Virus record (IMG/VR): IMGVR_UViG_3300047276_000389
Span: 1 to 33,967 of that record
Direction: 5' to 3' (one strand)
DNA length: 33,967 nt
DNA from: a virus
In this document: one piece after another, positions 1 through 33,967 of the stretch
How positions within the stretch are numbered: position 1 is the first letter of the stretch
Layout of the letters: the number at the start of each line of letters is the position of its first letter
Made by a program: the position numbers and the translations under genes
The notes under the pieces: generated by a model
Told to the model about the DNA's origin: nothing
The model's database searches: none
Seen by the model: the letters and a program-made list of their open reading frames with translations, nothing else

Positions 1-301
1 TCCATGAGGGGCGGCTGTACTTCGGCGGCTCCAAGTCCCGGCCCTCGACCATCTGGGGCAGCAAGATCGGCCTGTTCTTCGACTTCGTGCCCAGCGAGTC
101 CCTGGATGACGATGCGGTCGAGGCGACCCTGGACACCAACGAGCTGAACGTCATCACCGACATCATCAGCTCGAGGGACTTCCAGGTCTTCACCACCGGC
201 GGCGAGTTCTTCGTGCCGCAGCGCGACAGCGACCCGATCACGCCGCTGACCTTCACCTTCAAGCAGGTCAGCCGCAACGGCATCAAGCCTGGCACCCGCG
301 T
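1..301. repeat. Left copy of terminal overlap (circular genome end)
   Basis: Bases 1-301 match 33667-33967 over their whole length with five substitutions, at positions 98, 101, 116, 125 and 174 of this copy. All five are silent in the tail-nozzle reading frame: four are third-position changes and one is AGG/CGG for Arg. The overlap shows that the molecule closes into a circle of about 33,666 bp. It is an assembly or permutation overlap between strain variants and not an exact direct terminal repeat. Confidence 0.9.
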
Positions 302-1187
302 GCAATCGGTGGAGTCCGGCTCGGTCTACATCCAGCGCCAGGGCAAGAGCCTCAACGAGTTCGTGTTCACGGACACGCAGGCGACCTACGTCACGCAGCG
401 GATCTCGCTGCTGTCTGGCCACCTGCTCAAGACCCCGCAGCGCATCGCCATGCGGCGGGCCGCCAGCACGGATGAGTCCGATCTGCTGATGATGACCAAC
501 GAGGCCGACGGCAGCATGGCCGTCTTCTCGCTGATGCGATCGCAGCAGATCACCAGCCCGTCGGAGTTCATCACCGATGGCCGCTTCATTGATGTCGGCG
601 TGGATGTGAACACCATCTACTGCGTCACCAAGCGAACCTTCAACAGCGTGGATCGCTACTTCGTGGAGCAGTTCAGCGACAGCCTGTACACGGACTGCGC
701 CTTCACGGGCGGTTCCGCGGGCGGCGTGGGTTCCGGCCTGCCGCACATCGGCAAGAGCCTGAACGTGATCTGCGACGGCGTGCCGCAGGACAACGAGACG
801 GTGAGCGCCGGCGGTGCTGTGACCTTCGACCGCGAGAGCGTGACCAGCTACGAGGTGGGCCTGCCCATCACGGTATACGTCAAGACCATGCCGGTGGACA
901 TTCGCCTGCAGACCGGCAACCGCGTGGGCTTCAAGAAGCGGATCGTGGAGATCAATGCTGTGGTGAAAGACACCCAGCACATGACCATCAACAACCAGCC
1001 GGTGGCCTTCCGCTTGTTCGATAACCCGCTGCTGGATCTGCCCGAGCCGACATTCACCGGCATCAAGCGGGTCAACGGCGTGCTGGGTTACAGCCGCGAG
1101 CAGTCCATCGAAGTGGCGCAGACACTACCTCTGAAGATGACCCTGCTGGGCCTTGATTACCGCGTGGCGGTTCATTCTGGGACTTGA
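1..1187 (+). CDS. Tail nozzle/tubular protein, C-terminal part (gene continues from right edge)
   Basis: This is the 3' part of the gene that begins at 32853. The frame is open from base 3 (HEGRLYFGGSKS...) and the same peptide is encoded near the right edge, so the apparent GTG at 87 is internal and not a start. Joining the two ends gives about 666 residues. The protein follows the tail adaptor gene and precedes the internal virion proteins, the position of T7 gp12, which forms the tubular nozzle of short-tailed phages. This part is rich in beta-strand-like sequence and has no membrane segment. The assignment rests on gene order and on the N-terminal half; I see no catalytic motif. Confidence 0.75.
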   Translation, partial: HEGRLYFGGSKSRPSTIWGSKIGLFFDFVPSESLDDDAVEATLDTNELNVITDIISSRDFQVFTTGGEFFVPQRDSDPITPLTFTFKQVSRNGIKPGTRVQSVESGSVYIQRQGKSLNEFVFTDTQATYVTQRISLLSGHLLKTPQRIAMRRAASTDESDLLMMTNEADGSMAVFSLMRSQQITSPSEFITDGRFIDVGVDVNTIYCVTKRTFNSVDRYFVEQFSDSLYTDCAFTGGSAGGVGSGLPHIGKSLNVICDGVPQDNETVSAGGAVTFDRESVTSYEVGLPITVYVKTMPVDIRLQTGNRVGFKKRIVEINAVVKDTQHMTINNQPVAFRLFDNPLLDLPEPTFTGIKRVNGVLGYSREQSIEVAQTLPLKMTLLGLDYRVAVHSGT

Positions 1188-1189
1188 CC

Positions 1190-1909
1190 ATGGCAACGAC
1201 CACACCCCCTTTTCTCGGATCTGCACAGGCAATTGGCGGGATGCTGGACGCCTACGCGGCGTCCGAGATGCAGCGCACCCAGGCGATCCAGCAGCAGACC
1301 GCCTACCTGTTGCAGGCACGCGACACCCTGGCGGTGGCCGAGGTGCGTGCCGACCTGGATGGCCAGTACGCAGCTGTGCAGTCTGGCCGGATGCTGCAGA
1401 AGGCCGAAACCGAGGCCCGCAACTGGCAGATCGCCGGCAACACCCTGCTGCGGAACATGAGGCAGACCAACGCCGCCATCCGCGCTCGAGCAGCTGCAAG
1501 TGGTGTGGCACTGGGCAGCGGTTCCATCGAGGATGTCCAGCTGGAGAACGTGGCCGCGACCATGCGCGATGTGGACATTGCTGACCTGAACGCCCTCACC
1601 GCCCGCGTGCTTGGCTTTGAGGATGTCACTGCCCTGCTGCAGTCCACGGACATCCAGAACACGATCAACCTGTTCCAGGCCGAGCGTCAATCCGGCCAGT
1701 ACAACCAGGCCGCAGCTGCAGCCCGGCAGACGGGCGGGATGCTGGCCAACTTCACGCTGGCGCGTGGCGTGTACAACCTGGCTAAAGCAGACCCGTTCGC
1801 AGAGGTCGGCATGACACAGCGGGCCAAGGATCGTGAGTTCAGGGCGGCCTACTACGGGCCGCAGGATCCGCTCGCCGGATGGCGTATGTACGGTCGCGGA
1901 GGGGATTAA
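1190..1909 (+). CDS. Small internal virion protein (gp14-position)
   Basis: A 239-residue protein, very rich in Ala, Gln and Arg, with long predicted helices (AASEMQRTQAIQQQTAYLLQ and following). It has a hydrophobic Gly/Ala stretch near residue 90-110. I chose ATG 1190 over the TTG at 1184, which overlaps the upstream stop codon; no strong ribosome site decides between them. Directly downstream of the nozzle and first of four genes leading to the tail fibre, it occupies the slot of T7 gp14, the smallest ejected internal protein that forms a channel in the outer membrane. Function is inferred from position and helical composition; sequence similarity to gp14 is not visible by eye. Confidence 0.6.
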   Translation: MATTTPPFLGSAQAIGGMLDAYAASEMQRTQAIQQQTAYLLQARDTLAVAEVRADLDGQYAAVQSGRMLQKAETEARNWQIAGNTLLRNMRQTNAAIRARAAASGVALGSGSIEDVQLENVAATMRDVDIADLNALTARVLGFEDVTALLQSTDIQNTINLFQAERQSGQYNQAAAAARQTGGMLANFTLARGVYNLAKADPFAEVGMTQRAKDREFRAAYYGPQDPLAGWRMYGRGGD

Positions 1910-1912
1910 ACA

Positions 1913-3676
1913 ATGGCAACTGGACGCATCGAATCTGGCCGGGTTCAACTGACCGGCGGCGGCTCCGTGCCGATGCAGCGGGTCGGCGTGCCCGAGGTCA
2001 ACTTTGTCGGCCCGCGGGTTGAGTCCCAGGGTTCAGGCAGCATCGCCGAGGCGCTTGATCGGATGAGCCAGCAGCTCTTCCAGGAGTCCTTCGTGCAGCG
2101 GCAGAAGGAAGGCCTGCAGTTCGCTGCAGAGAACCCGCCAACGCCGGAGCAGATCGAGGCCGCAAAGAACGGCAGGCTGGAGGATCTGGATCTTGGCGGC
2201 AACCCGGTAAGCGTGTTCCAGCAAGCTGTCCGCAAGTCCCGCGCCCTGCAGCTGTCTCAACAATTTGAGATGGAGGGCAGCCAGGAGATGGTGCGGATGC
2301 TGGAGCTGGTCAAGCTGGGCCAGGCCGACTCCGAGCAGATCCTGACCAAGATCAACACCATGACCGAGGGGCTGGGCAGAACCCTGGCCAAGATCGACCC
2401 TGACGCCGCCTACAAGTTCCGCGCCTCGATGGCTACCAGCGGCAATGCGGTCTACCGCGAGGCCGTCCAGGCGCAGATCAAGCGGGCGCAGGAGCAGGCG
2501 CTCATCAAAGTGGACGAGAACTTCCGCAACCGCAGAGACATCCTGCAGGCTGCGGCCAATGCTGACCCGGCAAACTTTGACCTGATTCACGCGCCCACTT
2601 TCCTGGCCGACATCACCCGCTCGGCACAGGCACTGAGCAGCCCTGCCCTGCAGTCGCAATACAGCCAGCAGGCACGCGAGGCAATCAAGAACGCAAAGAT
2701 CGGCGTGATCGTCAGCAAGCTCAACACGCCGGAGAACGCCAGCACCAACCCGCTGGCGGTGCGTGACCGCATTCGCAAGGGTGAGCTGGGCACGCACTCG
2801 CCTCTGCTCAAGTCTTTCCTGGAAGGCCCAGGCAAGGACGATGCCGCGATCCAGCAGATCGAGAAGCAGTTCATGGAATACGTCGGTGACTACATCCGGC
2901 TGCGCGACGACGCTGCAAAGCTGGACAAGACCAACCGCGAGAACAAGGGCAACGACCTGCTGATTGAGTACTACAAGCCCAATACGACGACCAGGCGCAA
3001 GACCGAGATCGCTGGCGAGCTGGCCAACCTTCGCATCCTGTCTATCGAGCAGCTGGAGAAGTTCCTCGACCCTAAGGCCAAGGCTGCGGACGGCTATGTG
3101 GTCGGTGCGCTTGAGAACAAGATCATGCTTGGCGAAATCACAGAGCCGGAGGAGCTGAAGCGCCTGGCTGCCCGTGCCGGCCTCAGCGGAGAGCAGTACC
3201 TCCGTTTGAATGGCCAGCTGCGCCAGGGCTTTGACAGGGATCAGGCCGAGGCCCGCAAGTTCCTGAACCGCGTGGCCGGCGTGCCGGATGTGCAGAGCGT
3301 GTTCGCCAGCAAGGATGACGAACACAAGATCGCCAAGGGCGAAAAGCTGGTTGGCATCTGGAGGGACAAGATCGAAACCTTCCGCAAGTCCAACCCAGGC
3401 GTGGCGATTCCTTATGGGCTGCTCGCACGCGAAGCGGCGCAGAACTACAACGACACCGACCGTGCTGACGCCACCAAGTCACGGGCGCGTACCGAGCTGC
3501 AAAACTTCGTGACTGAGCTTGTCTCCAAGAAGCGCGTGCAGCAGGGCTTTGTGATTGACGAGAACACCGATGTGGATGCGCTGGTTCGGCAGGGCATCTT
3601 GAAGAACACCGCCAGGGATGACCAAGCGGACTACGTCCGCAGGCGCATTCAGATCCTGCGTGAAGTGGCGAGGTAA
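1913..3676 (+). CDS. Internal virion/ejection protein (gp15-position)
   Basis: A 587-residue, mostly helical protein with charged, Gln-rich stretches and no membrane segment or signal peptide. A strong ribosome site (GGAGGGG, 1898-1904) lies nine bases before ATG 1913. The gene lies three bases after its upstream neighbour and two bases before the downstream one, so it is clearly co-translated with the other ejection proteins. In T7-like virions the corresponding gene encodes gp15, which assembles in the capsid core and is ejected into the periplasm to build the DNA conduit. I infer this role from order, size and composition. No enzymatic motif was seen. Confidence 0.6.
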   Translation: MATGRIESGRVQLTGGGSVPMQRVGVPEVNFVGPRVESQGSGSIAEALDRMSQQLFQESFVQRQKEGLQFAAENPPTPEQIEAAKNGRLEDLDLGGNPVSVFQQAVRKSRALQLSQQFEMEGSQEMVRMLELVKLGQADSEQILTKINTMTEGLGRTLAKIDPDAAYKFRASMATSGNAVYREAVQAQIKRAQEQALIKVDENFRNRRDILQAAANADPANFDLIHAPTFLADITRSAQALSSPALQSQYSQQAREAIKNAKIGVIVSKLNTPENASTNPLAVRDRIRKGELGTHSPLLKSFLEGPGKDDAAIQQIEKQFMEYVGDYIRLRDDAAKLDKTNRENKGNDLLIEYYKPNTTTRRKTEIAGELANLRILSIEQLEKFLDPKAKAADGYVVGALENKIMLGEITEPEELKRLAARAGLSGEQYLRLNGQLRQGFDRDQAEARKFLNRVAGVPDVQSVFASKDDEHKIAKGEKLVGIWRDKIETFRKSNPGVAIPYGLLAREAAQNYNDTDRADATKSRARTELQNFVTELVSKKRVQQGFVIDENTDVDALVRQGILKNTARDDQADYVRRRIQILREVAR

Positions 3677-3678
3677 AC

Positions 3679-5535
3679 ATGGCCCTGAACAGACTAGAGC
3701 AGATGCTGGTTGACCAGTACACCAACATCAACTACCCCCGAATGGAGCCGGAGCCAGAGCCGCTGGCAGAAGGCGAGATGCCATTCGAGCCTTACCAGGT
3801 GGCGCAGGCCGGCCCTGGCGTGACCGGGCCAGGTGGAGCTGCTTTTGGCGTGTTCCCTGGAGCAGGCCGGCGCAAGCCTGAGAACAACAGCGACATCGGC
3901 CAACGCATGATTACTGGCGCACCCGACTTCGCTGCAGGTGCTGCGCGAGGATTTACCGGGGCGGCGGTTGGTCTTCCTGGTGACGTTGAGAAGCTGGGCC
4001 GGTTCATCTACCGGCTGGCCACCGACAACCAGGGCGGCGGCGTGCTGGACAAGTTTGGTCGGGCGGCGCAGTCGCTGGAGGAGTCTTCGGTGCTGCCGTC
4101 GAGCGAGGATCTGCTCAAGAACGGCTACACGATCCCTGGCACCCAGATCACCCTGCCGCCACTGCCGGCTGCTGTGCCTCCTGGCACCCCGGGCATGGGC
4201 ATGACGCCAGACCAACGCGAGGCTGCAGCTGGCGCTGGCCAGTTCGTGGGCGAGCTGGTGGGCGACCCGGTGGCGCTGGCTAAGGGTGGCAAGCTCGCTG
4301 TGCAAGGCGGCAAGGCCTTGTTGAAGGCGACGGAGAATGTGCCGGTCGGCCTGAGCATCAAGCCGGTGGGCAACCCGGAAGACGCCCTGCTGATGCCGGT
4401 CAAGGTCGCTGGCCGCGAGATCAAGATCCCGGCTGACCAGGCAGCGGTGCTGCAAAAGGCGATCAAGAACCTCACGCCCGAGGAGCAGGCAAAGTTCCGC
4501 TCGGACACGGCGCAGAAGTTCGTGACCATTTTGTCCGAGCTGCCAAGTACCAAAGAATTCGCCGCAGCGGCCATCGGCGGCAAGGCCAAGAAGGGCTGGT
4601 ACGAGGGAAGCGCCCAGGCCATCCTGCAGGTGTTCGGCCCCGATGCGCCCCGCTTTGCCGCGCTGCTGTCGGCCACCAGCCCGCAGACCAGCGTCGAGTC
4701 CAACCTGTTCAATGCGCTGCAGGTCTGGAAGAACTGGACGGCGGCTGGCCGACCGACCGACCGCGATGCCATCGTCAAGGTCATGGGCCAGAGTGTCCAG
4801 GGCAGCAAGGGCGAGGAGTCGGTGCTGGACGCCTGGATCAACAACAGCGTCCGGGCTTTGTCTTCGGAAGATCCCAGCAAGGTTGTACTGTCTGGGCCTA
4901 AGGTAAACAGTTTCATGCTGAACCTGCAGGGCAACGTGGACGAAGTTACCAACGATGCCTGGATGGCGGCCTTCTCCCTGGTCGATCAGAAGATCTTCGG
5001 CGGCAGCCTGACCAAGGGCGGCGACCCAGGCAAAGGGCCGGGCTACCTGGCGATGAATGCCAGGGTGCGGGAAACTGCCTCCTACCTGACAAAGGTGACC
5101 GGCGAGACATGGACGCCCGCCGAGGTTCAGGAGACAATCTGGTCTTGGGCGAAGACGCTGTACGAGACTGCCGGTAGTGCTGGAGAAAACCGCAGCGCGG
5201 TGCAGCTGATCCGCGACAATGCAATCACCGACCAGCTGATTGCATCCACCCCTGACTTCAGGACTCTGTTCTATGACGCAAGATTCCAACCAATCCTTGA
5301 GCAAGCCGGATATGCAGACCAGCTCACCCGACTCCGCGAAGCTACTGGAGCAGCTGATGGTGCAGCAGGAGGCAAAAAACCCCGAGCTGGCGGCCAAGCA
5401 GGCGCGCTTGATCCAGGCGCTACGCAACGTCTCAACGAACGAAACGCCAAGCGCCTAGACGCCCTGCGAAAGCAGAGGGAGCAAGCCTCAGCGGAGAAAG
5501 CACAAGTACAAAACCCATCAGGAGGGGTTGAATAA
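3679..5535 (+). CDS. Internal virion protein with a conserved enzyme-like domain
   Basis: A 618-residue protein. Residues 1-60 are acidic and Pro/Glu-rich; about 60-230 are Gly/Ala/Pro-rich with hydrophobic patches. Residues about 305-500 form a compact domain with ordered motifs: GWYEGSAQAI, LLSATSPQTSVESNL, LSGPKVNSFMLNLQG, VTNDAWMA and VQETIWSWAKTLYE. I recognise this motif series from phage proteins of unknown function; its helical layout reminds me of helix-hairpin-helix base-excision enzymes, which is only a suggestion. The last 80 codons have unusually low G+C at third positions because another frame appears to be coding there (5273-5458). The stop overlaps the next ATG by one base, and the final NPSGG codons contain the next gene's ribosome site. 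Confidence 0.6.
   Translation: MALNRLEQMLVDQYTNINYPRMEPEPEPLAEGEMPFEPYQVAQAGPGVTGPGGAAFGVFPGAGRRKPENNSDIGQRMITGAPDFAAGAARGFTGAAVGLPGDVEKLGRFIYRLATDNQGGGVLDKFGRAAQSLEESSVLPSSEDLLKNGYTIPGTQITLPPLPAAVPPGTPGMGMTPDQREAAAGAGQFVGELVGDPVALAKGGKLAVQGGKALLKATENVPVGLSIKPVGNPEDALLMPVKVAGREIKIPADQAAVLQKAIKNLTPEEQAKFRSDTAQKFVTILSELPSTKEFAAAAIGGKAKKGWYEGSAQAILQVFGPDAPRFAALLSATSPQTSVESNLFNALQVWKNWTAAGRPTDRDAIVKVMGQSVQGSKGEESVLDAWINNSVRALSSEDPSKVVLSGPKVNSFMLNLQGNVDEVTNDAWMAAFSLVDQKIFGGSLTKGGDPGKGPGYLAMNARVRETASYLTKVTGETWTPAEVQETIWSWAKTLYETAGSAGENRSAVQLIRDNAITDQLIASTPDFRTLFYDARFQPILEQAGYADQLTRLREATGAADGAAGGKKPRAGGQAGALDPGATQRLNERNAKRLDALRKQREQASAEKAQVQNPSGGVE
5273..5458 (+). CDS. Small out-of-frame gene overlapping the end of the 3679 gene
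   Basis: An open frame of 61 codons, +1 relative to the host gene, starting MTQDSNQSLSKPDMQTSS and containing an amphipathic Gln/Glu/Leu helix (LLEQLMVQQEAKNPELAAKQ). An AGGA at 5260-5263 lies nine bases before ATG 5273. By hand count, 49 of 61 third positions are G or C in this frame (about 80%, typical of this genome). In the overlapping long frame only 25 of 61 are (about 41%). That reversal is what a real overlapping gene would produce. I do not recognise a family. If real, it is a small soluble, possibly virion-associated protein. Confidence 0.55.
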   Translation: MTQDSNQSLSKPDMQTSSPDSAKLLEQLMVQQEAKNPELAAKQARLIQALRNVSTNETPSA

Positions 5536-8500
5536 TGTCCGTCCCCAATCAACCCCTCGATCAGCGTCTGTCTCAGATTCTGCCCTCGGATGCGTCCCCG
5601 CCGGCCAACACGGACATGGCCGATGTGGGTGACAGCCAGACGGTGACCACCGCAGATGACGGCGTGCAGGTCGCCCAGCTCGGGCCGATCATTGACCTGC
5701 TTAAGTCCGGCGGCAAAATGGTGCGTGAGGGCCAGGCCGCAAAGAAGGCCAGGGAAGCCGTGCAGGAGGCCGCAGGCGCGATTCCTACGGCCAAGCCACC
5801 CGCAGGTGCCGCCCAAGTTACGCCGCCTGCTGCGGCCCCTTTAGCGCCTCCTACGGCCACCCCGCGGGCCGACGCAGTCACCGGGCGGGTCGAGAAGCTG
5901 CAGGGCCAGCTGACCCAGGTCGAACAGACCATCGACAACGCAGCGACGGCTGGCACCCCGCCGACCACGCTGATGAACCTCAACCGCATCGACGGCCCGG
6001 TTGACTTCAGGCAGACGGTAGACGCCCTGGTCAACTCCACCGGGGTGACCACCCAGCGCATGACCTGGGAATCGCTGCTGGCCGATGTCAAGAAGAAGGG
6101 GCTTGGCACCGAGGTGCTTGGCGATCTGGAGGCGATCCGAGCCAGGTATGGCGAGCTGCCCCAGGATCTGGTGCGCTTGCGCCTGGCCACCTATGCCAAC
6201 TCCAAGGAGTTCTTCGATGTTGCCCGGCAGGCATACGTTAAGCCGGACGATGCCGAGCTGCAGGCCAGGCTGCTGTACCTCCTAAGCCGTCACAACGCCC
6301 TGTTTGAAACCTACAAGCTGGTCAGCACCAGAGGCGCACAATCAACTGCTGCGGGCCGCATGCAGATGACCGAGGGCATGGCAGACCAGGTGCTGTCCCA
6401 GCTGCAGATCAAAGTGCCGGCGGTCAACGATGCCGAGATGAAGGCCATGCTGGCCAACCCCCAGGTGGCCCCCAACCTGAAGGTGCTGGTCGAGAAGTTT
6501 GTGCAGCTCACCGAGGACGGTGCCCGCGAGGGATTGATCAACAAGGTGAGCAAGGTGGGCCTGATCCCCGACCTGTGGGATCGCACCTGGAAGAACGGTC
6601 TGCTATCAGCCACCGGCACGCACATCGTCAACCTGACCAGCAACGCCACCTTCCTGGCCAGCACCGTGGCCACCCGCGCCCTGGCCGGGGCCATCGGCAG
6701 CGGCAAGCGGGCCATGGGCCTGGGCGGCGAGGTTGAGATGGGCGAGGCCGGCGCAATGCTGGCCGGCATGATCAGCTCATTCCGCGAGGGTCTGAGCCTG
6801 GGCTTTACGGCCCTGAAGACCGGCACCACCCGCGAGATGCGCGAGGGTCTGGATCTGATCAGCGATGCAGGCCAGAAGCTGGAGGGCCAGTACCAGATCT
6901 TCGACGCCCGCAACTATGGCATCGAGAACGAGACACTGGTCAAGGGCATCAACGGTTACGCCAACTTCGTGACCCTACTTGGTGGCCGGCCCATCATGGC
7001 CATGGACGAAGTCTTCAAGACCATGGGATTCCGCGCCGAGCTGTACGCCCAGGCCTACAGGGCACAGGCCCAGGCCCGCCGCGCAGCCCTCGAGGCCGGG
7101 AAGTCAGCGGACGAGGCCGAGCTGATCGGTCTGAATCGCATGGCCGAGATCCTGAGCGACCCGCCAGCCAACATCGAGGAGGCCGCGACCGACTTCTCTC
7201 AGATGATCACCTTCAGCCGCAAGCTGACGGGCGCGTCCCGACAGATCCAAGATCTGGCCCAGGACAACCTGGTGGGCCGCATCACCCTGCCCTTCGTGAA
7301 GACGCCGATCTGGGTCACCAGCGAATCCATGCAGCACAGCATAATCGCCCCGCTGTCTGCCCAATGGCGGGCCGACTTCGCTGCCGGCGGTGCCAAGCGC
7401 GAACTCGCCATGGCCAAATGGGGCATGGGTTCCGTGCTGATGTTGAGCGTGGGCAGCTATGTGGCCGATGGCCGGATCACAGGCGGTGGGCCAGGCGACC
7501 AGAACCTGCGGAAGATCTACCTCGACAGCGGCTGGCGGCCTTACTCCTTTGTGTTTACCGACAAGGAGTGGGATGCCGAGTTCGTGGAATATCTCAAGGG
7601 CAAGAACCTCGACCCCAGCGTGGGCAAGGACGGCAAGCTGTATGTGCCCTTCCGCGGCATTGATCCGATTGCCGGGCCTCTGGCCATGATGGCCGACGCG
7701 GTCGAATACGGGCGCTATGAGGACAACGAGGACGCGGTGGGCCAATGGGTGCTGGGCGCGACCTGGGGCTTGTACAACTACGTCGGGCAGCAGCCCTTCC
7801 TGACCTCCATCAGCTCGATTGCCGGAGCCTTTAGTCAATCCATCCCCAACCCCAAGCAGGCCTTCCGCGCCGCCCTGGATCAGCTGGCCTCGACTGCAGT
7901 GCAGTACACCGTGGAGGGTTCGCCTGTCGGCGTGTTCTCCAGCGCCAGGGCCATGATTGAGCGCGGGGTGGACAACACCAAGCGGATGACCTCCGAATCC
8001 CCCGAGCTGCCGACGGTGATTAAGGGTTTCTACGAGGGCTTCAACAAGGTGCTGGCCAAGACCCCGTTCTTGTCCGATAGCCTGCCCAAGCAGTACGACT
8101 ACCTGGGCGAGGAGATGACCGACGTTGACCCGGCCAATCCCTGGCTGGCCAGCACCACCGGCATCCGCTTCAGCTACGCCAAGCAGCGCCCGGCTGACAA
8201 GGTGATGATCACCCTTGGGATGTCCATCAAGAAGCCGGACGCCAACGTCCAAGTGTCCGATGTCAGCGTGAAGCTGGAGCCTGAGGAGTACGCCTGGATG
8301 ATGGAGCGTCTGGGCAAGGTCACGGACGGCGCAGGCCGCACGCTTCCCCAGGCCATCGTGGAGATGGCCAATAGCCCGGCTTTCTTGAGCGTGGACAAGG
8401 CCACCCAGCAGAGCAATATGCGCGAGCTGTACGGCACCTACACCAAGGCCGCGCAAGGCGAGCTGCTCCAGAACAGCCCATTCTCTGGGGCTGTCCAGCG

Positions 8501-8555
8501 GCGTATCGAAATGGCGGCAAACCGGCGTCCCAGAGTGGGCATTTATGACCGCTGA
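5535..8555 (+). CDS. Large internal virion/ejection protein (gp16-position)
   Basis: A 1006-residue protein, the largest in the genome, translated from ATG 5535 behind a strong AGGAGG site. The N-terminal 120 residues are low-complexity (Pro/Ala/Thr). Residues about 180-290 are helical. A hydrophobic Gly/Ala-rich stretch begins near LLSATGTHIVNLTSNATFLASTVATR (about residue 355), and further hydrophobic patches lie near 630 and 760. It occupies the place of T7 gp16, the large ejected core protein that reaches the inner membrane and helps pull DNA in. The lytic transglycosylase motif of T7 gp16 is not visible, so cell-wall opening, if any, must come from elsewhere. Function is inferred from position, size and membrane-prone segments. 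Confidence 0.65.
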   Translation: MSVPNQPLDQRLSQILPSDASPPANTDMADVGDSQTVTTADDGVQVAQLGPIIDLLKSGGKMVREGQAAKKAREAVQEAAGAIPTAKPPAGAAQVTPPAAAPLAPPTATPRADAVTGRVEKLQGQLTQVEQTIDNAATAGTPPTTLMNLNRIDGPVDFRQTVDALVNSTGVTTQRMTWESLLADVKKKGLGTEVLGDLEAIRARYGELPQDLVRLRLATYANSKEFFDVARQAYVKPDDAELQARLLYLLSRHNALFETYKLVSTRGAQSTAAGRMQMTEGMADQVLSQLQIKVPAVNDAEMKAMLANPQVAPNLKVLVEKFVQLTEDGAREGLINKVSKVGLIPDLWDRTWKNGLLSATGTHIVNLTSNATFLASTVATRALAGAIGSGKRAMGLGGEVEMGEAGAMLAGMISSFREGLSLGFTALKTGTTREMREGLDLISDAGQKLEGQYQIFDARNYGIENETLVKGINGYANFVTLLGGRPIMAMDEVFKTMGFRAELYAQAYRAQAQARRAALEAGKSADEAELIGLNRMAEILSDPPANIEEAATDFSQMITFSRKLTGASRQIQDLAQDNLVGRITLPFVKTPIWVTSESMQHSIIAPLSAQWRADFAAGGAKRELAMAKWGMGSVLMLSVGSYVADGRITGGGPGDQNLRKIYLDSGWRPYSFVFTDKEWDAEFVEYLKGKNLDPSVGKDGKLYVPFRGIDPIAGPLAMMADAVEYGRYEDNEDAVGQWVLGATWGLYNYVGQQPFLTSISSIAGAFSQSIPNPKQAFRAALDQLASTAVQYTVEGSPVGVFSSARAMIERGVDNTKRMTSESPELPTVIKGFYEGFNKVLAKTPFLSDSLPKQYDYLGEEMTDVDPANPWLASTTGIRFSYAKQRPADKVMITLGMSIKKPDANVQVSDVSVKLEPEEYAWMMERLGKVTDGAGRTLPQAIVEMANSPAFLSVDKATQQSNMRELYGTYTKAAQGELLQNSPFSGAVQRRIEMAANRRPRVGIYDR

Positions 8556-8564
8556 CCGTACAAT
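8536..8564 (+). promoter_or_regulatory. Possible promoter before the tail fibre gene
   Basis: TGGGCA (8536-8541) and TACAAT (8559-8564) are separated by 17 bases, a sigma70-like arrangement straddling the end of the 5535 gene. The -10 hexamer is the same as that proposed for the capsid promoter. The -35 is weak, so this is tentative. The ribosome site of the fibre gene (AGGAAG) follows. Confidence 0.3.
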
Positions 8565-8586
8565 TTTCAACAGGAAGGATTGAGCC

Positions 8587-10506
8587 ATGGGCGTCCCAAT
8601 TTCCAACGTCACGCGCCGGGTGGTGTACGCAGCAAGCGGCACCGGCCCGTACAACTTCTCCTTTGAGATCCTGGCCGCGACCGACATCGCTGTCTACCGG
8701 GACGACACGCTGCTGACGCTGACCACCAACTACACGGTCACCATCAACACCAACGGCACCGGCTACGTCACGCTGACTGCAGCGCCGACCGGCGCGACCC
8801 AGATCGCCATCGTCGGCAACCGCACCATCCAGCGCACCAGCGACTTCGTGACCGGCGGCGACTTCTTCGCCAACACGGTCAACAACGAGCTGGATCAGCT
8901 GACCATCTTCGCGCAGCAAAACGCCGAGGGTCTGCAGCGTGCGCTGGTGGCACCCCAGACTGACCCGACCACCATCGACATGACGCTGCCCCGCGCAGCA
9001 GATCGGGCCAACAAGACCCTGGCATTCGACGCCAACGGAGATCCCACGCTGGGCATCAGTGCGGCCGATGTCGCCAATGCGGTGACCTACGCTACCAACG
9101 CTGCCAATTCGGCAACAGCGGCGGCCTCCTCGGCAAGCTCTGCATCCAGCTCTGCCTCGAGCGCCTCGACCTCTGCCTCGAATGCAGCCACCAGCGCGAC
9201 CTCTGCGTCGAACTCTGCCAGCAGCGCGAGCAGCTCTGCGTCCAGCGCCTCGACCAGCGCCAGCAACGCATCGACCTCTGCGACCAATGCGGCCAACAGC
9301 GCAAGCTCGGCCAGCACCAGTGCTAGCAACGCCAGCTCGAGCGCCAGCACTGCGACCACCCAGGCAGGCATCGCCACGACCCAGGCCGGGAACGCTGCGA
9401 CCTCTGCGACCAACGCAGCGAACAGCGCCTCTGCCGCCTCGACCAGCGCGACCAACGCGAGCAACAGCGCGACCGCCGCCGCCGCATCGGCTGCTGCAGC
9501 CGCCTCCTCGCTGGACAGCTTCGATGACCGCTACCTGGGCAGCAAGGCCAGCGACCCCACGGTGGACAACGACGGCAACGCCCTGGTGACGGGTGCCCTC
9601 TACTACAACACCACCACGCAGACCATGAAGGTCTACGACGGTGCCAACTGGATCGCGGCCACCGCGGCAGGCACCTCGGCCATGACCCGCTACCGCTATG
9701 TGGCGACCTCTGGCCAGACCACCTTCAGCGGCACGGATGCCAATGCGCTGACCCTGAGCTACACCAGCGGCAACATTGTGGTGAACCGCAACGGTGTGAC
9801 CCTGGACACATCGGAGTACACGGCCAGCAACGGCACCAGCGTGGTGTTGTCGGTGGCCGCATCGCTCGGCGATGTGCTGGACATCGTGGCCTTCAAGAGC
9901 TTCACGGTGGCCGACACCTATACCAAGGCAGAGGTGAATGCCTCGCTGTCCGGGAAGGTCGGAACAACTGGCAACGAAACTGTTGCCGGTGTTAAGACGT
10001 TCAGCAGCCAGCCTGTCTTCTCCGCTGGCGTGAGCCTTGGCAGCAACGGGCAGATTGTCTTCCCGGCAACACAGAACGCATCAGCTGACGCCAATACGTT
10101 GGACGACTATGAGGAGGGCACATTTACTCCGACATTGCAGTTCGGCGGCTCCACTACCGGGATTACCTACAGCTCTACGCGACTTGGTAGCTACACCAAA
10201 GTGGGACGTATGGTGTATGGCGCAATTCGCTTTGCTTTGACATCTAAAGGATCAGCGACTGGCCTGGCTACTATCACAGGACTTCCTTTTACCTGCATAA
10301 ACACAGAGGGATATAACGGAGGGGTCTGGGAAGCGTATGGCGGGAACATGGCCAGTTGGAACGTGCCAAAGCAATTCATTATTGACATTGGCAGTTCAAC
10401 GATATTTCTTAGGTACGCCGCAGCAGCAAGTGGAACTCTGTTTACCGAGGCCAACTTCACTAACACCTCGGATCTCATCCTCAATTTTTGCTACCAAGTG
10501 CAGTAA
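8587..10506 (+). CDS. Tail fibre protein (T7 gp17-like N-terminus)
   Basis: A 639-residue fibre. Residues 1-155 (ISNVTRRVVYAASGTGPYNF..., ending ...LAFDANGDPTLG) fit the T7 tail-fibre attachment domain that docks to the adaptor ring. Residues about 165-308 are a nearly pure Ala/Ser/Thr/Asn repeat, presumably a long trimeric shaft. Residues about 312-360 contain the common linker DRYLGSKASDPTVDNDGNAL. The C-terminus includes the frequent TLDDYEEGTFTPTL motif and a beta-rich tip that should bind the host surface. Base composition becomes visibly more A+T-rich from about 10100 to the stop, consistent with exchange of the receptor-binding tip. Confidence 0.88.
   Translation: MGVPISNVTRRVVYAASGTGPYNFSFEILAATDIAVYRDDTLLTLTTNYTVTINTNGTGYVTLTAAPTGATQIAIVGNRTIQRTSDFVTGGDFFANTVNNELDQLTIFAQQNAEGLQRALVAPQTDPTTIDMTLPRAADRANKTLAFDANGDPTLGISAADVANAVTYATNAANSATAAASSASSASSSASSASTSASNAATSATSASNSASSASSSASSASTSASNASTSATNAANSASSASTSASNASSSASTATTQAGIATTQAGNAATSATNAANSASAASTSATNASNSATAAAASAAAAASSLDSFDDRYLGSKASDPTVDNDGNALVTGALYYNTTTQTMKVYDGANWIAATAAGTSAMTRYRYVATSGQTTFSGTDANALTLSYTSGNIVVNRNGVTLDTSEYTASNGTSVVLSVAASLGDVLDIVAFKSFTVADTYTKAEVNASLSGKVGTTGNETVAGVKTFSSQPVFSAGVSLGSNGQIVFPATQNASADANTLDDYEEGTFTPTLQFGGSTTGITYSSTRLGSYTKVGRMVYGAIRFALTSKGSATGLATITGLPFTCINTEGYNGGVWEAYGGNMASWNVPKQFIIDIGSSTIFLRYAAAASGTLFTEANFTNTSDLILNFCYQVQ
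9069..9512 (+). repeat. Degenerate Ala/Ser/Thr repeat array in the tail fibre shaft
   Basis: About 145 codons of imperfect short repeats (units such as SASSAS, TSASNA, SATNAA) with strongly recurring gcc/agc/acc/tcg codons. The units are not identical at DNA level but are similar enough to allow slippage or recombination that changes shaft length. The long frame on the opposite strand here is only a mirror of this repeat. Confidence 0.75.
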
Positions 10507-10518
10507 AGGAAACCCACC

Positions 10519-10767
10519 ATGGCTCTCTCTGAAACAAAAGTCATTGACCAGATCACCGTCACCGAGAACGGCACGGTGTTGTACCGTGAGGCCACTCGGG
10601 TCATGCGCGACGGAGAGCAGATTGCTCAGACGTTCCACCGCACCAGCCTCACCCCAGGCCAAGACCTGACGGGGCAGCCTGCCAACGTGGTCGCCATCGC
10701 GCAGGCGGCGTGGACTCCAGCCGTGATCGCTGCGTACCAGGCAGCGATGGCCCGCAGCGAGGTGTGA
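10519..10767 (+). CDS. Small tail-fibre-associated protein
   Basis: An 82-residue protein with a strand-rich first half (VIDQITVTENGTVLYREATR) and a helical, Ala-rich end. It lies 12 bases after the fibre gene behind an AAGGAAA ribosome site and one base before the next receptor-type gene. Small genes in this slot are common in podoviruses; they may be fibre chaperones or minor appendage subunits, but nothing in the sequence proves that. It has no membrane segment or cysteine motif. Confidence 0.6.
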   Translation: MALSETKVIDQITVTENGTVLYREATRVMRDGEQIAQTFHRTSLTPGQDLTGQPANVVAIAQAAWTPAVIAAYQAAMARSEV

Positions 10768-10768
10768 C

Positions 10769-11773
10769 ATGGGAAAAGCAGCAAACCTCGCGGCCATCGG
10801 CAGCATTGCAGACACGCCGCTGCAGTGGCGCAACCGCATCATCAACGGTGATATGCGGATTGACCAGCGCAATGCTGGAGCAAGTGTTTCGATTAACGAC
10901 GGAAACGAAAAATATCCTGTCGATAGGTGGTTTGGTATTGGAACAGCATCAGCGGGCGTCTTTTCGTTGCAGCGTTCAACCGCAACGCCTCCGGCGGGCT
11001 TCAGCAACTTTCTGCGAGCGGCAGTCACCACTGTCGATTCAAGTCTTGCGGCCACTGATTTCTATGGATTCGCCCAACGAATCGAGGGCTTTAACACCTC
11101 AGATCTAGCACTCGGCTCTGCGTCGGCAAGCGCGATGACGCTTTCGTTCTGGGTGAGGTCTTCGCTGACCGGAACCTTCAGCGGGTCGTTGAACGGAAAC
11201 CCTGCTTCTTCGGCATCGTTTCCGTTCACGTTCACCATCAACGCCGCGAACACTTGGGAATACAAAACCGTTTCTGTTGCGGCTCCGACTAGCGGAACCT
11301 TCCCGACGGATAACACAATCGGCCTGACTGTTTGGTTCACCCTAGCCCTTGGAAGCAACTTCACAGGCACCGCTGGCGCATGGACTGCTGCCGCAAGGTT
11401 TGGTGCTTCTGGAGCTGTGAACGTCATGGCCACCAACGGTGCGACCCTTGACATCACTGGAGTGCAGCTGGAGGCCGGTTCGATTCAAGCCCCGGTGCTG
11501 GAGCGCAGGCCGTATGGGCATGAGCTGGCGATGTGCCAGCGGTATTACCAGCGTCACGCAATACTGACGAGTACCTCTTTCACAACGGCGTACCCAACAT
11601 CGCTAGTTCGTCCTGATATGCGGGCAGAGCCTACTTTGACCGCAACGTTCTCAGGAGGTACAGGTGGCGCTTATCAGATTTTCTCTCCAGCAGGCGCTGT
11701 TGTTATTTACCAATCAGTCACGCACAGCAGCGTTGGGTCGGGGGCGACGATTAACGCAACCGCAGAATTGTGA
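10769..11773 (+). CDS. Second tail appendage/receptor-binding-like protein
   Basis: A 334-residue protein opening with [19 protein letters not shown] and containing [32 protein letters not shown] near residues 230-265. I recognise both motifs from phage tail fibre and tail-spike proteins. The middle is beta-rich and jelly-roll-like, without enzymatic signatures. Composition is more A+T-rich than the structural module, like the tip of the preceding fibre, which suggests co-acquisition. It is probably a host-surface binding protein used alongside, or attached to, the main fibre. The exact location in the virion is not shown by the sequence. Confidence 0.7.
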
Positions 11774-11784
11774 GAGGGTCAGAA

Positions 11785-11967
11785 ATGTTCAAGCTTCTTT
11801 TTTCCCCTTTGGCGGGTGATGTTAGGTCGGTTTTGCGTTTATCAGATAACGCTTGCATCCCCTTCGACCCCGCCAACACCGACTATCAGAAATACCTCGC
11901 CTGGCTGGCCGAGGGCAACACGCCGCTGCCTGCGGACGTACAGAATCCATCAGGAGGTAATGAGTGA
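11785..11967 (+). CDS. Small tail-fibre-linked protein ([21 protein letters not shown] type)
   Basis: A 60-residue protein. ATG 11785 is preferred to the GTG at 11770 because GAGAGGG precedes it and the GTG overlaps the upstream stop. The core [20 protein letters not shown] recurs in many small phage proteins found beside tail fibres, sometimes at the C-terminus of fibre assembly proteins. It could be a fibre-assembly helper. Its last residues, NPSGG, are encoded by bases that form the AGGAGG ribosome site of the next gene. Confidence 0.6.
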
Positions 11968-12179
11968 TGGAACCTGGAGAGATCGACCCTGTGAAGTACG
12001 GCGTCCTCTGGGAGCGCGTGCAGAACATGGACAAGAAGATGGACAAGATGGAGCAGCAGATTAGCGAGCTGCTTGAGCTGGCCAACAAGTCCAAGGGTGG
12101 GCTATGGGCTGGCATGGCCATCGCGTCAGCTGTCGGTGGTGTGGTCACCTGGGTGGCCAGCCACTTCAAGGGAGGCTGA
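11967..12179 (+). CDS. Small coiled-coil membrane protein in the lysis region
   Basis: A 70-residue protein starting at ATG 11967, whose first base is the last base of the upstream stop; the AGGAGG at 11952-11957 serves it. Residues 14-40 form a heptad-like helix (VQNMDKKMDKMEQQISELLE) and residues 45-66 a single membrane segment (GLWAGMAIASAVGGVVTWVA). It opens a run of membrane-protein genes that ends with holin and lysozyme. It could be an accessory lysis protein, for example an antiholin or a pinholin-like peptide, but it could equally be an injection-related membrane protein. Confidence 0.6.
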   Translation: MEPGEIDPVKYGVLWERVQNMDKKMDKMEQQISELLELANKSKGGLWAGMAIASAVGGVVTWVASHFKGG

Positions 12180-12183
12180 GGCC

Positions 12184-12681
12184 ATGATCCCCATCGACCC
12201 CATCACCGCGCTGGCCGCCGTCCAGAAGGCGGTGAAGATGGTGAAGATGGCGAGCCAGACCGCCAACGATGTGGCCCAGCTGGGGCCGCTGCTTGGCAAC
12301 TACTTCGATGCCAAGGCCACGGCCACCAAGGCAGCCCGCCAGGCCAAGAAGAAGGGCGGCAGCAACCTCGGCGCTGCGATGCAGATCGAGATGGCGCTCA
12401 AGGCGCAGGCCGACTTTGAGCGCGAGATCCAGGGTCTGTTCTTCAGCTCCAACAACATGGACATCTGGCATCAGATCAAGAAGCGCGAAGCCGAGATGAA
12501 TGCCGAGGACAAGGCCGAGGCCGAGCGCGAGAAGATCGCAGAGATCCGCGCCAAGCGCAGGCAGCAGGAGTTCCGCGAGCTGGCTGTCGGCATCGTGATC
12601 TGCGTGGTGATCCTGAGCAGCGCGGGCTGGATGCTGGTGCGCTTCCTGACCAACTGCAGCGAGGGAGCCTGCGGGCTATGA
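12184..12681 (+). CDS. Conserved phage protein with C-terminal membrane anchor
   Basis: A 165-residue protein starting at ATG 12184, four bases after the upstream stop. The N-terminus MIPIDPITALAAVQKAVKMV followed by a Lys/Ala-rich helical region and a long charged coiled coil (residues 95-130) is a pattern I know from small proteins of marine and freshwater phages near lysis genes. Residues about 133-155 form one transmembrane segment, followed by a short tail with two cysteines (CSEGAC). That could make it a type II-oriented spanin-like or holin-accessory protein, but spanin identity is not demonstrated. Confidence 0.6.
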   Translation: MIPIDPITALAAVQKAVKMVKMASQTANDVAQLGPLLGNYFDAKATATKAARQAKKKGGSNLGAAMQIEMALKAQADFEREIQGLFFSSNNMDIWHQIKKREAEMNAEDKAEAEREKIAEIRAKRRQQEFRELAVGIVICVVILSSAGWMLVRFLTNCSEGACGL

Positions 12682-12682
12682 G

Positions 12683-12853
12683 ATGTCCGGCCCTCCAGAT
12701 CTGCTCAAGATCCTGCTCGATGGACTCGAGAAGTGGATCAAGGTTGTCTGTTATCTGGGGCTGGCCAACGTCGCCTTCGACATCCTGGTGGTGCTGCCGC
12801 CCGAGATCGGCAGCCGCGTCATTGAATACATCCTGAAGAAGCTGGGCATATGA
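12683..12853 (+). CDS. 56-residue membrane protein
   Basis: An open frame from ATG 12683, two bases after the preceding stop, to TGA 12851-12853, which overlaps the next ATG in the ATGA form. The protein starts MSGPPDLLKILLDGLEKW and has one hydrophobic segment (about residues 20-40, VVCYLGLANVAFDILVVLP). The seamless fit between neighbours and the G+C-rich third positions support it as a real gene. The function is unknown; the context is the lysis region. Confidence 0.6.
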   Translation: MSGPPDLLKILLDGLEKWIKVVCYLGLANVAFDILVVLPPEIGSRVIEYILKKLGI

Positions 12854-13329
12854 AGTTCATCAGCAAACCTGCTCCCGGTGCCAGCCGGTCTGAGCGCGAG
12901 GCCTACGTCAAAGCCTGGGCCGCCATCACCATCTCTGCCTTTGCCCTGCTGCTGGCCATCAACGGCTACTTCGGCGGCAGCAACTCCAGCCGCGTGCTGA
13001 ACAAGACCATCGAGTCCAATAACCTCTGGGCCTGGTATCAGGCCAAGAACATCCGCAGCGTGATCTACGAGGAAGCTGGCAAGGCCGACAAGGCTGCCCG
13101 GCAGAAGGCCGACATGGAAGAGATCAGCGAGAAGGCCAAGAAGGCCGAGGCTGATCGTGATGTCGCCAAGAACAGAAGCCCCTGGTTCTCCTACGCAGGC
13201 ATGGCCCTGCAGTTAGCCATCGTCCTGTCGAGCGCCGCAATCTTGGCTGTGATGATGCCCATGCTGCTTGTCAGCGTTGCAGTGGGTGCGGGCGGTGCCG
13301 CACTGCTGGTTTATGCAATGGTGATCTGA
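12850..13329 (+). CDS. DUF4337-like membrane protein
   Basis: A 159-residue protein with a membrane segment at about residues 22-41, a charged coiled-coil centre, and two further membrane segments at about 113-134 and 136-158. The motif NNLWAWYQAKNIRSVIYE is the hallmark I associate with DUF4337, a family of bacterial membrane proteins of unknown function. Its start and stop overlap both neighbours. In this setting it may help disrupt or condition the inner membrane for lysis. A host-derived protein used in exclusion or membrane protection is an alternative. Confidence 0.65.
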   Translation: MKFISKPAPGASRSEREAYVKAWAAITISAFALLLAINGYFGGSNSSRVLNKTIESNNLWAWYQAKNIRSVIYEEAGKADKAARQKADMEEISEKAKKAEADRDVAKNRSPWFSYAGMALQLAIVLSSAAILAVMMPMLLVSVAVGAGGAALLVYAMVI

Positions 13330-13829
13330 TGCTCTCTCTTATCTCAACCCTCGGCGGCATCCTGCTAGGCGGCCTGCCCAAGCTGCTGGATTACTTCCAA
13401 TCCAAGCAAGACCACAAGCATGAGCTGGAGCTGGCCCGCGTCCAGACCGAGCGCGAGAAGGAGCTGGCCGCCATGGGCTTCGCTGCCCAGGCCAAGGTCG
13501 AGGAGATCCGCTCCGACCAGATCGCCATGCAGACCGAGGCCGCCATGACCCAGGCCGCGCTCGACCACGACAAGCAGGTGCTGAAGTCCGCTAGCAAGTG
13601 GGTGGCCAACTACATCGGGACGGTGCGCCCGACGGTGACCTACCTGTTCGTGCTGGAGCTGCTGGCCATCAACGGGTTCCTGGCCTACTACCTGTGGATG
13701 AACCCGGAGCTGATCAAGAGCATTGACGATGTCATCAAGTACTCGGACATCATCTTCTCGAGCGATGAGATGTCCATGCTGGGCGGCATCATCGGCTTCT
13801 GGTTTGGCTCGCGGGGCTTCAAGAAGTGA
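13329..13829 (+). CDS. 3TM-type holin
   Basis: A 166-residue protein with an N-terminal hydrophobic helix (residues 2-20), a long charged coiled coil (28-90), a membrane segment at about 101-123 (RPTVTYLFVLELLAINGFLAYY), and a final segment ending WFGSRGFKK. The 'RPTVTY...LGGIIGFWFGSRGF' pattern belongs to the three-TM holin family known from gene transfer agents and many proteobacterial phages. It overlaps the upstream stop by one base and the lysozyme ATG by four. It would let the leaderless lysozyme cross the inner membrane at the end of infection. Confidence 0.8.
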   Translation: MLSLISTLGGILLGGLPKLLDYFQSKQDHKHELELARVQTEREKELAAMGFAAQAKVEEIRSDQIAMQTEAAMTQAALDHDKQVLKSASKWVANYIGTVRPTVTYLFVLELLAINGFLAYYLWMNPELIKSIDDVIKYSDIIFSSDEMSMLGGIIGFWFGSRGFKK

Positions 13830-14350
13830 AGCTCAGTCACGCCGGCGCGGAGCTGATGCACAGGTACGAGGGCTGCCGCAACAAGCCCTACCTGTGCCCG
13901 GCCCACATCTGGACGATTGGCTATGGCCATGTGCTGTACCAGGAGCAGATCCGGCTGCCGATGGCGCACAAGGAAGAGGACAAGTTCAAGAACCCGCTGC
14001 CAGTGCTGCGGAAGCAGTACCCGCTGAAGCAGGAGGACAACCGTGTCTGGTCGAAGGAAGAGATCAATTCGCTATTCGACACTGATGTCGCAACTTTTGA
14101 ACGCGGTGTTCTACGACTTGTTCCCACTGTTGCTGGCAAGCAAGGCGCTTTTGACGCTCTGGTCAGTTTTGCCTTCAACGCAGGGCTAGGAAACCTGCAG
14201 CGCAGTCAGATCCGCATCAAGGCCAACCGGGGCGATTGGCAAGGGGCGGCTGACGCGCTCATGGATTGGACGAAGGGTGGCGGCAAGGTGCTGCCTGGCC
14301 TGGTCAAGCGCCGCGAGGCAGAGCGGGCGCTCTTCCTGTCCGACGACTAG
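13826..14350 (+). CDS. Endolysin, GH24 lysozyme (muramidase)
   Basis: A 174-residue T4/P22-type lysozyme that cleaves the MurNAc-GlcNAc bond of peptidoglycan. The catalytic signature RYEGCRNKPYLCPAHIWTIGYGH places Glu15, Cys24 and Thr30 in the E-8-D/C-5-T spacing of the family, with Cys in the position that is Asp in T4 lysozyme. Later motifs include ALVSFAFNAGLGNLQRSQ and LPGLVKRREAERALF. There is no signal peptide or N-terminal anchor, so it depends on the holin just upstream. An insert of about 25 charged residues (45-70) follows the first motif. Its stop overlaps the stop of the convergent - strand gene. Confidence 0.92.
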   Translation: MKLSHAGAELMHRYEGCRNKPYLCPAHIWTIGYGHVLYQEQIRLPMAHKEEDKFKNPLPVLRKQYPLKQEDNRVWSKEEINSLFDTDVATFERGVLRLVPTVAGKQGAFDALVSFAFNAGLGNLQRSQIRIKANRGDWQGAADALMDWTKGGGKVLPGLVKRREAERALFLSDD

Positions 14351-14478
14351 ACCAGGTTCCAGCCGACCAGCAGGCTGCGGTAGATCAGCTTGGCGACCAG
14401 GCCCGTGAGGGCCAGGCCAAGGAACCACAGGATCACCACCGTGGCGATCACGGACAGGACGTAGAAGACCTGGTTCAT
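14347..14478 (-). CDS. 43-residue membrane protein at the end of the recombination operon
   Basis: ATG at 14478 overlaps the RecT stop in the ATGA form, and the frame ends at TAG 14349-14347, overlapping the lysozyme stop on the other strand. The product (MNQVFYVLSVIATVVILWFL...) is one long hydrophobic segment, about residues 5-30, with a short basic tail. Being the last gene of the - strand operon and fitting exactly between two genes argues that it is real. Its function is unknown. Confidence 0.6.
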   Translation of the reverse strand: MNQVFYVLSVIATVVILWFLGLALTGLVAKLIYRSLLVGWNLV

Positions 14479-15503
14479 ATGTTGGCCCCGAGCGCCCGCA
14501 GCCGCTTCTGGTAGCCCGCGGTGTGGCGCACCCGCTTGACGATGTCCACGCGCTGGATGTTCGCCTCATTGAGTTCCCGCAGCTCGCGCAGCTTGGTCAT
14601 GCGATCGCGGGCTGGCACCTTGCCGGCCCTGGCGGTCTTGTCGCACAGGTCTTCGTAGGCGTCGGCCCACTCATCCAGCGTGGCGTGGGTGCTGAACGGC
14701 TCATCCCTACCCGGCACCCGCAGGGCAAAGCCGATCACCTGCACCGGCTCCAGCTCCTCATCGTCCTGGCCAGGCTCGCGCTCCTCCACCGGCGGGGCTG
14801 CCGTCACCGCGTCGGTAATCTGTTGCTCCACAACAACAGTCAGCGGGGCGTCCACCGTGTCGGCCATGGCGGCCTCCATCAGCACCGGGTCAGACACCGG
14901 CAGGGCCGGGGCCAGGGCGTCCAGCGGGTTGCGCGTCGGGGTGATGTCCTTGGCCTGGCGGGGCTTGGCCTCATCCGGGAAGTCCATGGCCTCCTCGGCG
15001 GTGATGAGTCCCTTCAGGACATCTGGGAAGGCGTCCCGCAGGGCGAAGCCCCTGGCCCGCATCTGCAGCATCCGCTTGGGGTAGGCCTGCCATGGCCCCT
15101 GCTTGCCCCACAGACCGGCCCGCTTGGCGTCCTCGACCGAGAACCTGGCGATCACCGGGTTGCGGCCCTTGCGCCTGGCCACGCAGACGGCCACCGGGTT
15201 GGGCGTACCCTCGCCCTCGATGCTCTCATCAATGCCGTCGCAGACGGGGCTGGCCTGCACCAGGGCCATGGCCGCGTCCCCGTACACGGACGGCTTGCCG
15301 TTGATGACGCTGATGTTCTGCAGCGCCTGGAGCGGGGCCAGGCCGATTTCATAGCCCCATTGCACGGCGACCATGATGTCCTCGGGTTTACCCTGATACT
15401 GCTTGGGCACCATGGCCGACTTGGCCAGCATCTCGCTGAACTGGATGGCCTCGGTGATGGTGGCGGGCGCGAAGCCGCGCTGGTTGGTGGTGGTCAGTTG
15501 CAT
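14475..15503 (-). CDS. recT: RecT-family single-strand annealing recombinase
   Basis: A 342-residue protein from ATG 15503. The first 200 residues contain the RecT core: ITEAIQFSEMLAKSAMVPKQY, PEDIMVAVQWGYEIGLAPLQAL, NISVINGKPSVYGDAAMAL and KRMLQMRARGFALRDAFPDVLKGL. The C-terminus is variable and acidic, then basic. RecT proteins anneal complementary single strands and pair with a 5'-3' exonuclease, here the YqaJ protein encoded two genes upstream in the same operon. It overlaps the 60-residue gene before it by ten bases, so translation is coupled. A longer upstream extension of the frame is not supported. Confidence 0.9.
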   Translation of the reverse strand: MQLTTTNQRGFAPATITEAIQFSEMLAKSAMVPKQYQGKPEDIMVAVQWGYEIGLAPLQALQNISVINGKPSVYGDAAMALVQASPVCDGIDESIEGEGTPNPVAVCVARRKGRNPVIARFSVEDAKRAGLWGKQGPWQAYPKRMLQMRARGFALRDAFPDVLKGLITAEEAMDFPDEAKPRQAKDITPTRNPLDALAPALPVSDPVLMEAAMADTVDAPLTVVVEQQITDAVTAAPPVEEREPGQDDEELEPVQVIGFALRVPGRDEPFSTHATLDEWADAYEDLCDKTARAGKVPARDRMTKLRELRELNEANIQRVDIVKRVRHTAGYQKRLRALGANI

Positions 15504-15676
15504 ACGTCTTGTCCGGGTAGGTATTGTTTCAGGGTTACGAAGACCAGGGTCACGATGGAATCCACGATCTCCTCGGCGTCCTTGTCGCTGCACTTGGGGA
15601 TGTTCACGCGCACGGCCTCGACGGCGCGGGCGTGGGCCACGGTCAGCTCATCGGCGTCCAGCATCTCGATGTTCAT
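15494..15676 (-). CDS. 60-residue acidic protein between exonuclease and RecT
   Basis: The start ATG at 15676 overlaps the exonuclease stop (ATGA), and the end overlaps the RecT start. The protein begins MNIEMLDADELTVAHARAVEAV and is acidic and helical, with two cysteines, one near the C-terminus. It has no known motif. Its fixed place between the two partners of the recombination system suggests a role with them, for example as an adaptor or nuclease modulator. That is inference only. Confidence 0.65.
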   Translation of the reverse strand: MNIEMLDADELTVAHARAVEAVRVNIPKCSDKDAEEIVDSIVTLVFVTLKQYLPGQDVCN

Positions 15677-16635
15677 GCCTTGGCCTCCTTGATGGTCAGC
15701 GTGGACTGCCGGATGGTGTAGGCCTCCTTGGCCGGCACCATCTTGGCGGGCTGGGCTTGGTAGGAGCGCGTCGGCCAGGCGATGCTGTACGTCCCGGCCA
15801 GCGCCCTGGTGGCATCGCCCATCAGCTTCTTGAGCTTCTTCTCGGCCTCAGCTGCATCCGCTTCTGCCTTCTTGATGCTGGCCCGGTGGCCCATGATCTC
15901 GGCGGCCAGGGCGACGGCATCGTCAGCCAGCCGGATGGTTTCCTCATTGGCCGGGTACAGGCCGCGATGCGCGGGCCACTGCTCGCCTTCTGCCGGCGGG
16001 TAGTACTCCACCACCCCGGTGTCCTTCCAGGCGTCCAGGCGGCGCTGGAAGTCCTTGGATACCGCGGCGATGCGATCCACCGTGCCCTGGTGCGGGGCGA
16101 ACAGGAAGACCCGCAGCTGCGTGCCCCGGTACAGCGTGCAGACCGCGCCCCACCTGGCTTGGATGATGTCCATCTGGGCCTGCAGCTGGATGGGGCCGCG
16201 CCACAGGGGAGGGATGTCCTCGACATCCATGCCGGTGAGCTTGGCCTCCAGCACGCCGACCCCGTCCAGCGTGATGCTGTCCTGGCCGATGACGTAGATG
16301 CCCTGGCTCGGGTCAGTGGTGATGATTTGCCCTCGCCCGTCGGCGGTGCCGTCCAGGCTGCAGCACAGGGGCAGGCTTTCGTGGAACTTGGCCACCGGGT
16401 GGTCGATGACCAGATCCACCAGCTCGAGGCGGCGGGCTGCATCCTCGAGGATCAGCGGCTCCATGAGGTTGCCCCAGGCCATGGCTTCGTTGCCGATGTC
16501 CGGGCGCTCCTCGCCCTTCATGGCGCGGATGCTGTACTCCAGCTCATCGTTGGGCGTCTGGTAGCGGCTGATGCCCATTACGCCGGGCAGGCGCGAGGCC
16601 GACAGCATCGTGTCGGGTGTGACTTTATTGACCAT
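15673..16635 (-). CDS. YqaJ-type viral exonuclease (lambda Exo-like)
   Basis: A 320-residue PD-(D/E)XK nuclease starting at ATG 16635 (MVNKVTPDTMLSASRLPGVM). The catalytic series is visible: GNLMEP (Glu59), CSLDGTADG (Asp95), GVLEAKLTG (Glu130 and Lys132) and IQLQAQMDI. The C-terminal third is a helical region with a coiled coil (AEKKLKKLMGD). The enzyme should resect 5' strands of double-strand ends and load the RecT protein for single-strand annealing, as lambda Exo/Beta and RecE/RecT do. It overlaps the upstream 101-residue gene by 11 bases and the downstream 60-residue gene by four. Confidence 0.88.
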   Translation of the reverse strand: MVNKVTPDTMLSASRLPGVMGISRYQTPNDELEYSIRAMKGEERPDIGNEAMAWGNLMEPLILEDAARRLELVDLVIDHPVAKFHESLPLCCSLDGTADGRGQIITTDPSQGIYVIGQDSITLDGVGVLEAKLTGMDVEDIPPLWRGPIQLQAQMDIIQARWGAVCTLYRGTQLRVFLFAPHQGTVDRIAAVSKDFQRRLDAWKDTGVVEYYPPAEGEQWPAHRGLYPANEETIRLADDAVALAAEIMGHRASIKKAEADAAEAEKKLKKLMGDATRALAGTYSIAWPTRSYQAQPAKMVPAKEAYTIRQSTLTIKEAKA

Positions 16636-16930
16636 GGTTCTCCTTGAGTTGATAGACCCGCACGACACGGGCATGGGCTTGGGGATGGGTGGCCTCGGTG
16701 TAACCGCAGGCTTGGAATTGCTTGGTCTTGAACACCGCGCCCAGGACGGACGGGTGCATCTCCGCGGGCAGCTCGAGGCTGGCGCGGATGTCGTTGATGC
16801 TGACGGTGCCCTGTCTGCGGGCGACTTCGACAGCTAGTGCCCGGCAGCGTGTGAGGAACGCTGCGTCTCTGCGCTGGAACAGATCCAGCTGGGCGTCACG
16901 GATCGCCCGTCCGATCTCGGCCTGCTGCAT
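16625..16930 (-). CDS. Winged-helix-like protein in the recombination operon
   Basis: A 101-residue protein (MQQAEIGRAIRDAQLDLFQRR) with a central segment GTVSINDIRASLELPAEMHPSVLGAVF that reads like a small winged-helix domain, followed by a C-terminal strand region. Similar small proteins sit beside recombination or replication genes in other phages. It is probably a DNA-binding accessory factor. It has no catalytic motif, and its stop overlaps the exonuclease start. Confidence 0.6.
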   Translation of the reverse strand: MQQAEIGRAIRDAQLDLFQRRDAAFLTRCRALAVEVARRQGTVSINDIRASLELPAEMHPSVLGAVFKTKQFQACGYTEATHPQAHARVVRVYQLKENHGQ

Positions 16931-16937
16931 GGCCGGA

Positions 16938-17150
16938 TCAGGCGGTGATGATGACGATGGCCAGGGTGATCAGGCCGATGACGTACAGGCACCGCATGAA
17001 CCAGCGATCAGCGAGATCGTCTGGCCCGCCCTTGTCCAGCAGGGCGCTCTGCAGACGCTCTTCATGGACGCTGTAGTCTTGCTTGATCGGAGGCTGATAA
17101 GCCAGCCCGATCTTTACCTTTCCTGTGTCATATGGCGCGGTCTTACGCAT
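16938..17150 (-). CDS. 70-residue protein with C-terminal membrane anchor
   Basis: A strong AAGGAG site lies eight bases before the ATG at 17150. Residues 1-50 are hydrophilic (MRKTAPYDTGKVKIGLAYQP) and residues 51-70 are a single hydrophobic segment that reaches the C-terminus, a tail-anchor layout. The function is unknown. An early-expressed, tail-anchored phage protein could act on host membrane processes or superinfection, but nothing specific shows this. Confidence 0.65.
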   Translation of the reverse strand: MRKTAPYDTGKVKIGLAYQPPIKQDYSVHEERLQSALLDKGGPDDLADRWFMRCLYVIGLITLAIVIITA

Positions 17151-17160
17151 TACTTTCTCC

Positions 17161-17838
17161 TTAAATTCTTTTCAGTAAGTTGCTGACCTGGCTCGCATTC
17201 CAGTGCTGATTTCCCCTGGGGGTTTCAACACCTCGAGCGGTCAGAGCTGCAGCGATGTCGCGCAGCGTGGATGCACCAGACTTGCGGATGATGTCGCGCA
17301 CCAGGGGGCCGACCTTCTCGGCGTAGGCGTCGGCCTGGGCCTGGATCACCTTGATGCCCGCGGCGCTGCCGATCTCCGGCGTGGGGCTGCCCAGCTTCTT
17401 GCCCTGGCGCTTGAGCGCGGCCAGCGCCTGGGTGGTGCGCTCGCTGATGCGCTTGGCTTCGTACTCCGCGAACACCGCCATCATCTGCAGGAAGGTGCGG
17501 TCGGCCTCCGGCATATCGGCGCAGACGAAGGGCACCTTGCCGTTGAGCAGGGTCGAGATGAACTGCACATCACGCGCCAGGCGGTCGAGCTTGGCCACCA
17601 CCAGGGTGGCCTTCTGCTTGCGGGCCAGATCAAGGGCGGCCTGCAGCATGGGCCTGTGGCGCAGCCGCTTGCCGGTGCCCGACTCGACCTCGGTGAACTC
17701 GCCGATCAGCTGCCACCGGCCACCGTTGAGGAAGGTGGTGACCAGCTGGCGCTGGGCGTCCAGGCCAAGGCCGGACTGGCCCTGGCGGTCGGTGCTGACG
17801 CGGTAGTACGCGACGAACTTGCCAGTGTGAGGGGCCAT
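17161..17838 (-). CDS. Small serine recombinase (resolvase/invertase family)
   Basis: A 225-residue protein. ATG 17838 gives the standard N-terminus, KFVAYYRVSTDRQGQSGLGL, with the nucleophile at Ser15. Other catalytic elements are LVVAKLDRLARD (residues 79-90), FVCADMPEADRTFLQMMAVF and EYEAKRISERTTQAL (long E helix). The C-terminus carries a short helix-turn-helix region (STLRDIAAALTARGVETPRG...WNASQVSNLL). Such enzymes carry out resolution, inversion or, in some phages, integration. No tyrosine integrase, excisionase or CI-like repressor is seen, so its role is open. Its start lies six bases after the stop of the 17844 gene, suggesting coupled translation. Confidence 0.88.
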   Translation of the reverse strand: MAPHTGKFVAYYRVSTDRQGQSGLGLDAQRQLVTTFLNGGRWQLIGEFTEVESGTGKRLRHRPMLQAALDLARKQKATLVVAKLDRLARDVQFISTLLNGKVPFVCADMPEADRTFLQMMAVFAEYEAKRISERTTQALAALKRQGKKLGSPTPEIGSAAGIKVIQAQADAYAEKVGPLVRDIIRKSGASTLRDIAAALTARGVETPRGNQHWNASQVSNLLKRI

Positions 17839-17843
17839 GGCGA

Positions 17844-18026
17844 TCACCGGCAGACGCTGGCCACGAACCGGCCCAGGCGGGTGGTGATGATGCTGCAGCC
17901 CCAGGTGTAGCAGCCGGCCCACTCGATGGCTTCGCTGCTAGTCCAAGCGCGGTGGGTGGCCGTCCAGCCGTCAGCGTCCACGAAGGACACCTGGTAGGGC
18001 TTGAGGATGTTGAGGATCTTGCTCAT
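17844..18026 (-). CDS. 60-residue first gene of the leftward operon
   Basis: ATG 18026 has a good GGAG site in its leader. The protein (MSKILNILKPYQVSFVDADG) has a strand-rich start, several Trp (WTATHRAW, EWAGCYTWG) and three cysteines including one near the end. It looks like a small folded domain of unknown function. As the first gene downstream of the divergent control region it should be among the earliest expressed leftward. It has no similarity I can name. Confidence 0.6.
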   Translation of the reverse strand: MSKILNILKPYQVSFVDADGWTATHRAWTSSEAIEWAGCYTWGCSIITTRLGRFVASVCR

Positions 18027-18225
18027 GTCTGAACTCCTGTATCTCGGTGGTTCACGATGTCACCGCGACATCGTTGGAGAGATCATAACAGGATTGACCG
18101 GGGGGTGTACAAGCCCCAAAACGTACAGCTCGACTAGGGATAAACCCTAATTCATCACGCATGGGGCTGTAGCTGTACAGGATCCATCTGTATGATCGCG
18201 CCGTCGCCGTGAATACAGGAACCCC
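18027..18225. promoter_or_regulatory. Divergent control region with operators and two promoters
   Basis: The 199 bases between the outward-facing operons contain several inverted repeats. Acgatgtc (18054-18061) faces gacatcgt (18067-18074); taggg (18135-18139) faces cccta (18145-18149); gtacagct (18123-18130) faces agctgtac (18171-18178). TGTACA occurs at 18106 and 18174. A TATGAT -10-like hexamer is present on each strand: 18191-18196 for the rightward operon and 18087-18082 for the leftward one. -35 elements are poor, which suggests activator dependence or repression. The RHH protein encoded immediately to the right is the obvious candidate regulator. Confidence 0.65.
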
Positions 18226-18417
18226 ATGAGTCAATCGCCCAACAAGCCGCTGGTGGTGAGGCTTCGGCCCGACACTCGCGCCCTGCTCGACCGTGCTGCA
18301 GACGACCAGCGCCGCAGCCTTGCCAGCATCGTGGATGAGGCTGTGCGGGAGCATCTGCGCGACCGCTACAGCGATGTGAATGACCGGCTGGCCCGGCTGA
18401 TCCAGCACGCCCGATGA
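18226..18417 (+). CDS. Ribbon-helix-helix DNA-binding regulator
   Basis: A 63-residue protein whose core LVVRLRPDTRALLDRAADDQRRSLASIVDEAVREHL (residues 9-44) reads as strand-helix-helix of the Arc/MetJ class. In this class paired strands insert into the major groove of short direct or inverted sites. It is the first rightward gene next to the palindrome-rich divergent region, the classic place for an autoregulator. An AGGA site lies five bases before the ATG. Its stop overlaps the next start (ATGA). It probably controls the early switch by binding the adjacent repeats. Confidence 0.8.
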   Translation: MSQSPNKPLVVRLRPDTRALLDRAADDQRRSLASIVDEAVREHLRDRYSDVNDRLARLIQHAR

Positions 18418-18584
18418 CGCAGCAGGAAGCCATCCGGGTGCTGGACATGGCCCGCGAGGGGCAGCATCTGCCCATCGAGATCATCCAGCTGGCGCTGTCC
18501 ATCACTGACCAGCAGCCGCCGCCTGACAAGGCGGAGCGGTATGAGGCCTTCCTGGCTGCTCTGCGGAAGGCAGGCCTGCTGTGA
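18414..18584 (+). CDS. 56-residue helical protein
   Basis: ATG 18414 overlaps the RHH stop, and the TGA at 18582-18584 overlaps the GTG start of the RusA gene. The product (MTQQEAIRVLDMAREGQHLP...) is helical and soluble, with no known motif. The overlaps on both sides and the G+C-rich third positions make it a credible gene. Its function is unknown; it is expressed with the early regulator and the resolvase. Confidence 0.6.
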   Translation: MTQQEAIRVLDMAREGQHLPIEIIQLALSITDQQPPPDKAERYEAFLAALRKAGLL

Positions 18585-18988
18585 TAGAGCTGCAGTTCAT
18601 CGTGCCTGGTGAGCCGCGGGGCAAAGGCCGCCCGCGGTTTGGCAACGGGCGCACCTACACCGATGCCAAGACCGTGGCCTACGAGAAGCTGATCGCCTGC
18701 CGGGCTGCGGAGGCCATGCCCTGCCCTGCCGTGGCCACGCCGGTCAAGGTGCGGATCGACATCTACAAGGGCGTGCCCAAGAGCTGGACGATGGCCAAGC
18801 GCCGGCGTGCCCTAGATGGCCAAGAGATCCCCGGCAAGCCCGACCTGGACAACGTGGCCAAGGCGGTACTGGACGCGCTCAACGGCGTGGCCTACGCCGA
18901 CGACACTCAGGTGGTGCGCCTGGTGGTGCAGAAGCAGTACAGCCTGGAGCCGCGCCTGGTGGTGACAGTGAAGGAATTGATCGAATGA
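18581..18988 (+). CDS. rusA: RusA-type Holliday junction resolvase
   Basis: A 135-residue protein from GTG 18581. The N-terminal FIVPGEPRGKGRPRF and the central KPDLDNVAKAVLDALNGVAYADDTQVV are the RusA signature. The catalytic acidic residues correspond to Asp88, Asp90 and Asp107/108, with Lys94 nearby. RusA cuts four-way junctions symmetrically and in phages resolves recombination intermediates or replication branches before packaging. Its length is close to the 120 residues of E. coli RusA. It fits with the YqaJ/RecT recombination pair on the other strand. Confidence 0.92.
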   Translation: MIELQFIVPGEPRGKGRPRFGNGRTYTDAKTVAYEKLIACRAAEAMPCPAVATPVKVRIDIYKGVPKSWTMAKRRRALDGQEIPGKPDLDNVAKAVLDALNGVAYADDTQVVRLVVQKQYSLEPRLVVTVKELIE

Positions 18989-19320
18989 AACACCTCTTTA
19001 CTGCCAGCCTGCTGGCCATCTGCAGCGCCGCCCAGGCTGAGTTTTGGGACGGCAACAGGCTGCTGGAGCGCATGACAGGCAGCCAGGGCGACCGGGCAGT
19101 GGCCATTGGCTACGTCATGGGTGCAGCTGATGCCACCCGAGGCATTGCATTCTGCCCGCCATCCCCGACCATCACTGCCGGGCAGGTCTACGACATGGTC
19201 AGGATCGCCCTGGAGCAGACGCCATCGATCAGGCACCTGTCGGGCGATGTGATCGTCGGGGCTGCCCTTGGCGTGACCTGGCCATGCAGCAAGGGCAACA
19301 GTGGAGGGCGGCAGCTGTGA
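18985..19320 (+). CDS. Exported Rap1a/Tai-like protein
   Basis: A 111-residue protein with a clear signal peptide (MKHLFTASLLAICSAAQA, cleavage after about residue 18). The mature domain has GYVMGAADATRG, CPPSPTITAGQVYDMVRIALEQ and HLSGDVIVGAALGVTWPC, with Cys57 and Cys101 able to form a disulfide. These features match Rap1a/Tai immunity proteins, which bind type VI secretion amidase effectors in the periplasm. In a phage this could protect the infected cell's wall, regulate the timing of lysis, or block competing effectors; none of these is shown. It overlaps RusA in the ATGA form. Confidence 0.7.
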   Translation: MKHLFTASLLAICSAAQAEFWDGNRLLERMTGSQGDRAVAIGYVMGAADATRGIAFCPPSPTITAGQVYDMVRIALEQTPSIRHLSGDVIVGAALGVTWPCSKGNSGGRQL

Positions 19321-19445
19321 ACGAACACGACGAGCCGAGCTTCTGGGAGAAGGTGGTGGCCTTCGTGCTGGCGGTGCTGGGCTTCGGCGTGGCCGTGACC
19401 GTGGTGCAGCTGGGCATTGTGGGCGTGCTGCAGATCTGCCGATGA
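19317..19445 (+). CDS. 42-residue single-span membrane protein
   Basis: GTG 19317 overlaps the stop of the Rap1a-like gene (GTGA), and the TGA at 19443-19445 overlaps the next ATG. Residues 11-40 are strongly hydrophobic (KVVAFVLAVLGFGVAVTVVQ). The tight overlaps support translation. It may work with the exported neighbour, but the function is unknown. Confidence 0.55.
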   Translation: MNEHDEPSFWEKVVAFVLAVLGFGVAVTVVQLGIVGVLQICR

Positions 19446-19903
19446 GAAAGCGCAGCTCCTACCGCCCCAAGGGCGTGATCCTGAACACCATGAGCCATGT
19501 CCTGAGCGGCTTCGCGCCCGTGCGTGAGCATGGCAAGGCCACCACGCTGAAGATCAAGAACCACAACGCCCTGGCCAACATGACCCAGGGCAGCGGCAGC
19601 CGGGATGACATCGACATCCTGATCGCCTGCATGAACGTGGCCGAGGCGCTGGCCATCACCGCGGAGCTTGGCACTGAGTACCGGGCAGAGATCACAGCCG
19701 CCCAGGATGCCATTGTCAGCATGGGCAAGCGCGGTGTGCAGCGGAGCAAGTTCCTGTTCACGGGGCCTGAGCTGACGGCCATGAATCTGGGCATGGAGGT
19801 GCATGACGCACAGCTTGATGCCTGCACCGTTGGCCAGCTTGAGAAGGCGCTGGACTTCGTGGCCAGGGAGATCCGTGCCAAGCGTGCGAGGCCAATAGCA
19901 TGA
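19442..19903 (+). CDS. Conserved phage protein of unknown function
   Basis: A 153-residue soluble helical protein from ATG 19442 (MRKRSSYRPKGVILNTMSHV). The basic N-terminus, the block TTLKIKNHNALANMTQGSGSRDDIDILI and the central NVAEALAITAELGTEY recur in small proteins of proteobacterial phage early regions that I cannot assign a function. It lies between the membrane microprotein and the sigma-like gene with start and stop overlaps. It may be a transcription or replication accessory factor. Confidence 0.6.
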   Translation: MRKRSSYRPKGVILNTMSHVLSGFAPVREHGKATTLKIKNHNALANMTQGSGSRDDIDILIACMNVAEALAITAELGTEYRAEITAAQDAIVSMGKRGVQRSKFLFTGPELTAMNLGMEVHDAQLDACTVGQLEKALDFVAREIRAKRARPIA

Positions 19904-20343
19904 AGGGTTACGCATCACCGTACTACGGGCAGCTCCAAACCGCGAGCCTGCCCAGCGAGGTCAAGCGTATCTGGTACAGCCGGGACGAGGAGCTGCCGGA
20001 GCTGCCGCGCCACCGCTGGTCATTCGAGATGCAGGACGACATGGAGCAGACTGAGCAGCGCGAGCTGGTCATCAAGTTGCTGGAGACCATCTGCTTCACC
20101 GATCGTGAGGATCTGGTGGTGCGTCTGATGGTGATAGACGGATTCACCTTGGAAGAGGTGGGTCAGGAGCTTGGCTGCACCAAAGAGAGGGTGCGGCAGA
20201 TCTACATGAAGGCCATGAGGAAGGCCAGAACCCGGCAGAAGTCAGTCACCGGGGCAGAGTTGTGGCACATGGACTGCGAGGTAACCACTTGGCAGCACTA
20301 CAGTTGGCAGCAGCGGCAGATTAAGCGGGAGACACGCAAGTGA
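19900..20343 (+). CDS. Sigma70 region 4-like transcription regulator
   Basis: A 147-residue protein. Residues about 68-112 (DREDLVVRLMVIDGFTLEEVGQELGCTKERVRQIYMKAMRKAR) match the helix-turn-helix of sigma70 region 4.2, which normally reads the -35 element and contacts the flap and activators. Regions 1-3 are missing, so it is not a full sigma factor. It could be a late-gene activator that remodels host RNA polymerase or a sigma-like adaptor. The promoters I see with good -10 but poor -35 hexamers would fit a factor that changes -35 recognition. The C-terminal 35 residues are basic and Trp/Gln-rich. Confidence 0.8.
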   Translation: MKGYASPYYGQLQTASLPSEVKRIWYSRDEELPELPRHRWSFEMQDDMEQTEQRELVIKLLETICFTDREDLVVRLMVIDGFTLEEVGQELGCTKERVRQIYMKAMRKARTRQKSVTGAELWHMDCEVTTWQHYSWQQRQIKRETRK

Positions 20344-20564
20344 GCAAACTCAAGACCGCAACCATCCCTGATCACCACAAGGTGCAGGCAAATATCATCC
20401 TCAACGAGGCCATTGACGAGCAGCCAGACACCGTGATCGTGCTGTGTTTCTGGAAGGACAAGGGCCAGTTCAAGATCAAGTCCTCAACAGCATCTGACCG
20501 CCTCATGGTCATCGGTGCGCTTGAGGAAGCCAAGAGCAAGTTCATTTTGGACGGGTACGCATGA
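20340..20564 (+). CDS. 74-residue protein of unknown function
   Basis: GTG 20340 overlaps the upstream stop. The protein (MSKLKTATIPDHHKVQANII) has an alternating strand/helix pattern with VIVLCFWKDKGQFKIKSS in the middle and an amphipathic helix at the end. The order 'strand, charged turn, FKIKSS, helix' resembles other small phage proteins of unknown role. It has no membrane segment or DNA-binding motif. The stop overlaps the next ATG. Confidence 0.55.
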   Translation: MSKLKTATIPDHHKVQANIILNEAIDEQPDTVIVLCFWKDKGQFKIKSSTASDRLMVIGALEEAKSKFILDGYA

Positions 20565-20773
20565 GCCTGTCACCGCATCAGGTCTTCATGCTCAAGCACT
20601 TCGCCATGGGCTGGAAGTTCAAGCTGGTCAACGACAAACCGGGCAGCTGGAACACCTACTGGTCGCTGCGCCGGCGCGGCCTGGTGGACGCCGGCAGCGT
20701 GGTGACCCAGCTCGGCCGCAAGGTGCTGGCCAAGGAGCTGCAGCTGCAGGCCAAGCGGGAGGCCAGGCGATGA
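20561..20773 (+). CDS. Small winged-helix-like protein
   Basis: A 70-residue basic protein (MSLSPHQVFMLKHFAMGWKF). The segment SWNTYWSLRRRGLVDAGSVVTQLGRKVLAKEL reads like the recognition helix and wing of a compact winged-helix domain, as in many phage MarR-like micro-regulators. It probably binds DNA or an initiation complex. It lies between the sigma-like gene and the replication initiator and overlaps both neighbours. Confidence 0.6.
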   Translation: MSLSPHQVFMLKHFAMGWKFKLVNDKPGSWNTYWSLRRRGLVDAGSVVTQLGRKVLAKELQLQAKREARR

Positions 20774-21003
20774 AGGGCTACCGCAGACCATTCAGGCCGG
20801 CCAGGAACACAGGCCCGCTGCCCGAGCGCCCCGTCCTCGAGCGTGGGGCTGCCCGTGAGCTGCTGACCACCTGGGAGCTGACCAAGGACAAGGAGCTGGT
20901 GGATCGGCACCTGGCCCGCATGGACAAGCTGTACGGCCAGGGAGCCGAGCAGCGCATCCGACAACACATGAGAGACATCGCCAGGAATGAGCGCCTTGCC
21001 TGA
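20770..21003 (+). CDS. 77-residue basic protein before the initiator
   Basis: Starts at ATG 20770 (MKGYRRPFRPARNTGPLPER), overlapping the upstream stop. The N-terminus is Arg/Pro-rich and extended. The C-terminal half is helical (ARELLTTWELTKDKELVDRH...). It overlaps the initiator start by 17 bases, implying coupled translation with the replication protein. The function is unknown. Confidence 0.6.
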   Translation: MKGYRRPFRPARNTGPLPERPVLERGAARELLTTWELTKDKELVDRHLARMDKLYGQGAEQRIRQHMRDIARNERLA

Positions 21004-21910
21004 AAACATCATCCCCTTTGAGCTGCCCAAGCGCCGGCCCAGGGTTGTCCAGCGCGAGGCAGAGCCAGACCAGCGCAAGGTCTGCGTGCTGCCCATCCGC
21101 GCCTTGACCGACCCAGCCGTCAGCGACGGGATGCTGCGGGCGCTGGCCCTGCTCTGCTCCTACTGCAACCGGGCAGGTCTGACCTGGGTGAGCCAAAAGC
21201 GCATGGCAGCGGACGGCAAGGTGACCCAGCAGGCCATCAGCAAGGCCTTGGCCAAGCTCCAAGCCGCGGGCTATGTCCAGGTGGTCAAGAAGGGCTGGCG
21301 AGGCGAGCGGGCCACCACCTGGCGCGTGATCTTCGACCCCACCATCGACCCAGAGACAGCGATTGCCATCACCTCAGCCCAGGAACCCACCAGGCCACCC
21401 TCCATGCAAGACGACACCCCAGACCCAGAAGGCCAGCGGCGCATCGCCCAGCTGGTCGCCAAAGCACTCAAGAGTCCCGTAACCAAGAAGGAGTATCAGA
21501 TGCCCAAGTCAGGCGAAACCAGGACAGTCAGAGAGATGAAGGAAGCCATCGCAAAGACCAGATCCAAGCGCACTCCAAAGGCCTCCCATTCACAACCTCC
21601 AGAGGTTGTACATGAGGCACCTGTGGATAACCCTCTCATTCACAACCAATTCACAACCTCAGAGGTTGTACAGAACACAGAAAGAACACCTATAGATAGG
21701 AGTATTAAAGAGAATAAGGTTAAACATCTAAATACAGTTCTGAACAACCAACAGGTGTCAGAGCTGACCGGCGCAGGCCTGACCGAGGCTGACATCGCCG
21801 AACACCTGGCCGACCTGCTCGCTGCGTACCAGGCCGAGGGTCTGACGCCCAGGCCTGAACACCTGGTGCCTGGGATCCTGCAGCTGCACCAGGATGCCCG
21901 CCGTGGATGA
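20987..21910 (+). CDS. Replication initiator (lambda O/Rep-like) containing the origin
   Basis: A 307-residue protein. Residues about 32-118 form a winged-helix region of the O/Rep type (VCVLPIRALTDPAVSDGMLRALALLCSYC, TWVSQKRMAADGKVTQQAISKALAKLQAAGYVQVV). The middle (about 150-245) is a hydrophilic, poorly conserved linker whose DNA carries iterons and a DnaA box. The C-terminus (ELTGAGLTEADIAEHLADLLAAY) is a helical domain that may recruit host helicase. Lambda O has the same layout: DNA-binding N-terminus, origin in the gene, helicase-interacting C-terminus. With no phage polymerase or helicase visible, this protein would load host machinery. Confidence 0.78.
   Translation: MSALPENIIPFELPKRRPRVVQREAEPDQRKVCVLPIRALTDPAVSDGMLRALALLCSYCNRAGLTWVSQKRMAADGKVTQQAISKALAKLQAAGYVQVVKKGWRGERATTWRVIFDPTIDPETAIAITSAQEPTRPPSMQDDTPDPEGQRRIAQLVAKALKSPVTKKEYQMPKSGETRTVREMKEAIAKTRSKRTPKASHSQPPEVVHEAPVDNPLIHNQFTTSEVVQNTERTPIDRSIKENKVKHLNTVLNNQQVSELTGAGLTEADIAEHLADLLAAYQAEGLTPRPEHLVPGILQLHQDARRG
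21587..21745 (+). other. ori: Predicted origin of replication inside the initiator gene
   Basis: Two dyads with arms acaacctc and gaggttgt lie at 21592-21609 (2-base centre) and 21653-21669 (1-base centre), each preceded by att-c and followed by aca. Their left arms are 61 bases apart, close to six helical turns. A third attcacaacc half-site is at 21638-21647. Between them, 21622-21630 reads TGTGGATAA, the exact complement of the consensus DnaA box TTATCCACA. From about 21673 to 21745 the sequence turns strongly A+T-rich, as a DNA unwinding element would. Iterons plus DnaA box plus A+T-rich region within the initiator gene is the lambda and plasmid origin pattern. Confidence 0.8.
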
Positions 21911-22286
21911 CAGCCCCGCCAAGGCCTCAGGACGGGCCTACAAGGCGCGATCAGGGCATGGGGTAGGCATGGGTACCAGCCCAGGCCTCGAGCGCCTCCT
22001 GGCCCCTGTGTCGCAAACCCAGACGAACGTATGGGGATTGGACAGAGTGGGGGTGTCTGCCGTGTCCAGACCGGGGGGAGGGGCAAGCGTGTCCCTGGGA
22101 AGCCGAGGCCAACCATATGCGCGGGCGCATCGCGCAGGCGATAACGCGCACGTTGACGGGCGCGTGAGAAGACACCCTTTGCCCCCCCACCCCACCGGGT
22201 CGCTAGCGGGGGCCATCCTCAATTTTTTCTCCCCTTTTTGTCGGCTGGGGTTTTCGCTGACAATTCCCAACAGGAGCTTTTTGTAA
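21911..22286. other. Non-coding 376-base region with palindromes, before the SSB-like gene
   Basis: I see no convincing gene here; the open frame that spans it has abnormal composition. It contains a perfect dyad atgcgc-gg-gcgcat (22117-22130), a second pair acgcgc (22144-22149) and gcgcgt (22160-22165), a C-run with a purine/pyrimidine strand bias (22181-22196), and T-runs at 22223-22240. A weak promoter-like pair, TTGTCG (22238) and GACAAT (22259) with a 15-base spacer, precedes the AGGAG ribosome site of the next gene. It may hold regulatory or replication-linked elements. Confidence 0.55.
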
Positions 22287-22571
22287 ATGGCCACTAACTA
22301 CGAACACAAACCTGGGCAGGGTTCTGCCTTTGCGAACAAGGACAAGACCGAGGACTGGCACGCCCCGTTCCGCGGCAAGGTGATGCTGCCCGATGGGTCG
22401 CTGCACTACCTGGATGTGTGGAACAAGAAGACGCAGGCCGGTGACACATGGGTGTCGGTGAAGATTGGCAAGCAGATCTCTGGTGGCCAGGGCCAGCCCA
22501 TGAGCCAGCACAACGTGGCCAAGGGAAACGGGTATCAGCCGCAAGGGGACGACAGTGACATCCCGTTCTGA
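22287..22571 (+). CDS. Single-stranded DNA-binding-like protein
   Basis: A 94-residue protein with a central block WHAPFRGKVMLPDGSLHYLDVW followed by DTWVSVKIGKQI, and a C-terminus of GDDSDIPF. That acidic, Phe-ending tail is the partner-binding tip of bacterial SSB proteins, and small phage proteins with this fold and tail usually bind single-stranded DNA. It starts at ATG 22287 after an AGGAG site. It would coat exposed strands during replication and RecT annealing. The OB fold is inferred from the strand pattern and is not certain. Confidence 0.7.
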   Translation: MATNYEHKPGQGSAFANKDKTEDWHAPFRGKVMLPDGSLHYLDVWNKKTQAGDTWVSVKIGKQISGGQGQPMSQHNVAKGNGYQPQGDDSDIPF

Positions 22572-22776
22572 CATCCCTGCCTTCCCGCTTCACAACCACG
22601 GCACTCAATCGCTTGGCCTGCATTTCACTGGCATGACCCTACGGGACTACTTCGCTGCTGCTGCCCTGCAGGGGATTCTGGCGAACCCAAATGCTGGTAA
22701 TGACGACCTAGTGCAGGCGGCTGATGCCTACATCATGGCCGACGCTATGCTGAAAGCGCGGGATGACCGGCTCTAA
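22555..22776 (+). CDS. 73-residue conserved phage protein
   Basis: GTG 22555 lies inside the SSB-like gene's last codons, giving a 17-base overlap. The core MTLRDYFAAAALQGILANP and the final YIMADAMLKARDD are common in small phage and prophage proteins of proteobacteria, with no function known to me. An ATG at residue 27 (GMTLRD) is an alternative start. It is soluble and helical, and the terminase small subunit gene overlaps its end. Confidence 0.6.
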   Translation: MTSRSDIPAFPLHNHGTQSLGLHFTGMTLRDYFAAAALQGILANPNAGNDDLVQAADAYIMADAMLKARDDRL

Positions 22777-23197
22777 GAAGATGTCCGAGCAGATCCCCAG
22801 CCTGAAGAATTGGGGAGGCATCCGGTCTGTGCAGCGCAGGCTGGAGCGCAGCAGCACGATCATGGCCAACAAGGAGGCGGTGGCTTACCAGCTTGTCTCC
22901 ATGGCCATGACCAATATCACGCACATCGGTACCTGGGATGAGGAGGGCCGGTTCCGCGTGAAGTCCGCTAGCGACATTCCTGAACACGCATTGGCGTCGA
23001 TCAAGAAGATCAGCGCGAAGACGGACAAGGACGGCAACTCCTATCTCGAGGTGGAGCTGTACGACAAGGTGGCCATTCTGCGCCTGCTGGCCAAGGCCAG
23101 TGGCCTGCTGGACAACCCTGATGACGGCAGCGAGAAGCCCAGCGTGATTGATGTGAACGTGGTGGCTCCTGATAGGGAGGTACGAGATGAGCCTTGA
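22763..23197 (+). CDS. terS: Terminase small subunit
   Basis: A 144-residue protein (or 138 from the ATG at 22781; neither start has a strong ribosome site). The N-terminal segment SVQRRLERSSTIMANKEAVAYQL would be the DNA-binding helical part. The last third has SYLEVELYDKVAILRLLAKASGLLD, the pattern seen near the C-terminus of many TerS proteins that form the oligomeric ring. TerS recognises the packaging site and regulates the large subunit, encoded four genes downstream. Position and size fit, and similarity is moderate. Confidence 0.7.
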   Translation: MTGSKKMSEQIPSLKNWGGIRSVQRRLERSSTIMANKEAVAYQLVSMAMTNITHIGTWDEEGRFRVKSASDIPEHALASIKKISAKTDKDGNSYLEVELYDKVAILRLLAKASGLLDNPDDGSEKPSVIDVNVVAPDREVRDEP

Positions 23198-23687
23198 AGC
23201 AATGAAGCAGGCGCTTGAGGCGCTGGAACTGTGGGGGGAGCTTGCGCCCCAATATTGGGATGAGTCTGATGAAGAACTCATCGCCGCCCTGTGCATCGCC
23301 ATTGAGCAGGCCGAGAAGCAGGAGCCGGTGGCGGTTCCGGTGGGGTATTGGCACAAAGGAACCGGAGCATTTTTCCAAGGCGGGTATCTCACGCCAGCGC
23401 AAGAACAAATGCGTAAGTCAGGGGTGATTAAGCCACTCTACCCCACCCCGCCCCAACGCCAGCCGCTGACGGATGCAGTGCGCCAGATGCGCGATGTGCA
23501 GGGTAGGGACGGCACTTGGAACTACGATCCCTATATGCACGGCCTGTACAACGGACTGGAGTTTGCCGTGTCTCTGCTTGAGCAGCGCGAGCCGCAGTTC
23601 AAGGACGCGCCCGAGAAGTGGCTGTGCGACTTGCCGAAGCCGCGCATCGTTTCTAGCGCCCACGGGATCGGGGGTGAGCATGAGTGA
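23187..23687 (+). CDS. Conserved accessory protein common in betaproteobacterial phages
   Basis: A 166-residue acidic protein with a strong AGGGAGG site seven bases before ATG 23187. The first 50 residues (MSLEAMKQALEALELWG..., then IEQAEKQEPVA) are a helical pair typical of accessory proteins in Burkholderiales phages. The second half holds GRDGTWNYDPYMHGLYNGLEFAVSLLE. The function is unknown. It sits between the two terminase genes, a location where phages often insert dispensable genes. Confidence 0.6.
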   Translation: MSLEAMKQALEALELWGELAPQYWDESDEELIAALCIAIEQAEKQEPVAVPVGYWHKGTGAFFQGGYLTPAQEQMRKSGVIKPLYPTPPQRQPLTDAVRQMRDVQGRDGTWNYDPYMHGLYNGLEFAVSLLEQREPQFKDAPEKWLCDLPKPRIVSSAHGIGGEHE

Positions 23688-23898
23688 CATCGAAACCCTA
23701 CGCGCCGCTGCCGAGCGGATCACCGCTCACAACGTGGCCCTGCGGAGCTTCCTGCTGCGCCTGCTTGACCCGGAAGACCTGGGCCATGCGGTGACCCCCG
23801 AGGTGCGCGAGAAGGCCAGCACGCTGCTATCCATGCAGAACATCTGCCCGCCCTGCAACAACCACTGCCGCCAGGGCCGCGACTGCCCCAACCGATGA
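23680..23898 (+). CDS. 72-residue protein with C-terminal cysteine cluster
   Basis: ATG 23680 overlaps the upstream gene by eight bases. The N-terminal two-thirds are helical (MSDIETLRAAAERITAHNVA). The end carries CPPCNNHCRQGRDC, four Cys and one His in a compact knot that could bind zinc. Its stop overlaps the next ATG. I do not recognise a family; a small nucleic-acid-binding or adaptor role is possible. Confidence 0.6.
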   Translation: MSDIETLRAAAERITAHNVALRSFLLRLLDPEDLGHAVTPEVREKASTLLSMQNICPPCNNHCRQGRDCPNR

Positions 23899-24152
23899 AG
23901 CGCCGCTGCTCCTGCCATCCCTTGAGCGCCTTCCACTGGCGCGACCCTGGCTACCCCACCCTGATTCAGTGGTCGGATCTGAACAAGAGCCAGGTGACCT
24001 CGGAGCGGTCAAGCGAGGTGGTCAACGCCAAGCGGGCCGATGGTGTGGATGTAGCCTTCATTCCCGGCCTGTCCAAGCGCGTCCTGCAGATCAGGATCGA
24101 ACCCCGGCTCTTCCACGTTTTCAGCAAAGCACGAACCCATGGCAAGAACTAA
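23895..24152 (+). CDS. 85-residue basic protein overlapping the terminase start
   Basis: ATG 23895 overlaps the preceding stop. The protein (MKRRCSCHPLSAFHWRDPGY) is basic and strand-rich, with two early cysteines and a His nearby (CSCH), and ends 14 bases inside the large terminase gene. It may be a small terminase- or DNA-associated factor. No motif identifies it. Confidence 0.55.
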   Translation: MKRRCSCHPLSAFHWRDPGYPTLIQWSDLNKSQVTSERSSEVVNAKRADGVDVAFIPGLSKRVLQIRIEPRLFHVFSKARTHGKN

Positions 24153-25701
24153 AGAGCAATCCGACAAGGCCGTGGCCGCATCCGGCCTGCGCCTGGACTT
24201 CAGCAAGTCCCCGGTCATCTACGACTTCATTCAGAGCAATGCCTTCGTGCAGGGCATCATGGGGCCGGTGGGGTCGGGCAAGTCCTACGGCTGCGCCTCC
24301 AAGATCTTCATCAAGGCGGTGCAGCAAAAGCCCAGCCCCGTGGACAACATCCGCTACAGCCGCTGGGCGGTGGTGCGAAACAGCTACCCGATGCTGAAGA
24401 CCACCACCATCAAGACCTGGCTGGATCTGTTCCCCGAGTCCACCTTCGGCCCGATGCTGTGGACACCGCCCATCACCCATCACATCCGGCTGCCGGCCCG
24501 CGACGGGGCCGCCGGCATTGACTGCGAGGTGATCTTCCTGGCCCTTGACCAGCCCAAGGATGTCCGCAAGCTGCTCTCGCTTGAGCTGACGGGTGCGTGG
24601 GTCAACGAGGCCCGCGAGTTGCCCAAGGCGGTGATCGACGGCCTGACGCACCGGGTCGGTCGCTACCCGACCAAGCGCGATGGCGGCGCGACCTGGCACG
24701 GCATCTGGATGGACACGAACCCCATGGACGACGATCACTGGTGGTTCAACATGGCCGAGAAGGAAAAGATGTCCGGGCCGTATGCCTGGAAGTTCTGGAA
24801 GCAGCCCGGCGGCGTGGTCGAGGTGGACACCGATGCCCTGCCCGAGAACCCCGAGGCCAACGATCATGTGCTGTCGGCTGGCAAGTGGTGGAAGGTCAAC
24901 CCCAAGGCTGAGAACATCAACAACCTGCCCGCCGGCTACTACCCGCAGATGCTGCTGGGCAAGAGCCTGGATTGGATCCGCTGCTACGCCGGCGGCATCT
25001 ACACCTACGTCCAGGAAGGCCGCCCGGTCTGGCCCGAGTACGAGGACGGCACCATGTCCGGCGACACCGAGGTGGCCCCGGATGTGCCCATCCAGGTCGG
25101 CCTGGACTTCGGCCTGACGCCCGCGGCCACCATTGGCCAACGCCTACCCAATGGCCGCTGGCTGATCCACAAGGAGATCGTCACCTTTGACATGGGCCTC
25201 GAGCGTTTCGGCATGGAGCTGCTTGCCCTGCTGAACCAGCACTACCCCAACCACCAGGTGCTGCTGTGGGGTGACCCCGCGGGCATGGCCAGGGATGCGA
25301 TCTACGAGGTGACCAGCTTCGACTTCCTGCGGACGCTGGGCCTACGGGCGCAGCCCACTGCCAGCAACGACTTCAAGGTGCGCCGCGAGGCTGCAGCTGC
25401 ACCCATGCAGCGACTGATCGCGGGCAAGCCGGGCCTCATTGTGAACAGGGAATGCAAACTCCTCCGCAAGGCACTCGGCGGTGGATACCATTTTAAGCGC
25501 GTGTCTGTGGGTGCCGGTCAAGAGCGTTTCCGCGATGCCCCCAACAAGAACGAGCATTCGCACATCGGCGACTCCTTCGGCTACCTGATGCTGGGCGGCG
25601 GCGAGTACAACCGCATGACCCGCACCCCCAGCCTCGGCGGCAGGCCCATGAACCAGACGGTCATCATGCAGCAGGACTTCGATATTTTCGGGGCGCGATA
25701 G
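24139..25701 (+). CDS. terL: Terminase large subunit
   Basis: A 520-residue packaging motor. The ATPase half has Walker A GPVGSGKS (residues 42-49), a Walker B-like TGAWVNEARE with Glu157, and the coupling motif MDTNPMDDDHW (191-201). The nuclease half shows the RNase H-fold acidic residues in GLDFG (Asp323), WGDPAG (Asp379) and HIGDSF (Asp478). It pumps DNA into the procapsid through the portal and cuts the concatemer. With permuted ends and no fixed terminal repeat visible, headful cutting is likely. Length and motif order are normal. Confidence 0.95.
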   Translation: MARTKEQSDKAVAASGLRLDFSKSPVIYDFIQSNAFVQGIMGPVGSGKSYGCASKIFIKAVQQKPSPVDNIRYSRWAVVRNSYPMLKTTTIKTWLDLFPESTFGPMLWTPPITHHIRLPARDGAAGIDCEVIFLALDQPKDVRKLLSLELTGAWVNEARELPKAVIDGLTHRVGRYPTKRDGGATWHGIWMDTNPMDDDHWWFNMAEKEKMSGPYAWKFWKQPGGVVEVDTDALPENPEANDHVLSAGKWWKVNPKAENINNLPAGYYPQMLLGKSLDWIRCYAGGIYTYVQEGRPVWPEYEDGTMSGDTEVAPDVPIQVGLDFGLTPAATIGQRLPNGRWLIHKEIVTFDMGLERFGMELLALLNQHYPNHQVLLWGDPAGMARDAIYEVTSFDFLRTLGLRAQPTASNDFKVRREAAAAPMQRLIAGKPGLIVNRECKLLRKALGGGYHFKRVSVGAGQERFRDAPNKNEHSHIGDSFGYLMLGGGEYNRMTRTPSLGGRPMNQTVIMQQDFDIFGAR

Positions 25702-25720
25702 CGTGGCGACATCAGACGGC

Positions 25721-25748
25721 TTGCACTCTGTACAGCCCCCAATAGAAT
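25721..25748 (+). promoter_or_regulatory. Candidate promoter with embedded TGTACAGCCCC motif
   Basis: TTGCAC (25721-25726) and TAGAAT (25743-25748) are 16 bases apart in the gap after the terminase. Between them lies TGTACAGCCCC (25729-25739), a motif shared with the divergent control region at 18.1 kb. The expected transcript start would be only a few bases before ATG 25757, so the message may have almost no leader. Confidence 0.4.
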
Positions 25749-25756
25749 CCGTTGGT

Positions 25757-26230
25757 ATGAGTACCGATCTCGCCCTGCTGCCGGAGCCTGGCCTGCCAGC
25801 GCCCATTGCGCGGGGCAAGATCATGGCCATCCAGCGTGCGTGCCAGGGGCTGCCTGATGGCCAGCGCATGGATGAGTCCCCGCCGCTCAAGCACCACCTT
25901 GCGCCAGGCATCTACGCCCGCGAGATCCACCTGCCGGCGGGCACGCTGGTGGTGGGCAAGATCCACCGTCATCGTCACTTCAACATCATCAGCAAGGGCC
26001 GCATCACCTGCTACACCGAGTACGGCCTGGAGCATCACACCGCGCCCTCGAGCTTCATCTCTGAGGCTGGCACCAAGCGCCTGGTCTACACGCATGAGGA
26101 TGCGATCTGGACGACGATCCATCCGAACCCGGATGACGAGCAGGACATCACCAAGCTCGAGGAGCGGTACACCGCGCTCGAGTACGCCGAGCTGGGCATG
26201 GAAGTCATTGAAAAGGAGTTAATCACATGA
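25757..26230 (+). CDS. Cupin-like phage protein
   Basis: A 157-residue protein from ATG 25757; an in-frame GTG at 25703 would add 18 residues upstream but runs through the promoter-like region. The segment PGIYAREIHLPAGTLVVGKI then HRHRHFNIISKGR (residues about 50-82) is a cupin barrel motif with histidines 70, 72 and 74, and the second half has GTKRLVYTHEDAIWTTIH (His113 and His122). Similar proteins sit between terminase and portal in many podoviruses. It might bind a metal ion and be structural; no enzyme activity can be named. Confidence 0.7.
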   Translation: MSTDLALLPEPGLPAPIARGKIMAIQRACQGLPDGQRMDESPPLKHHLAPGIYAREIHLPAGTLVVGKIHRHRHFNIISKGRITCYTEYGLEHHTAPSSFISEAGTKRLVYTHEDAIWTTIHPNPDDEQDITKLEERYTALEYAELGMEVIEKELIT

Positions 26231-26676
26231 GCTATTTCATCTCCGGGGCGATCATCCTCACCGCTGGGGTGAACGCCTACCAGGCCAACAAGAGCCGACA
26301 GCAGGCATCTGATGACCAGCGCAAGGCGCTGCAGCAGCAGGCCGAGGACGCCGCGGCCATGCGCCAGCAGATCTCGCGTCAGACCGAGACGTATGCCGCG
26401 CAGGCCGCGTCCCTGCAGCAGCAGGCTGAGACGGCTCGCCAGCAGTTCGAGCTGTCGGCTCAGTCCTACAAGGACAACAAGCTGGCCATGGAGAACAAGG
26501 CCAAGGAAGTCCAGGCTGCTGCCGATGAGGAGCGCCGCAAGGCCGCTGCTGCCGAGGCTTCTGCCCTTCGCGCACGCACCCGCGGTGGCCGCCGCTCGCT
26601 GCTGTCTGGTGAGCGCATGGACGCCGAGCTGGGCGTGGGCATGGCCCTGGGCAACAACACCGGGATGTTGCAGTAA
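26227..26676 (+). CDS. Coiled-coil protein with hydrophobic N-terminus, near the portal
   Basis: A 149-residue protein behind a strong AAGGAG site. Residues 1-17 (MSYFISGAIILTAGVNA) are hydrophobic and could be a membrane segment or buried helix. The rest is one long Gln/Ala/Glu-rich helix up to RTRGGRRSLLSGERMD. The design resembles the 1190 protein and other small ejection proteins. I infer a virion or head-neck role from position and composition. The stop overlaps the next ATG by one base. Confidence 0.55.
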   Translation: MSYFISGAIILTAGVNAYQANKSRQQASDDQRKALQQQAEDAAAMRQQISRQTETYAAQAASLQQQAETARQQFELSAQSYKDNKLAMENKAKEVQAAADEERRKAAAAEASALRARTRGGRRSLLSGERMDAELGVGMALGNNTGMLQ

Positions 26677-27254
26677 TGGCCACCCGGATGACTCAGGTGA
26701 ACCTGGCGCGGCTGTCCCGCCGCACGGGTGGCCTCGACCGTCTGGCCGGCCAGTACAAGCAGCAAGTAGCGGCCATGACCGATGAGTACTCCCAGGCATT
26801 CGGGGACTATTCGCGGCGCGTGAGCGCGACCATGGCCCCATACGAGGAGGCTGTGCGCCAGTACCAGACCACCACCCAGCCGCGTTACCAGCAGCAGGTG
26901 GCCGACTACAACGCCAAGCTGGAGGCCTACCGCCAGCAGCTCGCGGATCTGGAAAAGGATCCCGTGGTGGAGAAGACGGGTGAGCGCGAATACCGCACCT
27001 GGTACGGCAAGAAGAAGACCGAGCAGTTCACCTACTACGAGCCGAAAGAGATCCCGACCTTCACCGAGAAGCTGCCTGAGCTGCCGGACGCCCCGATGGC
27101 CCCGCAGATCGAGCAGTTCGACTCCTCGCAGTTTGAAGGCAAGCGCCAGATGGCCAGCGCACAGCTGCAGCGCGAAGTGGGCGAGCGCCGGGCTGCACGC
27201 CTGCAGGCTACCCGTCGCACCGCTCGCACGATGTTGGGAGGTGTCAAAGCATGA
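26676..27254 (+). CDS. Helical Tyr/Gln-rich protein, probable virion component
   Basis: A 192-residue protein (MATRMTQVNLARLSRRTGGL) with a Tyr/Gln-rich coiled coil (about 20-100: YSQAFGDYSRRVSATMAPYE), a charged loop around 100-140 and a basic C-terminus (RRAARLQATRRTARTMLGG). It pairs with the preceding coiled-coil gene and lies in the pre-portal block. It is probably a structural or assembly protein. No enzymatic motif was seen. Confidence 0.55.
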   Translation: MATRMTQVNLARLSRRTGGLDRLAGQYKQQVAAMTDEYSQAFGDYSRRVSATMAPYEEAVRQYQTTTQPRYQQQVADYNAKLEAYRQQLADLEKDPVVEKTGEREYRTWYGKKKTEQFTYYEPKEIPTFTEKLPELPDAPMAPQIEQFDSSQFEGKRQMASAQLQREVGERRAARLQATRRTARTMLGGVKA

Positions 27255-27421
27255 AGACCAAGGTCGAGAAAGTGATGCACGAGTACAAGGCCGGGACGCT
27301 GAAGTCCAGCTCCGGCGACAAGGTCACCAACCGCAAGCAGGCCATTGCCATCGCGCTGTCCGAGCAGGAACGCTCCCGCAGCAAGCGCAAGAACGGACTG
27401 ATGAAGGGAGCCAAGGTATGA
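27251..27421 (+). CDS. DUF6496-like small basic protein
   Basis: A 56-residue Lys-rich protein from ATG 27251. KVMHEYKAGTLKSSSGDKVT followed by NRKQAIAIALSEQ is the pattern of the small family DUF6496, found beside portal genes in many phages. The basic charge suggests nucleic acid binding. It overlaps both neighbours (ATGA). Confidence 0.65.
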   Translation: MKTKVEKVMHEYKAGTLKSSSGDKVTNRKQAIAIALSEQERSRSKRKNGLMKGAKV

Positions 27422-27603
27422 AGATCGAAATCTCCATCGAGAAGGATGGCGAGTACAAGGACAAGCCGGGCGAGATGGAAAAGCCTGAGCTGGAGGATGA
27501 GCAGAAGGTCGCCATCGGCAAGAAGCTCAAGAAGAACCTCACGCTGACGCGCATGGAGCGCAGCCTCCTGGCCGAGTACCTGCTCAAGGAGGAGGACGAC
27601 TGA
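27418..27603 (+). CDS. 61-residue charged protein
   Basis: Starts at ATG 27418 (MKIEISIEKDGEYKDKPGEM), overlapping the upstream stop and sharing one base with the next ATG. It has a strand-like start and then a Lys/Glu-rich helix (LKKNLTLTRMERSLLAEYLL). The function is unknown; it belongs to the run of small charged genes before the portal. Confidence 0.55.
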   Translation: MKIEISIEKDGEYKDKPGEMEKPELEDEQKVAIGKKLKKNLTLTRMERSLLAEYLLKEEDD

Positions 27604-27761
27604 TGAAAGAAGTCTGGGAAAAGCCCCGGCCCAAGGATCTGGGTAAGCCCAAAGAGCTGTCCTCCGCGCAGAAGGCCAACGCCATGCGCCGGGCGCAGAA
27701 GGCCGGGCGGCCCTACCCAAATCTCATCGACAACATGGCGGCAGCCAAGGCCAAGAAGTGA
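27603..27761 (+). CDS. 52-residue basic protein of the portal block
   Basis: ATG 27603 shares a base with the preceding stop, and TGA ends at 27761, overlapping the next GTG. It begins MKEVWEKPRPKDLGKPKELS and contains AQKANAMRRAQKAGRPYPNL, a motif I know from tiny phage proteins next to the connector gene. It is highly basic and may bind DNA or the connector. The role is unknown. Confidence 0.6.
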   Translation: MKEVWEKPRPKDLGKPKELSSAQKANAMRRAQKAGRPYPNLIDNMAAAKAKK

Positions 27762-28081
27762 GCAAGCTCAAAGACCCCGACGGTGGCCTGACCGAGGCCG
27801 GGCGGCGGCACTACGAGCGCACGGGCGAGAGCAAGAACCTGCAGCCCGGCGTGAAGGAGTCCACCCCCTCGGGCGAGCGTGCCCGCCGTAAGGGTTCCTT
27901 CCTCACCCGCTTCTACACCGACCCGAGCGGCCCGCTGGTCAAGGACAACGGCGAACCGACGCGCCTGGCCCTGGCCGCTCGCGCATGGGGAGAACCAGCC
28001 CCGCGCACCGCCGGCGCTGCCGCCCGCCTCGCCGCCAAGGGCCGCAACCTGCTGGCCAAGTACAAAGCCGAAAAGGACTGA
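27758..28081 (+). CDS. DUF6321-like protein
   Basis: A 107-residue protein from GTG 27758. The blocks LKDPDGGLTEAGRRHYERTG, ARRKGSFLTRFYTDPSGPLV and PTRLALAARAWGEPAPRT match the conserved family DUF6321, found in podoviruses and cyanophages just before the portal gene. It is basic and soluble. The function is unknown; a role in head assembly or DNA handling is plausible. Confidence 0.68.
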   Translation: MSKLKDPDGGLTEAGRRHYERTGESKNLQPGVKESTPSGERARRKGSFLTRFYTDPSGPLVKDNGEPTRLALAARAWGEPAPRTAGAAARLAAKGRNLLAKYKAEKD

Positions 28082-28088
28082 TTGCATC

Positions 28089-29702
28089 ATGGAATACAAA
28101 GACAAAAGCGGTGGGATGCGCCTGACCCCCGAGCAGATCATCAAGCGCCAGGACGTTGCCCAGAAGAAGAAGGACGAGTTCCAGGCGCTCTACATGGACG
28201 CCTACGAATTCGCCTTGCCCCAGCGCCAGCTCTACGGGGTCTGGGAGGGCGGCTACACCGGCAAGAACAAGATGACGCGGGTCTTCGACTCGACGGCCAT
28301 CAACTCCACCCAGCGGTTCGCCAACCGGCTGCAGAGCGTTGTCTTCCCGCCACAGCGAAAGTGGTGCCGCCTGGATGCCGGCAGCGACATCCCCGCCGAC
28401 CGCAAGCAGACCGCCCAGGCCGTGCTGGAGCTGTACGGCGACAAGATGTTCACCGTCCTGCGTCAGTCCAACTTCGACATCGCCATGGGCGAGTTCCTGC
28501 TCGACCTGGCCGTGGGCACCGCCTGCATGATGGTGCAGCCCGGCGACGATGTCAGCCCGATCAACTTCATCCCGGTGCCCCTGTTCCTGGTTACCTACGA
28601 GGAGGGCGCGAACGGCCAGGTGGACAACGTCTACCGCAAGATCCGCATGAAGGCCGAGTCCATCCAGCGCCAGTGGCCGGACGCCAAGATCGAGGGCCAG
28701 CTCGCCCGCCTGATCCAGGACAAGCCCACCGAGGATGTGGAGCTGCTCGAGGCCACCATCTTCGACGCCAAGCGGGGCGACTACTGCTACCACGTTATCT
28801 ACTCGCAGGGCAAAGACGAGCTGGTCTACCGCCGGCGCAAGTCCAGCCCCTGGGTGATCTCGCGCTACATGAAGGTGGCCGGTGAGATCTATGGCCGCGG
28901 CCCCCTGATGACGGCCCTGCCGGACATCAAGACCCTGAACAAGACCATCGAGCTGCTGCTCAAGAACGCCAGCCTGGCGGTGTCCGGGGTCTACACGGCT
29001 GCCGACGATGGTGTGCTGAACCCCAACACGGTCAAGCTGGCACCGGGGGCCATCATCCCCGTGGCCCGCAACGGTGGCCCGCAAGGCCCGGCCCTGGCCG
29101 CCCTGCCACGCTCCGGCGACTTCAACGTGAGCCAGCTGGTCATCAACGACCTGCGCTCCAACGTCAAGCGGATCCTGCTGGATGAGTCCCTGCCGCCGGA
29201 CAACATGAGCGCCCGGTCGGCCACCGAGATCGTGGAGCGCATGAAGGAGCTGTCCCAGAACCTGGGCAGCGCCTTCGGTCGCCTCATCAACGAAACCATG
29301 ATCCCGCTGGTGGCCAAGATCCTCGAGGTGATGGACGAGCGCGGCCTGATCGACCTGCCCCTGCGGGTCAACGGCCTGGAGGTGCGCGTGGTGCCGGAAG
29401 CCCCGCTCGCCCAGGCCCAGGCCATGGACGAGGTGCAGGCCATCATGCAGTACGCCCAGATCATGCAGGGCTTCGGTGCCGATGGTGCTGTGGCCCTCAA
29501 GAATGAGGTGCTTCCTGACTACCTGGCCGAGAAGCTGGGTGTGCCCGCCTCCGTCCGCAACACCCGTGAGGAGCGTGCTGTGCTGCTCGAGGAGGCCCAG
29601 AAGGCCCAGCAGGCCCAGATCATCGCCCAGGGTATGGCGCAGCAAGCGCAGGCCCAGGCAGCCGGCGGCATGGCTCCTGCCCCTGAAGGGATGCCCGCAT
29701 GA
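28089..29702 (+). CDS. Head-tail connector (portal) protein
   Basis: A 537-residue protein from ATG 28089, nearly the length of T7 gp8 (536). Signature parts include MDAYEFALPQRQLYGVWEGG, VFDSTAINSTQRFANRLQSVVFPPQRKWCRL, YMKVAGEIYGRGPLMTALPDIKTLN and DESLPPDNMSARSATEIVERM, typical of the podoviral head-to-tail connecting family. It forms the dodecameric ring through which DNA is packaged and ejected. The C-terminal 60 residues are Gln/Ala-rich and flexible. Its stop overlaps the next gene's ATG. Confidence 0.93.
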   Translation: MEYKDKSGGMRLTPEQIIKRQDVAQKKKDEFQALYMDAYEFALPQRQLYGVWEGGYTGKNKMTRVFDSTAINSTQRFANRLQSVVFPPQRKWCRLDAGSDIPADRKQTAQAVLELYGDKMFTVLRQSNFDIAMGEFLLDLAVGTACMMVQPGDDVSPINFIPVPLFLVTYEEGANGQVDNVYRKIRMKAESIQRQWPDAKIEGQLARLIQDKPTEDVELLEATIFDAKRGDYCYHVIYSQGKDELVYRRRKSSPWVISRYMKVAGEIYGRGPLMTALPDIKTLNKTIELLLKNASLAVSGVYTAADDGVLNPNTVKLAPGAIIPVARNGGPQGPALAALPRSGDFNVSQLVINDLRSNVKRILLDESLPPDNMSARSATEIVERMKELSQNLGSAFGRLINETMIPLVAKILEVMDERGLIDLPLRVNGLEVRVVPEAPLAQAQAMDEVQAIMQYAQIMQGFGADGAVALKNEVLPDYLAEKLGVPASVRNTREERAVLLEEAQKAQQAQIIAQGMAQQAQAQAAGGMAPAPEGMPA

Positions 29703-29962
29703 GCTGGGAAGAGCTGGAAGCCATCGGCCAGACGGATGACATCCGCGAGGCCACGCAAAAGCGCGAAGACCTAGCCCGCCTGTGCCTGCGGGTGCTGGGC
29801 AGCGAGGACGGCCAGAAGCTCCTGGAGTGGCTGCGCGAGATGTATGTGGATGTGCCCGTTGCCGTGCCGGGCGCTGATCCCTCCCACGCCTTCTATGCCG
29901 AGGGGCAGAGGAACGTGGTGCGGGACTTGATAGCGCGGATCAACCAAGCAAGGAAGCTGTAA
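29699..29962 (+). CDS. Bbp19-like small protein
   Basis: An 87-residue protein (MSWEELEAIGQTDDIREATQ) with LCLRVLGSEDGQKLLEWLRE and PGADPSHAFYAEGQRNVVRD, the latter matching small proteins next to portal genes in Bordetella phage BPP-1 (Bbp19) and related podoviruses. It is soluble and alpha-helical. The role is probably in head assembly but unproven. Confidence 0.7.
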   Translation: MSWEELEAIGQTDDIREATQKREDLARLCLRVLGSEDGQKLLEWLREMYVDVPVAVPGADPSHAFYAEGQRNVVRDLIARINQARKL

Positions 29963-29966
29963 GCCA

Positions 29967-30752
29967 ATGAGCGACACCAACGACCAACCCGGCGGCGAGT
30001 CCACCGGCCTATTGGACTCGGTCACCGTCGAAGACCCAAACACCCCTGCCGAGCCGCAGAAGGCCGAGATCCCCCACCGGGCAGACCCCGCCACCGCAAC
30101 TGCGGCAGCCCCGACCGCAACTGCGGACGACAAGCCGCCGGAGTGGATGCCCGAGAACTTCCTCAAGGACGGCAAACCCGACTATGAGGCGCTGGCCAAG
30201 TCCTGGCGCGACCTGCGCGGCAAGATCAGCAAGGGTGCCCACAATGCTCCAGCTGACGGGAAGTACAACTTAAGTGCTTTCGGGGACAAGGGTGAGGAGA
30301 ACCCCATCGGCCAGACCCTGGCGGGATGGGCCAAGGAGAACGGCATCAGCGCGGCTGCCTTTGAGGAGCTGACCAACAAGATCAGCGCCCAGGCCCAGGA
30401 GATCATGGGCGCTGACATGGTCGATCCCAAGGCCGAGATGGCCAAGCTGGGGCCGAATGCCAACGCCGTGGTCAACGGCATGGTGGATTGGGCGCGTGGC
30501 CTGGTGAACAAGGGCGTCTGGGCCAAGGAGGACTTCGAGGAGTTCAAGATCATGGGCGGCACCGCCCGTGGTCTGCAGGCGCTGCTCAAGATCCGCGAGG
30601 CCTACGAGGGCCGGGTGCCCATCGAATCGGTGCCGGTGGACGGTGCGCCCACCAAGGAGGATCTGTACCAGATGGTGGCAGACCCCAAGTACAAGACCGA
30701 CGCGGCCTATCGCCAGAAGGTCGAGCGCCTGTTCGCACAGACGCTGGGATAG
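29967..30752 (+). CDS. Capsid scaffolding protein
   Basis: A 261-residue acidic protein between portal and capsid genes. Residues 1-60 are disordered and Ala/Thr/Pro-rich. EWMPENFLKDGKPDYEALAKSWRDLR (about 59-84) is the motif found in podoviral scaffold proteins. The remainder is helical, ending in a charged C-terminal segment (TDAAYRQKVERLFAQTLG) that would bind the capsid subunit. It guides procapsid assembly and leaves before or during packaging. A strong terminator follows. Confidence 0.8.
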   Translation: MSDTNDQPGGESTGLLDSVTVEDPNTPAEPQKAEIPHRADPATATAAAPTATADDKPPEWMPENFLKDGKPDYEALAKSWRDLRGKISKGAHNAPADGKYNLSAFGDKGEENPIGQTLAGWAKENGISAAAFEELTNKISAQAQEIMGADMVDPKAEMAKLGPNANAVVNGMVDWARGLVNKGVWAKEDFEEFKIMGGTARGLQALLKIREAYEGRVPIESVPVDGAPTKEDLYQMVADPKYKTDAAYRQKVERLFAQTLG

Positions 30753-30789
30753 TGTCTCCAAGGTTGCGGCAATCTTGCCGTTGCCACTT

Positions 30790-30819
30790 GCCCCGGCCTA
30801 ACCCGCCGGGGCTTTTTTT
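30790..30819 (+). terminator. Rho-independent terminator after the scaffold gene
   Basis: A perfect 8-base stem, gccccggc (30790-30797) pairing with gccggggc (30805-30812), with a 7-base loop and seven T. It lies 37 bases after the scaffold stop and just before a promoter, separating capsid transcription from the upstream message. Confidence 0.92.
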
Positions 30820-30841
30820 GTCCAAAGCCCCAAGGGGGGTA

Positions 30842-30868
30842 TTGACAAAGGCGAATTCGTCCTACAAT
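30842..30868 (+). promoter_or_regulatory. Major capsid gene promoter
   Basis: TTGACA (30842-30847, perfect consensus) and TACAAT (30863-30868, five of six) with a 15-base spacer, directly after the terminator. The short spacer may be relaxed by an activator. The transcript would carry a leader of about 135 bases before the capsid ATG, with a GAGG ribosome site about nine bases upstream of it. This gives separate, high expression of capsid protein by host-type RNA polymerase. Confidence 0.7.
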
Positions 30869-31009
30869 CAAGACCAAGGCTCACCGGGCAACCGGCCCTG
30901 ACCGTGGCGAGATGCCAACGAGTGGCTGCCGCAAGCAGCAAGCACAGGCCCGCACCTGCGGCTCACCGACGCGCAAAACCCTGTCCAACAACCGAATGAG
31001 GTAAATCAA

Positions 31010-31864
31010 ATGAGCGTTTCTCTCTCGAACGCCTTTGTCACCCTGTTCGACGCTGAGGTCAAACAAGCCTACCAGGGCAAAGCAATGCTGGTGGGCGCTG
31101 TGCGTCAGCGTCGTGGTGTCGAAGGTGCCACTGTCAAGTTCCCCAAAGTTGGTCGCGGTGTGGCTACTGCCCGCGTGACCCAGACCGATGTGACCCCCAT
31201 GAACGTGGGTTTCAGCACGGTCACCTGCACCCTGTCTGATTGGAATGCCGCTGAGTACAGCGACATCTTCTCTCAGCAGAAGGTCAACTTCGATGAGCGC
31301 AGCGAGCTGGCCCAGGTGGTCGGTGCCGCGATTGGCCGCCGCCAGGATCAGCTGATCCTCGACGCGCTGAACGCTGCTACCAGCACCGGCACGGTGGCGA
31401 ACTCTATTGGTGGCGCGAACACCAACATGAACATCGCCAAGCTGCGTGAGGCTGCCAAGATCCTCAACACCAAGAACGTGCCTGCTGAGGGCCGCAACAT
31501 CATCATCCACGCCAACAGCCTGGCCTCGATGCTCGAGCAGACCTCGGTCACCAGCTCGGACTTCAACACCGTCAAGGCTCTGGTTCAGGGTGAGATCAAC
31601 CAGTTCATGGGCTTCACCTTCCATGTCCTGGGCGACCGTTCTGAGGGTGGCCTGCCAATCGATGGTTCCAGCGACCGCACCCTGTTCGCCTTCCATCGTG
31701 ACGCCATCGGCTACGCTGAAGGTATCGCTCCTCGCACCGAGATCAACTACATCCCCGAGAAGACCAGCTGGCTTGTCAACGCCCTGTTCTCCGCGGGTGC
31801 TGTGGCCATCGACTCCGAGGGTATCGTCAAGATCACGGCCCGCGACACCGCGGCTGCCGCCTGA
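31010..31864 (+). CDS. Major capsid protein
   Basis: A 284-residue protein. The N-terminal region (MSVSLSNAFVTLFDAEVKQA) and the later blocks DRSEGGLPIDGSSDRTLFAFHRDAIGYAEG and INYIPEKTSWLVNALFSAGAVAID are characteristic of a podoviral capsid family of about 280-330 residues. It would adopt the HK97 fold and form the icosahedral shell. It follows its own promoter and long leader, and the scaffold gene lies upstream as expected. No protease motif is present, so cleavage is unlikely. A TAGGAGGG ribosome site for the next gene begins at its stop codon. Confidence 0.9.
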   Translation: MSVSLSNAFVTLFDAEVKQAYQGKAMLVGAVRQRRGVEGATVKFPKVGRGVATARVTQTDVTPMNVGFSTVTCTLSDWNAAEYSDIFSQQKVNFDERSELAQVVGAAIGRRQDQLILDALNAATSTGTVANSIGGANTNMNIAKLREAAKILNTKNVPAEGRNIIIHANSLASMLEQTSVTSSDFNTVKALVQGEINQFMGFTFHVLGDRSEGGLPIDGSSDRTLFAFHRDAIGYAEGIAPRTEINYIPEKTSWLVNALFSAGAVAIDSEGIVKITARDTAAAA

Positions 31865-31880
31865 TAGGAGGGTCTGAAAA

Positions 31881-32168
31881 ATGGCTTTCGATGTAACCAA
31901 CTTCCAAGCCCTCGGCGGTCAGTCCAAGGCTGGTAACAGCCCGCAGATGTGGGCCTACACCACCACCGACGCTGCCGGTGATGTGGACGCCTCCGGCTAC
32001 TTCAACGCCGTGGCTTCCATCGTCAAAGTGGGTGACCTCATCTACCGCGTGACCACCAGCTCGGGTTCTGTCTCGACCGCTGGCTGGCACGTTGTGATGA
32101 CCGTCACCGCTGCTGGCGTGGTGAACGTCTCTGACACCACCGCCCTGACGGTGACCAACTCCGACTGA
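31881..32168 (+). CDS. Capsid-associated/decoration-like virion protein
   Basis: A 95-residue beta-rich protein (MAFDVTNFQALGGQSKAGNS) with MWAYTTTDAAGDVDASGYFN and repeated Val/Thr strands. This small family often follows the capsid gene in podoviruses. It may decorate or cement the shell or form a head fibre base. A hairpin that may terminate or process the transcript follows. The role is inferred from position and family. Confidence 0.65.
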   Translation: MAFDVTNFQALGGQSKAGNSPQMWAYTTTDAAGDVDASGYFNAVASIVKVGDLIYRVTTSSGSVSTAGWHVVMTVTAAGVVNVSDTTALTVTNSD

Positions 32169-32186
32169 TCCTAGTCGGCGCAAGCG

Positions 32187-32224
32187 GGCCAGCCCCTGAG
32201 CAATCGGAGGCTGGCCCTTCTCAC
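32187..32224 (+). terminator. Hairpin/possible terminator after the decoration gene
   Basis: A perfect 9-base stem, gggccagcc (32187-32195) pairing with ggctggccc (32210-32218), with a 14-base loop. The following sequence has only short T/C residues, so termination may be partial, reducing tail gene expression relative to capsid genes. Confidence 0.6.
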
Positions 32225-32238
32225 ATTAAGAGGTAGAC

Positions 32239-32853
32239 ATGGCTGCAGGCGACACTGGAATCACCATCTGCTCAGATGCGCTGCTGATGCTGGGCGCAAA
32301 GGCCATCTCTTCGTTCAACGATGGCACCGACGAGTCAAGCGTCTGTGACCGTCTGTACCCAGACATTCGTGACTCCACGCTGATGATGTATCCGTGGAGT
32401 TTCAGCTTCAAGAAGATCCAGCTGTCCAGGCTCATCACCGCGCCTGGCAGTGTCTGGAAGTACGCCTACCAGCTCCCCGGCGACCGCCTGGGCAACCCTC
32501 GCGCCGTGTACGACACCGCGGCGGTTGGCGGCACACCGCGTAAGGAGTGGGAGATCCAGGGCGATCAGATCCTGACCAACCTGGAAAGCGTCTACATCGA
32601 CTACCAGTACAGCGTTGGCGAGTTCGCCATGCCGCAGTACTTCATCCAGCTGCTCAAGTACCAGGTGGCCTGGCACATCGCGGAGCCGATCACCGAGCAG
32701 GCCGAGAAGGGTGCCTTCTGGCGGCGCATGGCGCTGGGTGAGGTTGGCGAGAACGGACGCGGCGGCTACTTCCGGCAGGCCACGCAGATCGACGGCGCGA
32801 ACAACGCGGTCAAGGTGATCGACGACTACACGCTCATCACGGCGAGGTACTGA
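32239..32853 (+). CDS. Tail tube adaptor (tail tubular protein A, gp11-like)
   Basis: A 204-residue protein, close to T7 gp11 (196). The N-terminus GDTGITICSDALLMLGAKAI, then LYPDIRDSTLMMYPWSFSFK and IDYQYSVGEFAMPQYFIQLL, is the standard pattern of this adaptor, which joins the connector to the nozzle and binds fibres. It has an AAGAGG ribosome site, and its stop overlaps the nozzle ATG by one base. The C-terminal residues include GGYFRQATQIDGANN. Confidence 0.85.
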   Translation: MAAGDTGITICSDALLMLGAKAISSFNDGTDESSVCDRLYPDIRDSTLMMYPWSFSFKKIQLSRLITAPGSVWKYAYQLPGDRLGNPRAVYDTAAVGGTPRKEWEIQGDQILTNLESVYIDYQYSVGEFAMPQYFIQLLKYQVAWHIAEPITEQAEKGAFWRRMALGEVGENGRGGYFRQATQIDGANNAVKVIDDYTLITARY

Positions 32854-33967
32854 TGCCGCGCTTTGTAGACCTCCAGACCAACTTCTCGACCGGCGAGCTT
32901 GACCCGCTGCTGCGTGCGCGTGTCGAGCTGGAGCAGTACAACAACGCGCTGGCCAAGGCCACCAACGTCCTGATCCAGCCCCAGGGCGGCCTGCGCCGCC
33001 GGCCTGGCACCAAGCACATCCTGGAGCTGCCCAACACCAGCACCGCCAGCGCCGGCAACGGCGTGCGCCTGGTGCCCTTCCAGTTCAGCGTGTCCGACAG
33101 CTATATGCTGTGCTTTACGCACCAGCGTATGTATGTCATCAAGAACGGTGCGGTGGTGACGGCCATCAACGGCGGGGCCAACAACTACCTGACGACCAGC
33201 ATCACCAGCGACATGGTGGACGATATGTGCTGGACGCAGAGCGCGGACACCCTGATCGTGGTGCATCCCGACCTGCAGCCGGTGCGGATCGTGCGCGGGG
33301 CCAACGATGCCACCTGGACGGCCACCACCATCACCTTCGACAGCATTCCCAAGTACGCCTTCACGCTGACCATCACCAGCTCCACCACGCTGGGTGCTGG
33401 TCATCTGACCCCCAGCGCCGTGTCTGGCAACGTGGAGCTGACCTCGCAGAACTCTGCCTTCACCGCCGCCAGCGTCAACCAGTACATCAACGCCACCCCG
33501 CAGGGCCGTGCCCGCATCGTGGAGTACGTCAGCGCCACCAAGGTCAAGGCTGTCACCGAATACCCGTTCTTCGACACCACCAACATCGCCCAAGGCAACT
33601 GGGAGATCGAGTCCGGCTACGAGGATGTCTGGAGCAGCGGCAAGGGCTGGCCGCGGTCGGTCACCTTCCATGAGGGGCGGCTGTACTTCGGCGGCTCCAA
33701 GTCCCGGCCCTCGACCATCTGGGGCAGCAAGATCGGCCTGTTCTTCGACTTCGTGCCCAGCGAATCACTGGATGACGATGCTGTCGAGGCAACCCTGGAC
33801 ACCAACGAGCTGAACGTCATCACCGACATCATCAGCTCGCGGGACTTCCAGGTCTTCACCACCGGCGGCGAGTTCTTCGTGCCGCAGCGCGACAGCGACC
33901 CGATCACGCCGCTGACCTTCACCTTCAAGCAGGTCAGCCGCAACGGCATCAAGCCTGGCACCCGCGT
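32853..33967 (+). CDS. Tail nozzle/tubular protein, N-terminal part (gene runs off the right edge)
   Basis: The first 371 codons of the nozzle gene, beginning at ATG 32853. The opening FVDLQTNFSTGELDPLLRAR, then NNALAKATNVLIQPQGGLRR and RPGTKHIL, is a widespread signature of this tail protein family in podoviruses. The rest is beta-strand-rich. The gene continues at window position 302 and ends at 1187, about 666 residues in all, somewhat shorter than T7 gp12 (794). It forms the conduit through which DNA and ejection proteins leave. Confidence 0.82.
   Translation, partial: MPRFVDLQTNFSTGELDPLLRARVELEQYNNALAKATNVLIQPQGGLRRRPGTKHILELPNTSTASAGNGVRLVPFQFSVSDSYMLCFTHQRMYVIKNGAVVTAINGGANNYLTTSITSDMVDDMCWTQSADTLIVVHPDLQPVRIVRGANDATWTATTITFDSIPKYAFTLTITSSTTLGAGHLTPSAVSGNVELTSQNSAFTAASVNQYINATPQGRARIVEYVSATKVKAVTEYPFFDTTNIAQGNWEIESGYEDVWSSGKGWPRSVTFHEGRLYFGGSKSRPSTIWGSKIGLFFDFVPSESLDDDAVEATLDTNELNVITDIISSRDFQVFTTGGEFFVPQRDSDPITPLTFTFKQVSRNGIKPGTR
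33667..33967. repeat. Right copy of terminal overlap (circular genome end)
   Basis: This is the second copy of the 301-base sequence at the left edge. It starts and stops with the window, as expected when a circular or circularly permuted genome is cut at an arbitrary point. It lies inside the tail-nozzle gene and continues that gene's frame into position 302 of the window without a break. Confidence 0.9.

Follow-up and report, generated by a model that had tools for sequence, protein, structure and literature searches.

Why does a virus record of 33,967 bases end in nearly, but not exactly, the sequence with which it begins, and does this repeat tell where the DNA of the virus physically ends? 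The record in question (referred to here as the window, i.e., the whole stretch of DNA analyzed, which is the whole virus record) derives from a podovirus-like phage. The overlap of its ends is very probably an assembly artefact that carries real strain variation: a circular assembly graph was walked once, having been entered via a fragment of a second strain. Read in this way, the overlap is uninformative on the physical ends of the virus DNA.

Anatomy of the End Overlap

Self-alignment of the window shows that bases 1-301 are repeated at 33667-33967; the alignment is ungapped, and the two copies agree at 296 of the 301 positions (Table 1). The five mismatches (left/right copy) are 98 G/A, 101 C/A, 116 G/T, 125 G/A, and 174 A/C. 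Four of them fall at third codon positions and one is an AGG/CGG exchange, and all five are synonymous in the frame of the tail nozzle gene. To the right of the last mismatch, the two copies are identical over exactly 127 nt, a run that lies flush with the contig end; to the left of the first mismatch, the identical run is 97 nt long. An exact-match end test applied to the window found no overlap, because the strain branch extends beyond the shared 127-mer and such a test therefore misses it. The overlap sequence was also sought elsewhere in the record, and none was found.

The window begins and ends inside the nozzle gene. Both halves of the gene match phrog_376 (tail protein), and the part searched is 55% identical to the 'putative tail tubular protein B' of Methylophilales phage MEP301. 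When the frame is joined across the junction (32853..33666+1..1187), an intact protein of 666 amino acids is obtained with either allele set. The two nozzle fragments are thus one gene, and the genome unit measures 33,666 bp instead of 33,967. The original prediction of a 301-base end overlap whose differences are exclusively synonymous is confirmed, with the reading frame intact through the junction.

Table 1. Features of the window that bear on the end overlap.
Feature	Position	Strand	Remark
Left overlap copy	1..301	+	Allele set G-C-G-G-A at 98, 101, 116, 125, 174; read as second-strain dead-end branch
Right overlap copy	33667..33967	+	Allele set A-A-T-A-C; read as main-circle strain
127-nt stretch common to both copies	175..301	+	k-mer (graph vertex) where the two strains are taken to merge
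Second copy of the 127-nt k-mer	33841..33967	+	Flush with contig end
Tail nozzle (tail tubular protein B) gene, N-terminal part	32853..33965	+	Cut by contig end
Same nozzle gene, C-terminal part	3..1187	+	Cut by contig start
Large terminase gene (terL)	24139..25701	+	Anchor for comparing cut points

Strain Variation at the Five Sites

One account of five differences in an otherwise exact overlap is that one copy carries sequencing or assembly base errors; the differences are just five in number, and coverage may be low where they lie, close to the end of a contig. Their nature argues against this account. Only 212 of the 891 single changes possible in the overlap stretch (~24%) are silent, and the chance that five of five would be silent is ~8e-4, or ~2e-4 when the types of substitution are held constant. 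Moreover, among 78 aligned relatives (80 nozzle loci were fetched from IMG/VR among the matches listed), both alleles of all five sites are each present in at least 5, as compared with 172 of 903 possible single changes that are that common. In particular, the right-end allele is carried by 24, 5, 13, 23, and 64 of the 78 relatives at the five sites in order. If the changes were random, the chance that the right-end alleles of all five sites would be natural in at least 5 of 78 relatives is ~2.5e-4, a figure that treats relatives that are not independent and overlaps with the silent-site argument. Nor would random error account for an exact 127-mer at the very end of the contig. Base errors are therefore a highly improbable source of the differences.

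The whole left-end set occurs in 1 of the 78 aligned relatives (L011) and the whole right-end set in none of them, and the nearest relative among the matches listed (L003), 96% identical over the 301 bases, carries G-C-G-G-C. A scan of IMG/VR with one 39-base pattern that admits both alleles at the first four sites returned no matches, and the two strains were not found in other records by it. The original prediction had attributed the differences to co-existing strain variants under purifying selection; this attribution is supported by the silence of all five changes, by the occurrence of both alleles in relatives, and by the silent-only differences seen in the overlaps of three related records (see below). 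Over the overlap, the two strains differ at five bases, all within a short tract of 77 bases of the nozzle gene; the adjoining 97 and 127 bases are identical. The 77-base tract could stem from a limited exchange of alleles between phage lineages that co-exist, as opposed to uniform divergence, though we regard this as unlikely.

Proposed Assembly-Graph Explanation

The features described above would be expected if the contig followed a circular de Bruijn graph, built with a maximum k of 127, exactly once around (33,666 bp). The break in the circle would lie within the nozzle gene owing to differences between two co-existing strains at that place. The closed circle would represent the strain with the right-end alleles, while of the strain with the left-end alleles only a short, dead-ending branch would have been assembled, starting at base 1 and joining the circle at the 127-mer 175-301. 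An assembler path that runs from the branch to the merge point, around the circle, and to the merge point again would repeat 301 bases and would place the strain differences to the left of the shared 127-mer. Two properties of the window agree with a strain branch: the mismatches all lie to the left of the shared k-mer and are of the natural-variant type, and an exact sequence of maxK length (127 nt) lies flush with the contig end.

The proposed path was reproduced in a toy de Bruijn graph with k=127 that contained one circle and a partial second strain beginning at base 1. Two pieces came out of the graph, a branch of 301 nt and a loop of 33,793 nt, and their union at the shared 127-mer is identical to the window in every letter; since the branch model was fitted to the window, the exact match demonstrates sufficiency and not uniqueness. 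The model assumes that coverage of the left strain starts at base 1. With a fully covered second strain, the toy graph produced branches of 331 nt instead. A closed strain bubble was consequently rejected, as its branches at k=127 would be 331 nt versus the 301 nt seen, and an open branch fits better.

According to excerpts of two articles, the JGI metaSPAdes command is run with -k 33,55,77,99,127 (PMC11584781, PMC6243002), and one of the two also gives a JGI MEGAHIT run on metatranscriptomes, in which the largest k was 123 (PMC6243002). With k taken from the length of the exact run, we infer that the record was made by metaSPAdes at k=127; the left alleles presumably belong to the less covered strain. 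The effect itself is already known: it is an ordinary de Bruijn assembly effect, and the observation is thereby explained.

End Overlaps in Related Records

The survey comprised 29 records of at least 29 kb, namely the window and 28 records from IMG/VR searches with the nozzle, TerL, and major capsid protein, taken among the matches listed (best 80 loci per search). Exact end overlaps were found in 11 of the 29 records, imperfect overlaps in seven, and none in 11. The exact overlaps measure 127 nt in five records (G005, G006, G023, G029, and G034), 126 nt in G037, 123 nt in G013 and G035, 114 nt in G039, 58 nt in G024, and 55 nt in G031. The lengths of 114, 58, and 55 nt, like the 126-nt runs, are not all accounted for by the k=127 model and count against it.

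In six of the seven imperfect overlaps, an identical stretch of 126 or 127 nt extends right up to one contig end. Besides the window (301 nt, five mismatches), these include G022 (208 nt, one mismatch), G036 (245 nt, two), G030 (234 nt, nine), and G025, in which 126 exact bases are followed by four unmatched bases. All differences in the overlaps of G022 (1/1), G036 (2/2), and G030 (9/9) are silent. Exact end runs of 126 nt, one short of 127, occur in four records (G025, G030, G036, and G037), and the k=127 model gives no cause for them; metagenome 3300044641 holds one record of each length (G029, 127 nt; G037, 126 nt).

The sixth record, G007 (IMG/VR 3300032050_000316, 40,209 bp), resembles the window in that its ends match imperfectly and an exact run of 127 nt extends right up to one of them, but its overlap extends over ~5.7 kb in three blocks of 88-95% identity and thus represents a much longer strain branch (L096-L098; 1-6062 against 34481-40209). 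Two strains are probably chained in this one record. Silent differences number 140 of 157 in the first block and 99 of 170 and 21 of 64 in the others (13 differences lie outside the ORFs used); this classification is rough, as it relies on ORFs of the terL strand only, and with the longest ORF on either strand the silent counts become 133, 85, and 22. A further record, G012 (L099-L101), is much longer than its relatives (51,030 bp) and has a second partial terL ~4.3 kb from the first; it is possibly a strain chimera.

The exception among the imperfect overlaps is G015 (L114-L115), in which 1-289 match 32507-32795 over 289 nt with 24 mismatches, including a cluster at 194-202; no 126- or 127-nt exact run occurs in it. 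Among the 23 differences that could be classified, 15 are silent and eight change the protein. The k=127 model does not explain this overlap, which counts against the assembly-graph explanation.

Physical Ends and DNA Packaging

Alternatively, the genome might be linear and carry at its physical ends a genuine, fixed direct terminal repeat (~301 bp) whose copies have diverged. Both copies are indeed located at the contig ends; however, these ends fall within one intact gene, and an exact match of 127 nt abuts one of them, a feature shared with other records. Measured from the start of terL, the positions at which the 29 contigs are cut (a comparison that included the 11 records without end overlap) are scattered round the genome (Rayleigh R 0.11, p ~0.69), with the ends of the 28 relatives lying all round it, and hence the contig ends do not mark a constant physical terminus in this phage group. 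This result rejects the contig ends as fixed physical ends and not a terminal repeat elsewhere. Moreover, none of five cultured TerL relatives (MEP301, BcepC6B, Ss1, Hodr, and VA-RY-3) has an end repeat in its deposited record, although deposited records are often trimmed and may be circularized. Taken together, a fixed repeat at these positions is extremely unlikely.

The original prediction had gone further and took the genome to be circularly permuted; with headful packaging, the overlap would then be its terminal redundancy. In the toy graph, permutation would yield a circle, but a linear genome bearing a fixed terminal repeat (200 nt) gave the same unbranched k=127 cycle as a permuted, terminally redundant genome. 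A circular graph therefore does not decide the mode of DNA packaging, and circular permutation is not supported by the overlap. Furthermore, how long the overlap is and where it lies are set by k and by the strain branch rather than by packaging.

The TerL of the window is ~40% identical to those of Pelagibacter phage Hodr, BcepC6B, Dunaliella viridis virus SI2, and Ss1, and it also matches part of the Mx8 TerL. The identity to BcepC6B TerL is 42%, and an excerpt of one study describes the BcepC6B-like prophage vB_E332 as lacking fixed termini by PhageTerm (PMC12860723); in the same excerpt, however, the statement covers all 82 phages alike and may reflect an insensitive analysis (PMC12860723, 2026). 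No direct demonstration of the packaging mode of BcepC6B or Ss1 was found in the portions of the literature covered. Terminal redundancy is a very unlikely source of this overlap; permutation of the genome itself is plausible and may still be true.

Comparison with Known Systems

The nearest cultured relative found is MEP301 (MW452941), whose TerL is 72% identical to that of the window. Its genome (34,774 bp) is similar in size and was also assembled as a circular contig, from which its authors, in the relevant excerpt, reached a similarly ambiguous conclusion on the physical ends (PMC8024684). Unlike the window, the deposited MEP301 record has no end overlap. Among the other genes of the window is a serine recombinase (17161-17922, minus strand; Pfam Resolvase, 1.6e-26) with a weak match to Recombinase PF07508 (22.8 bits, cut-off 21.1); the MEP301 paper, as excerpted, reports no PF07508 in MEP301 (PMC8024684). 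A 147-amino-acid ORF (19900-20343, plus strand) contains a sigma-70 region 4 domain (PF04545, 2.4e-11), and another ORF (15673-16674, minus strand) resembles a YqaJ-like viral recombinase (PF09588, 4.3e-7).

Self-overlap of a metagenomic virus contig should be read with caution, as it can consist of a shared k-mer and a strain branch and proves neither a terminal repeat nor permutation. Among the 29 records of this phage group, 7 of the 18 self-closing contigs close only imperfectly, and an exact end-repeat test would leave such probably complete genomes labeled as linear.

The closest parallel to the overlap comes from the work on COBRA. As described in excerpts of that article, contigs broken by metaSPAdes or MEGAHIT have end sequences of maxK length in common, and within-population variation is one simulated cause of contig fragmentation (PMC10914622). 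The window likewise has an exact end sequence of maxK length, here 127 nt, at a place where within-population variation would break the assembly. It differs from the overlaps described for COBRA in that the contig overlaps itself and in that the strain branch extends past the 127-mer.

Follow-up and report, generated by a model that had tools for sequence, protein, structure and literature searches.

A probable small gene nested in the +1 frame of a phage ejection protein gene and its linkage to the DUF7178 module

In phage lambda, Rz1 is nested in Rz on the same strand, in the +1 frame and with its own start, and its product, a lipoprotein of the lysis cassette, works with the product of Rz. 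The locus described here resembles that pair in that a small gene lies wholly within a larger one, on the same strand, in the +1 frame and with its own start, but differs from it in that the small protein has no lipoprotein or lysis features and the host gene codes for a structural, ejected protein. Most overprinted genes described so far are known from one virus lineage each. The rise of a new protein in the alternative frame of an existing gene has been outlined for overprinted viral accessory genes (PMC8227390), and our case would follow that outline, the birth having taken place here in a disordered stretch. Unlike most overprinted accessory genes, however, this small gene is old, and it accompanies a protein module through many phage proteins. 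The module itself, DUF7178 (phrog_3842), is carried by the long frame and in relatives adjoins LPD22 and, weakly, ART-PolyVal, which is a likeness to the large polyvalent proteins as these are presented in PMC5512222. The nested +1 protein, in contrast to those families, is not described by the Pfam, PHROG or NCBIfam models, and no paper found by our literature search names DUF7178.

The window, by which we mean the whole stretch of DNA that was analysed, is a virus record of 33,967 bases. Its first and last 301 bases (1-301 and 33667-33967) are 98.3% identical in direct orientation and belong to the same tail-protein gene, so that the record is probably a complete genome, either circular or terminally redundant. 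The host gene is a long ORF of 618 aa on the plus strand (3679-5535), flanked by tail tubular genes and by a phrog_6651 'internal virion protein' gene, and since ejection proteins have this gene position in T7-like podoviruses we read its product as an ejection (internal virion) protein whose C-terminal part is a DUF7178 module. The C-terminal 360 aa carry the DUF7178, the Pfam match (PF23802) spanning residues 305-431 (4591-4971, plus strand) with an E value of 3.5e-8 and 34 bits against a gathering cut-off of 27, which places the protein within the family; phrog_3842 was matched at E 3.5e-9, and 40 of 40 relatives also match PF23802. The AlphaFold2 model is all-helical and confident (mean pLDDT 91.8). 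Its sole segment with a pLDDT below 50 is a disordered linker at residues 562-574 (5362-5400, plus strand), and beyond it lies a long C-terminal helix of 33 residues (5413-5511, plus strand; 322-354 in the model) with the conserved motif AAxRLxxLRxxR. A PDB search gave no fold match, and among the viral matches are free-standing proteins of short length as well as large polyvalent ones.

As a side observation on the module, the segments LLSATSPQTSVESNL and LSGPKVNSFMLNLQGNVDEVTNDAW at residues 330-431 (4666-4971) resemble endonuclease III motifs by eye and share their Lys-to-Asp spacing of 18 residues. This likeness was unsupported by profile comparison: an HhH-GPD DNA glycosylase identity for DUF7178 received an hhalign probability of 0.2-0.5%, in trimmed and global mode too, a reversed control scored no worse, and the fold is absent from the PDB search matches.

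Within the long ORF, the +1 frame is open from an ATG at 5273-5275 to a TAG at 5456-5458, and this overlapping plus-strand frame (5273-5458) codes for a predicted product of 61 aa, MTQDSNQSLSKPDMQTSSPDSAKLLEQLMVQQEAKNPELAAKQARLIQALRNVSTNETPSA. It had first been noticed through its third-position G+C, which was said to fall to 25 of 61 codons in the long frame and to stand at 49 of 61 in the +1 frame; both counts were reproduced exactly, and the value of about 80% that was taken as usual for this genome agrees with the in-frame mean of 0.81. The difference between the +1 and the long frame (0.39) is larger than in all 826 overlapping background windows (maximum 0.34). The Shine-Dalgarno core AGGA and the ATG were located where the original prediction had put them, the former at 5260-5263 (plus strand), where it includes a long-frame Arg codon AGG, with nine bases between the two, while the stop falls across a long-frame Leu codon (CTA in the window). 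Codons 21-55 of the small gene (5333-5437, plus strand) form its conserved core, which bears the two-helix motif LLxxLMxxQ...PxLAAKQxRLLQxL, and the 35 residues of this core would fold as a two-helix hairpin; for the small protein by itself, structure prediction gave a low-confidence model (pLDDT 64). Elsewhere in the window, the stretch 15123-15305 of the ORF 14523-15692 has a GC3 of 0.95 in its +1 frame against 0.64 in its own frame, and may hold a real gene in another frame or on the opposite strand.

Close relatives were taken from the viral collection, their identity in the long protein being 55-96%. In all 20 that cover the region, the +1 ORF is open with the same ATG position and the same stop and is preceded by a TTTAGGA or TTCAGGA site, and no homologue that conserves the long frame while carrying +1-frame stops was found among them. 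Codon signals were counted over 18 distinct close-relative sequences, the window included. The Arg codon that provides the Shine-Dalgarno site is AGG in 18 of 18, as against 85 of 531 Arg codons overall (16%), and the Tyr codon that creates the ATG is TAT in every one of them, as against 48% overall; likewise, the Leu codon at the small-gene stop is always TTA or CTA (18/18).

Synonymous differences were counted along a minimum spanning tree, the evolutionary tests being simple pair counts. Long-frame synonymous change in the overlap amounts to 99 differences observed against 226 expected, and suppression is strongest at residues 554-578 (5338-5412, plus strand), with 8 observed against 80.1 expected (0.10) and a z of -10.4, the lowest value in 2,000 column permutations being -5.95. 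The control region of the long frame, in contrast, shows 481 differences against 481 expected, and this synonymous-site constraint check, proposed together with the original prediction, thus confines the host-frame suppression to the overlap. Over overlap codons 1-20, dN/dS is 0.10 in the long frame and 1.61 in the small frame, whereas the core gives 0.23 for the small frame, 1.3 for the long frame and 2.5 for the unused +2 frame. When the differences are assigned to small-frame codon positions, position 2 takes 68 of 101 in the first part, position 3 takes 111 of 197 in the core, and position 2 leads again in the tail with 14 of 25. Purifying selection acts on the small-frame amino acids in the core. 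Given this switch of frame in both dN/dS and codon phase, the small-protein core is coded where the long protein forms its disordered linker, and the two frames therefore hardly conflict; the locus would be a clean case of two frames sharing one stretch, in which selection hands over at the linker edges. The description of the long frame in this stretch as a low-complexity extension holds in part, since a low-complexity part does exist, but it is an internal linker with the conserved helix behind it, and long-frame constraint is strong over overlap codons 1-20.

Synonymous suppression alone would fit a protein and an RNA element (a structure, a packaging or a regulatory site) equally, and the compactness of the site suits the latter as well. 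However, the core differences are concentrated on small-frame third positions, the low dN/dS of the core is seen in the small frame only, a protein profile recognises the +1 product in deep relatives, and an Rfam search of the window returned zero matches. The RNA-element reading is thus largely refuted, and we leave it next to no probability.

For those deep relatives, a profile was made from the close relatives only and applied to 52 deeper loci, mostly with 42-62% identity in the long domain, each being compared with 300 reshuffles that kept the long protein and the codon usage. The +1 frame outscores all 300 synonymous reshuffles in 37 of the 52, and with a broader profile it does so in 72 of 87 distinct module loci, a number that includes the 24 training sequences of that profile. 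Several of the low-scoring loci look, by eye, like diverged copies of the small gene. From seven others (L055, L060, L075, L078, L081, L161 and L197) it is likely to be truly absent, and their linkers measure 36-43 residues against a mean of 45.7 where the small gene is present. In a module tree computed outside the overlap with midpoint rooting, the small gene is missing on the branch formed by L060, L081, L075 and L078 and present in 49 of the 59 other rows. In five loci (L042, L052, L054, L057 and L063) the small core has diverged (RAPKDRALMKLLS, RPKDRALLNALS, QKEQALLRMLS), and this variant may represent a second subfamily.

Among the 49 clades with the small gene, 40 have an in-frame ATG with a Shine-Dalgarno pairing of -4 kcal/mol or lower, against 9.8 expected from the reshuffles, and the mean pairing over these clades is -5.98 against -1.80 in the reshuffles (sd 0.34). 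The starts recur at a few places, about 27, 40 or 45 codons ahead of the core lysine, so that they have shifted around a core that kept its place. For some close relatives, pairing is at its strongest at an inner ATG that precedes the core lysine by 12 codons. The window has an inner ATG at 5357, with GGAG, from which the product would be 33 aa, and we favour the 61-aa start because the conserved residues LLxxL precede 5357. The exact start is nevertheless less certain than the core, since the first 20 codons are unconstrained in the small frame. Such a lack of constraint would fit if these codons were untranslated in that frame, with the long protein gaining the core as an alternative C-terminus through programmed +1 frameshifting a short way upstream of it. 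The enrichment of starts with a Shine-Dalgarno site favours internal initiation instead, the AGG and TAT codons on which site and ATG depend are invariant in close relatives, the start shifts between clades and yet is regenerated, and no conserved slippery site was noticed on viewing the aligned DNA, all of which makes frameshifting improbable. The small protein would accordingly be made by internal initiation, at an ATG that is served by a separate Shine-Dalgarno site.

A search of 208 loci in all six frames gave 175 same-strand matches to the small protein, every one of them read in the +1 frame within the module ORF, and the only two other matches are weak (E 0.11). When the viral collection was scanned three times with no seed but the small protein, 20 loci were returned, all of them inside the module, so that neither the six-frame search nor the seeded scans yielded a free copy of the small gene outside it. 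Comparison of the small protein with Pfam, PHROG, NCBIfam and PDB gave no consistent or significant match; named families appeared as scattered matches only, around E 0.005-0.1 and with one member each, and were rejected. Judged by these comparisons, the predicted small protein is an undescribed family carried with the DUF7178 module.

These searches also bear on which of the two frames came first. The original prediction had suggested that the long frame is the newer, the ejection protein having been extended by read-through over a small resident gene, and the low complexity of the long frame over the core, together with its dN/dS of 1.3 there, would agree with such an origin. The comparison of relatives contradicts it, since the module relatives keep the long frame on both sides of the linker and the flanking helices are conserved in all of them, even on the deepest branches, which lack the small gene (L060, L075, L078 and L081), and since the free small gene that it supposes was not found in the 208 loci or in the seeded scans. 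Read-through over a resident gene is hence very improbable. The AAxRLxxLRxxR helix after the linker is kept in relatives with and without the small gene, and the simpler history is probably one in which the small gene was overprinted in a pre-existing disordered linker.

On the comparative evidence, which bears out the proposal of a hidden +1-frame gene with a helical product inside the ejection protein gene, 5273-5458 is almost certainly a real protein-coding nested gene. Its exclusive linkage to the module, as seen in all our searches, persists while the module changes its protein context, and for that reason we propose the small protein as the module's cognate helical partner, be it an accessory subunit, a chaperone or an inhibitor, a role suggested by the linkage alone. 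One message would then give both the module protein and the small protein, by which their ratio would be held and their inheritance joined. Taken as a whole, the statement that the gene is real and that its product serves the DUF7178 module as a partner seems to us fairly probable. Many overprinted viral genes work separately from the gene that they overlap, and by this general pattern the small gene could be real but have a role independent of the module, e.g. as a host-takeover or late regulatory peptide, and sit where it arose; its linkage could then mean no more than that it was born there and could hardly move elsewhere. Against this, the small gene is kept as the module moves among proteins of very different size and architecture, and the lack of a free copy in our searches argues for a shared function, although it is no proof. 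We regard an independent role as unlikely, if with an appreciable chance of being right. If the partner role is correct, it offers a lead to the job of the DUF7178 module, as a partner that is never separated from it should bind it. That small gene and module are conserved together in many unrelated environmental phages indicates that the protein is real and that the two share a task. It is also a widely conserved small protein that has been missed, since standard gene callers skip genes nested in another frame.

A bolder form of the partner reading, which we hold to be unlikely, is that of a portable gene inside a domain, DUF7178 being an enzyme-like effector of ejected phage proteins with its partner gene nested in the linker. 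The nested gene would in that case be the dedicated inhibitor or chaperone of the module, and effector and partner would be disseminated together, as an inseparable unit, among unrelated giant phage proteins.

As to where the module occurs, its host proteins in relatives range from about 540 to 3,000 aa, and some have LPD22 and weak ART-PolyVal matches, these neighbours being seen in proteins of 2,500 aa. The module is found in podovirus ejection proteins as well as in giant polyvalent proteins; tblastn with three different module sequences gave zero matches in cultured phages. In three loci (L220, L223 and L224), the giant ORF that holds the main module has, further upstream, extra partial matches to the module profile (positions about 256-334), which are possibly decayed or repeated ends.
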